This document shows, piece after piece, positions 1-64,000 of a DNA stretch of 64,000 nt. The notes under the pieces were generated by a model. It was not told where the DNA came from. It was given only the letters and a program-made list of their open reading frames with translations, and made no database searches. The stretch spans positions 2,790,001-2,854,000 of the forward strand of contig NZ_JAGIOB010000001.1 of NCBI RefSeq assembly GCF_017876495.1. Direction: 5' to 3'. Each line of letters starts with the position of its first letter. Within the stretch, counting starts at the first letter, position 1. The position numbers were made by a program, and so were the translations under genes. This stretch comes from Microlunatus capsulatus (lineage in GTDB: Bacteria; Actinomycetota; Actinomycetes; Propionibacteriales; Propionibacteriaceae).

Positions 1-387
1 TGGCGCAAGCTGCCCACCCTCACCGACGTCGTCGCGTTCCGGCGCTGGGTCTACCAGCTGGCCACCCGCCGCTGCCTGAGCGTGCTGCGGACCCGCACCC
101 GGCGGGCGACCGACGCCACCGACGCCGACGCGCTGGAGCGGGACCTGCCCGTCGACGACGCGGACGACCCGGCGAGGATGGCCCAGTACGCCGCGCAGCT
201 GCGCGGCCTCGACACCTTCCTGCGGCAGCTGCCCGATGAGCAGCGCGCCTGCTGGGTACTGCGGGAGCTGCACGACCTGACGTACACGGAGATCGCGTTC
301 GCGATGAACCTGCCCGTCTCGACCGTCCGGGGCCGTCTCGCCCGGGCTCGCCAGAACCTCACGGAAGGAATGAGCGCATGGCGGTGA
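1..387 (+). CDS. RNA polymerase sigma-70 family factor, 3' part
   Basis: The frame is open from base 1, so the 5' end lies outside the window. About 128 residues remain. The first visible residues (WRKLPTLTDVVAFRRWVYQL) look like the end of sigma region 2. The C-terminal part contains LPDEQRACWVLRELHDLTY followed by an HTH with STVRGRLARARQNL, typical of sigma region 4, which contacts the -35 element. The stop overlaps the ATG of the next gene by 10 nt, so this factor is probably translationally coupled to the Asp23/Gls24 genes. The family suggests an ECF-like or stress sigma factor for a cell-envelope operon; its regulon cannot be read from here. Confidence 0.88.
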   Translation, partial: WRKLPTLTDVVAFRRWVYQLATRRCLSVLRTRTRRATDATDADALERDLPVDDADDPARMAQYAAQLRGLDTFLRQLPDEQRACWVLRELHDLTYTEIAFAMNLPVSTVRGRLARARQNLTEGMSAWR

Positions 388-998
388 ACACCTCGACCCA
401 GCTCGGCTGCGGTCGTGACATCGACGAGGTGTGGGAGAACATCGCCCGCCCCGCGACCCCGCACGAGCTCTCCTGCCCGTTCTGCGGCCCCGCCCGGGAG
501 AGCCTGCAGGAGCTGGAACGGGCGACGTCGAAGCTGCGGGTCGACGACGAGGAGGACCCGGAGCTCCAGGCCGGGCCGCTGGTCATCGCGCGCATCCTCG
601 AGGTCGCCCGCTCCGAGGTGCGGCGCAACCGGCGGCTGCCCCTCAACAAGCCGCTGCCCGGCCAGGTGAGCGAGGCGCTCACCATCAGCGAGCAGGCCGT
701 GGCGGCCGTCGTCCGCCGCACCGGCGACCGGCACGGCGGCGTCCAGGTCCGGCGCTGCAGCGTCGAGCTGGTGGACGACTCCGCGCCCGTGGCGGGCTCC
801 CTCCCGGTGGTCGACGAGCTGGCGCCCCGGGAGGCGTCCGACGTGCGCGTGGCGCTGCGCGTGAGCATCGACGGCGGCGTGTCCATCCCGTCGCTGTCCG
901 GCGAGCTCAGGAGGGCCGTGATCGACGTCGTCAGCAGGGAGGTCGGGATGAACGTGGTCCGCGTGGACATCGAGGTGGAGGACGTGCACGGTGTCTGA
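378..998 (+). CDS. Asp23/Gls24-family envelope stress protein
   Basis: The protein has 206 residues. The N-terminal part carries a small Cys pair (HELSCPFCG) and an acidic linker. From about residue 60 it follows the Asp23/Gls24 pattern, with alternating beta strands (VQVRRCSVELVDD, VRVALRVSIDGGVSIPSLSGELRRAVIDVV) and a closing VRVDIEVEDV. Asp23 family members are cytoplasmic or membrane-anchored proteins linked to envelope or alkaline stress. The ATG overlaps the sigma-factor stop and the 3' end overlaps the next gene by 8 nt, so all three are one transcriptional unit. The molecular role is not known from sequence. Family assignment is likely; the Cys pair may bind metal. Confidence 0.72.
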   Translation: MAVNTSTQLGCGRDIDEVWENIARPATPHELSCPFCGPARESLQELERATSKLRVDDEEDPELQAGPLVIARILEVARSEVRRNRRLPLNKPLPGQVSEALTISEQAVAAVVRRTGDRHGGVQVRRCSVELVDDSAPVAGSLPVVDELAPREASDVRVALRVSIDGGVSIPSLSGELRRAVIDVVSREVGMNVVRVDIEVEDVHGV

Positions 999-1383
999 GC
1001 GCGCGACCGCGGGCGGGTCCCGCCCGGAGCCGGGCCGTCGGGTCGTCGGGTCGACGGTGCTGGAGGTCGGCGAGGACGTCGTCGACGCCCTGCGCACGCA
1101 GGTCGGCGCGCTCGTCACCGCCCACCCCGGGGTCCTCCGGCTGGAGCCGACCCTGGCCGGCGCCGTGCAGGCGCTGCGCCGGGCGGGCGGCCCCGACGGC
1201 GTGCAGCTGGTGGCGCACGGCCGCGTGGTGGACGTCGACGTCAACCTGGCCACCCGCGCCGACCACCAGGCCCGCGCCACCGCGACCGAGCTGCAGGCGC
1301 AGCTCGTCGCCCTGGTCGTCGGGCACGGGCTGGTGCCCGGCAGCGTCGAGATCAGCGTCCTGAGCGTCGTCGAGCCGGTCTGA
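991..1383 (+). CDS. Small Asp23-like partner protein
   Basis: A 130-residue soluble protein with a GTG start that overlaps the preceding Asp23/Gls24 gene by 8 nt. After a disordered N-terminus it has one alpha/beta unit: VVDALRTQVGALVTAHPGV, then VQLVAHGRVVDVDVNLAT, a helix, and VEISVLSV. This resembles a half-length Asp23-type domain, as found in actinobacterial sigma-Asp23 operons. No catalytic motif or signal peptide is visible. The function is unknown. The tight coupling suggests it works with, or forms a heteromer with, the upstream protein; that is inference. Confidence 0.6.
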   Translation: MSERATAGGSRPEPGRRVVGSTVLEVGEDVVDALRTQVGALVTAHPGVLRLEPTLAGAVQALRRAGGPDGVQLVAHGRVVDVDVNLATRADHQARATATELQAQLVALVVGHGLVPGSVEISVLSVVEPV

Positions 1384-1425
1384 CCCGGTCCGGGGCGTGA
1401 CGACCCGGCCGGTCGTGGCGTCTGG

Positions 1426-1449
1426 AGGAGGTACCCGCACCCACCTCCT
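1426..1449 (+). promoter_or_regulatory. Hairpin covering a Shine-Dalgarno-like sequence
   Basis: AGGAGGT (1426-1432) and ACCTCCT (1443-1449) are a perfect 7-bp inverted repeat with a 10-nt loop. It lies just upstream of the GTG at 1460. The left arm is an ideal ribosome-binding sequence that would be hidden if the hairpin forms. A weaker CTGGAG lies 4 nt before the start region. Function is untested. Confidence 0.35.
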
Positions 1450-1459
1450 GGAGACCGCC

Positions 1460-1864
1460 GTGACCGTCCGCACCACCCGCCGCGCCCTGCGCCCCCGCCC
1501 GCCCGCCGTCCGCGCCGCCCTCGGGGTGGCCGGCCTGGGCCTGGTCCTCGTCCTGGTCGGCGTGGTGCTGCCGGTCTGGACCGCCATCGGGGCGGCCGAC
1601 GGGGCCGTGGCCGGCGCCGTCGACGTCCCGGCCGGCCGGATCGCCGCCGTCACCGTGCTGGGCCTGCTCGTCGTCCTCGCGCTGGCGGTGGGGCTGGTGC
1701 TGACCCGTCGGGCGGCCCTCGCCTGGCCGCTGGCCCTGGCGGCTCTCGCGCTCGCCCTCGTCGTCGCGGTGTACCCGCTGCTCGCCACCGCGGCCCGCGC
1801 CGTCCAGCAGGGCCGGGAGTTCATCCCCTGGGTGAGCGACCTCGTCGTCCGCTTCACCGGCTGA
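1460..1864 (+). CDS. Small membrane protein of the sigma/Asp23 operon
   Basis: About 134 residues from the GTG at 1460. An in-frame GTG at 1397 exists, but the residues it adds (TTRPVVASGGGTRTHLLE) look non-coding, so I prefer 1460. After an Arg/Pro-rich N-terminus there are three hydrophobic stretches: one around GLGLVLVLVGVVLPVWTA, one around VLGLLVVLALAVGLVL, and one around LALAALALALVVAVYPLL. It is therefore an integral membrane protein with about three helices. Small membrane proteins commonly sit downstream of Asp23-type genes in Actinobacteria and may anchor them; that is inference. No enzymatic motif is present. Confidence 0.6.
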   Translation: MTVRTTRRALRPRPPAVRAALGVAGLGLVLVLVGVVLPVWTAIGAADGAVAGAVDVPAGRIAAVTVLGLLVVLALAVGLVLTRRAALAWPLALAALALALVVAVYPLLATAARAVQQGREFIPWVSDLVVRFTG

Positions 1865-1880
1865 GCGGCCCCGAGCGGCG

Positions 1881-1886
1881 TAGCGT
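1881..1886 (+). promoter_or_regulatory. Candidate -10 box (TAGCGT)
   Basis: TAGCGT fits the actinobacterial TAnnnT -10 pattern. It lies about 40 nt before the GTG at 1926, in the only non-coding gap between the membrane-protein gene and the GH5-like gene. No clear -35 is visible. Confidence 0.4.
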
Positions 1887-1925
1887 CGGCGGCACGCCCC
1901 CAGCGCCCGCCCGAGAGGACCGCCC

Positions 1926-3302
1926 GTGCCCGACCGCTTCCTGTCCGCCCGTGGTGACCAGCTCGTCGACGCGGCCGGGGAGGTCGTGCGGCTGCGCGGG
2001 CCCAACATCGGCGGCTGGCTGCTGATGGAGAACTTCGTCACCGGCTTCGCCGCGAACGAGTCGACGATGCGGGCGCAGGTCCGGCGGGTGCTGGGCGAGG
2101 ACCGCGCGGAGCGCTTCTTCGAGCGGCTGCTGACCGCCTTCTTCGCCGAGCCCGACGTCGCCTTCCTGGCCGAGCGCGGCTTCAACGCGATCCGGGTGAA
2201 CGTCAGCTACCGCCACCTCGAGGACGACGCCCGGCCCTTCGAGGTCCGCGAGGACGGGTTCCGGCACCTGGACCGGGCCGTCGAGCTGGGGGCGGCGCAC
2301 GGGATCTACACGATGGTCGACCTGCACGCCCTGCCCGGCTACCAGAACCAGGACTGGCACTCCGACAACCCGACCCACGTCGACACGTTCTGGGACCACC
2401 CGCACTTCCAGGACCGGGTCGTCCACCTGTGGGAGGTCATCGCCGACCGCTACAAGGACCAGCCCTGGGTGAGCGGCTACAACCTGGTGAACGAGCCCGC
2501 GGACGCCACCCGGCAGCGCGTCGGGCCGTTCTACGACCGGCTGCTGGCCGCGGTCCGCGCGGTCGACCCCCACCACCTGGTCTTCCTGGACGGCAACACC
2601 TACTCGACGGAGTTCGAGTTCTTCGGCGAGCCGCAGGAGGGCGTGGTCTACGCCCTGCACGACTACGTGACCTCCGGCTTCGGCCGGGGCGGGCCCTACC
2701 CGGGCGTCACCGACGGGACCTGGGTGGACCGCGACGTGGTGGAGGAGAAGTTCCTGCAGCGCTCGGCGCACGCCCGCCGGACCGGGACGCCGATCATGGT
2801 CAGCGAGTTCTCCCCGATCTACACGGGCGACGAGGCCCGGGACGTCCAGCGTCGCCAGATCCTGGCCGACCAGCTGGAGATCTACACCCGCCACGGGGCG
2901 AGCTGGCAGTCCTGGATGTACAAGGACCTGGGCCGCCAGGGCATGGTCGGCGTCCGGCCCGACACCCCCTACCGGACGCGGTTCGACCCGTTCGTGGCCA
3001 AGAAGGACCGGCTGGCCGCCGACGCGTGGGGCAGCGACGAGGTCGGCCCGCGCGCGGTGACCCAGCCGGTGCAGGACCTCGTCGCCCGCGAGTTCCCGGA
3101 CTTCGACCCCTACCCCTTCGGCCGGTTCCACTTCGTCCGCCGGCTGCTGCTCAACATCGCCGTCGCCGAGCCGATGGCGCAGGAGTACGCCGAGCTGCTC
3201 CGCGGGCTCGACGACTCCGAGCTGGACGCGCTGGCCGACTCGTTCGCGTTCGCGAGCTGCCAGGTGCGGGAGTCCCTGGTCGCGCAGCTCGCGGCCGGCT
3301 GA
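1926..3302 (+). CDS. Intracellular GH5-type glycoside hydrolase
   Basis: 458 residues with a GTG start. The N-terminus reads RLRGPNIGGWLLMENF, typical of cellulase-family (GH5, clan GH-A) proteins. The acid/base Glu is in NLVNEP (E190) and the nucleophile Glu is in MVSEFSP (E294), at the expected beta-4 and beta-7 strand ends. A conserved FNAIRVNVSYRH strand and the VDLHALPG segment support a TIM barrel. There is no signal peptide, so it should act in the cytoplasm on imported oligosaccharides. It converges on the beta-xylosidase gene, separated by a strong hairpin. Substrate specificity (beta-glucoside, xyloside or mannoside) cannot be told from sequence. Confidence 0.82.
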   Translation: MPDRFLSARGDQLVDAAGEVVRLRGPNIGGWLLMENFVTGFAANESTMRAQVRRVLGEDRAERFFERLLTAFFAEPDVAFLAERGFNAIRVNVSYRHLEDDARPFEVREDGFRHLDRAVELGAAHGIYTMVDLHALPGYQNQDWHSDNPTHVDTFWDHPHFQDRVVHLWEVIADRYKDQPWVSGYNLVNEPADATRQRVGPFYDRLLAAVRAVDPHHLVFLDGNTYSTEFEFFGEPQEGVVYALHDYVTSGFGRGGPYPGVTDGTWVDRDVVEEKFLQRSAHARRTGTPIMVSEFSPIYTGDEARDVQRRQILADQLEIYTRHGASWQSWMYKDLGRQGMVGVRPDTPYRTRFDPFVAKKDRLAADAWGSDEVGPRAVTQPVQDLVAREFPDFDPYPFGRFHFVRRLLLNIAVAEPMAQEYAELLRGLDDSELDALADSFAFASCQVRESLVAQLAAG

Positions 3303-3306
3303 CGGC

Positions 3307-3351
3307 GGCGGAGGGGCGGCGCGCCCGTCAGGGCCGCGCCGCCCCTCCGCC
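3307..3351. terminator. Bidirectional terminator between convergent genes
   Basis: A perfect 17-bp inverted repeat (arms 3307-3323 and 3335-3351) with an 11-nt loop. It fills the 54-bp gap between the convergent GH5 and GH120 genes. There is no T-run, which is common in high-GC actinobacteria. Confidence 0.7.
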
Positions 3352-3356
3352 CGGGC

Positions 3357-5339
3357 TCACCAGACCCGCGTGCGCACGACCCCCGCGGTGAGGTCGGCCA
3401 GCGGTCCGGCCGGGTAGCGGCCCCCGGCCTCCTTGGCGGCGCCGAGGAGGTCCTGCGCCAGCCGGGACGGGCTGCCGTCCGGCTCCTCGAAGTCGGCGTC
3501 GACGAAGCGCACCCGCTCGAGGTCCGTGCCGCGGACGGCGTCGACCCGGACGTCGTCGAAGCCGGCCGGCAGGGTGGTCTCCAGGTAGACCGCGTCGCCC
3601 TCCTCGACCACCCGGGCGGCGGCGTCGCCGTCGGGCAGGTGGGCGGCCCGCGTCTCCGCCTCGTAGGCGGTCGCCCCGGGGGCGTACACGTTGTCGCGGA
3701 TGTAGACCGGCTGCTGGACGTGCGCGAAGCGCTCGTGGTCGCCCTTGGTGGGGTCGGACACCTGGTCCAGGTAGTCCTCCAGGGAGGCCGGGTGCCCGTC
3801 GTAGACGGCCGTGCCGTAGCCCACCTCGCGCCGTCCCGGTCGCCGCGAGCCCGGCGCGTAGGCCAGGGCCGGGTCGTCGGCGAGGAACAGGTTGCCCACG
3901 TAGCGGTCGTCGCCGCCGGTGATGGCCGCGTAGCCGGCCACCTGCGTGCTGTGCGGGACGTGGTACGGCGTCGGGCGCTCCACGATCGGGTCGATCGAGA
4001 CCGTGCCGCAGACCAGGTTGTGGACGAAGGCGCCGCCCTGGCTGTGCACCTCCAGCGACACCCGCGACGCCAGGACGTTGTGGTCCACCAGGTGCGGGCC
4101 GTGGCTGACCTCGACGAACAGGTCGCGCTGGTTGGCGTAGAAGAGGTTCCGCGTGACCCGGGTGCCCTGGGTCTGCCAGTCCAGCCAGGTGCCCAGCGAG
4201 CAGTCGTGGATCCGGTTGTGCCGGATGACGACGTCGAGCGCGGCGTGCAGCTTGATGCCCGCGATCTCGTAGCCGTAGAACTCGCGCTTGAGCGCGATGT
4301 GGTGGATGTGGTTGTCCTCGATGGTGGAGAACACGCAGCCCAGGTGGCCGACGACACCGGTCTGGCCGCAGTCGTAGATCGTGTTGCGGCGCACGACGTG
4401 GGAGCCGACGTGCTCGCGGTCCCAGCCGATCTGCAGCGCGGAGAAGACCGACTCCAGCTGGTACTGGTAGCCCGGCTTGTCGCGGCGGGTCGTCGCGTAG
4501 TTGTGGCCGGTCGAGCGCTCCTTGCCCAGCGAGATGCCCGAGCACTTGGCGTCGTGGATGACGTTGTCCTCGATCACCCAGCCCTTGGCCCAGTTGGGGC
4601 CGATGAGGCCCGGCTGGTCGGCGGTCGGCGGCGCCCACGGCGTGGCCGCGTGGGCCAGCTCGAACCCGCGCACGGTGATCCAGTCGAGGTGGTGCTCGGT
4701 GGGGAAGAACACCGACCGGCGGACGTTCATCTCCACCAGCGACGCGTTCGGGTCCGCCGCGCCGAAGTGCACCCACAGGGTCGTCCGCTCCGGGCCCACC
4801 TCGGCGTACCAGACCCGCCGGGTCTGCTCGGGGTCGCGGACCCGGTCCACCGTCCCGGTCCAGGTGTCGACGACCTCGGTGCGCCGCGGCGGGTCCGAGA
4901 CCTCCGCCAGCGAGTCCACCTCGTAGGAGCTCTGCCCGTCGAGGTACACCTCGCCCAGGTGCTTCTTGCGCACCGACTGGTCGGCGTAGACGACCCAGTC
5001 GCCGTCCAGCTCCTCGGCGAACGGGTTGAAGGAGCCGAACAGGGTGTTCGCCAGCTCGGCGCGCCAGACCCCGTCCTCCACCCGCTCCCAGCCGGTGACG
5101 ACCTCGGAGCCCTTGACCACCACGTGCTCGCCGGCGGCCGCGGTGTAGGTGATCCGGCGCCGGTCGCTGAGCCCGCCGCGCTGCGGCTGCACCCACTCCC
5201 GGTACTCACCGCCGTGCACGACGACGGTGTCCCCGGCGACGGCGAGCGCGGCGGCCCGGTTGATGGTGCGGAGCGGACGGTCGGCCGAGCCGTCGCCGTC
5301 GTCGGCTCCGGTGGTCGCGACGTGCAGTTCAGTGGGCAC
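3357..5339 (-). CDS. GH120-type intracellular beta-xylosidase (beta-helix fold)
   Basis: 660 residues from the GTG at 5339, preceded by GAAAGG. The whole length matches my memory of the GH120 beta-xylosidase XylC of Thermoanaerobacterium saccharolyticum: N-terminal GDTVVVHGGEYREWV, the block AHAATPWAPPTADQPGLIGP (residues 229-248), YGYEIAGIKLHAALDV and the C-terminal RVRFVDADFEEPDG. GH120 is a right-handed beta-helix family that removes xylose from xylo-oligosaccharides. The expected nucleophile Asp is D387 in TWLDWQT and the acid/base Glu is E410 in LFVEVSHG, 23 residues apart as in XylC. No signal peptide, so it is cytoplasmic. An ATG at 5438 overlapping the upstream stop would add 33 low-complexity residues. 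It is the last gene of the lacI-GMC-GH120 operon. Confidence 0.88.
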   Translation of the reverse strand: MPTELHVATTGADDGDGSADRPLRTINRAAALAVAGDTVVVHGGEYREWVQPQRGGLSDRRRITYTAAAGEHVVVKGSEVVTGWERVEDGVWRAELANTLFGSFNPFAEELDGDWVVYADQSVRKKHLGEVYLDGQSSYEVDSLAEVSDPPRRTEVVDTWTGTVDRVRDPEQTRRVWYAEVGPERTTLWVHFGAADPNASLVEMNVRRSVFFPTEHHLDWITVRGFELAHAATPWAPPTADQPGLIGPNWAKGWVIEDNVIHDAKCSGISLGKERSTGHNYATTRRDKPGYQYQLESVFSALQIGWDREHVGSHVVRRNTIYDCGQTGVVGHLGCVFSTIEDNHIHHIALKREFYGYEIAGIKLHAALDVVIRHNRIHDCSLGTWLDWQTQGTRVTRNLFYANQRDLFVEVSHGPHLVDHNVLASRVSLEVHSQGGAFVHNLVCGTVSIDPIVERPTPYHVPHSTQVAGYAAITGGDDRYVGNLFLADDPALAYAPGSRRPGRREVGYGTAVYDGHPASLEDYLDQVSDPTKGDHERFAHVQQPVYIRDNVYAPGATAYEAETRAAHLPDGDAAARVVEEGDAVYLETTLPAGFDDVRVDAVRGTDLERVRFVDADFEEPDGSPSRLAQDLLGAAKEAGGRYPAGPLADLTAGVVRTRVW

Positions 5340-5400
5340 TCGAGCGCCTTTCGTGGTGGTCCTGTTCGTACCGCGGGCCGGGGTGCGGACCGCGGGGTCG

Positions 5401-5423
5401 CCGGCGCCGGTGGTCGGCGCCGG
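5401..5423 (-). promoter_or_regulatory. Intercistronic hairpin between GMC and GH120 genes
   Basis: Perfect 9-bp stem (CCGGCGCCG / CGGCGCCGG, loop of 5) in the 95-bp gap. It may attenuate transcription or protect mRNA ends. No T-run follows. Confidence 0.35.
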
Positions 5424-5434
5424 GGGCAGAGGGC

Positions 5435-7534
5435 TCATCGGGGCCAGTCGTCGACCAGCCGCTCGGCGACGCGGAGCGCGTTGGCCACGATGGTGAGGGT
5501 GGGGTTGACGCTGCCGTTCGTCGGGTGCAGCGAGCTGTCGCAGACGACGACGCGGTGGGCACCCCACAGCCGGCCGAAGCGGTCGGTCGCCCCGGTGGCC
5601 GGGTCGTCGCTCATCCGGGCGGTGCCGCAGGAGTGCTCGCCGGCCGCCGACGCCGTGGCGCCGCCCCGCTGCTGGCGGACGCCCCGCGCCCCGGCGGCCT
5701 CCAGCCAGCGGGTGCCCAGCGCGGCCATCCCCGCCTCGACCTCGCGCGAGGCCGGGTGCACGCTCTTCCGCAGCCGGGCGCCCGGGCGCCCCCACCGGTC
5801 GAGGACGCCGGCCAGGGTGACCGCCGAGGTCTCGCTGGGGACCTCCTGGCCCATCCCGAACACCCCGAACGCGTGCGGGCGGCCCTCCCGCATCCACCGC
5901 TTGTGGCCGGCGCCCCAGCGCGGGACGCCCTCGCCCGGGTCGGTGGCCGAGGTCAGGGGCAGCACGCTCATCAGGTCGACGAGCACACCGCCGCCCCAGG
6001 GGATCGTGCCGGCGTGCACGTGGTCGAGGGTCGCGACGGAGTGCCCGGGGCCGAGGCCGTTCTTCACGGGCTGGTCGACCTCGCCGCGCAGGCTGACGAA
6101 GCGGTGGTCGTGCAGGTGCCGGCCGAGGTGGTCGTTGCCCAGCCCGCTGGCCAGCAGCAGCCGCGCCGACTCCACCGCGCCGGCGGCCACGACGACGACG
6201 TCGGCGCGGACGGTCCGCAGCACGGGCTCGCCCGAGCAGCCGGTCATCACCTCCACCGAGGCCCCGGCCGGGCCGTCGTGGACCGCGATCACCTCGGCGT
6301 CCAGGACGACCTCGGTGTTCCCGGTGGCCAGCGCGCGGGGGAGGAAGGTGTTGTGGGCGCCGTTCTTCGCGTCCACCGGGCAGGCGTGGCCGACGCACGA
6401 CGAGCAGCGCACGCAGGCGGGCCGGCCGGCGGCGGGCACGCTGTTGATGGCCAGCGGGATGGCGCCGGTGGTCCAGCCGAGCCGCCCGGCCGCCCCGGCC
6501 AGCAGCTCCCGGGCGGGCTCGGTGCCCATCGCGGGCATCGGGTAGCCCAGCGAGCGCGGGGTCCGGGCGGTCAGCGCGCCCTCCTCCCCGGCGACGCCGA
6601 GCTCCTGCTCGGCGCGGCTGTAGTAGGGCTCCAGCTCGTCGTAGCCGAGCGGCCAGTCGGCCAGCGTCGCCCCCGCGGGGTTGCCGTAGGTGCTGGCCAT
6701 CGCGAAGTCCTCGGGGAAGAACCGCCACGCCATGCCCTGCCAGAGCCGGGTGCCCCCGCCGTAGGCGTAGGCGTTCAACCCGTACGCCCAGGCGTCGCCG
6801 TCGCCGTCCACCAGCCGCTCCGCCAGCCCGCCGCCGTCGTCCTCCTGGACCGCCAGCCGCGGGTGCTGCGGGCCGGGACCGGCCACCGAACGGTAGACGG
6901 CGTTGCGCTTGCCGTGCAGGTGGTCGCCCCGCAGCCCCGCGTTGCTCAGCGGCCGGGCCCGCTCGACGACGAGCACGCTGCGGCCCGCGCGGGCCAGGGT
7001 CTGCGCCGCGACCGCCCCGCCCGGGCCGGACCCGACGACGACGGCGTCGTAGTGCGCCCGCAGCCGCGCGGCCGGCGTGGCCGGGGGCAGCGGGGCCTCG
7101 ACCGGGGTGACGCCCTCGGGCAGGTCGCGGAAGCCGACCATCGCCAGCCCGGCCGGCCAGCCGGGGTCGTCCGCCCGGTCGGCCGCGCTCCGCCGGGTGG
7201 CGTAGTAGCCCTCCCAGCACAGCCGCAGGAGGCCGGCGAGGTCGGCGTCGGGGCCCGGCCGCCCGCCGAGGTCGGACAGGACGCGGTCCTGCTCCGCGGG
7301 GGGCGCCGCGGCGAAGTCCTGCCCGGCGAGCACCGCGACCAGCCGCTCGAGCCCCGCCAGGGCCCACTCCTGCTCGGTGCCGCCCTCGGCCAGGTAGTCC
7401 CCGACCCCGCCCGCCCAGCCGGCGGGCCAGTCGTCGGCGGGCACCACCCGGTCGACGGCAGCGCGCAGCTGCGGGTCCTGGACGACCGCGCGCCAGCGCT
7501 CGGCGGCGGTCCCCGTCGGCTCAGCGCCGGCCAC
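5435..7534 (-). CDS. GMC oxidoreductase fused to a gluconate-2-dehydrogenase-subunit-3-like domain
   Basis: 699 residues, GTG start overlapping the lacI 3' end by 14 nt. Residues 1-130 are helical and resemble the gluconate 2-dehydrogenase subunit 3 family. From about 160 there is a GMC flavoprotein: FAD-binding VVVGSGPGG (166-173), then the C-terminal signature SLHPTNGSVNPTLTI with the usual His/Asn active-site region. Four cysteines sit at 374, 377, 380 and 385 in CVRCSSCVGHACP, a ferredoxin-like spacing suggesting an Fe-S cluster between FAD and a redox partner. GMC dehydrogenases oxidise sugars or alcohols. No signal peptide is seen. Its position between a LacI repressor and a beta-xylosidase suggests oxidation of a sugar from the same substrate. 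The exact substrate is unknown. Confidence 0.85.
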   Translation of the reverse strand: MAGAEPTGTAAERWRAVVQDPQLRAAVDRVVPADDWPAGWAGGVGDYLAEGGTEQEWALAGLERLVAVLAGQDFAAAPPAEQDRVLSDLGGRPGPDADLAGLLRLCWEGYYATRRSAADRADDPGWPAGLAMVGFRDLPEGVTPVEAPLPPATPAARLRAHYDAVVVGSGPGGAVAAQTLARAGRSVLVVERARPLSNAGLRGDHLHGKRNAVYRSVAGPGPQHPRLAVQEDDGGGLAERLVDGDGDAWAYGLNAYAYGGGTRLWQGMAWRFFPEDFAMASTYGNPAGATLADWPLGYDELEPYYSRAEQELGVAGEEGALTARTPRSLGYPMPAMGTEPARELLAGAAGRLGWTTGAIPLAINSVPAAGRPACVRCSSCVGHACPVDAKNGAHNTFLPRALATGNTEVVLDAEVIAVHDGPAGASVEVMTGCSGEPVLRTVRADVVVVAAGAVESARLLLASGLGNDHLGRHLHDHRFVSLRGEVDQPVKNGLGPGHSVATLDHVHAGTIPWGGGVLVDLMSVLPLTSATDPGEGVPRWGAGHKRWMREGRPHAFGVFGMGQEVPSETSAVTLAGVLDRWGRPGARLRKSVHPASREVEAGMAALGTRWLEAAGARGVRQQRGGATASAAGEHSCGTARMSDDPATGATDRFGRLWGAHRVVVCDSSLHPTNGSVNPTLTIVANALRVAERLVDDWPR

Positions 7535-8582
7535 GGACCCGTCCCGTCCCCGCCCCGGGCGTCGCGGCGGTCGCCGGGGGCGGCGCGGTGGAGGAGCGGA
7601 CGACGAGCTCGGTGGCCAGCTCGACCTGGCGGCCGTGCGGCTCCCGGCCGTCGAGCACGGCCGAGAGCATGGCCGCCGCGGTGCGGCCCATCTCGGCGAG
7701 CGGCTGCCGCACCGTGGTGAGCGGGGGCGAGAACCACCGGGAGATCGGCAGGTCGTCGAAGCCGACGACGCTGAGGTCCTCGGGGATGCGCCGACCGGTG
7801 AGCCGTGCCGCCTCGGCCACGCCGAAGGCCTGCTCGTCGCTGCCGGCGAAGATCGCCGTCGGCGGGTCGGGCAGCGCGAGCAGCTCCAGGGCGGCGTCGT
7901 GCCCGCCGTCGTGGTGGAAGCTGCCGTGCCGGATCAGGGCGGGGTCCACCTCGAGGCCGGCCGAGGCCAGCGCCGCGCTGTAGCCCGAGATGCGGGCGCG
8001 GCTGCAGAGCATGGCGACGGGTCCGCCGATCACGCCGATCCGGCGGTGGCCCAGCCCCAGCAGGTGACGGGTGGCCGCCAGCCCGCCCGCCCAGTTCGTG
8101 GCGCCCACCGTTGCGACCTCCGGCGTCGGCAGCTCGGCGGCCGGGTCGATGAGGACGTAGGGCATCCGGGCCCGGGCCAGCGTCCGCTGGTCCGCCGCGG
8201 TCAGCGTGGACGTGACGACGATGGCCCCGGACCGACCACGGGCGGCGAGCCGGGTGGACCACGGGCGCGGGTCGTCGGCGTCGGCCACCGTGGACACGAC
8301 GACGTCCACCGGGCTCGAGCTCACCCCGCGCAGGATCTCCACCGCGTAGGAGCTGTCCAGCGAGGTGAAGACCAGCTCGACGGTGCGGCGTCCCGTCGCG
8401 TCGGCGGCGGTCGGGGTGCGCCGCGGCGGGACGTACTCGACCTGGTCGAGCACCCGCTGGACGCGCAGCCGGGTGGCGGCGGCGACGTCCTTGCGGTCGT
8501 TGAGCACCTTGGACACGGTGGCCTGCGACACGCCCGCGGCGACGGCGACCGTCTCCAGGGTGGCGCGGCCGTCTCTGCTCAC
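7521..8582 (-). CDS. LacI-family repressor of the xyloside locus
   Basis: 353 residues from the GTG at 8582, which follows AAGGAG at good spacing. A longer frame exists but lacks a better start. Residues 7-50 form the LacI HTH (TLETVAVAAGVSQATVSKVL) and hinge (VQRVLDQVEYVPPRR). The rest is a periplasmic-binding-protein-like effector domain with VIGGPVAML and DLSVVGFDDLPISRWFSPPL. It heads the operon with the GMC and GH120 genes and is divergent from a CUT1 importer. The effector is probably a xylo-oligosaccharide or related sugar; that follows from the neighbours. Candidate operators lie in the divergent region at 8647-8657 and 8783-8802. Confidence 0.92.
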   Translation of the reverse strand: MSRDGRATLETVAVAAGVSQATVSKVLNDRKDVAAATRLRVQRVLDQVEYVPPRRTPTAADATGRRTVELVFTSLDSSYAVEILRGVSSSPVDVVVSTVADADDPRPWSTRLAARGRSGAIVVTSTLTAADQRTLARARMPYVLIDPAAELPTPEVATVGATNWAGGLAATRHLLGLGHRRIGVIGGPVAMLCSRARISGYSAALASAGLEVDPALIRHGSFHHDGGHDAALELLALPDPPTAIFAGSDEQAFGVAEAARLTGRRIPEDLSVVGFDDLPISRWFSPPLTTVRQPLAEMGRTAAAMLSAVLDGREPHGRQVELATELVVRSSTAPPPATAATPGAGTGRVRGRR

Positions 8583-8646
8583 TGTCCGCTCCTTCGCGGG
8601 GGTCGCTCCCGGGGGGACCGGTCGCCGTCTCGGCACCGAGCAGGGA

Positions 8647-8657
8647 CGAAAGTTTCG
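8647..8657. promoter_or_regulatory. Palindromic operator CGAAAGTTTCG
   Basis: A perfect odd palindrome, reading CGAAACTTTCG on the other strand. As I recall, this 11-mer matches the palindrome reported upstream of Streptomyces xylanase genes and bound by xylan-responsive LacI-type proteins. It lies between the lacI start and its likely promoter, so it may mediate autoregulation. Confidence 0.6.
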
Positions 8658-8692
8658 ACGACTTCCGGCGTCCGACCCGGTGGGGTGCCCCC

Positions 8693-8721
8693 AGGCAAGC
8701 GGGTCGCCCGCCTGCTGTCAA
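8693..8721 (-). promoter_or_regulatory. Candidate promoter for the lacI operon
   Basis: On the minus strand TTGACA (8721-8716) is followed after 17 nt by TTGCCT (8698-8693). The -35 is consensus and the -10 is weak. Transcription would start near 8686 and run across the palindrome at 8647-8657. Confidence 0.4.
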
Positions 8722-8738
8722 GTAGTTCGGCGAAGTCG

Positions 8739-8768
8739 TTGACGCCGCTGCGATCGTGGTCCTACTGT
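8739..8768 (+). promoter_or_regulatory. Promoter of the xyloside importer operon
   Basis: TTGACG (8739-8744), an 18-nt spacer and TACTGT (8763-8768) form a good sigma-70-type promoter facing the binding-protein gene. The transcript would start near 8775, giving a leader of about 190 nt. Confidence 0.6.
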
Positions 8769-8782
8769 GCTGCGCAGGACGT

Positions 8783-8802
8783 TTTTCGCGAACGGGCGAA
8801 AA
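8783..8802. promoter_or_regulatory. Candidate LacI operator just downstream of the promoter
   Basis: TTTTCGC (8783-8789) and GCGAAAA (8796-8802) are a perfect 7-bp inverted repeat with a 6-nt spacer. It covers roughly +8 to +27 of the predicted transcript, a normal place for a repressor roadblock. The half-site CGAAA is shared with the palindrome at 8647. Confidence 0.5.
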
Positions 8803-8968
8803 GTCTCGACAGCTCATCGGTCGGTGCCACGAGGGTGCCGACCCGGGGCCGTGACGCAGCAGACGGATCGCCGGCCCCTCAGGACCGGTCGAGCCGGGGC
8901 CGGGACCTCCCGCCCGCCGCCGAGCGCCCCCCTCCACGCACGAACCGTCTGAGCAAAGGGGCCCAGAG

Positions 8969-10294
8969 ATGGTCAGCAATGCAGGTTTGTCCCGTCGTCA
9001 CTTCCTCGGGCTGTCCGCGGCCGCCGTCGCCAGCACGTCCGTGCTGGCCGCCTGCTCGGGCGGGGGTGGTGGCGGCGCCGGCGGCGGCGGGAGCACCGAG
9101 CCGCTGAAGTTCTGGAACATGCCCTGGGGGCAGACGACGTTCAACCCCCTCGACCAGAAGATCACCGAGGCCTACAAGCCCGCCGAGGGCCTGCCCCCGG
9201 TGACGTACCAGACCATCCAGTGGGCCAACTTCAACCAGACGTTCGCCTCGGCCGTCGCCTCCAAGACGAACCCGGCCGTCAGCTCGGGCGGCGGCACCCA
9301 GGTCTTCCAGTTCGAGGACCAGGGCGGCATCCACTACGCCGACGACCTGTACGCCACCTGGAAGGAGAACGGTCTCTACGACGACTTCCTGCCGGGCCTC
9401 ATCGACACGCTGAAGGTGGAGAAGGGGTACGCGGCGATCCCCTACAACCTCGACATGCGCGTGATCTGGGCCAACACCGCGCTCCTGGAGGAGAACGGCG
9501 CCGAGGTCCCCACGGACTGGCAGTCCTACCTGGACGCCGCGGCTGCGCTGAAGAAGAACAACATCTACGGCTACGGCACCGGTGCCGGCGCGGGCGCCTA
9601 CACCGGCCAGCACGCGATCGTCTGCTGGATGATCAACAACGGCGGCGGCCTCTTCGACGAGAACCAGCAGCCCAACGCCGTGACCCCGGAGAACATCGAG
9701 GCCGTGGAGTTCGTCCTCGAGATGGTGTCGAAGGGCTACGTCGACCCGGCCAGCTCCACCTACACCTCGGACAACGTCCAGAGCCAGTGGAAGGCCAAGA
9801 AGTTCGCCATGGGCTACGACACCGGTGGCCTCTCGGCCAACATCGGCGGCGCCATCGCGAAGGACCTGCAGGTCATCAGCCCGCTGTCGTCCCCGTCGGG
9901 CAAGAAGGGCGCGCTCTACTTCCCGAACAACATCATGATGTACGAGAACAACACCAACAAGAAGGGCACCGAGGCCTTCCTCACGTACTACTACCAGAAC
10001 ATGGCCCCGCTCTGGACCGAGGCCACCGGCATCGGGCTGCCGCCGCTCAAGTCGATCGCCGCCACCTCGGAGTTCCAGCAGAACAAGAACAACGTGCGCA
10101 TCATCGAGGAGTGGCAGCCCATCGCCAAGACGTGGGCCGCCCCCGGGACCGCGGCCAACTTCCTCAACGTGACCACGGTCGACGCCACGCCGGCCATGAA
10201 CGTCTTCACCCAGTCGATCCTGGGGGGGCAGACGGACGCGAAGAGCGCCCTGACGAAGCTCCAGGACGAGGTCAAGGCCAACCTGAAGTCCTGA
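8969..10294 (+). CDS. CUT1 sugar ABC importer, lipoprotein binding protein
   Basis: 441 residues. The N-terminus SRRHFLGLSAAAVASTSVL followed by AACSGGG carries a twin-arginine motif and a lipobox (LAAC), so the protein is probably exported by Tat and anchored as a lipoprotein. A glycine-rich linker follows. The body is a family 1 extracellular solute-binding protein (PLKFWNMPWGQTTFNPLD at the start, then NLDMRVIWANTALLEENGAEVPTDW). It delivers an oligosaccharide to the two permeases encoded next. Being opposite a LacI/GH120 operon, the ligand is probably a xylo-oligosaccharide or related plant glycan; this is inference. A hairpin follows the gene and may give it a higher mRNA level than the permeases. 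Confidence 0.93.
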   Translation: MVSNAGLSRRHFLGLSAAAVASTSVLAACSGGGGGGAGGGGSTEPLKFWNMPWGQTTFNPLDQKITEAYKPAEGLPPVTYQTIQWANFNQTFASAVASKTNPAVSSGGGTQVFQFEDQGGIHYADDLYATWKENGLYDDFLPGLIDTLKVEKGYAAIPYNLDMRVIWANTALLEENGAEVPTDWQSYLDAAAALKKNNIYGYGTGAGAGAYTGQHAIVCWMINNGGGLFDENQQPNAVTPENIEAVEFVLEMVSKGYVDPASSTYTSDNVQSQWKAKKFAMGYDTGGLSANIGGAIAKDLQVISPLSSPSGKKGALYFPNNIMMYENNTNKKGTEAFLTYYYQNMAPLWTEATGIGLPPLKSIAATSEFQQNKNNVRIIEEWQPIAKTWAAPGTAANFLNVTTVDATPAMNVFTQSILGGQTDAKSALTKLQDEVKANLKS

Positions 10295-10339
10295 CGTGCT
10301 CGCCCTCGTTGATCCTGCAGCTCCGGCTGCGCACCGTGC

Positions 10340-10365
10340 GGCGCCGGCCCCGAGCGGCCGGCGCC
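10340..10365 (+). promoter_or_regulatory. Post-binding-protein hairpin
   Basis: GGCGCCGGCC (10340-10349) and GGCCGGCGCC (10356-10365) form a perfect 10-bp stem with a 6-nt loop in the gap before the first permease gene. Such hairpins often stabilise the binding-protein mRNA or cause partial termination. Confidence 0.5.
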
Positions 10366-10387
10366 CTGCCACCGAGGAGGTGAGCCC

Positions 10388-11350
10388 GTGTCGACTCGTA
10401 CCGCTGGAGAGAGCCTGACCCGCGCCCGGAGAGGCGTCGCCAGCGCCGGGTCGGGGTCGTCGCGCGGTCCGCGCGTGAAGGGACGGCCGGGGGCGAGCCC
10501 GTGGACGTTGTTCGCCTTCGCCGTGCCGTCGCTGGTCCTGCTCGTGCTGCTGAACCTGTACCCCGTGATCTACGCCGCCTACCAGAGCCTGCGGGACGGC
10601 AGCCTGATCTCGGCCGGTGACTTCGTCGGCATCGAGAACTACGTCGACGTGCTGGCCGACCCGGAGTTCTGGGCCTCGGCGCGGTTCACCGTGATCTTCA
10701 CCGTGGTCGGGGTGTTCGGCAGCTGGGTCGTGGGCCTCGCCCTGGCGATCCTGCTGAAGACGAGGATCCCCGGGAAGACGCTGTTCCGCGTGCTCCTGCT
10801 GCTGCCCTGGGTGGTTCCCGTCGTGGTCTCGGCGACGGCGTGGAACTGGCTGGTCGCCACCCCGCAGAGCCCGTTCCCGGTCCTGGCCCAGTCGCTGGGG
10901 CTCGGCAACGTCCTCTTCCTGGCCAACCCGCTGCTGGCGCAGATCACCGTCTGCGTCTTCAAGGTCTGGATCAGCTTCCCGTTCATGATGATGATGATGG
11001 CCGCCGCCCTGGAGTCGGTGGACAACAACGTCTACGAGGCGTCCCGGGTCGACGGCGCGAGCCGGTGGAAGACGCTGACGAACATCACCTTGCCGATGAT
11101 TTCGCGGTCGACCTACATCAGCTGGATCCTGATGACGATCTTCTGCGTGAACGACTTCACCACGATCTTCCTGCTGACCGGCGGCGGCCCGGTGAACGCG
11201 ACGCAGTCGCTGGTCGTGCTGGCCTACAACACGGTGTTCCTGAACTTCGACACCGGCCCGGGGGTGGCGGTCGCCTTCTTGATGACGCTTGTCCTGATCA
11301 TCATCTCCGTCGTGCTGTTCCGCCAGATCAGGAAGGTGCAGATCCTGTGA
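10388..11350 (+). CDS. CUT1 sugar ABC importer, MalF-type permease
   Basis: 320 residues with a GTG start behind GAGGAGG. A basic N-terminal tail precedes about six transmembrane helices (first one FAFAVPSLVLLVLLNLYPVI). The EAA loop that contacts the ATPase is visible as YEASRVDGASRWKTLTNITL. This is the first of two permeases forming the channel. It overlaps the second permease by 4 nt (GTGA), so they are co-translated. No ATPase gene is present nearby. Confidence 0.93.
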   Translation: MSTRTAGESLTRARRGVASAGSGSSRGPRVKGRPGASPWTLFAFAVPSLVLLVLLNLYPVIYAAYQSLRDGSLISAGDFVGIENYVDVLADPEFWASARFTVIFTVVGVFGSWVVGLALAILLKTRIPGKTLFRVLLLLPWVVPVVVSATAWNWLVATPQSPFPVLAQSLGLGNVLFLANPLLAQITVCVFKVWISFPFMMMMMAAALESVDNNVYEASRVDGASRWKTLTNITLPMISRSTYISWILMTIFCVNDFTTIFLLTGGGPVNATQSLVVLAYNTVFLNFDTGPGVAVAFLMTLVLIIISVVLFRQIRKVQIL

Positions 11351-12231
11351 CCACCGCAGCCATCTCCTCCGAGCCCGGGGTGCAGCCCCGGGTCGGCACG
11401 CCGACCAGGCCGAAGCCCGAGCCCGGGTCGCGCGGCAGCTGGTGGCGGTTCCTCGCGATCCTGGTGATCACGCTCGTCGTGCTCATCCCGATCATCGCGG
11501 TCGTGGGCCTCGCCCTGCAGCCGGCGCTGGGGAGCACGAGCACGTCGCGGTTCACGCTCGAGAACTTCGTCACCATCTTCCGGGCGACCGACGTCCTGAC
11601 CTGGCTCCGCAACAGCCTGACGGTCACCCTGGTCACGGTCGTCGTGTCGGTCGTGGTGGCGGCGCCGGCCGGGTACGTGCTCTCCCGGGGCCGGGGCCGC
11701 CTGATCTCCGGGTTCTCGCTGGTGCTGTTCGTGATCCAGTCGCTGCCCGTGGTGACCGCGGTGATCCCGCTGTTCATCCTGTTCGCCGCGTTCGGCCTGG
11801 TGGACACCCTGACCGGCATCATGATCATCTACGTCGGGTCCACCATGTCGGTGGCGATCTGGATGATGGCGGCCTACTACGACTCCATCCCCGTGAGCCT
11901 GGAGGAGGCCGCGTGGATGGACGGCTGCTCGGTCTTCGGCGGCTTCTTGAAGGTCGTGCTCCGGAACTCGCTCCCCGGCATCCTGTCCACGGCGATCTTC
12001 TCGTTCCTGCTGGCCTGGAACGACTACCTGGTGGCCCTGGTCTTCCTGCGGTCGAACACGAACTTCGTGCTCCCCGTGGGGCTGCAGAGCTTCTTCCAGC
12101 AGAACGCGACCAACTGGGGCCTGGTGATGGCCGTCGCCGTCATGATGATGCTGCCGCCGGTCATCCTGTTCGCGACGCTGAACAAGTACTTCAGCGTCGG
12201 CGGCATCGGCGGGTCGCTGGCCGGCTCCTAG
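11347..12231 (+). CDS. CUT1 sugar ABC importer, MalG-type permease
   Basis: 294 residues from the GTG at 11347, chosen because it overlaps the previous stop as GTGA; an upstream extension of this frame lies inside the first permease gene. Six hydrophobic helices are visible (first FLAILVITLVVLIPIIAVV). The EAA motif is LEEAAWMDGCSVFGGFLKVV. It pairs with the MalF-type permease. The gene is followed by a strong nested hairpin before the GH5-like gene. Confidence 0.93.
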   Translation: MTTAAISSEPGVQPRVGTPTRPKPEPGSRGSWWRFLAILVITLVVLIPIIAVVGLALQPALGSTSTSRFTLENFVTIFRATDVLTWLRNSLTVTLVTVVVSVVVAAPAGYVLSRGRGRLISGFSLVLFVIQSLPVVTAVIPLFILFAAFGLVDTLTGIMIIYVGSTMSVAIWMMAAYYDSIPVSLEEAAWMDGCSVFGGFLKVVLRNSLPGILSTAIFSFLLAWNDYLVALVFLRSNTNFVLPVGLQSFFQQNATNWGLVMAVAVMMMLPPVILFATLNKYFSVGGIGGSLAGS

Positions 12232-12246
12232 CCGGGACGGTTCCAC

Positions 12247-12292
12247 CCGACGGGCACCGGGGCGGGCGACAGCCCGCCCCGGCCCCCGTCGG
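12247..12292 (+). terminator. Nested hairpin after the importer genes (terminator or attenuator)
   Basis: Inner stem CCGGGGCGGGC / GCCCGCCCCGG with loop GACA, outer stem CCGACGGG / CCCGTCGG, separated by short 2-nt internal loops. It lies in the 88-bp gap between the second permease and the GH5-like gene. With the next gene on the same strand only 28 nt away, partial termination is likely. Confidence 0.6.
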
Positions 12293-12319
12293 TCCCAGCC
12301 ACCGAGGAAGGGGCGCCGC

Positions 12320-13360
12320 GTGCGCAGCGAGGACGTCCACGGCTTCAACTACGACGGGTCCTGGGGCACCAGCGGCCTCGACCTGTGGCAGCACCACGAC
12401 CACGGCCGGATGGCGGTGGAGGTCGCCCGCGGCAAGCGGTACTTCCCCGGCTGGAACGTCGCCCGGTGGTGGCTCTCGCACGAGGCCCACCAGCGCGACC
12501 CGCAGCGCTTCCTGGCGAACCTCGAGGCCGGGTTGGGGGTCTTCGCCCAGCACGACGTCCTCGTCATCCCGGTGCTCTTCAACCGGTGGCGCGACCCCGT
12601 CTGCGACTTCGGCGGCGTGCCGCTGGACCACCTGCTCCCGCACCACAGCGCGTGGACGGGCGCGGACGACCTCTTCGCCCGCCCCGACGCCGGCGACCCC
12701 GTCGCCGCCCCGGTCCAGGGGATCTTCCACCGCTACCTGGCCGACGTGGTCGGGGCGCACGTCGACGACCCGCGCATCTACGCCTGGGACCTCTGCAACG
12801 AGCCCCTGATGGGCCGCTACGTCGACGACGAGGAGAGCCCCGTCCGCCGGGCCGAGCTGAGCTGGCTGACCTGGTGCCACCGGGTCTGCAAGGACCTCGG
12901 CGCGCGGGCGCCGCTGACCGTCGGCAACTACCCGAACCTCACCGCGCTGGCGCTGACCGAGCCGATCAGCGACATCCTCAGCTTCCACCCGTACTACATG
13001 TGGAACGGCAGCGGGAACCAGCCGCACACCAAGACGAAGGACGGGTTCGAGCGGTTCCTCGACGACTGCGTCGCGCTCGCCGGGCGGGCCGGCAAGGAGC
13101 TCGTCGCCAACGAGACCGTCTGGGGCGCCCGCGACGACGCCAAACACGTGGAGGTGATGCGCTACACCCTGGGCGAGCTGCGCCGCCGCGGCATCGGCCA
13201 CGTCGTGCACGCGCTGCACCACAGCCTGGCGGCCGATCTGCACCAGGACGCCTGGGGCCCGGTCGGCACGCCGGAGTGGCTGCACTTCGTCGAGGCGGAC
13301 GGCTCGCTGCGCGCGGGCCACGAGGCGTTCGACGAGTTCGCCCCGCCCCGGGTCCCCTGA
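12320..13360 (+). CDS. GH5-like clan GH-A glycoside hydrolase
   Basis: 346 residues with a GTG start. The N-terminal VHGFNYDGSWGTSG and the strand LVIPVLFNRW fit a TIM-barrel GH-A enzyme. The likely acid/base Glu is E161 in WDLCNEP and the nucleophile is E265 in LVANETVWG. There is no signal peptide, so it should act on imported oligosaccharides. It follows the importer genes and a hairpin, with the nucleoside hydrolase 34 nt downstream. Related proteins are often labelled mannanase or 1,4-beta-xylanase without proof. The exact family and substrate remain open. Confidence 0.75.
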   Translation: MRSEDVHGFNYDGSWGTSGLDLWQHHDHGRMAVEVARGKRYFPGWNVARWWLSHEAHQRDPQRFLANLEAGLGVFAQHDVLVIPVLFNRWRDPVCDFGGVPLDHLLPHHSAWTGADDLFARPDAGDPVAAPVQGIFHRYLADVVGAHVDDPRIYAWDLCNEPLMGRYVDDEESPVRRAELSWLTWCHRVCKDLGARAPLTVGNYPNLTALALTEPISDILSFHPYYMWNGSGNQPHTKTKDGFERFLDDCVALAGRAGKELVANETVWGARDDAKHVEVMRYTLGELRRRGIGHVVHALHHSLAADLHQDAWGPVGTPEWLHFVEADGSLRAGHEAFDEFAPPRVP

Positions 13361-13394
13361 CCCGCGACCTGCTGACCCGCTGAGGAGACCACGC

Positions 13395-14348
13395 GTGACC
13401 CGCATCATCCTGGACACCGACCTCGCGATGGGGGCCCCGGGCTCCGACATCGACGACGGCTTCGCGCTCGCCCTGGCCCACGCCGACCCCGACCTGCAGC
13501 TGGACCTGGTCACCACGGTCAGCGGCAACACCGACGTCGAGAGCGCGACCCTGCTCACCCTGGAGCTGGCCGAGCGCCTGGGCCGTCCGGACCTGCCCGT
13601 GCACCGGGGCGCGTCCGCCCCGCTCACCCGGCCCGACCGGCACCGCGACGCCCCGGAGGCGACGCGGTCCGCCTACGGCCACCGCGCCCCGCGCCCGGGA
13701 CCGGCGGCGGTCGCGCTCCTCGAGCACGTCCTGGCGCACCCCGGCGAGATCACCCTCGTCGCCGTCGGCCCCCTCACCAACGTGGCCGCCGCGCTGTCGC
13801 TGGACCGGCGGCTGGCGAGCAGCGTCCGCGAGGTCGTCGTCATGGGCGGGGTCTTCCTCGGCCAGACCCACGCGACGGGGATGCCGGGGGAGTTCAACAT
13901 CTGGAGCGACCCGGAGGCGGCCGAGGCGGTCCTCCGCTGCGGGGCGCCGCTGCGCTTCGTCGGGCTCGACGTCACCCTGCAGGTCCGGCTGACCCGCGAG
14001 CACGCGCGGGCGATGGTCGAGGACGGCGGGGGCTTCGGCGCCTTCGCCGGGGAGTCGACCGCCGCCTGGATCGACCACCAGGCCGCGCGGCACCCGGGCG
14101 ACCCGGCGCAGGCGGACTCGTGCGCCCTGCACGACCCGCTGGCCGTCGCCGTCGTGACCCGGCCCGAGCTGGTGACCTGGCGCGACGCGCACGTCCAGGT
14201 GGTCACGGGCGACGGCCCCGCCCGCGGGGTCATGGTCACCGACCTGCTGGACGGCGTCGACGCCCCCGCCCCGAACTGCCGGGTGGCGACCGCCGTCGAC
14301 GCCGACGCGTTCCTCTCCCACCTGCTCAGCACCCTCGGCCGGCTCTGA
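13395..14348 (+). CDS. Nucleoside hydrolase family protein
   Basis: 317 residues, GTG start after GAGGAGACC. The N-terminus ILDTDLAMGAPGSDIDDGFA is the calcium/ribose-binding motif of the inosine-uridine nucleoside hydrolase family, but with extra residues between DTD and DD compared with the usual DTDPGxDDA. Downstream VAVGPLTNVAAAL and VVMGGVF also fit. Family members hydrolyse N-ribosidic bonds of nucleosides. The gene ends a sugar-import operon, so the true substrate may be another N- or O-glycoside; that is inference. It converges on the DinB-type gene with only 16 bp between stops. Confidence 0.85.
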   Translation: MTRIILDTDLAMGAPGSDIDDGFALALAHADPDLQLDLVTTVSGNTDVESATLLTLELAERLGRPDLPVHRGASAPLTRPDRHRDAPEATRSAYGHRAPRPGPAAVALLEHVLAHPGEITLVAVGPLTNVAAALSLDRRLASSVREVVVMGGVFLGQTHATGMPGEFNIWSDPEAAEAVLRCGAPLRFVGLDVTLQVRLTREHARAMVEDGGGFGAFAGESTAAWIDHQAARHPGDPAQADSCALHDPLAVAVVTRPELVTWRDAHVQVVTGDGPARGVMVTDLLDGVDAPAPNCRVATAVDADAFLSHLLSTLGRL

Positions 14349-14364
14349 CGCCCGCCGGGGCCGG

Positions 14365-14910
14365 TCAGCCCATCGTCCGCTGCCCGTCGATGGTCTCCCG
14401 GATGAGGTCGGCGTGGCCGGCGTGCTGGGCCGTCTCGGCGATGACGTGCACGAGCACCCGGCGGTTGCTCCACGACTCGTCCGCGAACCAGGGCGCCTCC
14501 GGCAGCGGGTGCGCGGCGTCGAGGTCGGCGGTCCGGGCCAGCCGGACGGCCCGCTCGGCCACCGCCGCGTAGCCGGCCAGCACACCGTCGAGCGTCTCCT
14601 CGGGCAGCAGCCGGAACCCGTCGACGTAGGCCGCGTAGCCCGCGTCGTCGGCCTGCTGGTCCGCCCCGGCGTCCGGCTGCGGGGCGCCGTGCTCGACGAA
14701 GTCCAGCCAGCCGGCCTCGACTGCCGTCACGTGCTTGACGAGGCCGCCGAGGCTCAGGGCGCTGACGGTCGGGGTGAGCCGCGCCTGCTCGTCGGTGAGC
14801 CCTTGCACGGTGTGCAGGAAGAACCCGCGGTGCCGCTCGAGGAGGGCGACGAGCTCGTCCCTCTCGCTGACGGCGGGGCCGGAGGTGGTGGGGGTGGGGG
14901 TGGGGGTCAT
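14365..14910 (-). CDS. DinB-fold protein (possible mycothiol-dependent enzyme)
   Basis: 181 residues with an ATG behind GAGAGGAA. The N-terminal TPTPTPTTS is low-complexity. The rest is a four-helix DinB/DUF664-type protein: VALLERHRGFFLHTVQGLT, then GGLVKHVTAVEAGWL with the first His, and VLVHVIAETAQHAGHADLIRE with the second and third His. These three His normally bind a metal. In actinobacteria such proteins include mycothiol-dependent S-transferases. It is divergent from a WYL regulator gene, with a 25-bp dyad between them, so it is probably the target of that regulator. Confidence 0.85.
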   Translation of the reverse strand: MTPTPTPTTSGPAVSERDELVALLERHRGFFLHTVQGLTDEQARLTPTVSALSLGGLVKHVTAVEAGWLDFVEHGAPQPDAGADQQADDAGYAAYVDGFRLLPEETLDGVLAGYAAVAERAVRLARTADLDAAHPLPEAPWFADESWSNRRVLVHVIAETAQHAGHADLIRETIDGQRTMG

Positions 14911-14958
14911 GGTGGTTCCTCTCGGGGTGGCCTGCGCTCGGGTCCTACGCTAGGGAGC

Positions 14959-14983
14959 ATCGCGGCCAGATCCTGTCCGCGAT
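14959..14983. promoter_or_regulatory. Dyad operator between dinB-like and WYL genes
   Basis: Arms ATCGCGG-c-CAG (14959-14969) and CTG-t-CCGCGAT (14973-14983) around a 3-nt centre; 10 of 11 positions are symmetric. It is the only strong dyad in the divergent gap and is the likely binding site of the WYL regulator. Confidence 0.55.
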
Positions 14984-15002
14984 GGCGACGAGGATCAGAC
15001 CC

Positions 15003-15992
15003 ATGGTGAACACGAGCTCGCGCACCCTGCGGCTGCTGTCGCTGCTCCAGGCCCGCCGCTACTGGCCCGGGCCGCTGCTGGCGGAGCGGCTGGAGGTCTC
15101 GGCCCGCACCCTGCGCCGCGACGTCGAGCGGTTGCGCGAGCTCGGCTACCCCGTGGACGCCCACCCCGGCGTCGACGGCGGCTACGCCCTGGCACCCGGG
15201 GCGGCCCTGCCCCCGCTCGTCCTCGACGACGACGAGGCGATGGCGCTGGCGGTGGCCATCCAGTCCCAGCTGGCCGGCGGCCAGGGCGGCGACGCGGCAC
15301 TGCGGGCGCTGACCAAGGTCGTGCAGGTGATGCCGCGCCGGCTCCGGACGCGGTTGGACGCGGTCCGGCTGGCCACGACCCCGTCCCGGTGGTCCACCGG
15401 CACCGACGCCCCGGTGGACCACGCGGTGCTCGCCACGCTGGCGCTCGGCTGCCGCGACGGCGAGCGGGTGCGGCTCGACTACCGGGCCGCGGACGGCACG
15501 CCCTCCTCGCGCCGCGTCGAGCCGTTCCGGCTCGTCCCCCTCGGCCGTCGCTGGTACCTCGTCGCCTACGACCTCGAGCGGCAGGACTGGCGCACCCTGC
15601 GGATCGACCGGATCGCCACGGCCGAGGGCACCGGCACGCCCTTCGGTCCGCGGACCCCGCCCTTCGACGACGTGGCCACCTGGGTCCGGGAGCGGGTCCA
15701 GGCGGCGGGGGCGGCCGGCCGGCACCACGTGGAGGTGGTGGTGGAGGCGCCGGCCGACGTGGTGGCGGCCCGCGTCGGCCGGTGGGCCGACGTCCGCCCG
15801 CGGACCGCGGGCACCTGCACGATGACCCTGGACACCGACGCGCTGGACGGCCCCCTGTGGGCTCTCGGCGCCGCCGGGGCCCCGTTCACCGTGGTCAGCC
15901 CGCCCGAGCTCGCCGCCCTGGCGGCCGCCTGGGGCGCGCACTTCGTCCGGGCCGGGGCCGCGCCGCCGCCCGGGCCGGCGACGGCCACCTGA
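15003..15992 (+). CDS. WYL-domain (YafY-type) transcriptional regulator
   Basis: 329 residues from the ATG at 15003; a further in-frame ATG at 14982 lies inside the operator dyad and is less likely. Residues 1-60 form a winged HTH (LAERLEVSARTLRRDVERLR). The centre is a WYL domain with RVEPFRLVPLGRRWYLVAYD and the RTLRIDRI segment; the C-terminal WCX region ends the protein. WYL domains sense nucleic acids or small ligands. Such regulators usually control the divergent neighbour, here the DinB-fold gene. Confidence 0.9.
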   Translation: MVNTSSRTLRLLSLLQARRYWPGPLLAERLEVSARTLRRDVERLRELGYPVDAHPGVDGGYALAPGAALPPLVLDDDEAMALAVAIQSQLAGGQGGDAALRALTKVVQVMPRRLRTRLDAVRLATTPSRWSTGTDAPVDHAVLATLALGCRDGERVRLDYRAADGTPSSRRVEPFRLVPLGRRWYLVAYDLERQDWRTLRIDRIATAEGTGTPFGPRTPPFDDVATWVRERVQAAGAAGRHHVEVVVEAPADVVAARVGRWADVRPRTAGTCTMTLDTDALDGPLWALGAAGAPFTVVSPPELAALAAAWGAHFVRAGAAPPPGPATAT

Positions 15993-16003
15993 GGGCTGTC
16001 GGC

Positions 16004-16801
16004 TCAACCGGACCGGCGGGCCACCCCGGCCACCGCGCGGACGGCCAGCCGCAGCTCGCCGTCGACCGCGCGCTCCGCCGCCAGGCCCTCGAACGCCGCC
16101 CGCAGCCGGCGACGGCCGGACGCGGGCTGCGCCTGGTAGGTCCGGCCGACCACGGCCAGCCCGTGCTCCACCGCCGCCCACAGGTCCGCCGGCCCGACCC
16201 GCCACACCCAGCCCACCTCGGCCGCGTCCGCGTCCGCGCCGCCCGCGTCCCGCAGCAGCCCGACCAGGCCCGGCGCCGTGCGGTCGAAGTCGAGCGCCGG
16301 CGGCAGGGACCGCGACGGCGGGGCGGCGACGCCGGCCGCGGCCAGCACATCGGCCCACAGCCGGGCCAGGTCACCCCCGGCGGGCCACACCGTCACCGCG
16401 ACCGACCCGCCCGGGCGGACGACGCGGAGCAGCTCGGCGGTCGCCGCGCGGGGGTCGGGCACGTGGTTGACGACGAAGTTGGCGGTCGCCGCGTCGACCG
16501 CGCCCGAGCGGTGCGGGAGCCGGGGCAGGGCGGCCGCGACCAGCGGCAGGTCCTCCTGGCGCCGGACGAGGTCCAGCACCGCGCGGTCGGGGTCCACGCC
16601 GACGGCGACCCAGCCCCGGCGCCGGGCGGCGGCCGCGACCGTCCCGGTCCCGGTGCCCACGTCGAGCAGCCGGTCCCCGGGGTCCGGAGCCCCGGCCAGG
16701 TCCAGCAGGACGTCGGCGGTGCCGGCGCAGAGCCGGGCGAAGGACCGCGCGTGGGCGAGCGCGGCCGCCCGTGCGGTGCCGCTCACGACGTCGCTCTGCA
16801 C
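16004..16801 (-). CDS. Class I SAM-dependent methyltransferase
   Basis: About 265 residues from the GTG at 16801; the GTG at 16786 is an alternative start. Motif I is RLLDVGTGTGTVAAAA, followed by the acidic VGVDPDR and the post-motif ATANFVVNHVPDPRAATAEL, then LLRVVRPGGSVAVTVW. This is a methyltransf_11/UbiE-like fold that transfers methyl from SAM to a small molecule. No transmembrane helix. The substrate cannot be told. It is divergent from the GAF-domain gene with about 130 bp between the starts. Confidence 0.85.
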   Translation of the reverse strand: MQSDVVSGTARAAALAHARSFARLCAGTADVLLDLAGAPDPGDRLLDVGTGTGTVAAAARRRGWVAVGVDPDRAVLDLVRRQEDLPLVAAALPRLPHRSGAVDAATANFVVNHVPDPRAATAELLRVVRPGGSVAVTVWPAGGDLARLWADVLAAAGVAAPPSRSLPPALDFDRTAPGLVGLLRDAGGADADAAEVGWVWRVGPADLWAAVEHGLAVVGRTYQAQPASGRRRLRAAFEGLAAERAVDGELRLAVRAVAGVARRSG

Positions 16802-16933
16802 GTCCCCACTCTGGCCCCGCCCGCCCGGCGACCGGCCCGCGGGTGGCCGGGCGTCCGCGTCGGACCGGCGCCGGCCGGGTAGCTGCGGGGTGCGGGCGCC
16901 CGGCCGAGGGCGCCCCGGACCTCGAGGAGCCTG

Positions 16934-17812
16934 ATGCGTCGGCTGGCGGACCGGTACCTGGCCGCGGTGGTGGGAGGCGTCGACGACGACGACGGGCGGG
17001 CGCTGCTGCCCGCGGTGCTGGCCCGGGCCTGCGTCGCGGTGCTGCCGGTGCAGGGCGCCGGGCTGGGGCTGGTCGAGCGGCTGCGGGTGCCGCTGGGCGG
17101 CAGCGACGACGAGGCCGTCCGCGCGGAGCGGCTGCAGACCACCCTGGGCGAGGGGCCCTGCCTGGACGCGATCGAGGCCGGCGAGGCGGTCGCCGTCGAC
17201 GAGCCGGAGCTGGCGCGCCGGTGGCCGGCCTACCACCGGGCGCTCATCCGGCAGACGTCGTTCCGCTCGGTGGCCTCGCTGCCGCTGCGGACGCCGGGCC
17301 ACCCGCCGATCGGGGCGCTCGACCTCTACAGCGACGCGCCCGCCGTCGACGCCGCGGCGCGGGGCGCCGAGGTGCAGACCGACGTCGCCGACCAGATCGG
17401 CGGACTGCTGCTGGACGCCCCGCTGGTGCGCGCCGGGTGGACCGACGAGCCGGTGGCCGCCTGGCTCGCCGGCCCCGGCGTCGCCCGGCGGATGGAGGTC
17501 TGGCGCGCGGTCGGGATGGTGGTGCACGACCTGGGGACGACGCAGCAGGGCGGCCTCGACCTGCTGCGGGGCTTCGCCGTCGACGCCGGCAGCTCGCTCG
17601 ACGCGGTCGCCGCCCGGCTCACCGCCGCCGAGCTCGCCCCGGCCGACCTGCGCCGGGGTGCGGGCGCCCCGGGCGCGACGACGGCCCCGCCCCCCGGCAC
17701 GGTGCCGGGGGGCGGGGGCGGGGGCGAGGACGGCGACCTGCCGCCCGGGGTCAGCTCGCTGGACGCTCGACGGCGCCGAGGGTCCGGGCGCCGACCTCCC
17801 GGCCGGCCTTGA
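16934..17812 (+). CDS. GAF-domain protein with an unusual C-terminal tail
   Basis: 292 residues, ATG after GAGGAGC. Residues 1-170 form a GAF domain (ERLQTTLGEGPCLDAIEAGE, RSVASLPLRT, IGALDLYS). Residues 180-245 resemble the helical ANTAR region that follows GAF in actinobacterial antiterminators (MVVHDLGTTQQGGLDLLRGF, AARLTAAEL), but without a clear RNA-binding signature. The last 45 residues (Pro/Gly/Arg-rich) are encoded over a strong 16-bp hairpin and overlap the 3' end of the convergent beta-helix gene by 62 bp. The tail may be read-through sequence. Likely a sensor or regulatory protein. Confidence 0.75.
   Translation: MRRLADRYLAAVVGGVDDDDGRALLPAVLARACVAVLPVQGAGLGLVERLRVPLGGSDDEAVRAERLQTTLGEGPCLDAIEAGEAVAVDEPELARRWPAYHRALIRQTSFRSVASLPLRTPGHPPIGALDLYSDAPAVDAAARGAEVQTDVADQIGGLLLDAPLVRAGWTDEPVAAWLAGPGVARRMEVWRAVGMVVHDLGTTQQGGLDLLRGFAVDAGSSLDAVAARLTAAELAPADLRRGAGAPGATTAPPPGTVPGGGGGGEDGDLPPGVSSLDARRRRGSGRRPPGRP
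17685..17717. terminator. Strong GC hairpin inside the 3' end of the GAF gene
   Basis: A 16-bp perfect inverted repeat (17685-17700 and 17702-17717) with a single central base. It lies 34 bp past the beta-helix stop and inside the GAF reading frame. It looks like a bidirectional terminator for the convergent pair. Confidence 0.6.
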
Positions 17813-20231
17813 GGGCGACGTGGGCGGGCAGCGGCTGGGCCACCTCGGCCGTCCGGGCGGCGATGGCCGGCTTCAGCCGGTAGCCGGCGTCGACGGGGCT
17901 GGTGGTCAGCGGGTTGATGCTGCTGCGCTCCTGGCCCGTGTTGTCGCGGAAGTCCTCCAGCAGGACGAACTGCAGCGGCTGCGCCTTGAGCCGGGCCCAG
18001 CTGGCGGTCGCGTTCGGCACGCCCAGCGCGGTCTGGGAGTAGACGTTGCCGTTGCTCGTCAGCCGGAGGGCGCCGGCGTCGTGGGCCAGCTCGTAGCTCT
18101 CGACGGCGAGGACCGAGCTGGCGCCGTGCCCCGCGGCCAGCACGTTGTTGCCCACCGAGCTGTTGCCGATGACCCAGGGCATCGTGAGGTCCGGCTGCGG
18201 CCGGCGCAGGTCGTGGCCCGAGACGCTCAGCTGCTCGATCCGGCGGGAGTCCTGGGTGAAGGCGATGGCCCGGCGGTTGCCGACGATCGTGTTGTTCCAG
18301 ATCGCCACCTTGTCGGTGTTGGCCACCATGACGCCGTCGGAGGCGTTGTCGGCGATGACGTTGTCGACGACCGTCCCGGTGGAGGAGATCTCCAGGACCA
18401 CCCCGAAGCGGGTGCTGTCGACGATCTCGTTGCGGACGACGTCGACGTTGAACACCGACTGGTCGGTCCAGAACTGGTTGCCGTGGGTGCGGCGGATCTC
18501 GCTGTCGCGCAGGGTGACGCCGCGGGTCTGGGTGATCTTGATCCCGCCGGCGCTGGGGGCCGGGTTGAACCGCTCGTCGTTGCTGTCGGTGACGGAGACG
18601 TTGGCCAGCAGCAGGCCGTCGGCCTGGTTGGCGTGGATGCCGACCTGCCCGGAGCCGTCGACGGTGGTGTTGCGGATGACCGAGCCGGGCTTGAACATCC
18701 CGATCCCGCCGGTGGCGCTGTCCAGCACCGTCATCTCGTCCAGCGTCATCCGCTCGAAGTAGCTGGTCACCACGCCCTGCTGCCAGACGGAGTCGGCGTA
18801 GCGGCGGATCCCGAAGCCGCGGAGGACGGTGCCCGGGGCACGCAGCGAGAACGCGGTCTGCAGGTCCGAGGCCCGCACCGACCGGCCCGTCGGGTCGCTG
18901 CCGAGGTGCAGGCGGCGGGTGCCCTGGTCGACGTAGAAGGTGCCCGGCTCCAGCTGGGCGAGGCTGCCGACCTGGCGCTGCTCGACGCCGTCGAGCCAGA
19001 CCATGTCCGGGTGCGCGGCCATCGGGTGGGCGGGGTCGATCCAGCGCCAGCCGGCGGCCGTGCCGTCGGGGGCGCCCTTGGAGTAGGTCGGGCTGTGGTC
19101 GAGGACGACGTCCCAGGGGGCGGAGAAGGCGCTGCCGCTGGCCTTGAACCCGGTGACCGCGCGGGTGCCGTCGAACCACACGGCCTCCCCGGGGTAGGGC
19201 TGGATGGTGGCCGCGTGACCCGGGGGCACCAGCACCGACTCGTGGTAGCTGCCCGCGCGCAGGACGATCGTCTGCCCGGAGTAGTTCCTGGTCACCGCCT
19301 TGGCCAGCGTCGCGAAGGGCCTGTCGAGGGTGCCCGGGTTGGCGTCGCTGCCGCCGGGGGCGACGAACAGGGCGTCGGCGGGCACGGGGTAGCGGGCGCT
19401 GCCGACCGGGCCGGCGCCGTGCCGCACGGCCAGCGGGGCGGTGGAGGTGCCCTCGTCGCCGACCAGGTGAGCCGAGGTGAGGTCGGCGGCGACGTCGGTC
19501 ACGACGAAGGCCTGCGTGGTGAGGTCGACCGTCGGGTTGCCGGCGCCGTTGTAGACCTGCAGGCCGGGGTGGCCGGCACCGGTGACGGCGCCCGCGCGGT
19601 CCAGCGCGGTCACCTGCCAGCCCGGCTCGGCGGCGCCCTTGACGTAGAGCTTGGCGCGGGCGATGACCGGGTCGGTCCCCGTCGTGGAGAGCTTCAGCAC
19701 CAGGCGCTGCCCGACGGGGACGGGCGTGGCCAGCGTCATCTCCTTGAGCACGCTCTGGCGCCCGGCGGCGTCGGAGCGGTACAGGTCGAGGTGCAGGACC
19801 GACCCGGAGTCGATCCGGGCCCGGGCGGAGTAGGAGGAGCCGTCGGCCTGCTTGCGGGCCTCCACCGAGTACTGGAAGTTCTTGCCGACCGGGACGGTGA
19901 ACTCGGCGCGCACGACCGCGTCCCGGACCTGGACCCCGCCCTGGTAGGCCTTGAAGCTGCGCCCGCCGAGGATCTTGCTGACCTTGCCCTCGCTGCCGCC
20001 GACCGAGGTGGCGGTGCCGCCGGAGACGCCGGTCCAGGCGCTGCCGGTGTCGGGCCTGCCCCACCCGGAGGCCACCGTGCGGTCGAAGCCGTCGATGACG
20101 AGGTGGGTGCCGGCCGAGGCGCCGGTCGGGGTCAGCAGGGGGACCGCGCCGGCGGCGAGGGCCAGCGCGGCGGTGACCACGACGCGGGCGGCCCGGCGGA
20201 ACGGGGTGACGGGGGTGGCGGTGCGGGGCAT
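17751..20231 (-). CDS. Secreted right-handed beta-helix protein
   Basis: 826 residues from the ATG at 20231, preceded by CAGGAG. Residues 1-40 are a signal peptide (RRAARVVVTAALALAAGAV, then a Gly/Ala cleavage region). Residues 45-240 resemble a concanavalin-like or carbohydrate-binding beta-sandwich. From about 275 a DUF1565-type start (LFVAPGGSDANPGTLDRPFA) leads into a parallel beta-helix with many short N/D-rich coils. Such proteins are polysaccharide lyases, epimerases or hydrolases. It is secreted and lies downstream of a sugar ABC operon, separated by terminators. The catalytic residues and substrate are not identifiable. Confidence 0.82.
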   Translation of the reverse strand: MPRTATPVTPFRRAARVVVTAALALAAGAVPLLTPTGASAGTHLVIDGFDRTVASGWGRPDTGSAWTGVSGGTATSVGGSEGKVSKILGGRSFKAYQGGVQVRDAVVRAEFTVPVGKNFQYSVEARKQADGSSYSARARIDSGSVLHLDLYRSDAAGRQSVLKEMTLATPVPVGQRLVLKLSTTGTDPVIARAKLYVKGAAEPGWQVTALDRAGAVTGAGHPGLQVYNGAGNPTVDLTTQAFVVTDVAADLTSAHLVGDEGTSTAPLAVRHGAGPVGSARYPVPADALFVAPGGSDANPGTLDRPFATLAKAVTRNYSGQTIVLRAGSYHESVLVPPGHAATIQPYPGEAVWFDGTRAVTGFKASGSAFSAPWDVVLDHSPTYSKGAPDGTAAGWRWIDPAHPMAAHPDMVWLDGVEQRQVGSLAQLEPGTFYVDQGTRRLHLGSDPTGRSVRASDLQTAFSLRAPGTVLRGFGIRRYADSVWQQGVVTSYFERMTLDEMTVLDSATGGIGMFKPGSVIRNTTVDGSGQVGIHANQADGLLLANVSVTDSNDERFNPAPSAGGIKITQTRGVTLRDSEIRRTHGNQFWTDQSVFNVDVVRNEIVDSTRFGVVLEISSTGTVVDNVIADNASDGVMVANTDKVAIWNNTIVGNRRAIAFTQDSRRIEQLSVSGHDLRRPQPDLTMPWVIGNSSVGNNVLAAGHGASSVLAVESYELAHDAGALRLTSNGNVYSQTALGVPNATASWARLKAQPLQFVLLEDFRDNTGQERSSINPLTTSPVDAGYRLKPAIAARTAEVAQPLPAHVALKAGREVGARTLGAVERPAS

Positions 20232-20492
20232 GGCGGAGCTCCTGGGGGCGAGCGGGCAGGGTGCAGCCCGGGACGGGGAGGGGGGGCCGTCGGCGGCCGG
20301 TGGCGTCGGGGACGCCGGGAGAGCGGGTGCTGACGCCGCTAGCAGCGGGTCGTCGGGTGGAGCGGGGGCCGGGGGGACCGGGGCCCGCGGCGGCCGGTGC
20401 TGCTCGACCTGGGCGCGGGGGTCATCGGTCCTCCTGGATCGTCGATCTGGTGCCGTCCCCCGTGCTGATGGCTCCATCCTCGCGCGCGACGA

Positions 20493-20533
20493 GGGCCGGG
20501 CAGCAGGGGAGAAAGCACCCTGCTGCCCGGCCC
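20493..20533 (-). terminator. Terminator of the aminotransferase/ABC operon
   Basis: Perfect 16-bp stem (20493-20508 and 20518-20533) with a 9-nt loop. It lies about 65 nt after the last permease stop on the minus strand. Confidence 0.7.
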
Positions 20534-20564
20534 TTGGTCCTGCGCCGGCGGGACACCTGGTCCC

Positions 20565-20594
20565 GGACGACCCGGGCCCTCCGCCCGGTCGTCC
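20565..20594 (-). terminator. Stop-proximal hairpin after the permease gene
   Basis: GGACGACC-c-GGGC (20565-20577) pairs with GCCCGGTCGTCC (20583-20594) apart from one bulged C; loop of 5. It begins 4 nt after the permease stop and forms a tandem with the hairpin at 20493. Confidence 0.6.
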
Positions 20595-20598
20595 CGCC

Positions 20599-21435
20599 TC
20601 AGCCCTTGACGGCTCCGGAGGTGAGGCCCTCGACGATCCAGCGGCTGGCGAGGGCGAACATGAGCATCGTCGGGACGATGGTCAGCACCGCGGCGGCGGC
20701 CATCGGGCCCCACTCGATGTTGAAGCTGGAGATGAAACCGTTGAGGGCGGTCGGGATGGTCTTGTTGCTGTCGGAGTTCATCAGCGTCACCGACAGGAAC
20801 AGCTCGTTCCAGCAGTTGACGAAGTTGAAGATGAAGGCCGCCATGATCCCCGGGGTCATCACGGGCACGATCACCCGGAACAGCGCGCTCAGCCGCGAGC
20901 AGCCGTCCACCATCGCCGCCTCCTCGAGGGCGTCGGGGACGTTCTCGAAGAAGCCGCGCAGCATGATCGTGCAGAACGGGATGCAGACCGCGATGTAGAG
21001 CAGCACCAGGCCGCCCTTGCGGTCGACCAGCTGCAGGTCGACCATCAGCACGTAGAGCGGGCCCAGCGCGATGAAGGCCGGGATCATCTGGGTGACGAGG
21101 AACGCCATCAGCAGCGCGCCCTTGGCCCGGAACTCGAAGCGGGCCAGCGTGTAGGCCGAGAGCAGCGAGATCAGCGTCGCGACCGCGGCGGCCACCACCG
21201 ACACCAGCAGGCTGTTGGCCATGTAGGTGCCGAACGCGAAGTTCTGGAAGAGGCTGGCGTAGTTGGTCAGCGTCCACGGCGAGGGCAGGTAGCGCAGCGG
21301 GAAGGCCGCGATGTCGCCCGGGTCCTTGAACGAGGTGACCAGGATCCAGTACAGCGGGAACAGGGTGATCACGAGCCACAGCCCGAGCAGGGCGACGCGG
21401 AGCACCCGGACGGGGGGCGAGAGCTGGTCGATCAC
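20599..21435 (-). CDS. CUT1 sugar ABC importer, MalG-type permease
   Basis: 278 residues, GTG start overlapping the previous permease by 4 nt. About six hydrophobic helices (first LRVALLGLWLVITLFPLYWI) and the EAA motif LEEAAMVDGCSRLSALFRVI. It forms the channel with the MalF-type permease encoded just upstream. Last gene of the aminotransferase-led operon; two hairpins follow. Confidence 0.93.
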   Translation of the reverse strand: MIDQLSPPVRVLRVALLGLWLVITLFPLYWILVTSFKDPGDIAAFPLRYLPSPWTLTNYASLFQNFAFGTYMANSLLVSVVAAAVATLISLLSAYTLARFEFRAKGALLMAFLVTQMIPAFIALGPLYVLMVDLQLVDRKGGLVLLYIAVCIPFCTIMLRGFFENVPDALEEAAMVDGCSRLSALFRVIVPVMTPGIMAAFIFNFVNCWNELFLSVTLMNSDSNKTIPTALNGFISSFNIEWGPMAAAAVLTIVPTMLMFALASRWIVEGLTSGAVKG

Positions 21436-22391
21436 CGGGCGTCACGCTCCTTCAGGGCCAGCAGGTAGAAGGTCGTGAACAGGACCAGGACGGCGAGCAC
21501 GATGAGCCCCAGCGCCGAGGCCAGGCCGTAGTCGCCCTGGGAGGTGAAGTTGATCATCCAGCTGGTGACGATGTGGGTCTGCTCGGCGGGGCCGCCGCCC
21601 GTCATGCCGTAGATGATCTCGGGGAAGTTGAACACCCAGATCACCCGCAGCAGCACGGTGAGCAGCAGCGTCGTGCGGATGAACGGGATGACGATGAAGA
21701 ACAGGGTGCGGGCCTTGCCCGCGCCGTCCAGCGCGCCGGCCTCCAGCAGCTCGTCGGGCACCGACTGCAGCGCCGCCAGGATCATGATCGCGAAGAAGGT
21801 CACGCCGTACCAGACGTTGGCCACGACGACCGAGAACATGGCCAGCTCCGGGTCGGCCAGCCAGGCCACGTTGGTGTCGATCAGGCCGGCCTTGCGCAGC
21901 AGGTCGTTGACGACGCCGAACTCCCCGTTGAACATCCAGCGGAACAGGATGCCGATGAGGAAGCCCGAGACGGCCCAGGGGAAGAAGACCAGTGCCTGGT
22001 AGACCCCGCGGAAGCGGAACCGCTTGCGCAGCAGCAGGGCGAGGCCGAAGCCGATGAGCAGCTGCGGGACGATCGAGCCGACGACCCAGACGACCGAGTT
22101 GCGCAGCACGGTCCAGAACGTCGGGTTGGCCAGCAGCGTGCGGAAGTTGTCGAGGCCGACGAACGGGGTGTTGCGCAGGTCGTAGAGGTTCCACTGCTGG
22201 AAGGCCATCTGGCTGCCGCGCAGCAGCGGGTAGTAGGTGAAGACGACGACGAAGACCAGCGCGGGCGCGAGGAAGGCCAGCAGGCCGAGACCCCGCCGCA
22301 CGGTGAAGGTCCGCCGGCGGGGGCCCGCCGGGGCGGGAGGACGGTCCGCGAGCGGACGGCCCCCCCGCGGAGCCCGGTCGAGGACGGTCAC
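21432..22391 (-). CDS. CUT1 sugar ABC importer, MalF-type permease
   Basis: 319 residues with a GTG start. The N-terminus is rich in Arg/Pro, then the first helix LLAFLAPALVFVVVFTYYPL. The EAA loop is LLEAGALDGAGKARTLFFIV. It starts only 7 nt after the binding-protein stop, with no room for a hairpin, unlike the two other importer operons of this window. No ATPase is encoded here. Confidence 0.93.
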   Translation of the reverse strand: MTVLDRAPRGGRPLADRPPAPAGPRRRTFTVRRGLGLLAFLAPALVFVVVFTYYPLLRGSQMAFQQWNLYDLRNTPFVGLDNFRTLLANPTFWTVLRNSVVWVVGSIVPQLLIGFGLALLLRKRFRFRGVYQALVFFPWAVSGFLIGILFRWMFNGEFGVVNDLLRKAGLIDTNVAWLADPELAMFSVVVANVWYGVTFFAIMILAALQSVPDELLEAGALDGAGKARTLFFIVIPFIRTTLLLTVLLRVIWVFNFPEIIYGMTGGGPAEQTHIVTSWMINFTSQGDYGLASALGLIVLAVLVLFTTFYLLALKERDAR

Positions 22392-22398
22392 GCCGCGC

Positions 22399-23712
22399 TC
22401 AGCCCTTCCACTTCTCGGTCCAGTAGGCGTCCCAGCCCTTGAGCAGGTCGGCCGTGGACAGCTGGTCGATGAGGACCTTCTGCACGTCGTTGTCGGCCTT
22501 GGTCGACCACTCGGTCCACCAGGCGACGCCGCGCGGCTGCACGACCGTGAGGTAGGTGTCCGGGTTCTCGGTCATCGTCACGTAGGACGCCCAGGGGCCG
22601 CTGGTGTAGAAGGAGTCGGCACCGGCGGTCTTCTGGATCGGGACGAGGCTGTTCTCCTTGGCGAACGTCGTCGACGCCTCACCGGAGAGGAACTGCACCA
22701 GCTTGACGGCCGCCTCCGGGTTCTTGCTCGCCTTCGCGACACCCCAGCCGGCCGTGGCCACGGGCTGCGACGCCTTGCCCGAGGGGCCGGTGAGCAGCGG
22801 CGCGGTGTTCCACTGGTCGGACTTCACGGTCTTCGACGCGGAGATCGTGGCGATCACCTCGGGGTCCTGCAGCAGGAACGCCGTCGAGCCGTTGTTGAAC
22901 CCCTCGACCATCTCGGGGTAGCCCCACGCGACCGACGAGGGCGGCGAGGCGCGGCGGAACAGGTCGAAGTAGGTGTCGACGGCGGCCTGGGCCTCGGGCG
23001 CGGCGAAGATCGACTGCCCGCCCTGGATCTTGAAGGCGTTCTCGCGGTCGATCGTGTCCCCGACGTAGGCCTCAATGGCGGCGACGACGTTGCCGTTGCC
23101 GTTCTTGCCGCCGCGGAAGGCGTAGCCGTACCGGTTCTTGCTCGGGTCCTGGATCTTGGCGGCCTGCTCCAGCAGCTCCTCCCACGTCTTCGGCGGGCCG
23201 GAGAAGCCGGCCTCGGCGACGAGGTCGGTGCGGTAGAAGAGGCTGAGCCCGTAGAAGCCGTAGGGGATGAAGTAGGTCTTGCCGTCGCTGTGCTTGCTGT
23301 ACTTCTGCGCCTGCTCGGTGAGGTCGGCGAAGCCCGCCCACCCCTCGGTGTCGGCGGTCATGTCGTAGAGCCAGCCGTTGTTGGCGAACGGGCCGACGGT
23401 CAGGTCGCGGACCTCGAGGACGTCGACGCCGTTGCCGGCCTGCAGCATCTGCTGGATCTTCTGGTCCGCCTGCTCGGTGGGCGGGGAGACGAGCTGGACC
23501 TTGATGCCCGGGTTGCCCGCCTCGAAGTCGGCGAGCAGCTTCTTCAGCACCTGCGAGCGGGCGGGGTTGGTCAGGCTCTCCACCATCTGGAGCGTGACGT
23601 CGCCGCCCTCGCTCCCGCCGGCGTCGGAGCCGCCGCCGGAGCAGCTGCTGAGGCCGGTGACGGAGACGGTGGCCAGTCCGGCCGTGGCGAGGAGGAACGA
23701 TCTGCGGTTCAC
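22399..23712 (-). CDS. CUT1 sugar ABC importer, lipoprotein binding protein
   Basis: 437 residues from the GTG at 23712, which overlaps the aminotransferase stop as GTGA. N-terminal NRRSFLLATAGLATVSVTG followed by LSSCSGG is a signal sequence with a twin-arginine-like RR and a lipobox (LSSC). The body is an extracellular solute-binding protein 1 (LTNPARSQVLKKLLADFEAG, GNGVDVLEVRDLTVGPFANN, YFIPYGFYGLSLFYRTDLVA). It should bind an oligosaccharide outside the membrane. Its ligand may be related to the product of the secreted beta-helix protein; that is inference from position. Confidence 0.93.
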   Translation of the reverse strand: MNRRSFLLATAGLATVSVTGLSSCSGGGSDAGGSEGGDVTLQMVESLTNPARSQVLKKLLADFEAGNPGIKVQLVSPPTEQADQKIQQMLQAGNGVDVLEVRDLTVGPFANNGWLYDMTADTEGWAGFADLTEQAQKYSKHSDGKTYFIPYGFYGLSLFYRTDLVAEAGFSGPPKTWEELLEQAAKIQDPSKNRYGYAFRGGKNGNGNVVAAIEAYVGDTIDRENAFKIQGGQSIFAAPEAQAAVDTYFDLFRRASPPSSVAWGYPEMVEGFNNGSTAFLLQDPEVIATISASKTVKSDQWNTAPLLTGPSGKASQPVATAGWGVAKASKNPEAAVKLVQFLSGEASTTFAKENSLVPIQKTAGADSFYTSGPWASYVTMTENPDTYLTVVQPRGVAWWTEWSTKADNDVQKVLIDQLSTADLLKGWDAYWTEKWKG

Positions 23713-24980
23713 TGCTCTCTTCTTCCTTGGGGGTTGACGGTGACGGGTGCGGATGCGGGGTCGGCCTCGACGGCCCAGGCCAGGAGCAGGGGGACGGCGC
23801 GCTCGACGAGGTCGAGGTAGTCCTCCGGGGTGTTGTAGGCGTGCGCGGACAGCCGCAGGTAGCCGCGGCCGCCGAACGCGGTGAAGGCGGTCTCGATGCC
23901 GGCCTCGGCCAGCATCCGGTCGCGCATGGCGTTGGCCTCGAGGTGCCCGGTCGCCAGCCGGCCCGGCAGGCCGACGAGCCGCAGCGGCCCGACCGGCATC
24001 CCGACGCGGGCGTGGCAGTCGACGCCGGAGGCCTCGCCCAGCGCGGTGGCCACGAGGTCCTGGGCCCAGTCGGCCAGCGCGGTGGTGTAGCGGCGCACCG
24101 CGTCCCAGCCCAGCTCGCGGTCGACCGTGTCCAGCGCCGTCGGCGCGGCCAGCCAGCTGGTGAGGTCGAGGGTGCCCTGGTGGTCGAAGCGCTCGGGGAA
24201 GGGGAGGCCGGCGCCCCAGGAGTCGATGAGCGGGTGCAGGTCCTCGGCGACCTCGGGCCGGGCCACCAGCACCGCCGCGCCGCGCGGGGCGCAGCCGTAC
24301 TTGTGCAGGTTGCCCACCCAGACGTCGGCGTCGGCCTCGGCGACGGGGTCCTCCAGCAGCAGCGGCGCGTGGGCGCCGTCGACCAGGGTGGCGATGCCGC
24401 GGCGGCGGGCCTCGGCGCAGACCCGGCCGACGGGCAGCCGGCGGGCGGTGGGGGAGGTGATGTGGTCGAGGACGACGAGCGCGGTCCGGTCGGTGACGGC
24501 GGCCCAGATGGCCTCGAACGCCTCGTCCTCGTCGGCCTCCAGCGGGACCGCCGCGGTGACCAGCCGGCCGCCGGCGCGACGCGCGGCGCGCGCGGCGCCC
24601 GCGGTGACGGCGCCGTAGCCGTGGTCGGTGACCAGGACCTCCGCCCCGGGCGGCAGGGTGAGGCTGCCGAAGACGACGCTGGCCCCCGCGCTGGCGTTGA
24701 GCACCAGCGCCAGCCGCTCGGCCTCGACGTGCAGCCGCGGGGCGACCAGCCGGCGGGCGCCCTCGATCCTCTGCGGCAGGCCCGGGAACCAGGCGACCGG
24801 GGCCAGCTCGGTCTGCTGGCGCAGCTCGTCCTGGTGGGCCAGCGCCGCCCGCGGGACCGCCCCGAAGGAGCCGTGGTTGAGGTGGCGCAGGTCGGGGTGC
24901 AGCGCCCACAGCGCCGCTGCCGGACGGCCGTCGGGCGTGGTCAGCGGGGCCGGCGCGGTGACGTCGGTCGTGGTGGGCAC
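23709..24980 (-). CDS. Class V PLP-dependent aminotransferase (isopenicillin-N-epimerase-like)
   Basis: 423 residues from the GTG at 24980 behind CAGGAG. The N-terminal HPDLRHLNHGSFGAVPRA is typical of the CefD-like branch of class V aminotransferases. TLVDGAHAPL gives the cofactor-binding Asp/His and NLHKYGCAPRGAAVLVA gives the Schiff-base Lys. The C-terminal GRGYLRLSAHAYNTPEDYLDL also fits. It should catalyse transamination, racemisation or elimination on an amino acid. It heads a sugar ABC operon (overlap GTGA with the binding protein), which is unusual and suggests an amino-sugar or sugar-amino-acid substrate. It is divergent from a FadR-type regulator. Confidence 0.87.
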   Translation of the reverse strand: MPTTTDVTAPAPLTTPDGRPAAALWALHPDLRHLNHGSFGAVPRAALAHQDELRQQTELAPVAWFPGLPQRIEGARRLVAPRLHVEAERLALVLNASAGASVVFGSLTLPPGAEVLVTDHGYGAVTAGAARAARRAGGRLVTAAVPLEADEDEAFEAIWAAVTDRTALVVLDHITSPTARRLPVGRVCAEARRRGIATLVDGAHAPLLLEDPVAEADADVWVGNLHKYGCAPRGAAVLVARPEVAEDLHPLIDSWGAGLPFPERFDHQGTLDLTSWLAAPTALDTVDRELGWDAVRRYTTALADWAQDLVATALGEASGVDCHARVGMPVGPLRLVGLPGRLATGHLEANAMRDRMLAEAGIETAFTAFGGRGYLRLSAHAYNTPEDYLDLVERAVPLLLAWAVEADPASAPVTVNPQGRREQ

Positions 24981-25012
24981 AGGCACTCCTGGGGGTGGGG
25001 TGGCGCCCATCC

Positions 25013-25073
25013 TGTCTGACGAATGCGCCGCTGTGAAGCCACAGATGTTTCGATCACGTCAATTCATCAGACA
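25013..25073. promoter_or_regulatory. Paired dyad in the aminotransferase/FadR divergent region
   Basis: TGTCTGACGAAT (25013-25024) and ATTCATCAGACA (25062-25073) form an inverted repeat matching at 11 of 12 positions, 49 nt apart start to start. A smaller dyad CTGTG-aagc-CACAG lies between them at 25031-25044. A minus-strand TTGACG is at 25062-25057. These are likely operator sites for the adjacent FadR-type regulator. Confidence 0.5.
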
Positions 25074-25153
25074 CGTCGGCGTCGTCGCGTCGTGGCCGGG
25101 CATGATGGCGGCGGGCCGCCCGGCCCGTCGGGGGGCGGACGGAGGGAGCGCGC

Positions 25154-25876
25154 GTGTCGGCGGTGGAGACGGCCTTCCAGGGCCTCCGGCAGATGATGGC
25201 CACGGGCCGGCTGCAGGCCGGGCAGCGGTTCCCGATCGAGAGCGAGCTGTGCGCCGAGCTGGGCGTCTCGCGCAGCTCCCTGCGCGAGGCGGTGCGGATG
25301 CTCGCGGCGCTCGGCGTGGTCGAGGTGCGGCAGGGCGCCGGCACCTACGTCTCGCAGCTGCGGGCGGCCGACATCGTCCGGAGCCTCAGCCTGACCGTCG
25401 GCCTGCTGCCGCTGGACGGGCTGCTGGAGATCTACGAGCTGCGCCGCGTCCTCGAGGGCCACGCGGCCGCTCAGGCGGCGGCCCGCCGGTCCGAGGTGCT
25501 GGTGGAGCGGATGGACGCCCTGCTCACCGAGCTCGAGGCCTGCGACGACCCGACCGGGACCGCCGAGCTGGACCACCGCTTCCACACGATGATCGCCGAG
25601 GCGGGCGGCAACCCGACGCTGGCCGCGCTGCTGGAGGTCTTCCGCAGCCGGAGCCGGAACTACCAGATCTTCGACTCCGCCTCCGGGCCCGAGATCAAGC
25701 GGGTGAGCGACGACGGCCACCGGGCGATCGCGACCGCCATCACCGCCCGGGACGGCGGCGCCGCGCAGACCGCGGCCGCCGCGCACGTCGCCGAGACCGA
25801 GCGCTGGCTGCGCCGGCTGCACCCGCCGCCCTCGACCGGGGACGCCGAGGGCGTCGGACGGGCCGCGGCCGGGTAG
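25154..25876 (+). CDS. GntR/FadR-family transcriptional regulator
   Basis: 240 residues with a GTG start after GACGGAGGGA. Residues 10-75 form the GntR winged HTH (RFPIESELCAELGVSRSSLR, then EAVRMLAALGVVEVRQGAGTY). The C-terminal helical FCD domain carries the usual acidic/His metal site (DHRFHTMIAEAGGNP, DGHRAIATAITARD). FCD regulators often sense uronates, organic acids or amino acids. It is divergent from the aminotransferase/ABC operon and probably controls it through the dyads at 25013-25073. The SDR gene follows 10 nt downstream. Confidence 0.92.
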   Translation: MSAVETAFQGLRQMMATGRLQAGQRFPIESELCAELGVSRSSLREAVRMLAALGVVEVRQGAGTYVSQLRAADIVRSLSLTVGLLPLDGLLEIYELRRVLEGHAAAQAAARRSEVLVERMDALLTELEACDDPTGTAELDHRFHTMIAEAGGNPTLAALLEVFRSRSRNYQIFDSASGPEIKRVSDDGHRAIATAITARDGGAAQTAAAAHVAETERWLRRLHPPPSTGDAEGVGRAAAG

Positions 25877-25886
25877 AGGAGGGGTC

Positions 25887-26780
25887 ATGAGCGACCAGAC
25901 GCAGCAGACGGACCCCACCGAGCAGTACGACCAGCCCGAGAAGACCGAGGACCAGATCCCCCACCCCGGGCTGACCGGGGACATGCAGGAGCAGCCCGAC
26001 CACGGCGAGGACAGCTACCGCGGCAGCGACCGGCTCACCGGCAAGCGGGCGGTCATCACCGGCGGCGACTCCGGCATCGGCCGCGCCGTGGCCCTGGCCT
26101 TCGCCCGCGAGGGGGCCGACGTGCTGATCAGCTACCTGCCCGAGGAGGAGGAGGACGCCGACGAGACCGTCCGGCTCGTCGAGGAGGCGGGCCGCAAGGC
26201 CGTCCGCTGCCCGGGCGACATCCGCGACGAGCAGGTGTGCCAGCAGATCATCGACACCGCGGTCTCCGAGCTGGGCGGCATCGACGTCCTCGTCAACAAC
26301 GCGGCGTACCAGATGGCGCAGTCGGGCGGCATCGCCGACATCACCACCGAGCAGTTCGACCGGGTGATGAAGACCAACCTGTACGCGATGTTCTGGCTGT
26401 GCCAGAAGGCGCTGCCGCACCTGGCCGAGGGCGCGACCATCATCAACACCTCCTCGGTGCAGGCCGTCAGCCCGTCCCCGGAGCTGCTCGACTACGCCAC
26501 CACCAAGGCCGGCATCCACAACTTCACCCGCGGCCTGGCCGCCGAGCTGGCCGAGAAGGGGATCCGGGTCAACGCCGTCGCGCCCGGCCCGATCTGGACC
26601 CCGCTGATCCCGGCCACCATGCCCGTCGAGCGCGCCTCCCAGCACGGGGAGTCCGCCCCGCTGGGCCGCGCCGGCCAGCCGGCCGAGCTGGCCCCGACGT
26701 ACGTCTTCTTCGCCTCGCAGGAGTCCAGCTACATCACCGGCGAGATGCTCGGCGTCACCGGCGGCAACCCCGTCAGCTGA
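25887..26780 (+). CDS. Short-chain dehydrogenase/reductase (stress-type)
   Basis: 297 residues. An acidic, Gln-rich N-terminal extension (about 40 residues) precedes the Rossmann fold, as in YhdF/YhxC-like general-stress SDRs. Cofactor motif VITGGDSGIGRAVALAF, then VLVNNAAYQ, catalytic Ser in NTSSVQAV, Tyr and Lys in YATTKAG, and VAPGPIWTPLIP. It should oxidise or reduce an alcohol/ketone with NAD(P). It starts 10 nt after the FadR-type gene, so it is probably in the same transcript. The specific substrate is unknown. Confidence 0.9.
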   Translation: MSDQTQQTDPTEQYDQPEKTEDQIPHPGLTGDMQEQPDHGEDSYRGSDRLTGKRAVITGGDSGIGRAVALAFAREGADVLISYLPEEEEDADETVRLVEEAGRKAVRCPGDIRDEQVCQQIIDTAVSELGGIDVLVNNAAYQMAQSGGIADITTEQFDRVMKTNLYAMFWLCQKALPHLAEGATIINTSSVQAVSPSPELLDYATTKAGIHNFTRGLAAELAEKGIRVNAVAPGPIWTPLIPATMPVERASQHGESAPLGRAGQPAELAPTYVFFASQESSYITGEMLGVTGGNPVS

Positions 26781-26794
26781 CGGGGACGCGTTCG

Positions 26795-26836
26795 TGTGAG
26801 GAGTTCGACCGGGTAGTCGCGGTCGAACTCCTCACA
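26795..26836. terminator. Bidirectional terminator between SDR and CAP-domain genes
   Basis: A perfect 16-bp stem, TGTGAGGAGTTCGACC (26795-26810) with its complement at 26821-26836, and a 10-nt loop. It sits in the 77-bp gap between two convergent stops. No T-run. Confidence 0.75.
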
Positions 26837-26857
26837 ACTCGGTGGGTGCGGGCGGAC

Positions 26858-27712
26858 TCAGGCGAGGGTGCCGAAGACCTGCGCGGCGTACCAGCGGCCG
26901 TCGGGGCCCTGGGCGGCGCCGACGCCGATCAGCTTGAAGCTGCCGTTGAGGATGTTGGCGCGGTGTCCGGGGGAGCCCATCCAGGCCTGGGTGACGGCCG
27001 TCCCGGTCGGGTAGCCGTAGGCGACGTTCTCCCCGACGGTGCGCAGGCCGCACGTCGTGAGGACCGGCTGCAGGTCCTGGTGGAACATCCGGCCCTCGTC
27101 GGCCATCCGGCGGGCCTGGGCCTCGGCGTAGGAGTCGACGCACGACTGCGGGGCCAGGGCGGCCAGACCGCGGCTGGTCCGCTCGGGGTTGGTGGCGGCC
27201 ACCACGTCGGTCTCGTAGCGGTCGGCGGCGCTCGGCGCGGCCGTCGCGGGCTGGGTCAGCGTGACCGAGCAGCTGCCGAAGCCGTCGCCGTCGACGCCGA
27301 GGGTCAGCACCACCTTGGCCTTGCCGGGGGCGCTGGGCGGGTTGACGGGGTTGCGCGACTTCGAAACGGCGCCGCCGCGGTAGTCGAAGGCTCCCGACCA
27401 GGTCAGGTCCTGCAGCCGCTTCCCGGCGCCGTCGTAGGTGCGGACGCGGGAGTCGGTGGGCACCGGGCCGGCCTCCGTCGTCGTCCAGGCCGCCTTGTCC
27501 AGGGCCACCTTCGTCACCCCGCCCGCGGTCGCGTAGGGCGCGCCCCAGGTGACGGCGACATCCCAGCGGACGCCCCCGCCGTCGGTGCAGGAGGCCTGCC
27601 GGACGACGGCGGCCTCGGCCGGCGTCGTGCTCAGGACGGCCCCGGCGGCCAGCACGCCGAGGGCGGCGAGCGCGGCGGGCAGGCGGCGACGGGCGGTGCG
27701 GGAGCGGGGCAT
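26858..27712 (-). CDS. Secreted CAP (SCP/PR1)-domain protein
   Basis: 284 residues, ATG behind GGAGG. Residues 1-34 are a signal peptide (LPAALAALGVLAAGAVLSTT ending at AEAA). Residues 35-155 form a beta-rich region of no known family. Residues 165-284 are a CAP domain: NPERTSRGLAALAPQ, YAEAQARRMADEGRMFH with the first His, GENVAYGYPTGTAV and the signature WMGSPGHRANILN. Bacterial CAP proteins are extracellular with unclear function. It stands alone between a terminator and its own -10 box. Confidence 0.88.
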   Translation of the reverse strand: MPRSRTARRRLPAALAALGVLAAGAVLSTTPAEAAVVRQASCTDGGGVRWDVAVTWGAPYATAGGVTKVALDKAAWTTTEAGPVPTDSRVRTYDGAGKRLQDLTWSGAFDYRGGAVSKSRNPVNPPSAPGKAKVVLTLGVDGDGFGSCSVTLTQPATAAPSAADRYETDVVAATNPERTSRGLAALAPQSCVDSYAEAQARRMADEGRMFHQDLQPVLTTCGLRTVGENVAYGYPTGTAVTQAWMGSPGHRANILNGSFKLIGVGAAQGPDGRWYAAQVFGTLA

Positions 27713-27750
27713 CGATCCTCCGGGGGACGGGGTGCGGACGGGCCTGCTCC

Positions 27751-27756
27751 ACCGTA
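27751..27756 (-). promoter_or_regulatory. Candidate -10 box (TACGGT) for the CAP-domain gene
   Basis: On the minus strand TACGGT lies 39 nt before the ATG at 27712, giving a short leader with the GGAGG site. No clear -35. Confidence 0.4.
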
Positions 27757-27809
27757 GGAGCGGGTACCGGCCCCGCCCAGAGGCTTTCGACCGGTGCCGG
27801 AGGTCCGGC

Positions 27810-29492
27810 TCAGCCGGCCGGCACCTCGACCCAGACGGCGGTGTCGGCCGGCAGCAGGCCGGGGGCGAGCGGACCGGACGCCAGCACCACCCGGCCGGAC
27901 GGCAGCGGGACCGCCCGGTCGCCGAAGTTCACCCAGCACGCCGTCGTCCCCCGACGGAAGGCCAAGACGTCGGGCGGCGTCGCCAGCCACTCCAGCGGAC
28001 CCGCCTCCGTCATCCGCTCGCGGCGGGCGGCCAGCAGCGACCGGTAGAGGTGCAGCGTCGAGCCGGGGTCGGCCTCCTGGACGTCGACGGCGAGGGCGTC
28101 CCAGCCCGCGGGCTGCGGCAGCCACGTCGGGGCCGCGCCCGGCGGGGAGAAGCCGGCCGACGGGGCGCCCGCCGTCCACGGCATCGGCACCCGGGAGCCG
28201 TCCCGGCCGGGGTCGGTGCCGCCGGAGCGGGCGTGGATGGGGTCGCGGCGGCGCGCGTCGGGGATCTCCTCGACCTCGGGCAGCCCCAGCTCCTCGCCCC
28301 CGTAGACGTAGGCGGCGCCCGGCAGCGCCATGGTCAGCACGACGGCGGCGCGGGCCCGGCGGCGGCCGAGCGCGTGGTCCACGGGGTCGACGCCGAAGCG
28401 GGCGCGCTGCTCCTCGTTGGAGGCCCGGCGCTCGGGCTGCGCCCGGCCGTAGCGGGTGACCTGGCGGACGACGTCGTGGTTGGTGAGCACCCAGGCGCTG
28501 GGAGCACCCGAGACGGCGGCGGCGGCCAGGCCCTGCTCGACCACGGCCCGCCACGGCTCCGCGCGGAAGGTGACGTGCAGCGGCTCGAACTCGAAGGCGG
28601 TGTGCAGCTCGTCGGGCCGCAGGTACAGCGGCAGCCGCTCGGGCCGGGCCACCCAGGCCTCCGCGACGAACACCCGCGGTGGGTCGTAGCTGTCCGCCAG
28701 CTGCCGCCAGCTGCGGTAGACCTCGTGCACCTCGTCCTGGTCCCACCCCGGGTGCTCCTCCGAGCGCCGGTCGCTGCCGTGGGCGTCGGGCAGCCCCGCC
28801 TGCTTGACCAGCCCGTGGGCGACGTCGATCCGGAAGCCGTCGACGCCGCGGTCGAACCAGAACCGCAGGACGTCGAGGAGCTCGGCGCGGACCTCCGGGT
28901 TGCGCCAGTCCAGGTCCGGCTGCTCGGGGGCGAACATGTGGAGGTACCAGGCCCCGGGGCGGCCGTCCGCGTCGGTGGTCCGGGTCCAGGCCGGCCCGCG
29001 GAAGCAGCTCTCCCAGTCGTTCGGCGGCAGCTCGCCGTGCTCGCCGCGGCCCTCGCGGAACAGGTACCGGGCCCGGGCGGCGGGGTCGCCGGCCAGGGCG
29101 GCGACGAACCAGGGGTGCGCGTCGGAGGTGTGGTTGGGCACGACGTCCAGCAGCACCCGCAGGCCGAGGGCGTGCGCCTCGGCGACCAGCGCCTCGGCGT
29201 CGGCGAGGGTGCCGAAGGCCGGGTCGACGTCGCGGTAGTCGGCGACGTCGTAGCCCACGTCGACCATCGGGGAGGGGTACCAGGGGTTGACCCAGACGGC
29301 GTCCACGCCCAGCGCGGCCAGGTACGGCAGCCGGGACCGGAGCCCGGGCACGTCACCGACGCCGTCGCCGTTCCCGTCGGCGAAGCTGCGCAGGAACACC
29401 TGGTAGATCACGGCCGTCCGCCACCAGTCCGCGCCCCCGGGCAGCCCCGGCCGCTCCAGCAGCTCCGTCGTGCCGCTCACCCGCTCGTCCAA
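27810..29492 (-). CDS. GH13 alpha-glucosidase
   Basis: 560 residues from the TTG at 29492; a GTG at 29480 is an alternative start. N-terminal VIYQVFLRSFADGNGDGVGD is typical of GH13 oligosaccharide hydrolases. The four conserved regions are visible: DVVPNH (116-121), GFRIDVAH with nucleophile D223, VFVAEAW with acid/base E278, and LTNHD with D340. The enzyme should hydrolyse alpha-1,4- or alpha-1,6-linked gluco-oligosaccharides in the cytoplasm (no signal peptide). It is divergent from a LacI regulator and third importer, which probably control and feed it. Confidence 0.92.
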   Translation of the reverse strand: MDERVSGTTELLERPGLPGGADWWRTAVIYQVFLRSFADGNGDGVGDVPGLRSRLPYLAALGVDAVWVNPWYPSPMVDVGYDVADYRDVDPAFGTLADAEALVAEAHALGLRVLLDVVPNHTSDAHPWFVAALAGDPAARARYLFREGRGEHGELPPNDWESCFRGPAWTRTTDADGRPGAWYLHMFAPEQPDLDWRNPEVRAELLDVLRFWFDRGVDGFRIDVAHGLVKQAGLPDAHGSDRRSEEHPGWDQDEVHEVYRSWRQLADSYDPPRVFVAEAWVARPERLPLYLRPDELHTAFEFEPLHVTFRAEPWRAVVEQGLAAAAVSGAPSAWVLTNHDVVRQVTRYGRAQPERRASNEEQRARFGVDPVDHALGRRRARAAVVLTMALPGAAYVYGGEELGLPEVEEIPDARRRDPIHARSGGTDPGRDGSRVPMPWTAGAPSAGFSPPGAAPTWLPQPAGWDALAVDVQEADPGSTLHLYRSLLAARRERMTEAGPLEWLATPPDVLAFRRGTTACWVNFGDRAVPLPSGRVVLASGPLAPGLLPADTAVWVEVPAG

Positions 29493-29533
29493 CCCCGTTC
29501 CTCTCCTCCGCCGGCGCTGCGCCGTGCCTCTAC

Positions 29534-29570
29534 CCCGTCAGGGCCTTGACAATCTTGCCCGACGGGTTTT
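29534..29570 (+). terminator. Hairpin plus T-run in the alpha-glucosidase/lacI divergent region
   Basis: CCCGTC-a-GGGC (29534-29544) and GCCCGACGGG (29557-29566) form a 10-bp stem with one bulged A, followed by TTTT. This looks like an intrinsic terminator reading toward lacI, but it lies upstream of that gene. It contains a TTGACA in the loop and may instead be regulatory. Confidence 0.4.
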
Positions 29571-29606
29571 GACTACGCAGTCAGAGCCAGATGACAGCGT
29601 AGTCAA
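29569..29606. promoter_or_regulatory. Candidate LacI operator pair
   Basis: TTGACTACGC (29569-29578) and GCGTAGTCAA (29597-29606) form a perfect 10-bp inverted repeat with an 18-nt spacer, just before the lacI start. It is probably the binding site of the LacI regulator encoded at 29616. Confidence 0.6.
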
Positions 29607-29615
29607 CGAGGAGCG

Positions 29616-30656
29616 ATGGGTAGTGTTCAGACGGTGCCGGAACGCGTGGGGCGGGTGCCCGTGATGATGGACGTCGCGCGGGCCGCCGGGGTGTCGCAGA
29701 AGACGGTGTCCCGCGTCATCAACGACGCGCCGCACGTCCGGGCCGACGTCCGCGAGCGGGTGCTGGCCGCGGTCCGCGAGCTGGGCTACCGCCCCAACAC
29801 CGCCGCCCGCGCCCTGGTCACCCAGCGCACCCACGTCATCGGCGCCATCGCGGTGGGCACCCGCTACTACGGGCCCGCCACCCGGCTGCTCTCGATCGAG
29901 CACGCCGCCCGGGCCAAGGGGTACTCGCTGGCCATCAACTCCACCCCCGACCCGTGGCTCGACGACGTGCACGGCGCCGTCGAGAGCCTGCTGCAGCGGG
30001 GCGCCGAGGGCGTCATCCTCGAGGTGCCCTCGGTCGACGTCCGGCTGGACACCGACCTGCTCCGCGACGTCCCCGTCGTCAGCAACGTCGGGCCGCTCCC
30101 CGGCATCCGGCACATCGCCCTCCTCGGCGCCAGCCAGCCGCTGGTCGGCCGGCTGGCCGCCCGCCACCTGCTGGACCTCGGCCACACCCGGCTGGCCCAC
30201 GTCGCCGGGCCGCGGCGCTGGGACGCCGCGGTCGCCCGTCGCGAGGGCTGGCAGGCCGAGCTGCGGTCCGCCGGCGTGGACGCCGGCCCGGTCCTCGAGG
30301 GCGACTGGTCACCCCGCTCGGGCTACGCCTGCGGGCTGGAGCTGGCCCGCTCGGGCGCCACAGGGGTCTTCGTGGCCAACGACTCGATGGCCATGGGGGT
30401 GGTCCGGGCGCTGGTGGAGTCCGGCCTCCGGGTGCCCGAGGACGTCTCGGTGGTCGGAGTCGACGACGTCCCCGAGGCCGAGTTCCAGGTCGTCCCGCTC
30501 ACCACCGTCCGGCTCGACCAGACCGTCTCGACCGACCGGGCGCTGCACGACCTCGTGGCCATGATCGAGGGCGCCCAGCACCTCGACCCCGTCGACGCCC
30601 CGCCCCCGCTGCTGATCCCACGACGCTCGAGCGGGCCTCCCGCCGCGCGCCCCTGA
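29616..30656 (+). CDS. LacI-family transcriptional regulator
   Basis: 346 residues, ATG after GAGGAG. Residues 14-70 form the HTH and hinge (MMDVARAAGVSQKTVSRVIN, VLAAVRELGYRPN). The effector domain follows (GAIAVGTRYYGPATRLLSIE, DVSVVGVDDVPEAEFQVVPL). It is divergent from the alpha-glucosidase gene and lies 112 bp upstream of an importer/beta-galactosidase operon, so it probably represses both in the absence of an oligosaccharide. The candidate operator is at 29569-29606. Confidence 0.93.
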   Translation: MGSVQTVPERVGRVPVMMDVARAAGVSQKTVSRVINDAPHVRADVRERVLAAVRELGYRPNTAARALVTQRTHVIGAIAVGTRYYGPATRLLSIEHAARAKGYSLAINSTPDPWLDDVHGAVESLLQRGAEGVILEVPSVDVRLDTDLLRDVPVVSNVGPLPGIRHIALLGASQPLVGRLAARHLLDLGHTRLAHVAGPRRWDAAVARREGWQAELRSAGVDAGPVLEGDWSPRSGYACGLELARSGATGVFVANDSMAMGVVRALVESGLRVPEDVSVVGVDDVPEAEFQVVPLTTVRLDQTVSTDRALHDLVAMIEGAQHLDPVDAPPPLLIPRRSSGPPAARP

Positions 30657-30768
30657 CCCCTCCTCCTCACCACCCGCCCGACGGCCTCCCGGCCACCGGG
30701 GCGGTCCCGCGCACCCTCGACCGAGCCGTGCGCCTGTGCACCACCTCCCGACGAAGGCAGGTACGCCC

Positions 30769-32130
30769 ATGTCCACCCTCACCCGACGCGGCTTCCTCGG
30801 CACGATGTCCCTCGCCTCGGCCGCCGTCTTCTTCGCCGCCTGCAGCGGCGGCGGGGACGACGGCCCGGCCGCCCCCTCGGCCGGCCCGCAGGTCAGCCAG
30901 GCCGACATCGACGCCGCGATGGCCAAGCCGACGACGCTGACCTTCTGGACCTGGGTGCCCGACATCCAGAACGAGGTCGACCTGTTCGAGAAGAAGTACC
31001 CGGCGATCAAGGTCGAGCTGGTCAACGTGGGCCAGGGCGCGCCGCACTACCAGAAGCTGCGCGCGGCGATCCAGTCCGGTCAGGGCGCTCCCGACGTGAC
31101 GCAGATGGAGTTCCAGTACATCCCGTCCTTCACCCTCGGGGACAACCTGCTGGACATCTCCGGCTACGGCGCCGGCGCCATCAAGGACCAGTACCCGGAG
31201 TGGGTGTGGTCGCAGGTGAGCACGGGCGACGTCGTCTACGCCGTCCCGCAGGACGTCGGCCCGATGGGCCTGCTCTACCGCGACGACCTGCTCGCCGACG
31301 CCGGGGTCGAGGTGCCGACCACCTGGGAGGCCTTCGTCACGGCGGCCGCCGACTACCGCAAGGCCAACCCGAAGAGCTACCTGACGAACCTGGCGCCCAA
31401 CCAGCCGGGCCAGATCATCGGCTACCTGTGGCAGGCCGGGGCACGGCCCTTCGCCTACGACGGCGACAAGACGGTCACCGTCGACCTGGCGAGCGAGGCG
31501 GGCAAGAAGGTCGTCGCGCTCTGGGGCGAGATGCTCGCCGCCGGCAGCCTCTCGGTCGACCCCGACTTCACCGACTCCTGGTACCAGGGCCTGGCCAACG
31601 GCAAGTACGCCAGCTGGCCGACCGCCGCGTGGGGCCCGGTGTTCCTGCAGGGCACCGCCAAGAAGACCTCCGGCCAGTGGCGCGCCGTGCCGCTGCCGCA
31701 GTGGGACGAGGCGGCGCCCGCGTCGGGCAACTGGGGCGGGTCGACCGACGCGGTGCTCAAGAGCAGCGCCAACCCGATCGCAGCGGCCCAGCTGGCGCTC
31801 TACATCAACACCGCGAAGGAGTCGGCGCTCAAGCTGGCCACCGAGCAGTTCCTCTTCCCGCCGTCGACGACGATCCTCGAGGACCCGGAGGTGGCCGACC
31901 AGGAGTCCCCGTTCTTCGGCGGCCAGAAGGTGAACGCGACCTTCACCGAGATCTCGGCGACCGTCACGCCGGACTTCGGCTGGCTGCCGTTCATGGACTT
32001 CGTCTACACGAACTTCAACGAGACCCTCGGCAAAGCCATCGCCGACAAGGGCGACCTGACGGCGGGCCTGCAGGCCTGGCAGGACGCCGTCGCCGGCTAC
32101 GCGAAGGACCAGGGCTTCACGCTCGCCTGA
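30769..32130 (+). CDS. CUT1 sugar ABC importer, lipoprotein binding protein
   Basis: 453 residues from the ATG at 30769 (Shine-Dalgarno AAGGCAGG); an in-frame start 33 nt upstream is less likely. N-terminus TRRGFLGTMSLASAAVFFA followed by ACSGGG carries a twin-arginine motif and lipobox (FAAC), so it is a Tat-exported lipoprotein. The body is a family 1 solute-binding protein (LTFWTWVPDIQNEVDLFEKK, GAPDVTQMEFQYIPSF, YAVPQDVGPMGLLYRDDLLA). With a GH42 enzyme at the operon end, the ligand is probably a galactoside. A 12-bp hairpin follows the gene. Confidence 0.93.
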   Translation: MSTLTRRGFLGTMSLASAAVFFAACSGGGDDGPAAPSAGPQVSQADIDAAMAKPTTLTFWTWVPDIQNEVDLFEKKYPAIKVELVNVGQGAPHYQKLRAAIQSGQGAPDVTQMEFQYIPSFTLGDNLLDISGYGAGAIKDQYPEWVWSQVSTGDVVYAVPQDVGPMGLLYRDDLLADAGVEVPTTWEAFVTAAADYRKANPKSYLTNLAPNQPGQIIGYLWQAGARPFAYDGDKTVTVDLASEAGKKVVALWGEMLAAGSLSVDPDFTDSWYQGLANGKYASWPTAAWGPVFLQGTAKKTSGQWRAVPLPQWDEAAPASGNWGGSTDAVLKSSANPIAAAQLALYINTAKESALKLATEQFLFPPSTTILEDPEVADQESPFFGGQKVNATFTEISATVTPDFGWLPFMDFVYTNFNETLGKAIADKGDLTAGLQAWQDAVAGYAKDQGFTLA

Positions 32131-32138
32131 CGTCCCCC

Positions 32139-32168
32139 GGTGCCGCCGCCCTGCGCGGCGGCGGCACC
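32139..32168 (+). promoter_or_regulatory. Post-binding-protein hairpin
   Basis: GGTGCCGCCGCC (32139-32150) and GGCGGCGGCACC (32157-32168) form a perfect 12-bp stem with a 6-nt loop, 9 nt after the binding-protein stop. Same position as the hairpin at 10340 in the first importer operon. Confidence 0.5.
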
Positions 32169-32203
32169 CCCTCCGCCCGACCCCCGTCCTGGAAGGGACC
32201 CCG

Positions 32204-33148
32204 ATGGCCACCGCCACCGTCCCCACCCCCACCCGCTCCGCCGACCCGCCGCGCCGCCGCGGGCTCACCGTGGCGAAGAAGCGCCAGTACCGCGCCGCCT
32301 ACCTCTTCGTCCTGCCGTTCTTCGTGATCTTCCTCGCGATGATCATCGTGCCGCTGGCCTACGCCGGCTACCTCTCCTTCTTCCGCCGCCAGCTGATCGG
32401 CGGCGTCTCCTTCGTCGGGTTCGAGAACTACGCGAAGGCGCTGACCGACGCCAGCTTCCTCAGCAGCGTCGCCCGGATGGCGGGCTTCCTCGTGGTGCAG
32501 GTGCCGGTCATGCTCGGCCTCTCGCTCTTCTTCGCGCTGGCCCTGGACAGCGGCATGACGCGCCTCTCCAAGATCATCCGACTGGGCATCTTCGTGCCCT
32601 ACGCCGTCCCGAGCGTCGTCGCCGCGCTGATGTGGGGCTACCTCTACGGACCCGACTTCGGGCCGTTCGCCCAGGTGGCGGGGCTGCTGGGGCTGCCGGC
32701 CCCGCCCTTCCTCACGTCCACGGGGATGTTCTTCTCGATCATCAACGTCGTGAACTGGGAGTTCATCGGCTACAACATGATCATCATCTACGCGGCCCTG
32801 CGGTCCATCCCGCCGGAGCTGTACGAGGCGGGCCGGGTCGACGGCGCGTCGGAGAAGCGGATCGCCTGGTCGATCAAGATCCCGCACGTGCGGCCGGCCC
32901 TGGTGCTCACGGTGATCTTCTCGGTGATCGGCACCTTCCAGCTCTTCAACGAGCCGAACCTGCTGCGCACCGTCGCCCCGACGGTGATCGGCAACGCCTA
33001 CACCCCGAACCTGTACGCCTACTCGCTCGCCTTCGTGAACCAGGACGTCAACTACGCCGCCGCGATCGCCTTCCTGCTGGGCATCGTGATCATGGCCCTG
33101 TCCTACGCGGTGCAGCTGTGGAACCAGCGCAAGGAGAACCGGTCATGA
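32204..33148 (+). CDS. CUT1 sugar ABC importer, MalF-type permease
   Basis: 314 residues, ATG behind GGAAGG. First helix AAYLFVLPFFVIFLAMIIVP, about six helices in total, and the EAA motif YEAGRVDGASEKRIAWSIKI. It is one half of the channel of the third importer and overlaps the next permease by 4 nt (ATGA). Confidence 0.93.
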   Translation: MATATVPTPTRSADPPRRRGLTVAKKRQYRAAYLFVLPFFVIFLAMIIVPLAYAGYLSFFRRQLIGGVSFVGFENYAKALTDASFLSSVARMAGFLVVQVPVMLGLSLFFALALDSGMTRLSKIIRLGIFVPYAVPSVVAALMWGYLYGPDFGPFAQVAGLLGLPAPPFLTSTGMFFSIINVVNWEFIGYNMIIIYAALRSIPPELYEAGRVDGASEKRIAWSIKIPHVRPALVLTVIFSVIGTFQLFNEPNLLRTVAPTVIGNAYTPNLYAYSLAFVNQDVNYAAAIAFLLGIVIMALSYAVQLWNQRKENRS

Positions 33149-34065
33149 CCGCCACCGCCACGCCCACCACCACCCCGCTGGCCGACCCGCCGCGGCGCCC
33201 GGCGCGCCGGGGGGAGGAGCCGAGGCGCCGGACGAGCCTGCTGCTCACCGTCGTCATGGTGGCCTGCCTGCTGTACTTCCTCTTCCCGCTCTACTGGCTG
33301 GTGGTGGCCTCGACGAAGTCGAACGCCGACCTCTTCAGCACCTTCGGGCTGTGGTTCGCCGATCTCAACCTCCTCGACAACCTGCGCAGCGTCTTCACCT
33401 TCCAGGACGGGGTGTTCGCCCGCTGGGCGCTCAACTCGGTCATCTACTCCGTGACCAGCGCCGTCGGCGCCACGGTGCTGGCCACCGCGGCCGGCTACGC
33501 CTTCGCCAAGTACGACTTCCCCGGCGGCAAGGCGCTGTTCTCGGTCATCCTCGGCGCGGTCATGGTCCCGACGACGGCGCTGGCCCTGCCGACCTACCTG
33601 CTCTTCGCCCGCGCCGAGCTCACCGACACCTACTGGGCGATCATCCTGCCCTCGCTGGTCAGCCCGTTCGGGGTCTACCTGATGCGGGTCTACGCCGCCG
33701 ACGCGGTCGACGCCTCGATGCTGGAGGCCGCCCGGGTGGACGGCGCGGGCGAGCTGCGGATCTTCGTGACGGTGGCGTTCCGGCTGCTCGTCCCCGGCGC
33801 GGTGACCGTGCTGCTGTTCAGCCTGGTGGCCACCTGGAACAACTACTTCCTGCCGCTGATCATGCTCAACAGCCCGGACAAGTTCCCGCTCCCCGTCGGC
33901 CTCGCCCAGTGGCAGTCGACCGCGGCCGCCGGCTCGGGCTCCCAGGCCCTCTTCTCGACGGTGATCACCGGCTCGCTCGTCTCGGTGATCCCGCTGGTCG
34001 TGGCCTTCCTCGTCCTGCAGCGCTTCTGGCAGACCGGCCTGGCCGCCGGCGGCGTCAAGGCCTGA
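33145..34065 (+). CDS. CUT1 sugar ABC importer, MalG-type permease
   Basis: 306 residues from the ATG at 33145, chosen for its ATGA overlap with the previous stop. First helix LLLTVVMVACLLYFLFPLYW, then five more. EAA motif LEAARVDGAGELRIFVTVAF. It forms the channel with the MalF-type permease. The beta-galactosidase gene begins 68 nt downstream in the same direction. No ATPase gene is present in this operon. Confidence 0.93.
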   Translation: MTATATPTTTPLADPPRRPARRGEEPRRRTSLLLTVVMVACLLYFLFPLYWLVVASTKSNADLFSTFGLWFADLNLLDNLRSVFTFQDGVFARWALNSVIYSVTSAVGATVLATAAGYAFAKYDFPGGKALFSVILGAVMVPTTALALPTYLLFARAELTDTYWAIILPSLVSPFGVYLMRVYAADAVDASMLEAARVDGAGELRIFVTVAFRLLVPGAVTVLLFSLVATWNNYFLPLIMLNSPDKFPLPVGLAQWQSTAAAGSGSQALFSTVITGSLVSVIPLVVAFLVLQRFWQTGLAAGGVKA

Positions 34066-34133
34066 CCGCCGACCACCGCCCGCCGGCCCACCCCGGCGTC
34101 CCCGTCCCGCACCACCCCCGGAAGGATCTCCCC

Positions 34134-36236
34134 GTGTCCCCGCGTCCTGACCGCGTCCTCTTCGGCGCCGCGTACTACCACGAGTACCAGCCCTCACCCC
34201 GGCTCGAGGCCGACCTCGACCTGATGGTCGAGGCGAGCTTCTCCGTCATCCGGGTGGGGGAGTCCGTCTGGTCCACCTGGGAGCCGGAGGAGGGCGTCTT
34301 CGACCTCGACTGGCTGCAGCCCGTCCTCGACGGCGCCCACGCCCGGGGGATCTCGGTGGTGCTCGGCACCCCGACCTACGCCGTCCCGCCGTGGCTGGCC
34401 CGCCGCTACCCCGAGATCGCGGGGGAGGTGAGCACGGGGGAGCGGGTGCCGTGGGGCGGGCGCCAGGAGGTCGACTACAGCCACGCCGCCTTCCGCACCC
34501 ACGCCGAGCGGGTGGTCCGCAAGATCGTCGAGCGCTACGCCGGGCACCCGGCCGTCATCGGCTTCCAGGTCGACAACGAGCCCGGCCTGCTGCTCTTCCA
34601 CAACGAGGGCGTGTTCCAGCGCTTCGTCGACGAGCTCCGGCGGCGCTACGGCACCGTCGAGGCGCTCAACGAGGCCTGGGGCCTCGTCTACTGGTCGCAC
34701 CGGCTCTCGACCTGGGCCGACCTGTGGCGCCCCGACGGCAACTACCAGCCCCAGTACGACCTCGCCTGGCGAACCTTCCAGGCGCAGCTCACCACCGAGT
34801 TCATCGCCTGGCAGGCCGACATCGTCCGCGAGTACGCCTCGCCCGAGCAGTTCGTCACCACCTGCATCGCCTACGACCGGCCGGGCGTCGACGACGTGGG
34901 CCTCACCCGCGCGCTGGACGTCACCGCCGGCAACCCGTACTACGCCATGCAGGACGACCTCGCCCTACCCGTCGGGGACGACGCCCCGCAGGGCTGGACG
35001 ACCAGCGGCGCGTGGACGCTGTTCGCCAGCGCCGACCGGATGTACGCCTCCAAGCAGGCGCCGTTCCTGGTCACCGAGACCAACGCGGGCGCCATCGGCG
35101 GACCGGGGACGAACTTCCCCGCCTGGGACGGCCAGTGGCGCCAGGCGGCGTGGAGCTTCATCGCCCGCGGTGCCGAGATGGTCGAGTACTGGCACTGGCA
35201 CACCAACCACTTCGGCACCGAGTCGTACTGGATCGGGATCCTGCCCCACGACCAGCGGCCCGGCCGGGTCTACCGCGAGCTGGCGGCGCTGGGCGCGGAG
35301 CTGGCCGACCTGGGACCGACCGTCACCGGGTTGACCCCGCACGCGTCGCTGGGGCTGGTCTACTCCGCCCGGTCCAAGTGGGGGCTGGCGTTCCAGTCAC
35401 CGTTCCCGGCCGCCGACGCCACGCTGTCGCCCGCCGACACCGACCCGCGGGCCTTCCACCGCATCTACGAAGCCTTCTACCGGGGCGCGTTCGAGGCGGG
35501 CGTCGGCGTCCGGGTGGTGCACGACGAGCAGCTCCTCGAGCGCACGCCGGCCGCGGTGGCCGCGGAGCTGCCGGTCCTCGTCGTCCCGGGCCTGCTGGTG
35601 GCCGGGGACGCGCTGCTGCTCTGGCTGCGCGCGTACGCCGCCGCGGGCGGCCACCTCGTGCTGGGCATCCGGACCGGCTACGGCGACGACGAGGGCCGGC
35701 CGCGGACCGAGCGGAAACCCGCGCTGCTGGCCGACGCCGCCGGCGTCTCGTTCCAGGAGTTCACCAACCTGCGCTCGCCGCTGGACGTGCACCCCGCCGG
35801 CGACGGGCTGGCGGTGGGCCCGGACGCGCACGCCACCCGGTGGGTGGACCTGCTGGAGAGCGACGGGGCCAAGACGCTGCTGGAGTACGACCACCCCCAG
35901 CTGGGCCGCTTCCCGGCCGTCACCACCACCGAGCACGGCGAGGGCCGGATCACCACGGTGGGGACGGTGCCCGACCCGGCGCTGGCCCGCGACCTGGCGG
36001 CGTGGCTGGTGCCGGACCCACGGCCCGGCTGGGGCGACCTGCCGGCCGCGGTGACGGTCAGCCAGGCCCGGACGCGGGACGGCCGGCGGCTGCACGTCGT
36101 CCACAACTGGGGCTGGGAGCCGCAGCAGGTGGCCGCGCCGGCCGGGGCGGTCGACGCCCGGCACCCGGACCGCGACCTCGGGGCCGGCCTGGCGCTGGGC
36201 CCCTGGGACGTCGCCGTCCTGCTCACCGAGGGCTGA
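34134..36236 (+). CDS. GH42 beta-galactosidase
   Basis: 700 residues from the GTG at 34134 behind GGAAGGA. N-terminal FGAAYYHEYQPS and VIRVGESVWSTWEPEEGVFD are diagnostic of GH42. The acid/base Glu is E149 in FQVDNEPG and the nucleophile is E315 in LVTETNAG. A trimerisation (class-I-amidotransferase-like) domain covers about 420-610 and a small beta domain ends the protein. It should release galactose from oligosaccharides in the cytoplasm, fed by the importer encoded upstream. Usual GH42 length. Confidence 0.93.
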   Translation: MSPRPDRVLFGAAYYHEYQPSPRLEADLDLMVEASFSVIRVGESVWSTWEPEEGVFDLDWLQPVLDGAHARGISVVLGTPTYAVPPWLARRYPEIAGEVSTGERVPWGGRQEVDYSHAAFRTHAERVVRKIVERYAGHPAVIGFQVDNEPGLLLFHNEGVFQRFVDELRRRYGTVEALNEAWGLVYWSHRLSTWADLWRPDGNYQPQYDLAWRTFQAQLTTEFIAWQADIVREYASPEQFVTTCIAYDRPGVDDVGLTRALDVTAGNPYYAMQDDLALPVGDDAPQGWTTSGAWTLFASADRMYASKQAPFLVTETNAGAIGGPGTNFPAWDGQWRQAAWSFIARGAEMVEYWHWHTNHFGTESYWIGILPHDQRPGRVYRELAALGAELADLGPTVTGLTPHASLGLVYSARSKWGLAFQSPFPAADATLSPADTDPRAFHRIYEAFYRGAFEAGVGVRVVHDEQLLERTPAAVAAELPVLVVPGLLVAGDALLLWLRAYAAAGGHLVLGIRTGYGDDEGRPRTERKPALLADAAGVSFQEFTNLRSPLDVHPAGDGLAVGPDAHATRWVDLLESDGAKTLLEYDHPQLGRFPAVTTTEHGEGRITTVGTVPDPALARDLAAWLVPDPRPGWGDLPAAVTVSQARTRDGRRLHVVHNWGWEPQQVAAPAGAVDARHPDRDLGAGLALGPWDVAVLLTEG

Positions 36237-36243
36237 GACGGCA

Positions 36244-36295
36244 CCGGTCGCCGACGACGCCCCGGCAGGCCCCCGGGGACGTCGTCGGCGACCGG
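36244..36295. terminator. Bidirectional terminator between GH42 and DUF2795 genes
   Basis: A 16-bp perfect stem (36244-36259 and 36280-36295) continues as CCCCGG/CCGGGG after one bulged A, giving about 22 bp with a 7-nt loop. It separates two convergent genes. Confidence 0.72.
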
Positions 36296-36311
36296 CCGAC
36301 GGGGACGGGGC

Positions 36312-36518
36312 TCAGTCGTCGGTCGAGCCGCCGAGCTCGCCCTTCAGCTCCTTCATCACCCCGTTGGGGCCCTCGACCTCGCGCAGGCCCTGCAGCGCCT
36401 GGACGAGGTCGTCGCCCGCGCCGTTGGACTTCGCGAGCTCGGCCAGCGCGGGGCCGTCCATCGGGTAGTCCGCGCCCTTGAGCGCCTTCTGCACCTCGGT
36501 CACCTGGAATCCAGTCAT
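36312..36518 (-). CDS. DUF2795 small protein
   Basis: 68 residues with an ATG start. The sequence VQKALKGADYPMDGPALAEL followed by AKSNGAGDDLVQALQGL fits the DUF2795 family, small acidic helical proteins of unknown function that are common in actinobacteria. It has a weak ribosome-binding site and a possible SigB-type promoter immediately upstream, suggesting stress-induced expression. No enzymatic motif. Confidence 0.75.
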   Translation of the reverse strand: MTGFQVTEVQKALKGADYPMDGPALAELAKSNGAGDDLVQALQGLREVEGPNGVMKELKGELGGSTDD

Positions 36519-36527
36519 GCCCGCTGG

Positions 36528-36552
36528 TTGCCCAGCCCGGCCGCGTCGAAAC
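36528..36552 (-). promoter_or_regulatory. Possible SigB/SigF-type promoter for the DUF2795 gene
   Basis: On the minus strand GTTT (36552-36549), a 15-nt spacer and GGGCAA (36533-36528) resemble the actinobacterial SigB consensus GTTT-N13-15-GGGTAA/T with one mismatch. Transcription would start a few bases before the ATG. Confidence 0.35.
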
Positions 36553-36663
36553 GCTCGGCCGTCCGTCCTGCGGAGTCCGCCGCCCCGCCCGGGGGGCCTC
36601 GCCCCCTGGTTCGGGAGGAGAAGAAGGGGTAGTGCTCCTGCCACACGTGGAGGAGGAGGTGGG

Positions 36664-37878
36664 GTGCGGGTCGCACTGGTCTCGGAGCACGCCAGCCCGT
36701 TGGCGGTCGTGGGTGCCGTGGACGCCGGCGGGCAGAACGTGCACGTCGACGCCCTGGCGGCCGCGCTCGTGCAGCAGGGCCACGACGTCACCGTGCACAC
36801 CCGCCGCGACGACCCGGACCAGCCCGCCCGCGTCGACACCGACGCCGGCTACGCCGTGCTGCACGTGCCGGCCGGCCCCGCCGGCCCGCTGCCCAAGGAC
36901 GACCTCTGGCCGCACATGCCGGCCTTCGCCGACGGGCTCACCGCGCAGCTCGCCGCGCTGGCCCCCGACGTCGTGCACGGCCACTTCTGGATGTCGGCCT
37001 GGGCGGCCGACCGGGCCGCCGACGCGCTGGACCTGCCGCGGCTGGTCACCTTCCACGCCCTCGGCACGGTCAAGCGCCGCCACCAGGGCCCGGCCGACAC
37101 GAGCCCGCCCGAGCGGGTGGGCGTCGAGCTGGCGGTGGCCCGGGCCGCGGACCGCGTCGTCGCCACCTGCTCCGACGAGGTGCGCGAGCTGCGCCGGATG
37201 GGCGTGCCCGCCGAGCGCACGACCGTCGTCCCCTGCGGGGTCGACGCCACCCGCTTCACCCCCGTCGAGGACGGCACCCCGGTGCCGCCGCGCACCCGCC
37301 GGCACCGGCTGGTGACGGTGGGCCGGCCGGTGCCGCGCAAGGGGTTCGCCGTCGTCGTCGAGGCCCTGGCGACGCTCCCCGACACCGAGCTGCTGGTGGT
37401 CGGCGGGGCGACCGGTGACCCCGAGCGGGACCGGCTGCAGGAGCTGGCCGCCCGGGTCCGCGTCGCGGACCGGCTGCACTTCCCGGGCCAGGTGCCGCGC
37501 GCGGCCATGCCGGCCCTGCTCCGCTCGGCCGACGCCGTCGTCTGCGCCCCCTGGTACGAGCCGTTCGGGCTCGTCCCGCTGGAGGCGATGGCCTGCGGCG
37601 TGCCCGTGGTCTCCGCGGCCGTCGGCGGGATGCTCGACAGCGTCGGCGACGGTGTGACCGGGCTGCTCGTCCCGCCGCAGGACCCCGTCGCCCTGGCCGC
37701 GGCGCTGCGCCGGCTGCTGGCCGCCCCCGAGCTCGGCGCCCGGCTGGGCGCCGCCGGCCGGGCGCGGGTGCTGGAGCGCTACACCTGGCCGCGGGTGGCC
37801 GCCGCGACCGCCGACGCCTACGCCGCCGCCCTCGAGCGGCGGCCCCGCGCCGCAGCCCAACCCCTGCGACGCGCGTGA
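36664..37878 (+). CDS. GT4 glycosyltransferase, MshA-like
   Basis: 404 residues from the GTG at 36664, directly behind GAGGAGGAGGT. GT-B fold: DAGGQNVHVDALAAAL at the N-terminus (shared with MshA and sucrose-phosphate synthases), VVHGHFWMS, VPCGVDATRF, RPVPRKGF, and the E-x7-E motif YEPFGLVPLEAMACG with E299 and E307. It transfers a sugar from a nucleotide donor, retaining configuration. It leads the heptose-type series (4-nt overlap with the next open frame), so it may build or extend a surface glycan. Acceptor and donor are unknown. Confidence 0.9.
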   Translation: MRVALVSEHASPLAVVGAVDAGGQNVHVDALAAALVQQGHDVTVHTRRDDPDQPARVDTDAGYAVLHVPAGPAGPLPKDDLWPHMPAFADGLTAQLAALAPDVVHGHFWMSAWAADRAADALDLPRLVTFHALGTVKRRHQGPADTSPPERVGVELAVARAADRVVATCSDEVRELRRMGVPAERTTVVPCGVDATRFTPVEDGTPVPPRTRRHRLVTVGRPVPRKGFAVVVEALATLPDTELLVVGGATGDPERDRLQELAARVRVADRLHFPGQVPRAAMPALLRSADAVVCAPWYEPFGLVPLEAMACGVPVVSAAVGGMLDSVGDGVTGLLVPPQDPVALAAALRRLLAAPELGARLGAAGRARVLERYTWPRVAAATADAYAAALERRPRAAAQPLRRA

Positions 37879-37931
37879 GGGAGGAGGGCGGGGCAGCGAT
37901 CGGGAGCACGGACGACGAGGGAGGGCAGGCG

Positions 37932-38528
37932 ATGGCAGGAGCGGGGGGCGGGCAGCCGCGGGCGCTGCGGGCCGTGCTGTTCGACCGCGACGGCACCCTC
38001 ATCCACGACGTGCCCTACCTCGACGACCCCGCCGGCGTCCGGCCCGTCGACGCCGCCCGCGCGCTGCTGGACCGGCTGCGCGGCCTCGGCCTGGCCGTCG
38101 GCGTGGTCAGCAACCAGTCCGGCGTCGCGCGCGGGCTCATCACGCCGGAGGCGCTGGTCCGGGTGAACGCCCGCGTCGTCGAGGAGCTGGGGCCCTTCGA
38201 CACCTGGCAGGTCTGCCCGCACGGCCCGGACGAGGGCTGCGGCTGCCGCAAGCCCGCCCCCGGGATGGTGCTGGCCGCGGCCGCCGCGCTGGGCCTGGAG
38301 CCGGCGGACTGCCTGGTCGTGGGCGACATCGGGGCCGACGTCGGGGCCGCGCTGGCCGCCGGGGCGCGGGCCGTGCTGGTGCCCACCCCCGTCACCCGGC
38401 CCGAGGAGATCGCGCACGCCCGGGCCGTCGCCGCCGTCGCCGGCAGCCTCGCGGAGGCCGTCGGCCTGCACGTGCCCGGCGTGCACGGGCCGGACCTGGA
38501 CGAGCCCGACGAGGCGGGGCTCCCGTGA
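37932..38528 (+). CDS. HAD phosphatase, GmhB-like (heptose bisphosphate phosphatase)
   Basis: 198 residues from the ATG at 37932 behind GGGAGGG; an in-frame GTG at 37875 overlapping the GT4 stop would add 19 poor residues. HAD motif I is VLFDRDGTLIHD (DRDGT at 18-22), and GDIGADVGAALAAGA closes the active site. A zinc-binding loop is visible as CPHGPDEGCGC (C95, H97, C103, C105), diagnostic of GmhB/histidinol-phosphatase-type HAD-IIIA enzymes. GmhB removes the C7 phosphate of D-glycero-D-manno-heptose 1,7-bisphosphate. The neighbouring HldE-like kinase and GT9 genes support a heptose role. Confidence 0.87.
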   Translation: MAGAGGGQPRALRAVLFDRDGTLIHDVPYLDDPAGVRPVDAARALLDRLRGLGLAVGVVSNQSGVARGLITPEALVRVNARVVEELGPFDTWQVCPHGPDEGCGCRKPAPGMVLAAAAALGLEPADCLVVGDIGADVGAALAAGARAVLVPTPVTRPEEIAHARAVAAVAGSLAEAVGLHVPGVHGPDLDEPDEAGLP

Positions 38529-39592
38529 GGCCGGCCCCCACGACCGGCCGGGTGCTGGTCGCCCGGCTGGACAGCCTGGGCGACGTGCTGCTGGCCGGGC
38601 CGGCGGTGCGCGCCGTCGCCGAGACCGCCGCGCACGTGACGCTGCTGGTCGGGCCGGGCGGGCGCGAGGTCGCCGGGATGCTGCCCGGGGTCGATGCCGT
38701 GCTGGAGTTCACCGCCCCCTGGGTGGTCCTCGACCCGCCGCCGCTCGACCCCGCGGCGGTGCAGCAGCTGGTGACCGCGCTGGCCGCCGGCCGCTTCGAC
38801 GCCGCCCTCGTGCTGACGTCCTACCACCAGTCGCCGCTGCCGCTGGCCCTGCTGCTCCGGATGGCCGGCGTCGGCTGGGTGGGCGCGGCCAGCGAGGACT
38901 ACCCGGGCTCGCTGCTCGACCTGCGGCACCGGCCGGTCGAGGGCCTGCCCGAGGCCGAGCGGGCGCTGCAGCTGGCCCGGGCCGCGGGCTTCGGCTCGGC
39001 GGCCAGCACGAGCCGGCTCGCCGTCGCCGGCCCGCGGCCGGACGCCCGCCCGCTCGCCGGGGACGGTCCCTACGTCGTCGTCCACCCGGGCGCGGCCGTG
39101 ACCGCCCGCGCCACCACCGGCCCGCACGCCCGCGCGCTGGTGGACGCCCTGGTGGCGGCCGGCCACCGGGTCGTGGTCACCGGCGGGCCCGGCGAGCGCA
39201 CCCTGACGGCGGCGGCCACGGCCGGCGCGGGGGAGCGGGCCCGCGACCTCGGCGGCCGGCTGGACCTGCGGGAGCTCGCCGGGGTGCTGGCCGGCGCCCG
39301 GGCCGTCGTCGCCGTCAACACCGGGCCCGCGCACCTCGCGGCCGCCGTCGGCACCCCGGTCGTCTCGCTCTTCGCGCCCGTCGTCGCGGCCTCCGCCTGG
39401 GCGCCGCACGGCGTCCCCGTCGTCGTGCTCGGCGACCAGGACGCCCCGTGCGCCGGCACCCGCGCCCGCACCTGCCCGGTCCCCGGGCACCCCTGCCTGA
39501 CCGGCGTCGCGCCGGCCGACGTCGTCGCCGCCGTCGCACGGGTGGCCGCCCCGTCCGCGGTCGAGGAGCTCAGGACGGAGGTGCCGGCATGA
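38525..39592 (+). CDS. GT9 (heptosyltransferase-type) glycosyltransferase 1
   Basis: 355 residues, GTG start overlapping the phosphatase gene by 4 nt. GT9 signatures: N-terminal LVARLDSLGDVLLAGPAVRA, VVHPGAAV in the centre, and VAVNTGPAHLAAAVGTPVVS near the C-terminus, where the nucleotide-heptose donor binds. GT9 enzymes add heptose in LPS core synthesis. This actinobacterium should have no LPS, so the acceptor is probably another envelope or secondary glycan. Overlaps the kinase gene by 4 nt (ATGA). Confidence 0.88.
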   Translation: MRPAPTTGRVLVARLDSLGDVLLAGPAVRAVAETAAHVTLLVGPGGREVAGMLPGVDAVLEFTAPWVVLDPPPLDPAAVQQLVTALAAGRFDAALVLTSYHQSPLPLALLLRMAGVGWVGAASEDYPGSLLDLRHRPVEGLPEAERALQLARAAGFGSAASTSRLAVAGPRPDARPLAGDGPYVVVHPGAAVTARATTGPHARALVDALVAAGHRVVVTGGPGERTLTAAATAGAGERARDLGGRLDLRELAGVLAGARAVVAVNTGPAHLAAAVGTPVVSLFAPVVAASAWAPHGVPVVVLGDQDAPCAGTRARTCPVPGHPCLTGVAPADVVAAVARVAAPSAVEELRTEVPA

Positions 39593-40578
39593 GGCGCACA
39601 GGACCGCTGGTGGTCGTCGGCGACATCCTGCTGGACGTCGACCTCACGGGGACCGCGACCCGGCTGTGCCCGGACGCGCCCGTCCCGGTGGTCGACCTCG
39701 ACGAGCGCTGGGAGCGCCCGGGCGGCGCGGGTCTGGCCGCGCTGCTGGCCGCCCGGAGCGGTGTGGAGGTCGTGCTCGTGACCGCGCTGGCCGAGGACCC
39801 GGCCGCCGCCCGGCTGGAGGAGCTGCTGGGCCGCCACGTCGGCGTCGAGCCGCTGCGCTGGGAGGGCGACACCGTCGTCAAGACCCGGGTCGGCGCCGCC
39901 GGGGTGCCGATGCTGCGGCTGGACAGCGGCGGGGGCCGGCCGGCGGGCGGCGTGCTGCCCCGCGCGGTGCACGCCCTGCTGGGCCGGGCCGGGGCCGTGC
40001 TGGTCGCCGACTACGGCCGCGGCGTGGCGGCGCTGCCCGCCCTGCGCCGCCGGCTGCGCGCCGTCGCCGTCGACGTGCCCGTGGTCTGGGACCCGCACCC
40101 CCGCGGCGCCGATCCGGTCCCCGGCGTCGCGCTCGTCACCCCCAACGCCGCCGAGGCCCGGCACTTCGGCGCCGGCGACGACGCCCTGGAGGGCGCCGGC
40201 TGGCTGTGCCGGCGGTGGGAGGTCGACGCCGTCGCCATCACCCAGGGCGAGCGGGGCGCGGTGCTGGCCCGGGCGGGCGGCGGCCGGGCCGTCGCGGTCC
40301 CCCTGGTGGGATCGGCGACCGGCACCGGTCACGGCCGGCCCGACACCTGCGGCGCCGGCGATCAGTTCGCGGCCAGCGCGACCGCCGCCCTGCTGGCCGG
40401 GGCGGACGCCGACGACGCCGTCCGGACCGCGGTGATGGAGGCCGCCGCCTACGTCAGCGCCGGCGCGGCGGCGACCGCGTCGACCCGGGTGCCGGCTCGC
40501 GCCGACCTGGAGCCCGCGGGCGCGGGGGAGGCGTCGGCCCGGGTGGCCGGCGGCGCCTGGACGCCGGACGTCTCGTGA
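39589..40578 (+). CDS. PfkB sugar kinase, HldE domain-1-like (heptose 7-phosphate kinase)
   Basis: 329 residues from the ATG at 39589. The N-terminal stretch GDILLDVDLTGTATRLCPDA, then PVPVVDLDERWERPGGAG, follows the HldE kinase domain closely (GDVMLDRYWYG...SPEAPVPV...ERPGGAANVA in the E. coli-type protein, from memory). The PfkB signature 2 is DTCGAGDQFAASATAAL with the catalytic Asp. It should phosphorylate D-glycero-D-manno-heptose 7-phosphate at C1. The cytidylyl/adenylyltransferase domain of HldE is missing, so a separate nucleotidyltransferase is expected elsewhere. Confidence 0.83.
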   Translation: MRRTGPLVVVGDILLDVDLTGTATRLCPDAPVPVVDLDERWERPGGAGLAALLAARSGVEVVLVTALAEDPAAARLEELLGRHVGVEPLRWEGDTVVKTRVGAAGVPMLRLDSGGGRPAGGVLPRAVHALLGRAGAVLVADYGRGVAALPALRRRLRAVAVDVPVVWDPHPRGADPVPGVALVTPNAAEARHFGAGDDALEGAGWLCRRWEVDAVAITQGERGAVLARAGGGRAVAVPLVGSATGTGHGRPDTCGAGDQFAASATAALLAGADADDAVRTAVMEAAAYVSAGAAATASTRVPARADLEPAGAGEASARVAGGAWTPDVS

Positions 40579-41717
40579 GCGACGGCCCCTCCGCCGGGCC
40601 CGGCCGCGCGCCCGTCGTGGGCGCGCTGGCCCCCCGGTTCGACGACGTCACCCGGATCGCGGTGCTGCGCGGCGGCGGCCTCGGCGACCTCGTCTTCGCG
40701 CTGCCGGCGGCCGAGGCGCTGGCCGCGGCGTACCCGGGCGCGACGCTGACCCTGCTGGGCGCGCCCGGGCACGCGGCGCTGCTGGCCGGCCGGCCCTCGC
40801 CGTTCGCCGACGTCGTCGTGCTGCCCGTCCGGCCCGGGGTCCGCGACGGGGTGGAGGACCCGGCCGCCACGGCCGCCTTCCTCGACGACCAGCGGGCCCG
40901 GGGCTACGACCTCGCCGTCCAGGTGCACGGCGGGGGCGCGAACTCCAACCCGTTCCTGCTGGCCCTCGGCGCCCGGCACACCGTCGGCCTGCGGGCCGAG
41001 GACGCGCCGGCGCTGGAGCGGACCGTGCCCTACCTCTACTACCAGCACGAGGTGCTGCGCGCCCTCGAGGTGGCCGCGCTGGCCGGGGCGCCGGCGGTCG
41101 ACCTGGAGCCGCGGCTCCGGCTGACGCCGGCCGAGGAGGAGGCGCGCCGGTCCGGTCCTGCCGGTCCGCCGCTCGTCGTGCTGCACCCCGGCGCGACCGA
41201 CCCCCGCCGCCGCTGGCCGCCGGCCTCCTTCGCCGCCGTCGCCGCGGCGCTGGCGGCCGAGGGCGCGGACGTGGTCGTCGTCGGCGACGCCTCCGAGGTG
41301 GGGCTGGCCGAGCAGCTGCTGGCGGCGGTCCCGCCGGAGCACGCACCGCGGGTCCGCTCGACGGCCGGCCGGGGGACCCTCCCGGAGCTCGTCGACCTGC
41401 TGCTGCGCGCCGACCTGGTGGTGGCGGACGACTCCGGCCCGCGGCACGTCGCCGCAGCGCTGGGCACCCCGACCGTCGGCGTCTACTGGTTCGGCAACGC
41501 CCTCAACGCCGGCGCCCTGAGCCGGGGCCGGCACCGGCTGCAGCTGGCCTGGACGACCCAATGCCCGGTCTGCGGCGTCGACGTCACCGCCCTGGGGGCC
41601 CCGCGCTGCCCGCACGACGACTCCTTCGTCGCCGACGTGCCCGTCGCGGCCGTGCTGGCCGACGCTCGGGCGCTGCTCGCCGGCGCGGATCGGCGGAGCG
41701 GGGACCGGGCAGACTGA
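40575..41717 (+). CDS. GT9 (heptosyltransferase-type) glycosyltransferase 2
   Basis: 380 residues, GTG start overlapping the kinase stop by 4 nt. IAVLRGGGLGDLVFALPAAE is the N-terminal GT9 motif; LVVLHPGATDPRRRWPPASF and VVADDSGPRHVAAALGTPTV mark the donor site. A C-terminal CPVCGVDVTAL...CPHDDS region holds several Cys, as in other heptosyltransferases. The order kinase-GT9-GT9-GT9 suggests stepwise addition of several heptoses or related sugars. Confidence 0.88.
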   Translation: MSDGPSAGPGRAPVVGALAPRFDDVTRIAVLRGGGLGDLVFALPAAEALAAAYPGATLTLLGAPGHAALLAGRPSPFADVVVLPVRPGVRDGVEDPAATAAFLDDQRARGYDLAVQVHGGGANSNPFLLALGARHTVGLRAEDAPALERTVPYLYYQHEVLRALEVAALAGAPAVDLEPRLRLTPAEEEARRSGPAGPPLVVLHPGATDPRRRWPPASFAAVAAALAAEGADVVVVGDASEVGLAEQLLAAVPPEHAPRVRSTAGRGTLPELVDLLLRADLVVADDSGPRHVAAALGTPTVGVYWFGNALNAGALSRGRHRLQLAWTTQCPVCGVDVTALGAPRCPHDDSFVADVPVAAVLADARALLAGADRRSGDRAD

Positions 41718-41721
41718 GCCC

Positions 41722-42681
41722 GTGCAGATCCTCGGCGAGCCGGACGGACGTCCGGAGCTGCTCGCGCTCCGCGCCCTCAAGCTGGGCGACCTGCTGGTCG
41801 CGGTGCCCGCCGTCCACGCGATCCGGCGGACGCACCCCGACCACCGGCTGGTGCTCGCCGTCCCCGGCTGGCTGGACCCCGTCGTCGACCTCGTCGGCGG
41901 CGTCGACGCGCTGCTGCCGACGCCGGGGCTGGACGACCTGTTGCCCCTGGCTCCCGGCCGGGTGGACACCGTCGTCGACCTGCACGGCGGCCCGGACAGC
42001 CGGCGGGTGCTGGAGGCGCTGGAGCCCCGGGTCCGCCTCGGCCACGCCGCCCCCGGCTGGGACGGCCCGGCCTGGGAGGACGGCGTGCTGGAGCGGTACC
42101 GCTGGGCCCGGCTCGTCACCGCGCACGAGATGCCGGCCGACCCCGACGACGTCGCCCTGCTCCGCGGGCCGACGCCCTCCCCGGCCCCGGGGGCCGTCGT
42201 CGTCCACGTCGGCGCCTTCTACGGCTGCCGCGCCTGGCCCGTCGAGCGCTTCGCCGCCGTCGCCCGCGCCCTGGTCGACGACGGCCACCACGTCGTGCTG
42301 ACCGGCAGCGCCCGGGAGCGGGACCGCGCCCTCGAGGTCGGCGCGCTGGCCGGGCTGGCCGAGGCCGACGTGCTGGCCGGCCGCACCGACCTGGCCGCGC
42401 TGGCCGCCCTGGTGGCCGACGCCGCCCTGCTCGTCTCGGTCGACACCGGCGTCCCGCACCTGGCCTCGGCCTACCGGACGCCGTCGGTCGTGATCTTCGG
42501 CCCCGCGCCGCCCGAGGAGTGGGGCCCGCCGGCCGGCGGCCCGCACGTCGTCCTCACCGACGCCCGGCTCCGGGTGGGCGACACCTTCGGCTCGACGCCG
42601 GACCCCGCGCTGCTGGCGGTGACGGCCGACGACGTCCTGGTCGCCGCCCGCGACCTGCTGGCCCGCACCGCCGGTGGCTGA
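41722..42681 (+). CDS. GT9 (heptosyltransferase-type) glycosyltransferase 3
   Basis: 319 residues, GTG start only 4 nt after the previous stop. LALRALKLGDLLVAVPAVHA is the N-terminal GT9 motif; WPVERFAAVARALVDDG, then VSVDTGVPHLASAYRTPSVV mark the C-terminal domain. The residues around the donor site differ from the other two GT9 proteins, so it may use a different sugar. Overlaps the EamA gene by 8 nt. Confidence 0.86.
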   Translation: MQILGEPDGRPELLALRALKLGDLLVAVPAVHAIRRTHPDHRLVLAVPGWLDPVVDLVGGVDALLPTPGLDDLLPLAPGRVDTVVDLHGGPDSRRVLEALEPRVRLGHAAPGWDGPAWEDGVLERYRWARLVTAHEMPADPDDVALLRGPTPSPAPGAVVVHVGAFYGCRAWPVERFAAVARALVDDGHHVVLTGSARERDRALEVGALAGLAEADVLAGRTDLAALAALVADAALLVSVDTGVPHLASAYRTPSVVIFGPAPPEEWGPPAGGPHVVLTDARLRVGDTFGSTPDPALLAVTADDVLVAARDLLARTAGG

Positions 42682-43558
42682 GCCGGCGCCGCTGCCCCCG
42701 GGCCGGCTCCCGCTGCTGCTGGCCTTCGTGCTGCTGGCCTTCGCGGCCAACTCCCTCATCACCCGGCACGTCGTGGCCGCCGGGCTGGCCGACCCGGGCC
42801 TGCTCACCGGGGTCCGGGTGCTGGCGGCGGCCGTCGCCCTGCTGGCCGTCGCCCTGCTGCGGGACGGCCGGGTGGCCAGGCCCGGCCGCGCCGCGCTGGT
42901 GCCGACGCTGGCCCTCGGCGTCTACGCCGTCTGCATCTCCTACGGCTACGTGCTGATCGGCGCCGCGGCCGGCACCTTCGTCTTCTACGCCGCGGTGATG
43001 GTCACCCTCGTCGGCTCCGACGTCGTCCGGCGCACCCCCGTGCCGGTCCGCCGCCGGGTGGGTGCCGGCGTCTCGCTGCTGGGCATCGGGGTGCTGAGCG
43101 CGGGCCGGGTGGAGCTGGTCACGCCGGCCGGGGTGCTGCTGCTCGCGCTCACCGGGGTGGCCTGGGGCGTCTACACCGCGCTGGGGCGCACCACCGGCGA
43201 CCCGCGGCTGGCCACCACGGCCAACTTCGCGCTGCTGGCGGTCGTGGTCGTGGTGCCGACGGCCGCCGGGGCCGCCGCGGGGCTGACGCTGACCGGGGCC
43301 GGCCTGGCCTGGGGCGTGCTGATGGGGGCGGGGACGACGGCCTTCGCCTACGTGGCCTGGTACGTCTGCCAGCGCTCCCTGACCGGCACCGCGGCGGGCA
43401 CCACGCAGCTGGTCATCCCCGTCGTGACGACGCTGGGCGCGGTGCTGCTGCTGGGCGAGCGGCTGTCCTGGACGCTGCTCGTCGCGGCCGTCCTGGTGGG
43501 CGGCGGGCTCTGGCTCAACCGCCCGGCCCGCCCGCCGGCCCGCCCTGGGCCGATCTGA
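42674..43558 (+). CDS. EamA/DMT-family transporter
   Basis: 294 residues with a GTG start that overlaps the third GT9 gene by 8 nt. About ten hydrophobic helices, split into two EamA repeats (first LPLLLAFVLLAFAANSLITR, second around GVLLLALTGVAWGVYTALGR). DMT proteins export or import small metabolites. Its place at the end of a glycan series suggests export of a glycan-related compound or only co-transcription; I cannot decide. Confidence 0.9.
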   Translation: MAEPAPLPPGRLPLLLAFVLLAFAANSLITRHVVAAGLADPGLLTGVRVLAAAVALLAVALLRDGRVARPGRAALVPTLALGVYAVCISYGYVLIGAAAGTFVFYAAVMVTLVGSDVVRRTPVPVRRRVGAGVSLLGIGVLSAGRVELVTPAGVLLLALTGVAWGVYTALGRTTGDPRLATTANFALLAVVVVVPTAAGAAAGLTLTGAGLAWGVLMGAGTTAFAYVAWYVCQRSLTGTAAGTTQLVIPVVTTLGAVLLLGERLSWTLLVAAVLVGGGLWLNRPARPPARPGPI

Positions 43559-43619
43559 CACCTTGCCGGCCCTCACCGGTGGGCGTAGGCCTCGGGGTGG
43601 GGGCGGACGGGGGTGCGCG

Positions 43620-45209
43620 GTGGTCGACGGGGACCGGAGCGGGGCACGGCGGCGGGCCGTCCTGCTCGCCGCGCTGGTGCCGGTCCCGCTGCTGCTGGCC
43701 GCGCCGCCGTCGCCGTCGGCCGCCGCGGCACCCGGCTGCCGGGCAGGGGTGCCGGCCGACGTGGACGGCGGGGGACCGGACGTCGTGCTGGGCCTGCCCT
43801 CCTACGACCTGCCCGGCCAGCCCGACGCGGGCGCGCTCGTCGTGCTCTCCGACCTCGCCGGGCCCGGGGAGCCGCTGCCGCAGCGGGTGGCCCGGCGCAC
43901 CCTGGTGACCGCGGCCGACGTCGGCCTGCCCACCCGGGCAGGTGCGCGGTTCGGGGCCGCGGTGCTGGTGCTGCGGCGCCCGGGTGGCGCCTGCGCCGAC
44001 GTCGTGGTCGGCGCACCCGGCGAGGACGTCGCCGGCCTCCGCGGCGCCGGCCGCGTGCACGTGCTGCCGGGATCGCCGCAGGGGCTGGGACGACCGCTCG
44101 AGACGCTGGACGAGTCGCGCTGGCCGGGCCTCGGCGGCGCGCAGGCGGGGGCCGGCTTCGGCGCGGCCCTGGCCGGTGAGGACGGGGAGTGGCTGGCCGT
44201 CGGCGTGCCGCGGCGCGACGTGGCCGGCGTCCGGGACGCGGGTCGGGTCGTGCGCCTGGACCGCCGGCTCGCCGGGACCGAGCGGGTCGACGTCGTCCAG
44301 CAGGGTGGGCCCGGGGCCGGGGCGCCCGAGCCCGGTGACCGTTTCGGGGAGGTGCTGCACGTGGCGCCCAGCGGCCTGGGCCCGCTGCTGCTCGTCGGCG
44401 TCCCGCACGAGGACGTCGGCTCCCGCGTCGACGCCGGGGCCCTGGCCCTGGCCGTCCCCGGGTACCCGCTCACCCAGGTGAGCCAGGACTCCCCGGGAGC
44501 GGGCGGTGCCGCCGAGGCGGGTGACCGCTACGGCGCCGCCGTGAGCAGCTGGGCCACGTCGCTGGGCGACCACGCGGTGGTCGTCGTGGCGGTGGGCGTC
44601 CCCGGGGAGGACGTCGGCCGGGCCGTCGACGCCGGCCTGGTGGGGCACGCCGCCGTCGAGCTCTTCGAGGCCTCGCCCACCAGCGCCGGGCCGCTGCGCG
44701 GGCGGCGCACGACGGTGACCCAGGACTCCCCGGGCGTGCCGGGCGCCCTGGAGGCGGGCGACCGGTTCGGTGCCGCGGTGCTGAGCGCCGAGCTGGGGCT
44801 CGGCAGCGGCCGGCGCCACCTGGTCGTCGGCTCGCCCGGGGAGGACCTGGGCGGGGTCGTCGACGCCGGCGCGCTCAGCACGAGCCGGGTGGACGTGGCC
44901 ACCGGCGCGACCCTGGCGGGAACCGGCGCCGCCTGGTCCCAGGACGCCGTCGGGGTGGCCGGGCGGGCCGAGCGCGGCGACGGGTTCGCTGCGTCGGTGG
45001 CCGGCGTCCTGCTGACGCGACCGCTCGACGACGAGGACCCGGTGCCGGTCCTGCTGGTGACCGTGCCCGGCGAGGACGACGGCGCGGTGCCCGGCACCGG
45101 GATGGCGCACCTCGGGCTGCCCGGCGTCGGCTCCCTCGCGCTGGTCCCGCCCGTGCTGCAGCCGGGCGCCGGGACCGGCCTGGTCGGCGCGCGGACGCTG
45201 CCCGGCTGA
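43620..45209 (+). CDS. Secreted FG-GAP (integrin-type) beta-propeller protein
   Basis: 529 residues from the GTG at 43620; an upstream TTG in frame adds implausible residues. Residues 1-40 are a signal peptide ([20 protein letters not shown] ending in AAAA). The body is made of about six or seven repeats with GDRFGAAV, then [10 protein letters not shown] and DAG, the FG-GAP pattern of integrin alpha-type propellers. No enzymatic motif. Such proteins are surface or secreted and may bind ligands or calcium. It lies 61 nt after the heptose series, without a visible terminator between them. Confidence 0.82.
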
Positions 45210-45290
45210 CCCCGCCCCGTCCGTCCGGGCGACGGTCCCCGGTGCCGTCCACCCGCGTCGGGGTGGCCGGGGCCGGCCGCAGCGGCCGAC

Positions 45291-45296
45291 TAGGGT
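45291..45296 (+). promoter_or_regulatory. Candidate -10 box (TAGGGT) of the alcohol dehydrogenase
   Basis: TAGGGT fits the TAnnnT pattern and recurs at 57097. It gives a leader of about 115 nt before the ATG at 45419. No clear -35. Confidence 0.45.
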
Positions 45297-45418
45297 GGGA
45301 GACCGGCTGTTCCCACGCGGGACGCCGAGGCGACCGCGCTGCGGCCCGGGGCCGACCAGCCCGCGACCGCGCCGTCGCCGAGCCGACCCGGCTCACCGAC
45401 CGAAGGAGAACCCCTCGC

Positions 45419-46465
45419 ATGCTGACCGTCCACGCCTACGCCGCGCCCAGCGCCACCGCGCCGCTCGAGCCCACCACCATCGAGCGCCGTGACCTCGGCC
45501 CGCGCGACATCCTCATCGACATCAAGTTCGCCGGCATCTGCCACTCCGACATCCACACCGCGCGCGGCGAGTGGGGCGACGCGGGCTGGCCCATCGTCGT
45601 CGGCCACGAGATCGCGGGCGTCGTCGCCGAGGTCGGGTCCGACGTCGACAAGCACGTCGTCGGCGACCGCGTCGGCGTCGGCTGCCTCGTCGACTCCTGC
45701 CGCCAGTGCGAGTCCTGCCTCAAGGGCCTCGAGCAGTACTGCCTCAACGGCAACATCGGCACCTACGGCGGCATCGGCCGCGACGGCAAGCCGACCGCCG
45801 GCGGCTACTCGACCCACATCGTCGTCGACCAGGACTTCGCGCTCCGCATCCCCGAGGGCATCGCGCTGGACGAGGCCGCCCCGCTGCTCTGCGCCGGCAT
45901 CACGCTGTACTCCCCGCTGAACCACTGGAACGCCGGGCCCGGCAAGAAGGTGGCCATCATCGGCCTCGGCGGGCTGGGGCACATGGGCGTCAAGATCGCC
46001 CACGCCATGGGGGCCGAGGTGACCGTGCTGAGCCAGTCGCTGAAGAAGCAGGAGGACGGCCTGCGCCTGGGCGCCGACCACTATTACGCGACGAGCGAGC
46101 CGGAGACCTTCGAGCAGCTCGGCGGCACCTTCGACCTCATCGTCAACACCGTCTCGGCCAACCTCGACCTGGACGCCTACATGGGCCTGCTGGCCGTCGA
46201 CGGCACGCTCGTCGAGGTGGGCGCCCCCGAGCACCCGATGTCGGTCAAGGCGTTCTCGCTGCTGCCCGGTCGCCGCAGCCTCGCCGGCTCCAGCATCGGC
46301 GGCATCCCCGAGACCCAGGAGATGCTCGACTTCTGCGCCGAGCACCACCTGGGCGCCGAGATCGAGGTCATCAGCGCCGACAAGATCAACGAGGCCTGGG
46401 ACCGCGTCGTCGCCAGCGACGTCCGGTACCGCTTCGTCATCGACACCGCGACCCTGGGCGCCTGA
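45419..46465 (+). CDS. Zinc-dependent NAD(P) alcohol dehydrogenase (CAD/YahK type)
   Basis: 348 residues, ATG behind GAAGGAGAA. Catalytic zinc ligands in [10 protein letters not shown] and [12 protein letters not shown]; the structural zinc loop is [17 protein letters not shown] with four Cys. Cofactor motif [20 protein letters not shown]. This is the cinnamyl-alcohol-dehydrogenase subfamily, which reduces broad aldehydes, often with NADPH. It is a single gene with its own promoter and a classical terminator. Probably detoxifies aldehydes; the physiological substrate is unknown. Confidence 0.93.
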
Positions 46466-46482
46466 GCCCCGCGCGCACCCCG

Positions 46483-46519
46483 CTGCCCCGCCACCGCTCG
46501 TCGGTGGCGGGGCAGTTTT
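46483..46519 (+). terminator. Classical intrinsic terminator after the alcohol dehydrogenase
   Basis: CTGCCCCGCCACC (46483-46495) pairs perfectly with GGTGGCGGGGCAG (46503-46515), loop of 7, followed by TTTT. It is the best canonical rho-independent terminator in the window. Confidence 0.88.
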
Positions 46520-46587
46520 CTGCTCCGGCCTGCTGTGATGTGGGGCACACGGGCGGCGACGGCGGCGCAGCGGCCGGCAGCGGCTGG

Positions 46588-46619
46588 TCACGGTCCGATC
46601 ACGCTCAGATCACGGTCCG
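46588..46619. repeat. Direct repeat TCACGGTCCG (two copies)
   Basis: TCACGGTCCG occurs at 46588-46597 and 46610-46619, 22 nt apart, with GATCACGCTCAGATCAC between. Two helical turns suggest an activator or repressor site for the downstream propeller gene. Confidence 0.35.
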
Positions 46620-46713
46620 GTGGCGGTGGTCGGGCGCCGCCGGGGATCCCGGACGCCGCCGCGGAGGGCCCGACGGGGCCTCGCAGGGCCCGGGGGCCGC
46701 CGGGCCGCTCCGG

Positions 46714-46719
46714 TAGAGT
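46714..46719 (+). promoter_or_regulatory. Candidate -10 box (TAGAGT) of the propeller-protein gene
   Basis: TAGAGT lies about 50 nt before the ATG at 46770 and about 100 nt after the direct repeats. No clear -35. Confidence 0.4.
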
Positions 46720-46769
46720 CCGAGCCCTCCCCCCTCCGAAGATCTCCGTCGCCCCCACCCGGATGGTTC

Positions 46770-48422
46770 ATGCGCCCCCTCAGACCCACCTCCCGCCCCG
46801 CTCGGCCCGCCCGCTCCCTGCGGCTCGCCGGCTCCCTCGTCGCGGTGGCCGCCCTCGGCCTGTCCGCCGCCCTGCCCGGTCAGGCCTCCGCCGCCGTGCC
46901 CCCCGTGCTGCAGAAGCCGAAGGCGACGGTGACCGCCGACGCGCTGCCCACCGCGCAGATCGACGGCATCGTCTGGAAGCAGGCCATCGCCGGGAACACC
47001 GTCTTCGCGGGCGGGCAGTTCACCAGCGCCCGCCCCGCCGGTGCGGCCCCGGGGAAGAGCGCCGTCCGGCGCTACAACCTCATGTCCTACGACATCCGGA
47101 CCGGCAAGATGAAGGCCTTCGCGCCCAAGCTCAACGGCCAGGTCCGGGCGCTGGCCACCTCGCCCGACGCGAAGATCCTCTACGTCGGCGGTGACTTCAC
47201 CAAGGTCGGCACCACGAACCGCCCGGCGCTCGCCGCGTTCAGCGTGGCGACCGGCAAGCTGCTGCCGCTCAGCGGCAACTTCAACAACCGGGTCAACGCC
47301 ATCACCACGATCGGCGGCCGCGTCTACGTCGGCGGCTGGTTCACCCGGGTGGGCCAGAAGCAGCGGCTCCGCGTCGCGGCGCTGGACGCCAAGACCGGCG
47401 GGGTCACGAAGTGGAACCCCTCGGCCGACGGCTCGGTGGAGGCGCTGGTCCCGACGCCGGACAAGACGCGCGTCGTCATCGGCGGCTCGTTCGGCAAGCT
47501 CTCGGGCAAGGTCAACCGCGGGATGGGCGCGGTCACCAAGGTGGCCGGCACCCCCGGCACCTGGAAGGCCAACGCTAAGATCCGCGACTACGGCAGCGCC
47601 TCGGCGGTGCTCTCCCTGGCCGCCGACAAGGACACGGTCTACGGCACCGGGTACGGCTACAACTCCGGCAACTTCGAGGGCGTCTTCGCGCTGAACCCGA
47701 AGGACGGCGGCATCAAGTGGCTGCAGGACTGCCACGGCGACCAGTACGGCGTCGCCCCCGTGGGTGACCTCGTCTACTCCGTGGGCCACGCGCACTTCTG
47801 CCGCAACATCGGGGGGTTCCAGGAAATCGACCCGCAGCGCGCCCTCGTGGTGAGCAAGGCCGCCAAGGGCACCGTCGCCACCAACACCCAGGACGGCGTG
47901 AACTACCGCAACTGGCAGGGCTACAAGGCGCCGGCCATCTACAACTGGTTCCCCAAGCTCAACACCGGCAAGGTGAGCGGCTCGACCCAGGGCGCGTGGA
48001 GCGTCGCCGGCACCTCGAAGTACGTCGTCCTCGGCGGGGAGTTCACCACCGTCAACGGCAAGCCGCAGCAGGGCCTGACCCGGTTCACGACGCCGGCGAA
48101 CAAGGCCCCGCGGAAGATGGGGCCGCGGGCCACCGGAGCGGCGACCACGCCGTCGGTCTGGGGCCGGGCCGACAAGGCCGGCCTGCAGCTGGGCTGGAAC
48201 GCCAACTACGACCTCGACGACCGCTCGCTGCGCTACCAGGTCGTCCGCGACGGGAAGGTCCTGAAGACCTTCACCCGCAGGTCCACCTTCTGGAACCGGC
48301 CGTGGATCCGCTACGCCGACACCACGGTGAAGGCCGGCAAGACCTACACCTACCAGGTGCGGATCACCGACGCCGACGGCAACCGGGTCACGAGCCCGAA
48401 GGTGACCCGCAAGGTCTCCTGA
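46770..48422 (+). CDS. Secreted beta-propeller protein with C-terminal FN3-like domain
   Basis: 550 residues from the ATG at 46770; the ribosome-binding site is weak. Residues 1-42 are a signal peptide ([20 protein letters not shown] then ASAA). Residues 60-430 contain repeats of the form [34 protein letters not shown] and [12 protein letters not shown], typical of delta-60/PQQ-like propellers in actinobacterial surface proteins. Residues 460-550 form an Ig/FN3-like domain ([35 protein letters not shown]). No catalytic residues. Likely extracellular binding or surface protein; function unknown. Confidence 0.85.
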
Positions 48423-48437
48423 GCCGCACCCGCACGA

Positions 48438-48477
48438 CGACGGGCCGCCCGCAGCTGCTGCTGCCGGCGGCCCGTCG
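48438..48477 (+). terminator. Terminator after the propeller-protein gene
   Basis: CGACGGGCCGCC (48438-48449) and GGCGGCCCGTCG (48466-48477) form a perfect 12-bp stem with a 16-nt loop, 16 nt after the stop. Confidence 0.6.
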
Positions 48478-48579
48478 CCGTTCCCGGGGCACGGGAACCG
48501 CAGCCCGACGACTTCGGGGGCCGAGCCCGGTCTGACCCCCGGAGCCGCGCACCGCGCTCCCCACGACCAGGAGGACACC

Positions 48580-48945
48580 GTGCTGCAGGACTCACCGGCC
48601 TTCAGCGGCTTCTCGACCGACGACGTCGACGCCGCCCGCACCTTCTACGGCCAGACCCTCGGGCTGCGGGTGAGCGAGCGCGACGGCATGCTCACGCTGC
48701 ACCTGGGCGGCGGGGGGACCGTGCTGGTCTACCCGAAGCCCGACCACCGGCCGGCGAGCGCGACCGTGCTCAACTTCCCGGTCGAGGACATCGAGGCCGC
48801 CGTCGACGCGCTCGTGGCGCGCGGCGTCGTCCTCGAGCGCTACGAGAGCACCGACGAGCGGGGCATCCAGCGGGGCTGGGGCCCGCCCATCGCCTGGTTC
48901 GCCGACCCGGCCGGCAACATCTGCTCGGTGCTGGTGACCTCGTGA
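48580..48945 (+). CDS. VOC (glyoxalase/bleomycin-resistance-like) protein
   Basis: 121 residues, GTG behind AGGAGGACACC. The fold is a single VOC module pair: [20 protein letters not shown], then [19 protein letters not shown] and a C-terminal [19 protein letters not shown] proteins bind metal and act as dioxygenases, isomerases or antibiotic-binding proteins. The metal ligands are not all identifiable. Single gene, convergent with the aldo/keto reductase. Confidence 0.87.
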
Positions 48946-48963
48946 GGGCGGCCTGCTGAGGGC

Positions 48964-49995
48964 TCAGCGACCGCCGGCGAGCTTGCGGCTGCGCTGCTGG
49001 ACGCCCAGGTCGCCGTAGGGGTAGTCCCCGACGCGGGGGCGGGAGACCTCCTCCAGGCGGGCGTTCTCCTCGGCGCTCAGGTGGAGGTCGGCCGCGGCCA
49101 GGTTGGTCTCCAGCTGCTCCAGCGTGCGGGCGCCCAGGATCGTCGAGGTGACGCCGGGCCGGTCGGTGACCCAGGCCAGGGCGACCTCGGCCATCGACAC
49201 CCCGCGCGCCTCCGCGACAGTCTGGACCGCGTCGACGACGTCCCACGTCTGCTCGGTGCCGCGGCGGTCGTAGGCCTCCATGCCGCGCTCGGGGTTCTCG
49301 CCCAGCCGGGTGCTGCCGGTGGGCCGCTCGTCCCGCTCGTACTTCCCGGACAGCCAGCCGCCGCCGAGCGGGCTCCAGGGCAGCATGCCCATGCCGGCGT
49401 CCTGGACGGCGGGCACGACCTCCCACTCGATCTCGCGGACCAGCAGGCTGTACTGCGGCTGCAGCGTCACCGGCGGGGCGAGGTTCAGCGCGGCGGCGAC
49501 GTGCACGGCCTTGGTCAGCTGCCAGCCGGTGAAGTTCGAGAAGCCGTAGTAGCCGATCTTGCCGGCGCGGATGAAGCCGTCGAGCGTGCGCAGCGTCTCC
49601 TCCAGCGGCGTCCACGGGTCGAAGGCGTGCACCTGGTAGAGGTCGACGGTGTCCAGCCCGAGGCGGCCCAGCGAGGCGTCCAGCGCCCGGGTCAGGTGAC
49701 GGGTGGTCAGGCCGGCGCCGTTGGGCTCGGCCGACATCGGGAAGCGCCCCTTGGTGGCCAGCACCACCCGCTCGGTGACCTCGGCCGGCCGGCTGGCGAA
49801 CCAGCGGCCGATGATCTCCTCCGAGGTGCCGGCGCCGTAGACGTCGGCGGTGTCGACCAGGGTGCCCCCGGCCTCCACGAAGCGGTCCAGCTGGGCGTGC
49901 GAGCCGGCTTCGTCGGTCTCGGCGCCGAAGGTCATGGTGCCCAGGCAGAGGTTCGACACGGCGCAGCCGCTGCGTCCGAGGGTGCGGTAGTCCAT
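48964..49995 (-). CDS. Aldo/keto reductase
   Basis: 343 residues, ATG start. TIM-barrel AKR: MDYRTLGRSGCAVSNLCLGT, DTADVYGAGTSEEIIGRW with catalytic Asp and Tyr, VVLATKGRF with Lys, DLYQVHAFDPWTP with His, and a C-terminal NADP site (TSTILGARTLEQLETNL). It should reduce aldehydes or ketones with NADPH. It starts 10 nt after the membrane protein of the MoxR operon, so it may be the last gene of that transcript, though its function looks unrelated. Confidence 0.9.
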   Translation of the reverse strand: MDYRTLGRSGCAVSNLCLGTMTFGAETDEAGSHAQLDRFVEAGGTLVDTADVYGAGTSEEIIGRWFASRPAEVTERVVLATKGRFPMSAEPNGAGLTTRHLTRALDASLGRLGLDTVDLYQVHAFDPWTPLEETLRTLDGFIRAGKIGYYGFSNFTGWQLTKAVHVAAALNLAPPVTLQPQYSLLVREIEWEVVPAVQDAGMGMLPWSPLGGGWLSGKYERDERPTGSTRLGENPERGMEAYDRRGTEQTWDVVDAVQTVAEARGVSMAEVALAWVTDRPGVTSTILGARTLEQLETNLAAADLHLSAEENARLEEVSRPRVGDYPYGDLGVQQRSRKLAGGR

Positions 49996-50005
49996 GCCCC
50001 TGTTT

Positions 50006-50647
50006 CTACACGGCGCCCCCCGGGCGCTGCCCGCCCCCTCGGGGTCGGGCGGTCAGCCGGGGGGCCAGGGCCACCACGAGCGCGCCCACCGCCAGGACGG
50101 CCAGCGGCCCCAGCCACCACAGCTGGACCCGGCCCTGCGCCACGACGGCGCCCACGACGGCGACCAGCTGGCAGGCGACCTGGACCGGCAGGTAGCGGCG
50201 CAGCAGCACGACCAGCACGCCCGGCTCCACCCGCACCGACCAGCCGAAGGGCCCGAGGACGGCGGCCAGCTGGACCAGCAGGTGCGTCAGCGCCAGCGCG
50301 ACGAACGCGCCGGGCCGCCACGCGCCGGTGCCGGCGGTCAGCGCGACGAAGGCGACGAAGCCGACGGCGACGACGGCCGACGCCCCGCCCGGCCGCACCA
50401 GCGGCGCCACCCCGACGAGCAGGCCGATCCAGAACAGCGCGCTGCCGGTCGGCGCCCCGGCGGCGACGACGGCCGCCCCGGTCAGCACCGTCAGCAGCGC
50501 GCGCAGCAGCCAGCCGGGGAGGGTGGTGCCGAGCCCGATCTGCACCCGGCGCCGGCGGGGCCGCAGCGACGGCAGCGCCCGCGGGGTGCTGCGGACCAGC
50601 TCGACCACGCGGTCGCGCAGCGGGGCCAGCCGCGACGGCCCCCTCAC
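50006..50647 (-). CDS. Membrane protein of the MoxR/DUF58 operon
   Basis: 213 residues, GTG start overlapping the DUF58 gene by 4 nt. After a basic N-terminus there are five to six hydrophobic segments (WLLRALLTVLTGAAVVAAGA, ALFWIGLLVGVAPLV, AVVAVGFVAFVALTAG, ALALTHLLVQLAAVLG, ending LAVLAVGALVVALAP). No family recognised. By position it belongs to the DUF4129-MoxR-DUF58 operon. Confidence 0.65.
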   Translation of the reverse strand: MRGPSRLAPLRDRVVELVRSTPRALPSLRPRRRRVQIGLGTTLPGWLLRALLTVLTGAAVVAAGAPTGSALFWIGLLVGVAPLVRPGGASAVVAVGFVAFVALTAGTGAWRPGAFVALALTHLLVQLAAVLGPFGWSVRVEPGVLVVLLRRYLPVQVACQLVAVVGAVVAQGRVQLWWLGPLAVLAVGALVVALAPRLTARPRGGGQRPGGAV

Positions 50648-52029
50648 CGGCGGACCCGCCGGCGGGCGAGCACGCCCAGCTCGGCGGCCACGTCGTGGGC
50701 CGGGTCCAGGCTCTGCCAGCTGACCGTCTCCACCCCGGCCCGGCCGAGGTCGGCGATCCGGTCCAGCCGGTCCATCGACACCACCCGGAACGCGGTGCGC
50801 TGCCGCCCGCTGAGCCCGGCCAGCAGCAGCGGCGGCAGCGTGTCGACCGCCACCACCCGGTGGCCCGAGCCGCGCCAGGACGTCGCGAGCCGGGCCGGGT
50901 CGTCGTCGAGGAAGGTCGAGAACAGCACGATGAGCGCGCCCGAGGGCAGCCGGGGGACCCGCTGCCGGCGGGTGGGCTCACCGTCGGGCCGGGCCCGGGC
51001 CAGCTGCTGGGTCAGCCGGTGCAGGTGCGGCCGGCCGCCGGCCGGGGGACTGGGCCGCCGGAGCCGGCCGAGGTCCTCCAGCCCGACGCGGTCGCCGGCC
51101 TCGAGGTAGCTGCGGGCCACCGAGGCGGCGGCGGTGCGCGCGAGGTCCAGCGAGGTCGCCTCGTCCTCGTCGACGGCGGAGGCGTCGCCCCAGGTGTCCA
51201 CCCGCGGGCCGACCTCGTCGCGGGAGTCGACCACGAGCATCACGGTGGCGTCGGCGGTGGCGAAGGTGCGGCGGACGTAGAGCTCGGAGACCGCGCCCGG
51301 CTGGCCGGCCCCGGCGGCCCCCTGGCCGTTGATGCGCGCCGTCACCCGCCAGTCGATGCGGCGCAGCCGGTCGCCGGGCCGGAAGGGGGCGACGTCGTGC
51401 AGGTCGCCGCCGTCGCCCGCCCGGCGCGAGCCGTGCGGGCCGGTGAGGCCCTGCAGCCGGAAGGGCAGCGGCAGGGCCCGCAGCGCGCGGGTGGACGGCA
51501 GCACCGTCATCACCACGGGCGGCTGCGAGCTGACGGGCCCGAGCAGCAGGCCCGACGGGTCGGCCGAGCGCGCGTCCAGCTGGAACAGCGCCCGGCTGCC
51601 GGTGCGCACCGAGCGCATCCGCACCCCGACGACGCGGTCGCGGGCCAGCAGCAGCGCCTCGCGCGGGCGGTGCCCCGGCGCGTCCACCCGCACCCCGAGC
51701 AGCGGGACGCCGGGCGCGGCGCCGACCTCCAGCTCGGCCTGCAGGGTGCCGGCGCTCGCCGTCTGGTCGGCGGCCCGCAGCCGGGCGCGGACGTCCTGCG
51801 CGGGCCAGCCGGCCCGGGAGACCACGAGGCCCAGCAGCAGCGGCAGCCCCAGCACGGCCACCTCGGGCCGACCGGCGACCAGGCCGACGACGGCCACCAG
51901 CACCCCGCCCACCAGCCAGGCGGCGCTGGCCGGCGCGGGGGCCGGGGTGCGCGGCGGCGCCGGCGCGACCGGCCGGGGCCGGGGGGCGTCCGGGTCCACC
52001 ACCCGCGCCGTCGTGGTCGGGTCGCTCAC
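50644..52029 (-). CDS. DUF58 domain protein
   Basis: 461 residues, GTG start. Two N-terminal hydrophobic stretches (AAWLVGGVLVAVVGLVAG, VAVLGLPLLLGLVVS) anchor it in the membrane. The DUF58 signature is HDVAPFRPGDRLRRIDWRVT. A von Willebrand A-like C-terminal region follows (VTVMLVVDSRDE-type strand). DUF58 proteins are paired with MoxR ATPases and are thought to help assemble or activate complexes. Stop overlaps the next gene's start by 4 nt. Confidence 0.88.
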   Translation of the reverse strand: MSDPTTTARVVDPDAPRPRPVAPAPPRTPAPAPASAAWLVGGVLVAVVGLVAGRPEVAVLGLPLLLGLVVSRAGWPAQDVRARLRAADQTASAGTLQAELEVGAAPGVPLLGVRVDAPGHRPREALLLARDRVVGVRMRSVRTGSRALFQLDARSADPSGLLLGPVSSQPPVVMTVLPSTRALRALPLPFRLQGLTGPHGSRRAGDGGDLHDVAPFRPGDRLRRIDWRVTARINGQGAAGAGQPGAVSELYVRRTFATADATVMLVVDSRDEVGPRVDTWGDASAVDEDEATSLDLARTAAASVARSYLEAGDRVGLEDLGRLRRPSPPAGGRPHLHRLTQQLARARPDGEPTRRQRVPRLPSGALIVLFSTFLDDDPARLATSWRGSGHRVVAVDTLPPLLLAGLSGRQRTAFRVVSMDRLDRIADLGRAGVETVSWQSLDPAHDVAAELGVLARRRVRR

Positions 52030-52048
52030 GGGCGCGCCCGTCGCGCGC

Positions 52049-53056
52049 TCACCGCGCGCTCGCCGTCGCGGCCGGCCCCGGCACGGTGGCCAGCAGCGTC
52101 CCGACGACGTCGGCCGCGGCCAGCCCGCTGGCCCAGGTCTGCGGGTTGAGGGTGATCCGGTGCGCCAGCGCGGCCACGGCCACCTGCTTGACGTCCTCCG
52201 GGGTGACGAAGTCGCGGCCGTCGAGGACCGCGCGGGCCCGGGCGACCAGCAGCAGGGCGAGCGAGCCGCGCGGGGAGGCGCCGACCTCCACCGAGGGGTG
52301 CTGGCGGGTGGCGGAGGCGAGCGCGACGCAGTAGCGGACGACGTCGGGGTCCACCGCCACCTGCTCGACGCCGGCCTGCATGGCCAGCACGGTGGCCGGG
52401 TCGACGACGGCCCGGACGGCGGTCTCCTCCTGCTGGCGGGCCAGCCGGCGGCCGAGCACCTCCGCCTCGCCCTCGGCGCTGGGGTAGCCGACGGCGAGCC
52501 GGACCAGGAACCGGTCCAGCTGGGCCTCCGGCAGCGGGTAGGTGCCCTCGTACTCGACGGGGTTCGAGGTCGCCATCACGTGGAAGGGGCGGTCGAGGGT
52601 GAAGCTGCGGCCCTCGACGGTGACCTGCCGCTCGGCCATCGCCTCGAGCAGCGCCGACTGCGTCTTGGGCGCCGTCCGGTTGATCTCGTCGGCGAGCAGC
52701 AGGCCGGTGAACACCGGTCCGGCGCGGAAGGCGAAGGCCGCGCTGCCCGGCTCCCAGACGTAGGAGCCGGTGATGTCGGCCGGCAGCAGGTCCGGCGTGC
52801 ACTGCAGCCGGGTGAAGTCCAGGCCCAGGGCGCCGGCCAGGCTGCGGGCGGCCAGCGTCTTGCCCAGCCCCGGGACGTCCTCGAACAGCACGTGGCCGCC
52901 GGCGAGCACCGCGGCCAGCGCGGTGGGCAGCGCGTCCTCCATGCCGACCACGACGGTGCCCACCTCGGCGAGCACCTGCTGGCCCAGCCGGGCCACCTCG
53001 GGCACGCTCAGCGGCTGGACGGGGGCGGCGGGCGGTGCCACCTGGGGCTCGGTCAC
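52049..53056 (-). CDS. MoxR-family AAA+ ATPase
   Basis: 335 residues, GTG start overlapping the upstream gene by 4 nt. Walker A is EDVPGLGKTLAARSLAGAL (GLGKT 63-67), Walker B is LLADEINRTAPKTQSAL (around 120), and sensor/Arg-finger segments follow (HVMATSNPVEYEGTYPLPEA). MoxR ATPases act as chaperones for cofactor insertion or complex maturation, with DUF58 and DUF4129 partners as here. Confidence 0.93.
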   Translation of the reverse strand: MTEPQVAPPAAPVQPLSVPEVARLGQQVLAEVGTVVVGMEDALPTALAAVLAGGHVLFEDVPGLGKTLAARSLAGALGLDFTRLQCTPDLLPADITGSYVWEPGSAAFAFRAGPVFTGLLLADEINRTAPKTQSALLEAMAERQVTVEGRSFTLDRPFHVMATSNPVEYEGTYPLPEAQLDRFLVRLAVGYPSAEGEAEVLGRRLARQQEETAVRAVVDPATVLAMQAGVEQVAVDPDVVRYCVALASATRQHPSVEVGASPRGSLALLLVARARAVLDGRDFVTPEDVKQVAVAALAHRITLNPQTWASGLAAADVVGTLLATVPGPAATASAR

Positions 53057-53526
53057 GGGGTGGTCCTCTCGGTCAGCCGCTCGACCGCCAGGGCGGCACG
53101 GGCGTAGGCGTCGTAGCGGGGCGGGGTGCCCGGGTCGGCGGTGAGGGCGGTGTGGGCGTCGGGTCCCAGCAGCGCGCGGGCCCGGTCGGCGTCGGACGGG
53201 TCGTCGAGGTCGACGCCGCGCCAGCGGAGCCGCCGGGTGGCGATGCCGCGCAGGTGGGCCAGCGAGCGGCGGTCGACGCGGGACTCGAAGCCGTGCAGGC
53301 CCCAGGACAGCCGGTCGACCTCGCGCCGGGCGCCGGTGTCGGTGCGGTCGTCGTCGTGCTCGGGCCAGCCGTCGTCGTCGGCGACCGCCGTCGCGCGCAG
53401 CCGCAGCAGCACGCAGGCGGTGAGCGCGAGCAGCAGGCAGTGCGCGAGGTCCAGGCCGACGACCAGCATCAGCACGAAGACCCCGGCGCCCAGCGCGGCC
53501 GTGCGGGCGACGTCGCCGGCGGTCAC
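53053..53526 (-). CDS. Small membrane protein of the MoxR operon
   Basis: 157 residues, GTG start overlapping the DUF4129 gene by 4 nt. Two N-terminal hydrophobic segments (AALGAGVFVLMLVVGLDLAH, LLLALTACVLLRL) precede a charged soluble part with several Arg/Asp clusters. No family recognised. The tight overlaps show it belongs to this operon. Confidence 0.6.
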   Translation of the reverse strand: MTAGDVARTAALGAGVFVLMLVVGLDLAHCLLLALTACVLLRLRATAVADDDGWPEHDDDRTDTGARREVDRLSWGLHGFESRVDRRSLAHLRGIATRRLRWRGVDLDDPSDADRARALLGPDAHTALTADPGTPPRYDAYARAALAVERLTERTTP

Positions 53527-54248
53527 GGCGGCGGCCCGGCGTCGGCGGAGAAGCGCGACCAGCTGCGGGCCAGGTCGGCCAGGCAGCGGCGGGCCTCGAC
53601 GACGGCGGCCGGTCCCACGCCGTCGGCGGAGAAGCGGGCCCGGTGGTACAGCCCCAGCAGCGTGGTCACGGCGGCCGCGTCGGCCTCGGTGGCGGCCAGC
53701 ACCCGCGAGGTCAGCTCGGTGGGCGTGTCCGCCGGGCGGCGGGGGACCCCGGAGCGCGCCGCCGCGTCCTCCAGCGCCACCCAGGCGGCCAGCACGGCGT
53801 CGGTGGGGTCGACGACGGTGTCGAGCAGCTGCTGGGCCTCCCGCACGCCCTGCTGCACGGCCGGGGCGTCGGGCCCGCCGTCACCGGCCACCAGCCCGCC
53901 CGTCGGCGCGGCCGCGGCGTTCTTGACCGGCGTGCGGGGCAGCGCCCGCCAGACCCAGAAGAGGACGGCCAGCAGCGCCACCACCAGCGCGGCCCAGAGC
54001 ACGGGCACGACGAGGGTGCCGGTCCCGGCGTCCTGCAGGGGCGGGGGGCTGCTGGGGGCCGCCGTCGGCACCGACGGGAGGTTCCCCGGCTCGACGTCGG
54101 GGCCGTCGCCGAAGACGCCGAAGCGGTCGGTGATCCCCCAGGAGGAGCCCGTCGCCGCGGCGAGCACGACGAGTGCGCCCACGGCGAGGACGGCCGGCAC
54201 CAGGGCCGCCGGGCGGCCCGGCCGCCGTCCCTCGTCCCGGTGCGCCAC
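53523..54248 (-). CDS. DUF4129 domain protein
   Basis: About 241 residues from the GTG at 54248, which has a -10 box 6 nt upstream; a longer frame to 54308 would cross the divergent promoter. One N-terminal helix (LVPAVLAVGALVVLAAATG), a central membrane segment (LWAALVVALLAVLFWVWRAL) and a C-terminal DUF4129 domain (VLAAWVALEDAAARSGVP then LLGLYHRARFSADGV). DUF4129 often ends transglutaminase-like proteins in this operon type; here the transglutaminase part is absent. First gene of the operon. Confidence 0.8.
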   Translation of the reverse strand: MAHRDEGRRPGRPAALVPAVLAVGALVVLAAATGSSWGITDRFGVFGDGPDVEPGNLPSVPTAAPSSPPPLQDAGTGTLVVPVLWAALVVALLAVLFWVWRALPRTPVKNAAAAPTGGLVAGDGGPDAPAVQQGVREAQQLLDTVVDPTDAVLAAWVALEDAAARSGVPRRPADTPTELTSRVLAATEADAAAVTTLLGLYHRARFSADGVGPAAVVEARRCLADLARSWSRFSADAGPPP

Positions 54249-54254
54249 GGCCTC

Positions 54255-54260
54255 AGGATA
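54255..54260 (-). promoter_or_regulatory. -10 box (TATCCT) of a leaderless DUF4129 transcript
   Basis: On the minus strand TATCCT ends 6 nt before the GTG at 54248. This distance fits leaderless transcription. Confidence 0.45.
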
Positions 54261-54287
54261 GGGCGGCGGCCCGGGGGCCCGGCCGCC

Positions 54288-54293
54288 TAGGCT
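54288..54293 (+). promoter_or_regulatory. -10 box (TAGGCT) of the GH15-like gene, probably leaderless
   Basis: TAGGCT ends 7 nt before the ATG at 54301, and no ribosome-binding site is present. This is the typical spacing for a leaderless gene. Confidence 0.5.
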
Positions 54294-54300
54294 GCCCGGC

Positions 54301-55638
54301 ATGACCACCGCGGCCCCGGCCGGACGGCCCCGGACCGGCCGGCCGCTCCGCCGCGCGCTGCGCCCGCTGGCCCTCGGCCTCGTGGTCGTGCTGGTCTACG
54401 GCCTGTGCCCGGCCGGGGCCGCCTCCCGCGCGGTCCGGGACCGGGTCGTCCCCCTCGACGCGCTGACGACCGGCGTCGGCGCCGGCGGACGGCTGGAGCC
54501 GGTGCAGGACGCCGCGCTGCTGCTGCCCGGCAGCCGGGTGCTCGCGGGCGCCCCGGGTGCCGCCGGGCGACGGCGGGCCGAGCAGGCGTGGCTGGCCTCG
54601 GGCTCGGTCCCGGCGGTGCCCGGCCTGGAGGGCAGCACGATGGTCCGCGACGCCCTGCTGGACCTGCGCACGCTCGCCCTCCCCGACGGGGTGCCGGTGG
54701 CGGCCTGGTCGCCGCCCTGGCGCTACGTCTGGCCGCGCGACTCCGCGCTGGCCGCGGCGGCGCTGGCCCGGACGGGCCACCCGGCCGACGCGGCCGCGGT
54801 GCTCGACTTCCTGCAGCGCGTGCAGCCGGCGTCCGGGGTCTTCGCCGCGCGCTACTCACCCGACGGCTCCGGGGTGCCCGACGACCGGGGCGAGCAGCTG
54901 GACGGGACCGGCTGGGCGCTGTGGGCGCTGGCCGCGGTCGTCGAGGCGGCCCCCGCCGCCGACCGCGCGGCCCTGCTGGCCCGGTGGGCGCCGCTGCTGG
55001 ACCGCTCCACCGCGGCCGCCCGCGCCGCCGTGGACGACGGCCGGCGGCTGCCGCCCGCGGGTCCTGACTACTGGGAGGTGCCCGAGCGCCGCCCGACGCT
55101 GGCCACGGCGGCGCTGCTCCGGGCCGGGCTGGCCGCGGCCGCGCGCCTGCAGGGGCTGGCCGGCGACCCGGCCGCCGCGGAGCGCGCGGGCGCGGCGGCC
55201 GACCGCCTGGCCGCCACCGTCCGCGCCCGCTTCGGCGACGGCTACCCGCGCCACCCGGGAGGGCCGGCGTCGTCGGTGGACCTCGGCGTCGTCTTCCTGC
55301 TGCCCCCGTTCGCCGAGCACGCCGACCCCGACGCCGTCGCGGCCTTCGCGCGGGTTCCGCGGGCGATGCTGCGGCCCGCGGGCGGGCTGGCGCCGGGCGG
55401 GTCGTGGCGCGACGACGGGATCAGCTGGACGACGTCGACCTCGAGCTGCGCGCTGGCCGCGGCCGCGCTCGGCGACCGGGCCGGGGCGCAGGCGTGGCTG
55501 CGCTGGCTGGACGCGCACCGCACCGCGGCCGGCTCGCTGCCGGAGAAGGTGCTGGCCGACGGCAGCCCCGCGGCGGTCGCCCCGCTGGCCTGGGCCAGCG
55601 CCGCGGTGGTGCTGGCGGCCGTCGAGCTCGGTCCCTGA
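54301..55638 (+). CDS. Secreted or anchored GH15-like glucoamylase-family protein
   Basis: 445 residues. A hydrophobic segment (LALGLVVVLVYGLCPAG, about 23-39) is a signal peptide or signal anchor. The GH15 core is an (alpha/alpha)6 barrel with WRYVWPRDSALAAAALARTG (140-159), a tryptophan-rich TGWALWALAAVVEAAP, the likely acid Glu E259 in YWEVPE, and a C-terminal SLPEKVLADG near the expected base. GH15 enzymes release glucose from starch or trehalose-like glucans. It is divergent from the MoxR operon and convergent with a ROK regulator. Confidence 0.82.
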   Translation: MTTAAPAGRPRTGRPLRRALRPLALGLVVVLVYGLCPAGAASRAVRDRVVPLDALTTGVGAGGRLEPVQDAALLLPGSRVLAGAPGAAGRRRAEQAWLASGSVPAVPGLEGSTMVRDALLDLRTLALPDGVPVAAWSPPWRYVWPRDSALAAAALARTGHPADAAAVLDFLQRVQPASGVFAARYSPDGSGVPDDRGEQLDGTGWALWALAAVVEAAPAADRAALLARWAPLLDRSTAAARAAVDDGRRLPPAGPDYWEVPERRPTLATAALLRAGLAAAARLQGLAGDPAAAERAGAAADRLAATVRARFGDGYPRHPGGPASSVDLGVVFLLPPFAEHADPDAVAAFARVPRAMLRPAGGLAPGGSWRDDGISWTTSTSSCALAAAALGDRAGAQAWLRWLDAHRTAAGSLPEKVLADGSPAAVAPLAWASAAVVLAAVELGP

Positions 55639-55671
55639 CCGACCCGCCGGGCGGCCGCGGTCGGCCTCCGC

Positions 55672-56937
55672 TCAGAGCGGGTGGGTGAGGTTCAGCGGGT
55701 CCTGCAGGACGGCGTCCCGGGCGGCGAGCGCGGCCCCGAGGACGACGCGGCTGACCGAGACGGTCTCGAGGCTGACCACCTGGGTGGAGGCGAACGGACC
55801 GATGGCGGTGCGGGCGTCGAGGCCCTCCTGCAGCGTGCCGAGCAGCGACGGCCCCAGCAGGCTCAGGTACCCGCCCAGCACCACGGCGTGCGGGTTGAGG
55901 GTGCCGATGATGCCGTCGAGGGCGACGCCCAGGGCCCCGCCGCCGTCCTGCAGGGCCTGCAGCACGCCGGGATGCCCGGTCCGGGCCGCCTCGACCAGCA
56001 TCTGCAGGCCGCGGAACGGCTCGAAGGTGGTGAGCCGCTCGGCCTCCGACGCCGTCACCAGCCCGCTGCGGACCAGCAGCTGCTCCGGGCCCAGCAGCGA
56101 CTCCAGGCAGCCGCGCCGGCCGCAGCCGCACGCCGGTCCGTCCGGCTGCACCCGGACGTGGCCGAGGTCGCCGGCGCCGCCGTCGGCCCCGCGGAAGATC
56201 TCCCCGTCCAGGACCACGCCGCCGTTGAGCTCGCGCAGCCCGCCGAGGTAGACCGCCACCTCCGGCATCGGGGGCGGCAGCTCGGCGCGGACCGCCTGCA
56301 GCGCCGCCAGGTGGCCGTCGTGCTCGACACCGACGGTGACGTTCTCCCAGCCCGCCCCGTAGACGGTGTCGTAGACGGCGGTCTTGAGCTCCAGGCCGTC
56401 CCAGCCCAGCGTCGGGCACCAGCTGACGGTGCCGCCGTCGCCCGCCACGTAGCCCGGCAGTGCGAGGTGCACCGCGACGAGCGTCCGCTCCTCCGGGATC
56501 CGGCGCAGCTGACCGCACAGGGCCTCGTGGAACAGCGCGAAGCCGCGCTCGGGTCCGGAGTGCAGCAGCTGCAGCGGGACCTGCTCGCGCCACAGCTCCC
56601 GCCCGCCCACGGTGGTGCAGACGAACGAGGCCTCGAGCATGTCCAGCTGCACCCCGAGGACGCACCAGGCGTCGCCGTCCAGCGCGATCGGCTTGGTGGG
56701 CCGGCCCGCGCCCGGCCGGCGGACCGGCTCCAGCTCGCGGACCAGGCCGCGGGCGCGGAGCTCGCCGACCAGGTCGGTCATGGTGGAGATGCCGAGCCCG
56801 CAGCCGTGCGCGATGTCGTGCCGGCTGCTGGCGCCGTGGTCGCGGACGTGCCGCAGGATCTGGGTCAGGTTGCCCTGCCGCAGGTCGCCCGCACCCCCGC
56901 TGCGCCGGCCGGCGTGCAGGGGGTGGCTCCGGGACAT
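55672..56937 (-). CDS. ROK-family transcriptional regulator
   Basis: 421 residues from the ATG at 56937. An N-terminal winged HTH (NLTQILRHVRDHGASSRHDI, GISTMTDLVGELRARGL) precedes a ROK sugar-kinase-like domain. The ROK metal site reads GDLGHVRVQPDGPACGCGRRGCLES, with clustered Cys. ROK regulators sense sugars and repress or activate sugar-use genes. A -10 box lies 6 nt before the ATG. Target genes are not obvious; the divergent CrtT-like gene is 258 bp away. Confidence 0.9.
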   Translation of the reverse strand: MSRSHPLHAGRRSGGAGDLRQGNLTQILRHVRDHGASSRHDIAHGCGLGISTMTDLVGELRARGLVRELEPVRRPGAGRPTKPIALDGDAWCVLGVQLDMLEASFVCTTVGGRELWREQVPLQLLHSGPERGFALFHEALCGQLRRIPEERTLVAVHLALPGYVAGDGGTVSWCPTLGWDGLELKTAVYDTVYGAGWENVTVGVEHDGHLAALQAVRAELPPPMPEVAVYLGGLRELNGGVVLDGEIFRGADGGAGDLGHVRVQPDGPACGCGRRGCLESLLGPEQLLVRSGLVTASEAERLTTFEPFRGLQMLVEAARTGHPGVLQALQDGGGALGVALDGIIGTLNPHAVVLGGYLSLLGPSLLGTLQEGLDARTAIGPFASTQVVSLETVSVSRVVLGAALAARDAVLQDPLNLTHPL

Positions 56938-56943
56938 GGGGGG

Positions 56944-56949
56944 ATCGTA
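56944..56949 (-). promoter_or_regulatory. -10 box (TACGAT) of the ROK regulator
   Basis: On the minus strand TACGAT ends 6 nt before the ATG at 56937, again suggesting a leaderless transcript. Confidence 0.45.
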
Positions 56950-56954
56950 ACCCA

Positions 56955-56991
56955 TTCATTCGGCCTGAAAACGGATCAATGAAAGATCATT
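56955..56991. promoter_or_regulatory. AT-rich dyad region, possible ROK operator
   Basis: TTCATT (56955-56960) and AATGAA (56978-56983) are inverted, and AATGA-aaga-TCATT (56978-56991) forms a second dyad. The stretch from 56940 to 57060 is clearly poorer in GC than its surroundings. Confidence 0.4.
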
Positions 56992-57096
56992 CCCGCGCTT
57001 TCTCGGACGTTTCTCAGGTCAGGGCGTGGACGCTATTTATTGGTTGAACGTTGTAATTCCGGTGACCGCGCCCCGGGCCGGCGCGGTCCGGGCGGC

Positions 57097-57102
57097 TAGG
57101 GT
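57097..57102 (+). promoter_or_regulatory. Candidate -10 box (TAGGGT) of the crtT-like gene
   Basis: TAGGGT lies about 95 nt before the GTG at 57196. The same box precedes the alcohol dehydrogenase at 45291. No clear -35. Confidence 0.45.
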
Positions 57103-57195
57103 TGTCGAGGTCTCGTCGGACCGGCCCCGCGCCGGCCACGGGCCCCCCTGCAGCAGCACGCCGGCCCGCCGGCACGACGAGGTGAGGACCCGACC

Positions 57196-57936
57196 GTGAT
57201 CAGCACCCAGGAAGTGCCCCTGGCCTTCGACGAGGCGGCCCCCAGCTACGACGCGATGGTCGCGCTCAACCCCGGCTACCACGCGCACCTGGCCACGGCG
57301 GCCGAGGCGCTGCTGGAGGCCGCTCCGGCCGGCCGCCCGCTGGCGCTGGTCGACCTGGGCTGCGGGTCCGGCGCCTCGACGCGGGCCCTCGTGACCGCCG
57401 CGCGCGACGCCGACCGCGACGTCGCCCTCACCGGGGTCGACGCCTCCTCCGGGATGCTGGACGAGGCCCACGCCAAGCGCTGGCCGACCGGGGTCTCGTT
57501 CGAGCACGGGCTGGCGCAGGACCTGGCCGCCCGCCGGTCCGAGTTCGGCCTGGCGGGGCCCGTCGACGGCGTGCTGGCCGCCTACCTGTTCCGCAACGTC
57601 GGCCCGGACGAGCGCGACGCCGTGCTCCGCGACGTCCACGACCTGCTGGCTCCCGACGGCGTCCTGGTCGTGCAGGAGTACTCCGTCGCCCAGTCCCGGG
57701 TGGCCGACCTGGTCTGGTCCCTGGTCTGCTGGCTGGTCGTCATCCCGCTCAGCTGGGTGACGTCGCGGCAGACCCGGCTCTACCGCTACCTGTGGCGCAG
57801 CGTGCGCGCCTTCGACGCCGTGCAGACCTTCGTCGACCGGCTCTACGCCGCCGGCTTCGTCGACGTCGAGGTCTCGACGGCGCCCGGCTGGCAGCGCGGC
57901 ATCCTGCACACGTTCCGGGCGAGGCGGGCGGGGTGA
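57196..57936 (+). CDS. CrtT-like SAM-dependent methyltransferase of the carotenoid locus
   Basis: 246 residues, GTG start. Motif I is LVDLGCGSGASTRALV (around 52-67), then VALTGVDASSGMLDEA and LLAPDGVLVVQEYSV. A hydrophobic segment near residues 170-189 (DLVWSLVCWLVVIPLSWVT) suggests membrane association, fitting a lipophilic substrate. It overlaps the CrtU-like gene by 4 nt (GTGA). In Streptomyces griseus, as I recall, crtT and crtU follow crtY in one operon; here the same pair occurs without crtY. The methylated product is not known. Confidence 0.75.
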   Translation: MISTQEVPLAFDEAAPSYDAMVALNPGYHAHLATAAEALLEAAPAGRPLALVDLGCGSGASTRALVTAARDADRDVALTGVDASSGMLDEAHAKRWPTGVSFEHGLAQDLAARRSEFGLAGPVDGVLAAYLFRNVGPDERDAVLRDVHDLLAPDGVLVVQEYSVAQSRVADLVWSLVCWLVVIPLSWVTSRQTRLYRYLWRSVRAFDAVQTFVDRLYAAGFVDVEVSTAPGWQRGILHTFRARRAG

Positions 57937-59483
57937 GCGCTGGGGGCTGGTTCCCGGGCCGCGACCCGCGGGCCGTCCGGCACCCGGGCGCCCCGGGCGC
58001 GCGGCGCAGCACGGGCGGGCACCCGGTCCTGGTGGCCGGCGGCGGCATCGCCGGGCTGACCGCCGCCACCGGCCTCGCCGAGCGGGGGGTGCCGGTGACC
58101 CTCGTCGAGGCGCAGCCCCAGCTGGGCGGCCGGGTCCGGGCCTGGCCCGTCGAGCACCCCGGCGCGGGCGGCCCCCCGGTGACGATGAGCCGCGGCTTCC
58201 ACGCCTTCTTCCGGCAGTACTACAACCTGCGGGCGCTGCTGCGCCGCACCGACCCGGGCCTGGACCGGCTGGTGCCGCTGGCGGACTACCCCCTGGTCTC
58301 GGCCGCCGGCCAGCGCGACTCCTTCGCCGCGGTCCCGCGGACCCCGCCGCTCTCCATCGCCGCCTTCGTGGCGCAGAGCCCCTCCTTCACCGCCGCCGAC
58401 CTGGCCCGCGTCGACATCCCGGCGGCGCTGGAGCTGCTGGACGTCGACTTCCCCGCCACCTTCTCCCGCTACGACGGCGAGAGCGCGGCGGACTTCCTGG
58501 ACCGGCTGCGCTTCCCCTCCGACGCCCGGCACCTCGCGCTGGAGGTCTTCGCCCGCAGCTTCTTCGCCCACCCGTCGGAGTTCGCGGCGGGGGAGCTGGT
58601 GGCGATGTTCCACTCCTACTTCACCGGCTCGGCCGAGGGCCTGCTCTTCGACGTGCCGCGGGACGACTACGACACCAGCCTCTGGGCGCCGCTGGGCCGC
58701 CACCTGCACGGCCTCGGCGTCGAGGTGGCGACGTCGGAGACGGTCGAGCACGTGGCCGGGACCGGCGACGAGCTCGAGGTGACGCTGGGCTCGGGGGAGC
58801 AGCGCCGGGTCTCCGGCGTCGTGCTGGCCACCGACCCGGGTACGACCCGGCGCCTCGTCGACGGCTCCCCGCTGTTCGACGACGACTACCGCGGCCGGGT
58901 GGGCGCGGGCCGCAACGCGCCGCCGTTCGCCGTCTGGCGGCTCTGGCTGGACCGCCGGGCCGACGTCGAGCGCGCGCCGTTCCTCGGCACCAGCGGGTTC
59001 GGGCCGCTGGACAACGTCTCGCTGCTGGAGCGCTTCGAGGACGGCGCCCGCCGCTGGTCCGAGGCGCGCGGCGGCTCGGTCGTCGAGCTGCACGCCTACG
59101 CGCTGGCCGACGGGGTGGACGAGGACGCGCTGCGGGCCGAGCTGCGGCACCACCTCGACGTCCTCCTCCCCGAGCTGGCCGGCGCGGCCGTGCTGGCGCA
59201 GGAGTGGCTGGTGAGTGCGGACTGCCCGCTGGCCGGCACCGCGCCCTGGCAGCTGCGGCCCGGCGTCGCGACCCCCGACCCGCGGGTGGTGCTGGCCGGC
59301 GACGGCATCCGCTGCGACCACCCGGTCGCCCTCATGGAGCGGGCCGCGACGACGGGCTGGCTGGCCGCGAACGCGCTGCTGGCCCGCGAGGGCGTCGCCG
59401 GCCACGACCTCTGGACCGTCCCGACGGCCTCCCGGCACCCCGTCGCCGGCCGGGTCCGGCGGCTGCTCACCCGCGCCGGCTGA
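57933..59483 (+). CDS. CrtU-like FAD carotenoid aromatase/desaturase
   Basis: 516 residues, GTG overlapping the previous stop. FAD motif VAGGGIAGLTAATGLAERG (GGGIAG about 36-41), then LVEAQPQLGGRVRAWPVE and the stretch MSRGFHAFFRQYYNLRALLR, which closely matches CrtU proteins from memory. AGELVAMFHSYFTGSAEGLL and LLFDVPRDDYDTSLW also fit. CrtU converts beta-ionone rings to aromatic phi-type rings by desaturation and methyl shift. Normally its substrate comes from a lycopene cyclase, which is not in this window. It converges on the Rieske gene. Confidence 0.82.
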   Translation: MSAGGWFPGRDPRAVRHPGAPGARRSTGGHPVLVAGGGIAGLTAATGLAERGVPVTLVEAQPQLGGRVRAWPVEHPGAGGPPVTMSRGFHAFFRQYYNLRALLRRTDPGLDRLVPLADYPLVSAAGQRDSFAAVPRTPPLSIAAFVAQSPSFTAADLARVDIPAALELLDVDFPATFSRYDGESAADFLDRLRFPSDARHLALEVFARSFFAHPSEFAAGELVAMFHSYFTGSAEGLLFDVPRDDYDTSLWAPLGRHLHGLGVEVATSETVEHVAGTGDELEVTLGSGEQRRVSGVVLATDPGTTRRLVDGSPLFDDDYRGRVGAGRNAPPFAVWRLWLDRRADVERAPFLGTSGFGPLDNVSLLERFEDGARRWSEARGGSVVELHAYALADGVDEDALRAELRHHLDVLLPELAGAAVLAQEWLVSADCPLAGTAPWQLRPGVATPDPRVVLAGDGIRCDHPVALMERAATTGWLAANALLAREGVAGHDLWTVPTASRHPVAGRVRRLLTRAG

Positions 59484-59499
59484 GCCGGCGCGGCGATTC

Positions 59500-60570
59500 T
59501 CAGCCGGGGAACTCGCCCCGCTGGCGCAGGTCGTAGCGGCGCTCGGCGTAGTCGAGGTCGTCGACCCAGAGCTGCCGGGCGGTCCGGCGGATCAGGGGCT
59601 TGAGCACCGGGGAGAACCAGCGGGCCGCGGCGAAGCCGGGGCGGTCGGAGTAGGCGATCGTCGCCTCGGTGATCATCGTCCTCGGCCGGCCCTCCTCGTC
59701 CACCCCCAGCGGGGTGGCGTGGGTCTCCACGACGCTGCCGGCGCCCTCGCCCTCGGTGATCCGCATGACGATGGTGCGGGCGTCGGGGCAGCTGAACTCG
59801 GCCTGGACGGGGACGCCCCACGTGCGGCTGAGCCGGAACGTCACGTCGACGACCATCGTCGTGTCGTCGCTGGCGTCGTCGTCGACGACGAGGTGGCTGA
59901 AGGCGTAGGGGTGGAACCAGGAGCCGTGCCACGGGTCCAGCCGGTTGGCGATGACGTCCTGCGGCTCGCAGACGCCGGGCTGGGCGATCACGGCGGCGAC
60001 CGAGCCCAGCAGCGGCGGGCGCGGCGGGAGCGAGGGCCGCTCGGTGGGCTCCTCGCCGGGCGTGGGCAGGCCCACCCAGACCAGCACGCCGTCGTCGAAG
60101 GCGCGGTAGGGGCTCCAGCCGGGCTGCGGCGCGTTCTCGAAGGCCAGGCCGTGCCAGCGGCAGTACATGGTGCCGTCCAGCACGGGGCAGCGGTCCATCA
60201 GCGCGCCCAGGTGCGGGCAGGCGCCCGGCCCGGCGACCAGCGTGCCCTCGCCGTCGCGCCACAGCACGACCTCGCGGCCGGCGATGGTGCGGGCGACGGA
60301 CTCGGCGCGGCCGACGTCGGTGCTGGCCCCGGCGACGTACCAGCCGCCCGAGTTCTGCGCCTGGGAGACCGCGAGCGCGGCGGCGATCCGCCGCGGCTTG
60401 GCCAGCCGCCAGGTCGAGATCATCCGGTCCTCGCGGGGCTGCGGCACCCGGTAGAGCGGGATGCGGCTGCGCACCGACGCGGGCATCGGGACCCCGGGCA
60501 GCAGGTCGGGCTCGGCGGCCTGCTGGCCGGTGGCCTGGCCGACGGCGTCAGCGGGGGTGCGGAGCGACAT
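59500..60570 (-). CDS. Rieske non-haem iron oxygenase (DUF5914 type) in the crt operon
   Basis: 356 residues from the ATG at 60570, overlapping the crtB 3' end by 23 nt. Rieske cluster ligands are CPH (C118, H120) and CRWH (C137, H140). A mononuclear iron motif D-x2-H-x4-H is visible at D212, H215 and H220 (LDPWHGSWFHP). It therefore looks like a complete oxygenase alpha subunit, not only an electron carrier. Related proteins occur in actinobacterial carotenoid clusters (recalled). Likely hydroxylates or oxygenates a carotenoid end group; no reductase partner gene is in the window. Confidence 0.82.
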   Translation of the reverse strand: MSLRTPADAVGQATGQQAAEPDLLPGVPMPASVRSRIPLYRVPQPREDRMISTWRLAKPRRIAAALAVSQAQNSGGWYVAGASTDVGRAESVARTIAGREVVLWRDGEGTLVAGPGACPHLGALMDRCPVLDGTMYCRWHGLAFENAPQPGWSPYRAFDDGVLVWVGLPTPGEEPTERPSLPPRPPLLGSVAAVIAQPGVCEPQDVIANRLDPWHGSWFHPYAFSHLVVDDDASDDTTMVVDVTFRLSRTWGVPVQAEFSCPDARTIVMRITEGEGAGSVVETHATPLGVDEEGRPRTMITEATIAYSDRPGFAAARWFSPVLKPLIRRTARQLWVDDLDYAERRYDLRQRGEFPG

Positions 60571-61603
60571 GGTCGGCGGTCCTTCCTGGTCCGGTCTGGG
60601 CGGCGGCGGGCGGCGTCGGCGGCCCCGCCACCATGATGCGCGCGGCGGTGGTGGCCTTGCGCCAGGTGGGCACCCGGGCCCGGGTGGTGAAGACGTCGTA
60701 GTCGGCGGCCTCGATGCGCTCGAGGATCTGGCTGTAGAGCACCCGGGCGGCGCCGACGCAGCGGGCCGAGCGGCCCGGCAGCAGGGCGATGCCGGTGTCG
60801 GCCAGCGCGTAGAGCTCGCGGTTGCGGGCGATCTGGAAGGCCAGGAACTCCCGCCACTCCGGCGTCGCGCGCCGCCGGCCGCGCGCCTCCACGGCCTCAC
60901 CTGCGGGGGGGACGACCCCCCCGAGCCCCCCCGCGACACGCGAAGGGTCGAGCTCGACGCCGAAGCGCCGCAGGTCCTCCTGCGGCACGTAGACGCGGCC
61001 GCGGTCGAGGTCCTCGTCGACGTCGCGCAGGAAGTTCGTCAGCTGGAAGGCCAGGCCCAGGGCACGAGCCGGCTCCTTCGCCATCGGGCTGGCAGGCTCC
61101 AGCACCGGGAGCATCATCTCCCCGATGACCGCGGCCGAGCCCTCCATGTAGCCGCAGAGGTCGTCCCACGTCTCGTAGGCGGTGGTGGTGAGGTCCATCG
61201 CCATCGCGCCGAAGAAGCGGTCGAAGCACTCGCGCTCGATGTCGCAGCCGACGACGGTGGCGGCGACGGCGGCCATCACCGGGTCGTCGCCGGTCGGGGC
61301 ACCGGCCTCCTCGGCCGCCACGGCGGTCCGGTAGCGGTCGGCGAAGGCCTGCAGCGCGGCCGCGGTGGCCGCGGTGTCCCCGCCGTCGATGACGGCCTGG
61401 TCGTCGACGATGTCGTCGGCGAGCCGGCAGAGCGCGTACACCGCGTGCACGTGCTTGCGGCGGGCCCGGGGCAGCAGAGCGGCGCCCCAGTAGTAGGTGG
61501 TGCCGTAGCGCCAGGTCAGCCGGGCGGCCTCGCGGTAGCCCGCGTGCAGCAGGGCCGTGCGGCCGCCGTCGGAGGCGGCGGGGGCGTCGGTGGTGCGGCT
61601 CAC
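60548..61603 (-). CDS. crtB: Phytoene synthase
   Basis: 351 residues from the GTG at 61603, overlapping the crtI stop (GTGA). First Asp-rich motif LADDIVDDQA (63-67), second LRDVDEDLDRGRVYVP (194-198), plus YCRYVAG-like ECFDRFFGAMAMDL. It condenses two geranylgeranyl diphosphates to phytoene. A short proline/glycine-rich insert after RVAGGLGG (around 220-240) is unusual compared with most CrtB and may be a linker. Last but one gene of the crtE-I-B-Rieske operon. Confidence 0.93.
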   Translation of the reverse strand: MSRTTDAPAASDGGRTALLHAGYREAARLTWRYGTTYYWGAALLPRARRKHVHAVYALCRLADDIVDDQAVIDGGDTAATAAALQAFADRYRTAVAAEEAGAPTGDDPVMAAVAATVVGCDIERECFDRFFGAMAMDLTTTAYETWDDLCGYMEGSAAVIGEMMLPVLEPASPMAKEPARALGLAFQLTNFLRDVDEDLDRGRVYVPQEDLRRFGVELDPSRVAGGLGGVVPPAGEAVEARGRRRATPEWREFLAFQIARNRELYALADTGIALLPGRSARCVGAARVLYSQILERIEAADYDVFTTRARVPTWRKATTAARIMVAGPPTPPAAAQTGPGRTADHVAPHPR

Positions 61604-63090
61604 CGGGTCGGCCCCGGCAGGTAGCCGCTCACCCGCTCGGCGGCGAGCTTGCCCGAGATCAGCACCATCGGCACGCCGACGCCGGGCACCGTGCCCGAGC
61701 CCGCGAAGAAGAAGCCGGGCACCCGCTTCTCGACGTTCGGCGGCCGGAACGGGCCGGTCTGGGGGAACGTGTGCGCGAGGGCGAACGGGGTGCCGGCTGC
61801 CATCCCCTGGCGCTGCCAGCCGAGCGGGTCGACGAGCTCCTCGGTGACGACGTCGTCCGGGTAGCCGTTGGCGGAGAGGAAGCCGTGCAGCCGGTCGCGC
61901 ATGGCCGGCGCCTCCTGCACCCAGTCGATCTTGCCGCCGGAGAGGTTGGGCACGGGCTCCAGGACGAACAGCGACGAGCAGCCCTCCGGCGCCGCGGAGG
62001 GGGCGTCGAGCGAGGCGATGGTGACCATCCGCGACGGGTCGGGCATCAGCTCGCCGCGGTCCAGCAGCGCGTCGAAGGCCGTGTTCCACTCGTGCCCGAA
62101 GTGGATGTTGTGGTGCGCGGCGCTCTCCTCGGGGAGGCCGCGGACGCCGACGTGCCAGACGACGGCCGAGGGCGAGTAGTCGCCCTTGCCCGGGCGCGCG
62201 GCCCGCGGCGGGGTCAGCTCGGGCAGCAGGTGCTCGTAGGCGACGGGGGTGTCCAGCGTGCAGACGACGGCGTCGGCGCTGACCGCCTCACCGCCCGCGA
62301 GGCGGACGCCGGCCACCCGGCCGGTGGGGGAGCGCAGCACCGTCTCGACGCTCTCGCCGTAGCGGAACTGCGCGCCGGCCTTCTCGGCCGCCTGCGCCAG
62401 CGCCAGGGGCACCGCGTGCATGCCGCCCTCGGGGAAGAAGACCCCCTCGATGCTGTCCATGTAGGTGATCACCGCGTAGAGGGCCAGCGCCTTCTCGGGC
62501 GCCAGGCCGGCGTACATCGCCTGGAAGCTGAACAGCCGGTGCAGCCGCGGGTCCTGGAAGTGGGAGCGGACGGCCGGGCCCAGCCGGCGGAACGCGCCGA
62601 GCTGCAGCAGCTTGGCGGCGGCCCGCGGGTTCTTCAGCAGCCCCAGCGGGGAGTCGAAGTTGGTGTCGATGAAGTTCGGCATCTCGGCGACGTAGAGCTT
62701 GCGCAGCCACTCGACGAAGCCCTCGAAGGCCGCGGCGTCGACGCTGCCGCAGGTCTCGGCGATCTCCTGGCGCATCGCGTCGCGGTCGCCGCGGACCATG
62801 ATCGTGCTGCCGTCGGCGTACACCGCGCGGTAGGCCGGGTCGAGGCGCTTGAGCGGGCCCAGCGCGGACAGGTCGCTGCCGGCGGCGCGGAGCACGTCGG
62901 CGATGAGGTCCGGCATGGTCAGCACGCTGGGGCCGGTGTCGAAGGTGAAGCCGTCGCGCTGCAGCAGCCCGTTGCGGCCGCCGGCGATGTCCTCCCGCTC
63001 GACGACGGTGACGTCGTAGCCGCGACCGGCGAGGTGGCAGGCGGTGGAGAGGCCGGCGAGACCGGCCCCGATGACGACGACGGAGCTCAT
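61600..63090 (-). CDS. crtI: Phytoene desaturase
   Basis: 496 residues from the ATG at 63090. FAD motif VVVIGAGLAGLSTACHLAGR (GAGLAG 8-13), then VVEREDIAGGRNGLLQRDGF, YMDSIEGVFFPEGGMHAVPL and the C-terminal CrtI signature PNVEKRVPGFFFAGSGTVPG. It introduces double bonds into phytoene to give neurosporene or lycopene. The number of desaturation steps cannot be told. It lies 76 nt after crtE and overlaps crtB by 4 nt. Confidence 0.93.
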   Translation of the reverse strand: MSSVVVIGAGLAGLSTACHLAGRGYDVTVVEREDIAGGRNGLLQRDGFTFDTGPSVLTMPDLIADVLRAAGSDLSALGPLKRLDPAYRAVYADGSTIMVRGDRDAMRQEIAETCGSVDAAAFEGFVEWLRKLYVAEMPNFIDTNFDSPLGLLKNPRAAAKLLQLGAFRRLGPAVRSHFQDPRLHRLFSFQAMYAGLAPEKALALYAVITYMDSIEGVFFPEGGMHAVPLALAQAAEKAGAQFRYGESVETVLRSPTGRVAGVRLAGGEAVSADAVVCTLDTPVAYEHLLPELTPPRAARPGKGDYSPSAVVWHVGVRGLPEESAAHHNIHFGHEWNTAFDALLDRGELMPDPSRMVTIASLDAPSAAPEGCSSLFVLEPVPNLSGGKIDWVQEAPAMRDRLHGFLSANGYPDDVVTEELVDPLGWQRQGMAAGTPFALAHTFPQTGPFRPPNVEKRVPGFFFAGSGTVPGVGVPMVLISGKLAAERVSGYLPGPTR

Positions 63091-63166
63091 GCGCGGGCCG
63101 GGGACGGGGTGGTCATGCGGGTGGGGTGCTCCTCGAGCGGTGGGGTGGGACGGGGGCGAGGGCCGC

Positions 63167-64000
63167 TCACCGGTCGCGCCAGGCGATCCGGTGGGCCATC
63201 TGGGTGAGGCCGGCGACGCCGTCGGGGTCGAGCCCCTCGGCGCCGAGGGCGGCGACGGCGGCGTGCACGTGGGCGCTGATCCGGGACTCGACGGCGTCGA
63301 CGACGCCACCGGCCCGCAGCGCGTCCTGCAGGAAGACGACGTCGGCCGGGCTCAGCGCCGGGGTGCCGACCCGTTCCAGCACGTCGCGCGCCGGGCCCTG
63401 CAGCAGCTCGTGGGCCAGGGAGAGGATGACGGTGGGCTTGCCCGAGAGCAGGTCGTCACCGGCCGGCTTGCCGGTGCGGGCGGGGTCGCCCCAGACGCCC
63501 AGCAGGTCGTCGCGCAGCGCGAACGCCTCGCCGACCTCGGCGCCGTAGGTGGCCAGCACCTCGACGGTCGCGCGGTCGGCGCCGGCCGCGGTGGCGCCCA
63601 GCTGGAGGGGCCGCCAGACGGTGTAGCAGCCCGACTTGGCCTGGGCCACCTGGCGCGCGTGCTCCAGGTCGCGGCGGCCGGCGGCGCTGCCGGTGAGGTC
63701 CCGGCTCTGCCCGCGGACCAGCTCGACGACCAGCACCCGCCACACCGACCGCATGGCCGCCGGCAGCGAGCTGACGAGGTGGTCGGCCTCGGCGTGCGCG
63801 AGGTCGCCGACCAGGACCGCGATGCTGTCGCCGAAGCGGTTCGCGCTGCCGCGGCCCCCGCTGTGCAGGTGCAGCTGGGCGGCGAGGGTGTGCACCGAGG
63901 GCTGGCCGCGGCGGGAGGCGGACTCGTCCATGACGTCGTCGTGGATGAGGGCGAAGATGTGCAGCAGCTCCAGCGCCGTCGCGACCTGGAGGACGTCGGC
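63167..64000 (-). CDS. crtE: Geranylgeranyl diphosphate synthase, C-terminal part
   Basis: The frame is open to the window end, so the N-terminus is missing; about 277 residues remain. The first Asp-rich motif is IHDDVMDES and the second is LRDDLLGVWGDPARTGKPAG, followed by DDLLSGKPT, diagnostic of actinobacterial CrtE-type polyprenyl synthases. It elongates farnesyl or shorter diphosphates to GGPP, the precursor used by CrtB. It is the first visible gene of the crtE-crtI-crtB-Rieske operon; its promoter lies outside the window. Confidence 0.92.
   Translation of the reverse strand, partial: ADVLQVATALELLHIFALIHDDVMDESASRRGQPSVHTLAAQLHLHSGGRGSANRFGDSIAVLVGDLAHAEADHLVSSLPAAMRSVWRVLVVELVRGQSRDLTGSAAGRRDLEHARQVAQAKSGCYTVWRPLQLGATAAGADRATVEVLATYGAEVGEAFALRDDLLGVWGDPARTGKPAGDDLLSGKPTVILSLAHELLQGPARDVLERVGTPALSPADVVFLQDALRAGGVVDAVESRISAHVHAAVAALGAEGLDPDGVAGLTQMAHRIAWRDR

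What the first reader, a model, noticed from the sequence alone, without database searches (positions are those of the whole stretch)
57196..64000. Carotenoid cluster with CrtT, CrtU and a Rieske oxygenase but no lycopene cyclase
The visible set is crtE, crtI, crtB and a Rieske oxygenase on one strand, facing a CrtT-like methyltransferase and a CrtU-like aromatase on the other. CrtU normally needs a cyclised substrate, yet no crtY, crtYc/d or crtL gene is in view. Either the cyclase lies beyond the right edge or elsewhere, or the tailoring enzymes act on an acyclic or differently cyclised carotenoid. Methyltransferase plus aromatase plus oxygenase in one locus could give a new aromatic, oxygenated carotenoid.
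Basis: partly seen in the sequence, partly recalled or inferred. Interest (0 to 1): 0.72.

Follow-up and report, generated by a model that had tools for sequence, protein, structure and literature searches.

The report
Aromatic carotenoid cluster, cyclase encoded elsewhere
These genes look like a known kind of aromatic carotenoid pigment pathway; the ring-closing enzyme that seemed missing is encoded elsewhere on the chromosome, apparently acquired from a distant bacterium after the usual local version was lost.

Summary
The genes are real: crtT and crtU face crtV (Rieske+DUF5914), crtB, crtI, crtE. No cyclase lies beside them, but the single-contig 4.41-Mb genome encodes a full-length CrtY (TIGR01789, 429 bits, cut-off 215) about 285 kb away. 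CrtU thus has its usual cyclic substrate. The cluster matches the Streptomyces crtEIBV/crtYTU isorenieratene cluster minus crtY; the S. argillaceus version gave hydroxylated and methylated isorenieratenes. So: a known pathway type with one unusual part. In the genus (apparently Microlunatus), of 15 crtV genomes eight have crtYc/crtYd, four an unlinked CrtL-like cyclase, two (this one included) a proteobacterial-type CrtY between two genes that are neighbours in relatives, one MAG none found. crtV occurs in 57 of 296 class genomes, each with a CrtU-like gene (one only a distant homologue) and a known cyclase family. Two crtT/crtU genomes without crtV carry a cytochrome P450 in its slot, supporting CrtV as ring hydroxylase. 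A second CrtU beside CruF- and CrtI-like genes hints at another branch. All chemistry is inferred.

The parts
57196..57936 (+). crtT-like SAM methyltransferase (UbiE/COQ5 family)
   Evidence: Pfam PF01209 2.5e-14; 48% identical to the copy in the S. griseus locus L118; dN/dS 0.20 against the sister genome G301
57933..59483 (+). crtU-like carotene desaturase/methyltransferase (aromatase), GTG start overlapping the crtT stop
   Evidence: PF01593; no curated CrtU model was hit (best NCBIfam HpnE, 126.5 bits, under its cut-off of 283); 55% identical to the copy in the S. griseus locus L118
59500..60570 (-). crtV: Rieske non-heme iron oxygenase, Rieske domain + DUF5914
   Evidence: PF00355 and PF19299; iron and cluster ligands invariant in 36 of 36 rows; AF2 fold matches Rieske oxygenases
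60548..61603 (-). crtB phytoene synthase
   Evidence: PF00494 7.4e-67; start inferred from the frame
61600..63090 (-). crtI phytoene desaturase
   Evidence: TIGR02734 458 bits, cut-off 238; start inferred from the frame
63167..64000 (-). crtE polyprenyl diphosphate synthase (5' end lies 345 bases past the right edge)
   Evidence: PF00348; full ORF in L009
55672..56937 (-). ROK-family gene next to crtT, divergent; in relative G310 crtYc/crtYd lie between it and crtT
   Evidence: PF00480; L198 order ROK, crtYc, crtYd, crtT. A role in regulating the cluster was not tested

Best explanation
An isorenieratene-type cluster whose lycopene cyclase is encoded elsewhere. CrtE, CrtB and CrtI make lycopene; a distant CrtY closes both ends to beta-carotene; CrtU turns the rings aromatic; the Rieske oxygenase CrtV probably hydroxylates the aromatic ring and CrtT probably methylates the product. 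The in-cluster crtYc/crtYd pair kept by relatives was lost in this lineage and its job passed to a laterally acquired proteobacterial-type crtY. Shown here: gene families, genome-wide cyclase content, trees, synteny, conserved catalytic residues. Inferred: all chemistry, regiochemistry, the order of the CrtV and CrtT steps, and the direction of the exchange.
For: Own genome: one full-length CrtY, TIGR01789 429 bits against cut-off 215, conserved with proteobacterial CrtY, dN/dS 0.23 against G301, like crtT, crtU, crtV. Same gene set and order as the S. griseus locus L118, lacking only crtY. Genus: of 15 crtV genomes 8 have crtYc/Yd, 4 a CrtL-like cyclase, 2 CrtY, 1 none found; none of the 20 genus genomes has both classes at the thresholds used. 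The cluster-protein tree puts the CrtY pair and a CrtL-like trio next to G310, which keeps crtYc/Yd. CrtY sits between a WhiB-family and a Bpa gene; in 15 of 17 other genus genomes with the Bpa locus these two are neighbours with no CrtY match, and in the other 2 no WhiB match was in range. CrtY tree: sister to Sphingomonas, support 0.999. crtV: 57 of 57 genomes with a CrtU-like gene, 53 of 57 within 15 kb. Two crtT/crtU genomes without crtV hold a P450 between crtB and crtU; a P450 is reported to hydroxylate isorenieratene in B. aurantiacum (passage). S. argillaceus crta products and its authors' proposal for CrtaV and CrtaT (passages).
Against: No chemistry for this organism. The CrtY frame in this genome has no ATG/GTG/TTG upstream of its FAD motif in the 30 codons looked at; the first GTG lies inside the first strand, the only upstream ATN codon is ATC; G301 has a GTG. 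S. griseus CrtT and CrtV are reported dispensable for isorenieratene (cited). The S. argillaceus products were made in S. albus, which has a carotenoid cluster of its own (title of a cited paper), although the empty-vector control stayed unpigmented. CrtT occurs without CrtV in G304, where transposase genes lie between crtB and crtU, and CrtV without CrtT in G297, G298, G307. G193 has crtV and crtT but only a distant CrtU homologue 120 kb away, and matches both cyclase classes. The proteobacterial side of the CrtY tree has only four sequences. Co-occurrence counts come from related genomes.
Confidence: 0.75

Rival explanations
1. CrtV oxidises a ring methyl group to the carboxyl level, as CruH does in synechoxanthin synthesis, and CrtT makes the methyl ester.
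For: Methyl-to-carboxyl oxidation on an aromatic carotenoid is described for CruH (passages); Rieske oxygenases can oxidise methyl groups (recalled); CrtT beside CrtV.
Against: The S. argillaceus cluster gave hydroxy and methylated hydroxy derivatives; no acid is mentioned in the passages seen. The gene in the slot in G022 and G099 is a P450, and the aromatic-carotenoid P450 described is a hydroxylase of isorenieratene. CruH was not compared by sequence here.
Confidence: 0.12
2. CrtT is a C-methyltransferase acting beside the phenolic OH rather than an O-methyltransferase.
For: CrtT is a UbiE/COQ5 family member, and UbiE methylates ring carbon (recalled). The methylated S. argillaceus products were proposed from molecular formula, which does not separate C- from O-methyl.
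Against: Family membership says little about the atom methylated; the authors call the products methoxylated.
Confidence: 0.2
3. The tailoring enzymes act on acyclic or unusually cyclised carotenoids.
For: No cyclase in the cluster; a CruF-like hydratase, a kind of enzyme that acts on an acyclic end (recalled), exists elsewhere in this genome.
Against: CrtY in the genome; 57 of 57 crtV genomes in the class sample match a known cyclase family.
Confidence: 0.05
4. The distant CrtY is not expressed as a working enzyme in this strain (start codon problem), so the cluster is stuck at lycopene.
For: No standard start codon upstream of the FAD motif in this genome.
Against: dN/dS since the split from G301 is in the range of crtT, crtU, crtV; conserved residues; rare ATN starts exist (recalled).
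Confidence: 0.07

Closest known systems
Streptomyces isorenieratene cluster crtEIBV / crtYTU (S. griseus, S. coelicolor, S. argillaceus crta)
   Same: E-I-B-V run, T-U facing V, same order; T, U, V, B, I, E at 39-57% identity to the S. griseus locus L118; cluster names seen in passages
   Different: crtY absent from the cluster; the cyclase is unlinked and of another CrtY lineage (27-35% identity to actinobacterial CrtY over partial alignments)
Proteobacterial CrtY lycopene beta-cyclase (TIGR01789)
   Same: Above the equivalog cut-off; nests among Sphingomonas, Comamonas, Pantoea and Paracoccus CrtY
   Different: Not beside crtI as in the four plasmid records looked at; lies alone between a WhiB-family and a Bpa gene
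Heterodimeric CrtYc/CrtYd cyclase of actinobacteria
   Same: Stands before crtT or crtU on the cluster contig in 7 of 14 crtV-bearing genus relatives
   Different: Absent from this genome
Rieske non-heme iron oxygenases (dicamba monooxygenase, KshA and others)
   Same: Rieske motif, D-x2-H-x4-H and a late Asp invariant; fold matches from E 4.7e-12
   Different: C-terminal domain is DUF5914; 12-18% identity to solved structures in the 50 rows shown; in the class sample found only in genomes with a CrtU-like gene

Membership tests
Isorenieratene cluster of the Streptomyces type | crtE-I-B-V in one run, crtT-crtU facing crtV | tested here: met
Isorenieratene cluster of the Streptomyces type | lycopene cyclase gene within the cluster | tested here: not met
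   none in the window flank or in L009; found about 285 kb away
Isorenieratene cluster of the Streptomyces type | makes isorenieratene | not testable with these tools
   needs pigment analysis
CrtY lycopene beta-cyclase | full-length match above the TIGR01789 cut-off | tested here: met
   429.2 bits, cut-off 215.2, profile positions 5-370 of 370
CrtY lycopene beta-cyclase | complete N-terminal FAD motif with a usable start | tested here: inconclusive
   motif present; no standard start upstream in this genome, GTG in G301
Rieske non-heme iron oxygenase | [2Fe-2S] ligands C-x-H and C-x2-H | tested here: met
   C118, H120, C137, H140 invariant in 36 of 36 rows; motif recalled
Rieske non-heme iron oxygenase | mononuclear iron 2-His-1-Asp site | tested here: met
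   H215, H220 and D337/D338 invariant in 36 of 36 rows; which Asp binds is assigned by spacing, recalled; metal binding not modelled
Rieske non-heme iron oxygenase | catalytic domain fold | tested here: met
   mean pLDDT 85.5; the 50 PDB rows shown are Rieske oxygenases, TMq 0.44-0.57
CrtU aromatase | converts beta-rings to aromatic rings | not testable with these tools
   homology only: 55% identity to the copy in the S. griseus locus L118

The most novel reading that the evidence does not exclude
This strain may run two aromatic branches: a bicyclic one (window cluster plus CrtY: hydroxylated, methylated isorenieratene) and a monocyclic one in which the second CrtU, with the CruF-like hydratase and the CrtI/CrtD-like desaturase beside it, makes an aromatic carotenoid with a hydrated, 3',4'-desaturated acyclic end; CrtV and CrtT could then act on its aromatic ring to give an asymmetric aryl carotenoid not met in the papers searched here.
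Probability: 0.25. Interest if true: 0.6.

Novelty: new variant of a known kind. Interest (0 to 1): 0.4.

Why it matters
It closes an apparent pathway gap and shows one fixed aromatic-carotenoid cluster served within a single genus by three cyclase types (heterodimeric CrtYc/CrtYd, a CrtL-like enzyme, and a proteobacterial-type CrtY; the last two distantly related), with the gained gene, its insertion point and a relative in the presumed earlier state all visible. It also gives an independent argument (co-occurrence with CrtU, and a P450 in its slot in two genomes that lack it) that the DUF5914 Rieske enzyme is an aromatic-carotenoid hydroxylase, a function that in the papers seen was only proposed.

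Tried and rejected
Acyclic substrate: set aside. CrtYc/CrtYd remnant between the ROK gene and crtT: low-threshold tblastn found only chance-level pieces (best E 0.10). CrtT strictly dependent on CrtV: not supported as such, since G022, G099 and G304 have crtT without crtV; the first two have a P450 in the slot, G304 has transposase genes there. A curated CrtU model was not hit.

Papers: 'DUF5914' is in no paper of the library; 'isorenieratene/Rieske/CrtT/CrtV' gave 7 papers; synechoxanthin/CruH/CruE 9; Microlunatus/Friedmanniella/carotenoid and others 17, 15 shown, none of the 15 naming the genus; chlorobactene/CruF 3; dihydroxyisorenieratene/hydroxylase/crt 2,877, 12 shown; cyclase replacement 13, 12 shown; Brevibacterium/P450 10. 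The 2008 synechoxanthin paper is not held. Passages only were seen of PMC5993118, PMC8539372, PMC8342508, PMC2889829, PMC11998277, PMC7582328, PMC6579920 (its reference list only) and PMC12096840; the S. griseus 1999 and B. aurantiacum 2005 papers were seen only as cited there.

Rows dropped or not used: L112 and L119 from the CrtV alignment (a stop within the last five residues); L115 was missing from the list and was back; 37 of the 80 named loci were considered for that alignment and 35 used. In the CrtY tree 4 of 108 plasmid hits and 20 of the 55 other class genomes with a PF05834 match were used, plus G000, G301 and the four CrtL-like genomes. In one search the CrtY query sees Streptomyces CrtY poorly, so linked CrtY is undercounted there (18 of 80).
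Full report
WHAT IS THERE. The window is bases 2790001-2854000 of a single-contig, 4,409,943-base genome rated 100% complete. Its right end holds crtT and crtU on the plus strand, converging with crtV, crtB, crtI and crtE on the minus strand. crtU starts on a GTG overlapping the crtT stop; crtU and crtV end 16 bases apart; with the inferred starts crtV/crtB overlap by 23 and crtB/crtI by 4 bases. The 5' end of crtE lies 345 bases past the window edge, followed by idi (NF002995, 249 bits, cut-off 127) and a divergent glycosyltransferase gene. On the other side lies a divergent ROK-family gene.

THE CYCLASE. PF05834 finds one strong match in the own genome, C1:2561534-2562640 on the minus strand (E 4.7e-90, full length; the next best is 1.5e-5 and partial), about 285 kb left of crtT. 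It passes the TIGR01789 CrtY equivalog cut-off (429 against 215 bits). CrtYc/CrtYd models give nothing over cut-off. Among the frames listed within about 9 kb either side no other carotenoid gene was recognised; the two neighbours are a WhiB-family gene (28.1 bits, cut-off 23.6) and a Bpa gene (252.6 bits). Residues conserved in four proteobacterial CrtY are kept. Between this genome and the sister G301 its dN/dS is 0.23, against 0.20 (crtT), 0.20 (crtU), 0.215 (crtV), 0.33 (crtB), 0.12 (crtI), 0.13 (crtE). One blemish: in this genome no ATG, GTG or TTG precedes the FAD motif in frame; the GTG inside the first strand or an ATC overlapping the Bpa stop are the candidates, while G301 has a GTG.

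WHERE IT CAME FROM. The named genome scan returned contigs whose lengths equal those of genus members, among them Microlunatus endophyticus (448,006 bases, G298) and a Microlunatus MAG (7,741 bases, G312), so the genus is taken as Microlunatus; the organism itself is not named. Of 20 genus genomes, 15 have crtV and 16 a CrtU. Cyclases: PF05834 at 1e-15 in 6 of 20, CrtYc/CrtYd in 9 of 20, none with both. Among the 15 crtV genomes: 8 CrtYc/Yd; 4 a CrtL-like cyclase, unlinked (G296, G299, G300, G305; the G296 copy is PF05834 177.7 bits, TIGR01790 206.7 just under its cut-off of 209.5, so the name is tentative); 2 CrtY, unlinked (G000, G301); 1 none found (G309, 610 contigs, whose cluster contig begins at crtT). 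In seven of the eight, crtYc-crtYd stand directly before crtT (four) or, where crtT is lacking, before crtU (three); in the eighth (G310) a short separate contig reads ROK, crtYc, crtYd, crtT, which is the arrangement of the window with the cyclase pair still in place. A tree of cluster proteins puts G310 next to a group made of the CrtL-like trio G299/G296/G305 and the CrtY pair G000/G301 (support 0.980 and 0.963); G300 falls elsewhere, some other nodes are weak (0.10-0.66), and the tree uses cluster genes, not a species marker set. The simplest reading is loss of crtYc/Yd and takeover by CrtY here and by a CrtL-like enzyme in others. Bpa was found in 19 of 20 genomes; CrtY lies between it and WhiB only in G000 and G301; in 15 of the other 17 the two are neighbours without a CrtY match (in one of these, G303, WhiB is turned round), and in 2 no WhiB match lay in range. 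The CrtY is 52% identical to a Sphingomonas plasmid copy and 42-48% to Comamonas, Paracoccus and Pantoea copies in the 25 of 108 rows shown, but only 27-35% to actinobacterial CrtY over partial alignments; in the tree it is sister to Sphingomonas (0.999). Transfer of cyclases, and of CrtY into C40 actinobacteria, has been argued before (passages of PMC2889829); the present case looks like a further, separate one.

WHAT THE TAILORING ENZYMES DO. Becerril et al. 2018 (PMC5993118, passages) describe S. argillaceus crtaEIBV/crtaQYTU, report 3-hydroxy- and 3,3'-dihydroxy-leprotene (isorenieratene) and three new methylated derivatives after expression in S. albus, and propose CrtaV and CrtaT for the two steps; they also cite that both are dispensable for isorenieratene in S. 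griseus. Evidence added here: (a) DUF5914 is the catalytic half of a Rieske oxygenase: the cluster ligands and D-x2-H-x4-H plus a late Asp are invariant in 36 of 36 rows, the Rieske half matches solved oxygenases by sequence, and the AlphaFold2 model (mean pLDDT 85.5) matches Rieske oxygenases in the PDB (best E 4.7e-12, TMq 0.44-0.57 in the 50 rows shown). (b) In 296 class genomes crtV occurs in 57; all 57 have a CrtU-like gene at 1e-80, 53 within 15 kb (3 on other contigs, 1 far), and all 57 match a known cyclase family (41 PF05834 at 1e-30, 17 TIGR03462 at 1e-4, 1 both); CrtU without crtV in 4 (lists). The far case, G193, which is also the one with both cyclase classes, has only a distant CrtU homologue, so 56 of 57 is the stricter count. 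Genomes are related, so these are not independent draws. (c) In G022 and G099, which have crtT and crtU without crtV, the space between crtB and crtU holds a cytochrome P450 gene (PF00067, 42.9 and 35.7 bits, cut-off 22.8). A P450 is reported to hydroxylate isorenieratene in B. aurantiacum (PMC12096840, passage). Two genomes are few, and the P450 was not compared with the Brevibacterium one, but the swap points to ring hydroxylation for CrtV. (d) crtT and crtV both show dN/dS near 0.2 between G000 and G301. Against a strict V-then-T coupling: crtV without crtT in three genus genomes and no crtT match in 15 of 80 named loci, some cut by contig ends and one of them G298 again; crtT without crtV in G304, where three transposase genes lie between crtB and crtU.

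A SECOND BRANCH. A second CrtU (66% identical to the first) lies at C1:3087763-3089316, next to a CrtI-family gene close to the CrtID model (618.8 bits, cut-off 640) and a CruF-like gene (PF04240 133 bits; all three NCBIfam CruF models below cut-off). The same trio is in G296 and G305; in G305 it holds the only CrtU. CruF-type hydratases act on an acyclic end (recalled), so a monocyclic aromatic product is possible. In the class sample no other genome had two CrtU matches of this strength; G043 and G275 have a second, distant one near 1e-125.

VERDICT. Real cluster, known pathway type, missing gene found. New are the cyclase exchange within the genus and the slot argument for CrtV. Chemistry is unproven here.

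Noticed in passing
L170:6534-10316 (genome C1:3085534-3089316): Second CrtU beside CruF-like and CrtI/CrtD-like genes, over 230 kb right of the window cluster; the same trio occurs in G296 and G305.
   Followed up: partly
L010:10600-10690 (genome C1 near 2562640): The crtY frame overlaps the end of the Bpa gene and lacks an ATG/GTG/TTG upstream of its FAD motif; G301 has a GTG there.
   Followed up: partly
L199:8557-9873 and L200:7553-8869: Cytochrome P450 between crtB and crtU in two genomes of the same order that lack crtV.
   Followed up: partly
L192:2284-6218: Three transposase genes between crtB and crtU in G304, where crtV is missing.
   Followed up: partly
L065:7525-9496: In G305 the place of crtU between crtT and crtV holds an alkaline phosphatase gene (PF00245); its only CrtU is at the CruF locus. 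A similar frame lies between crtU and crtV in G299 and G296.
   Followed up: partly
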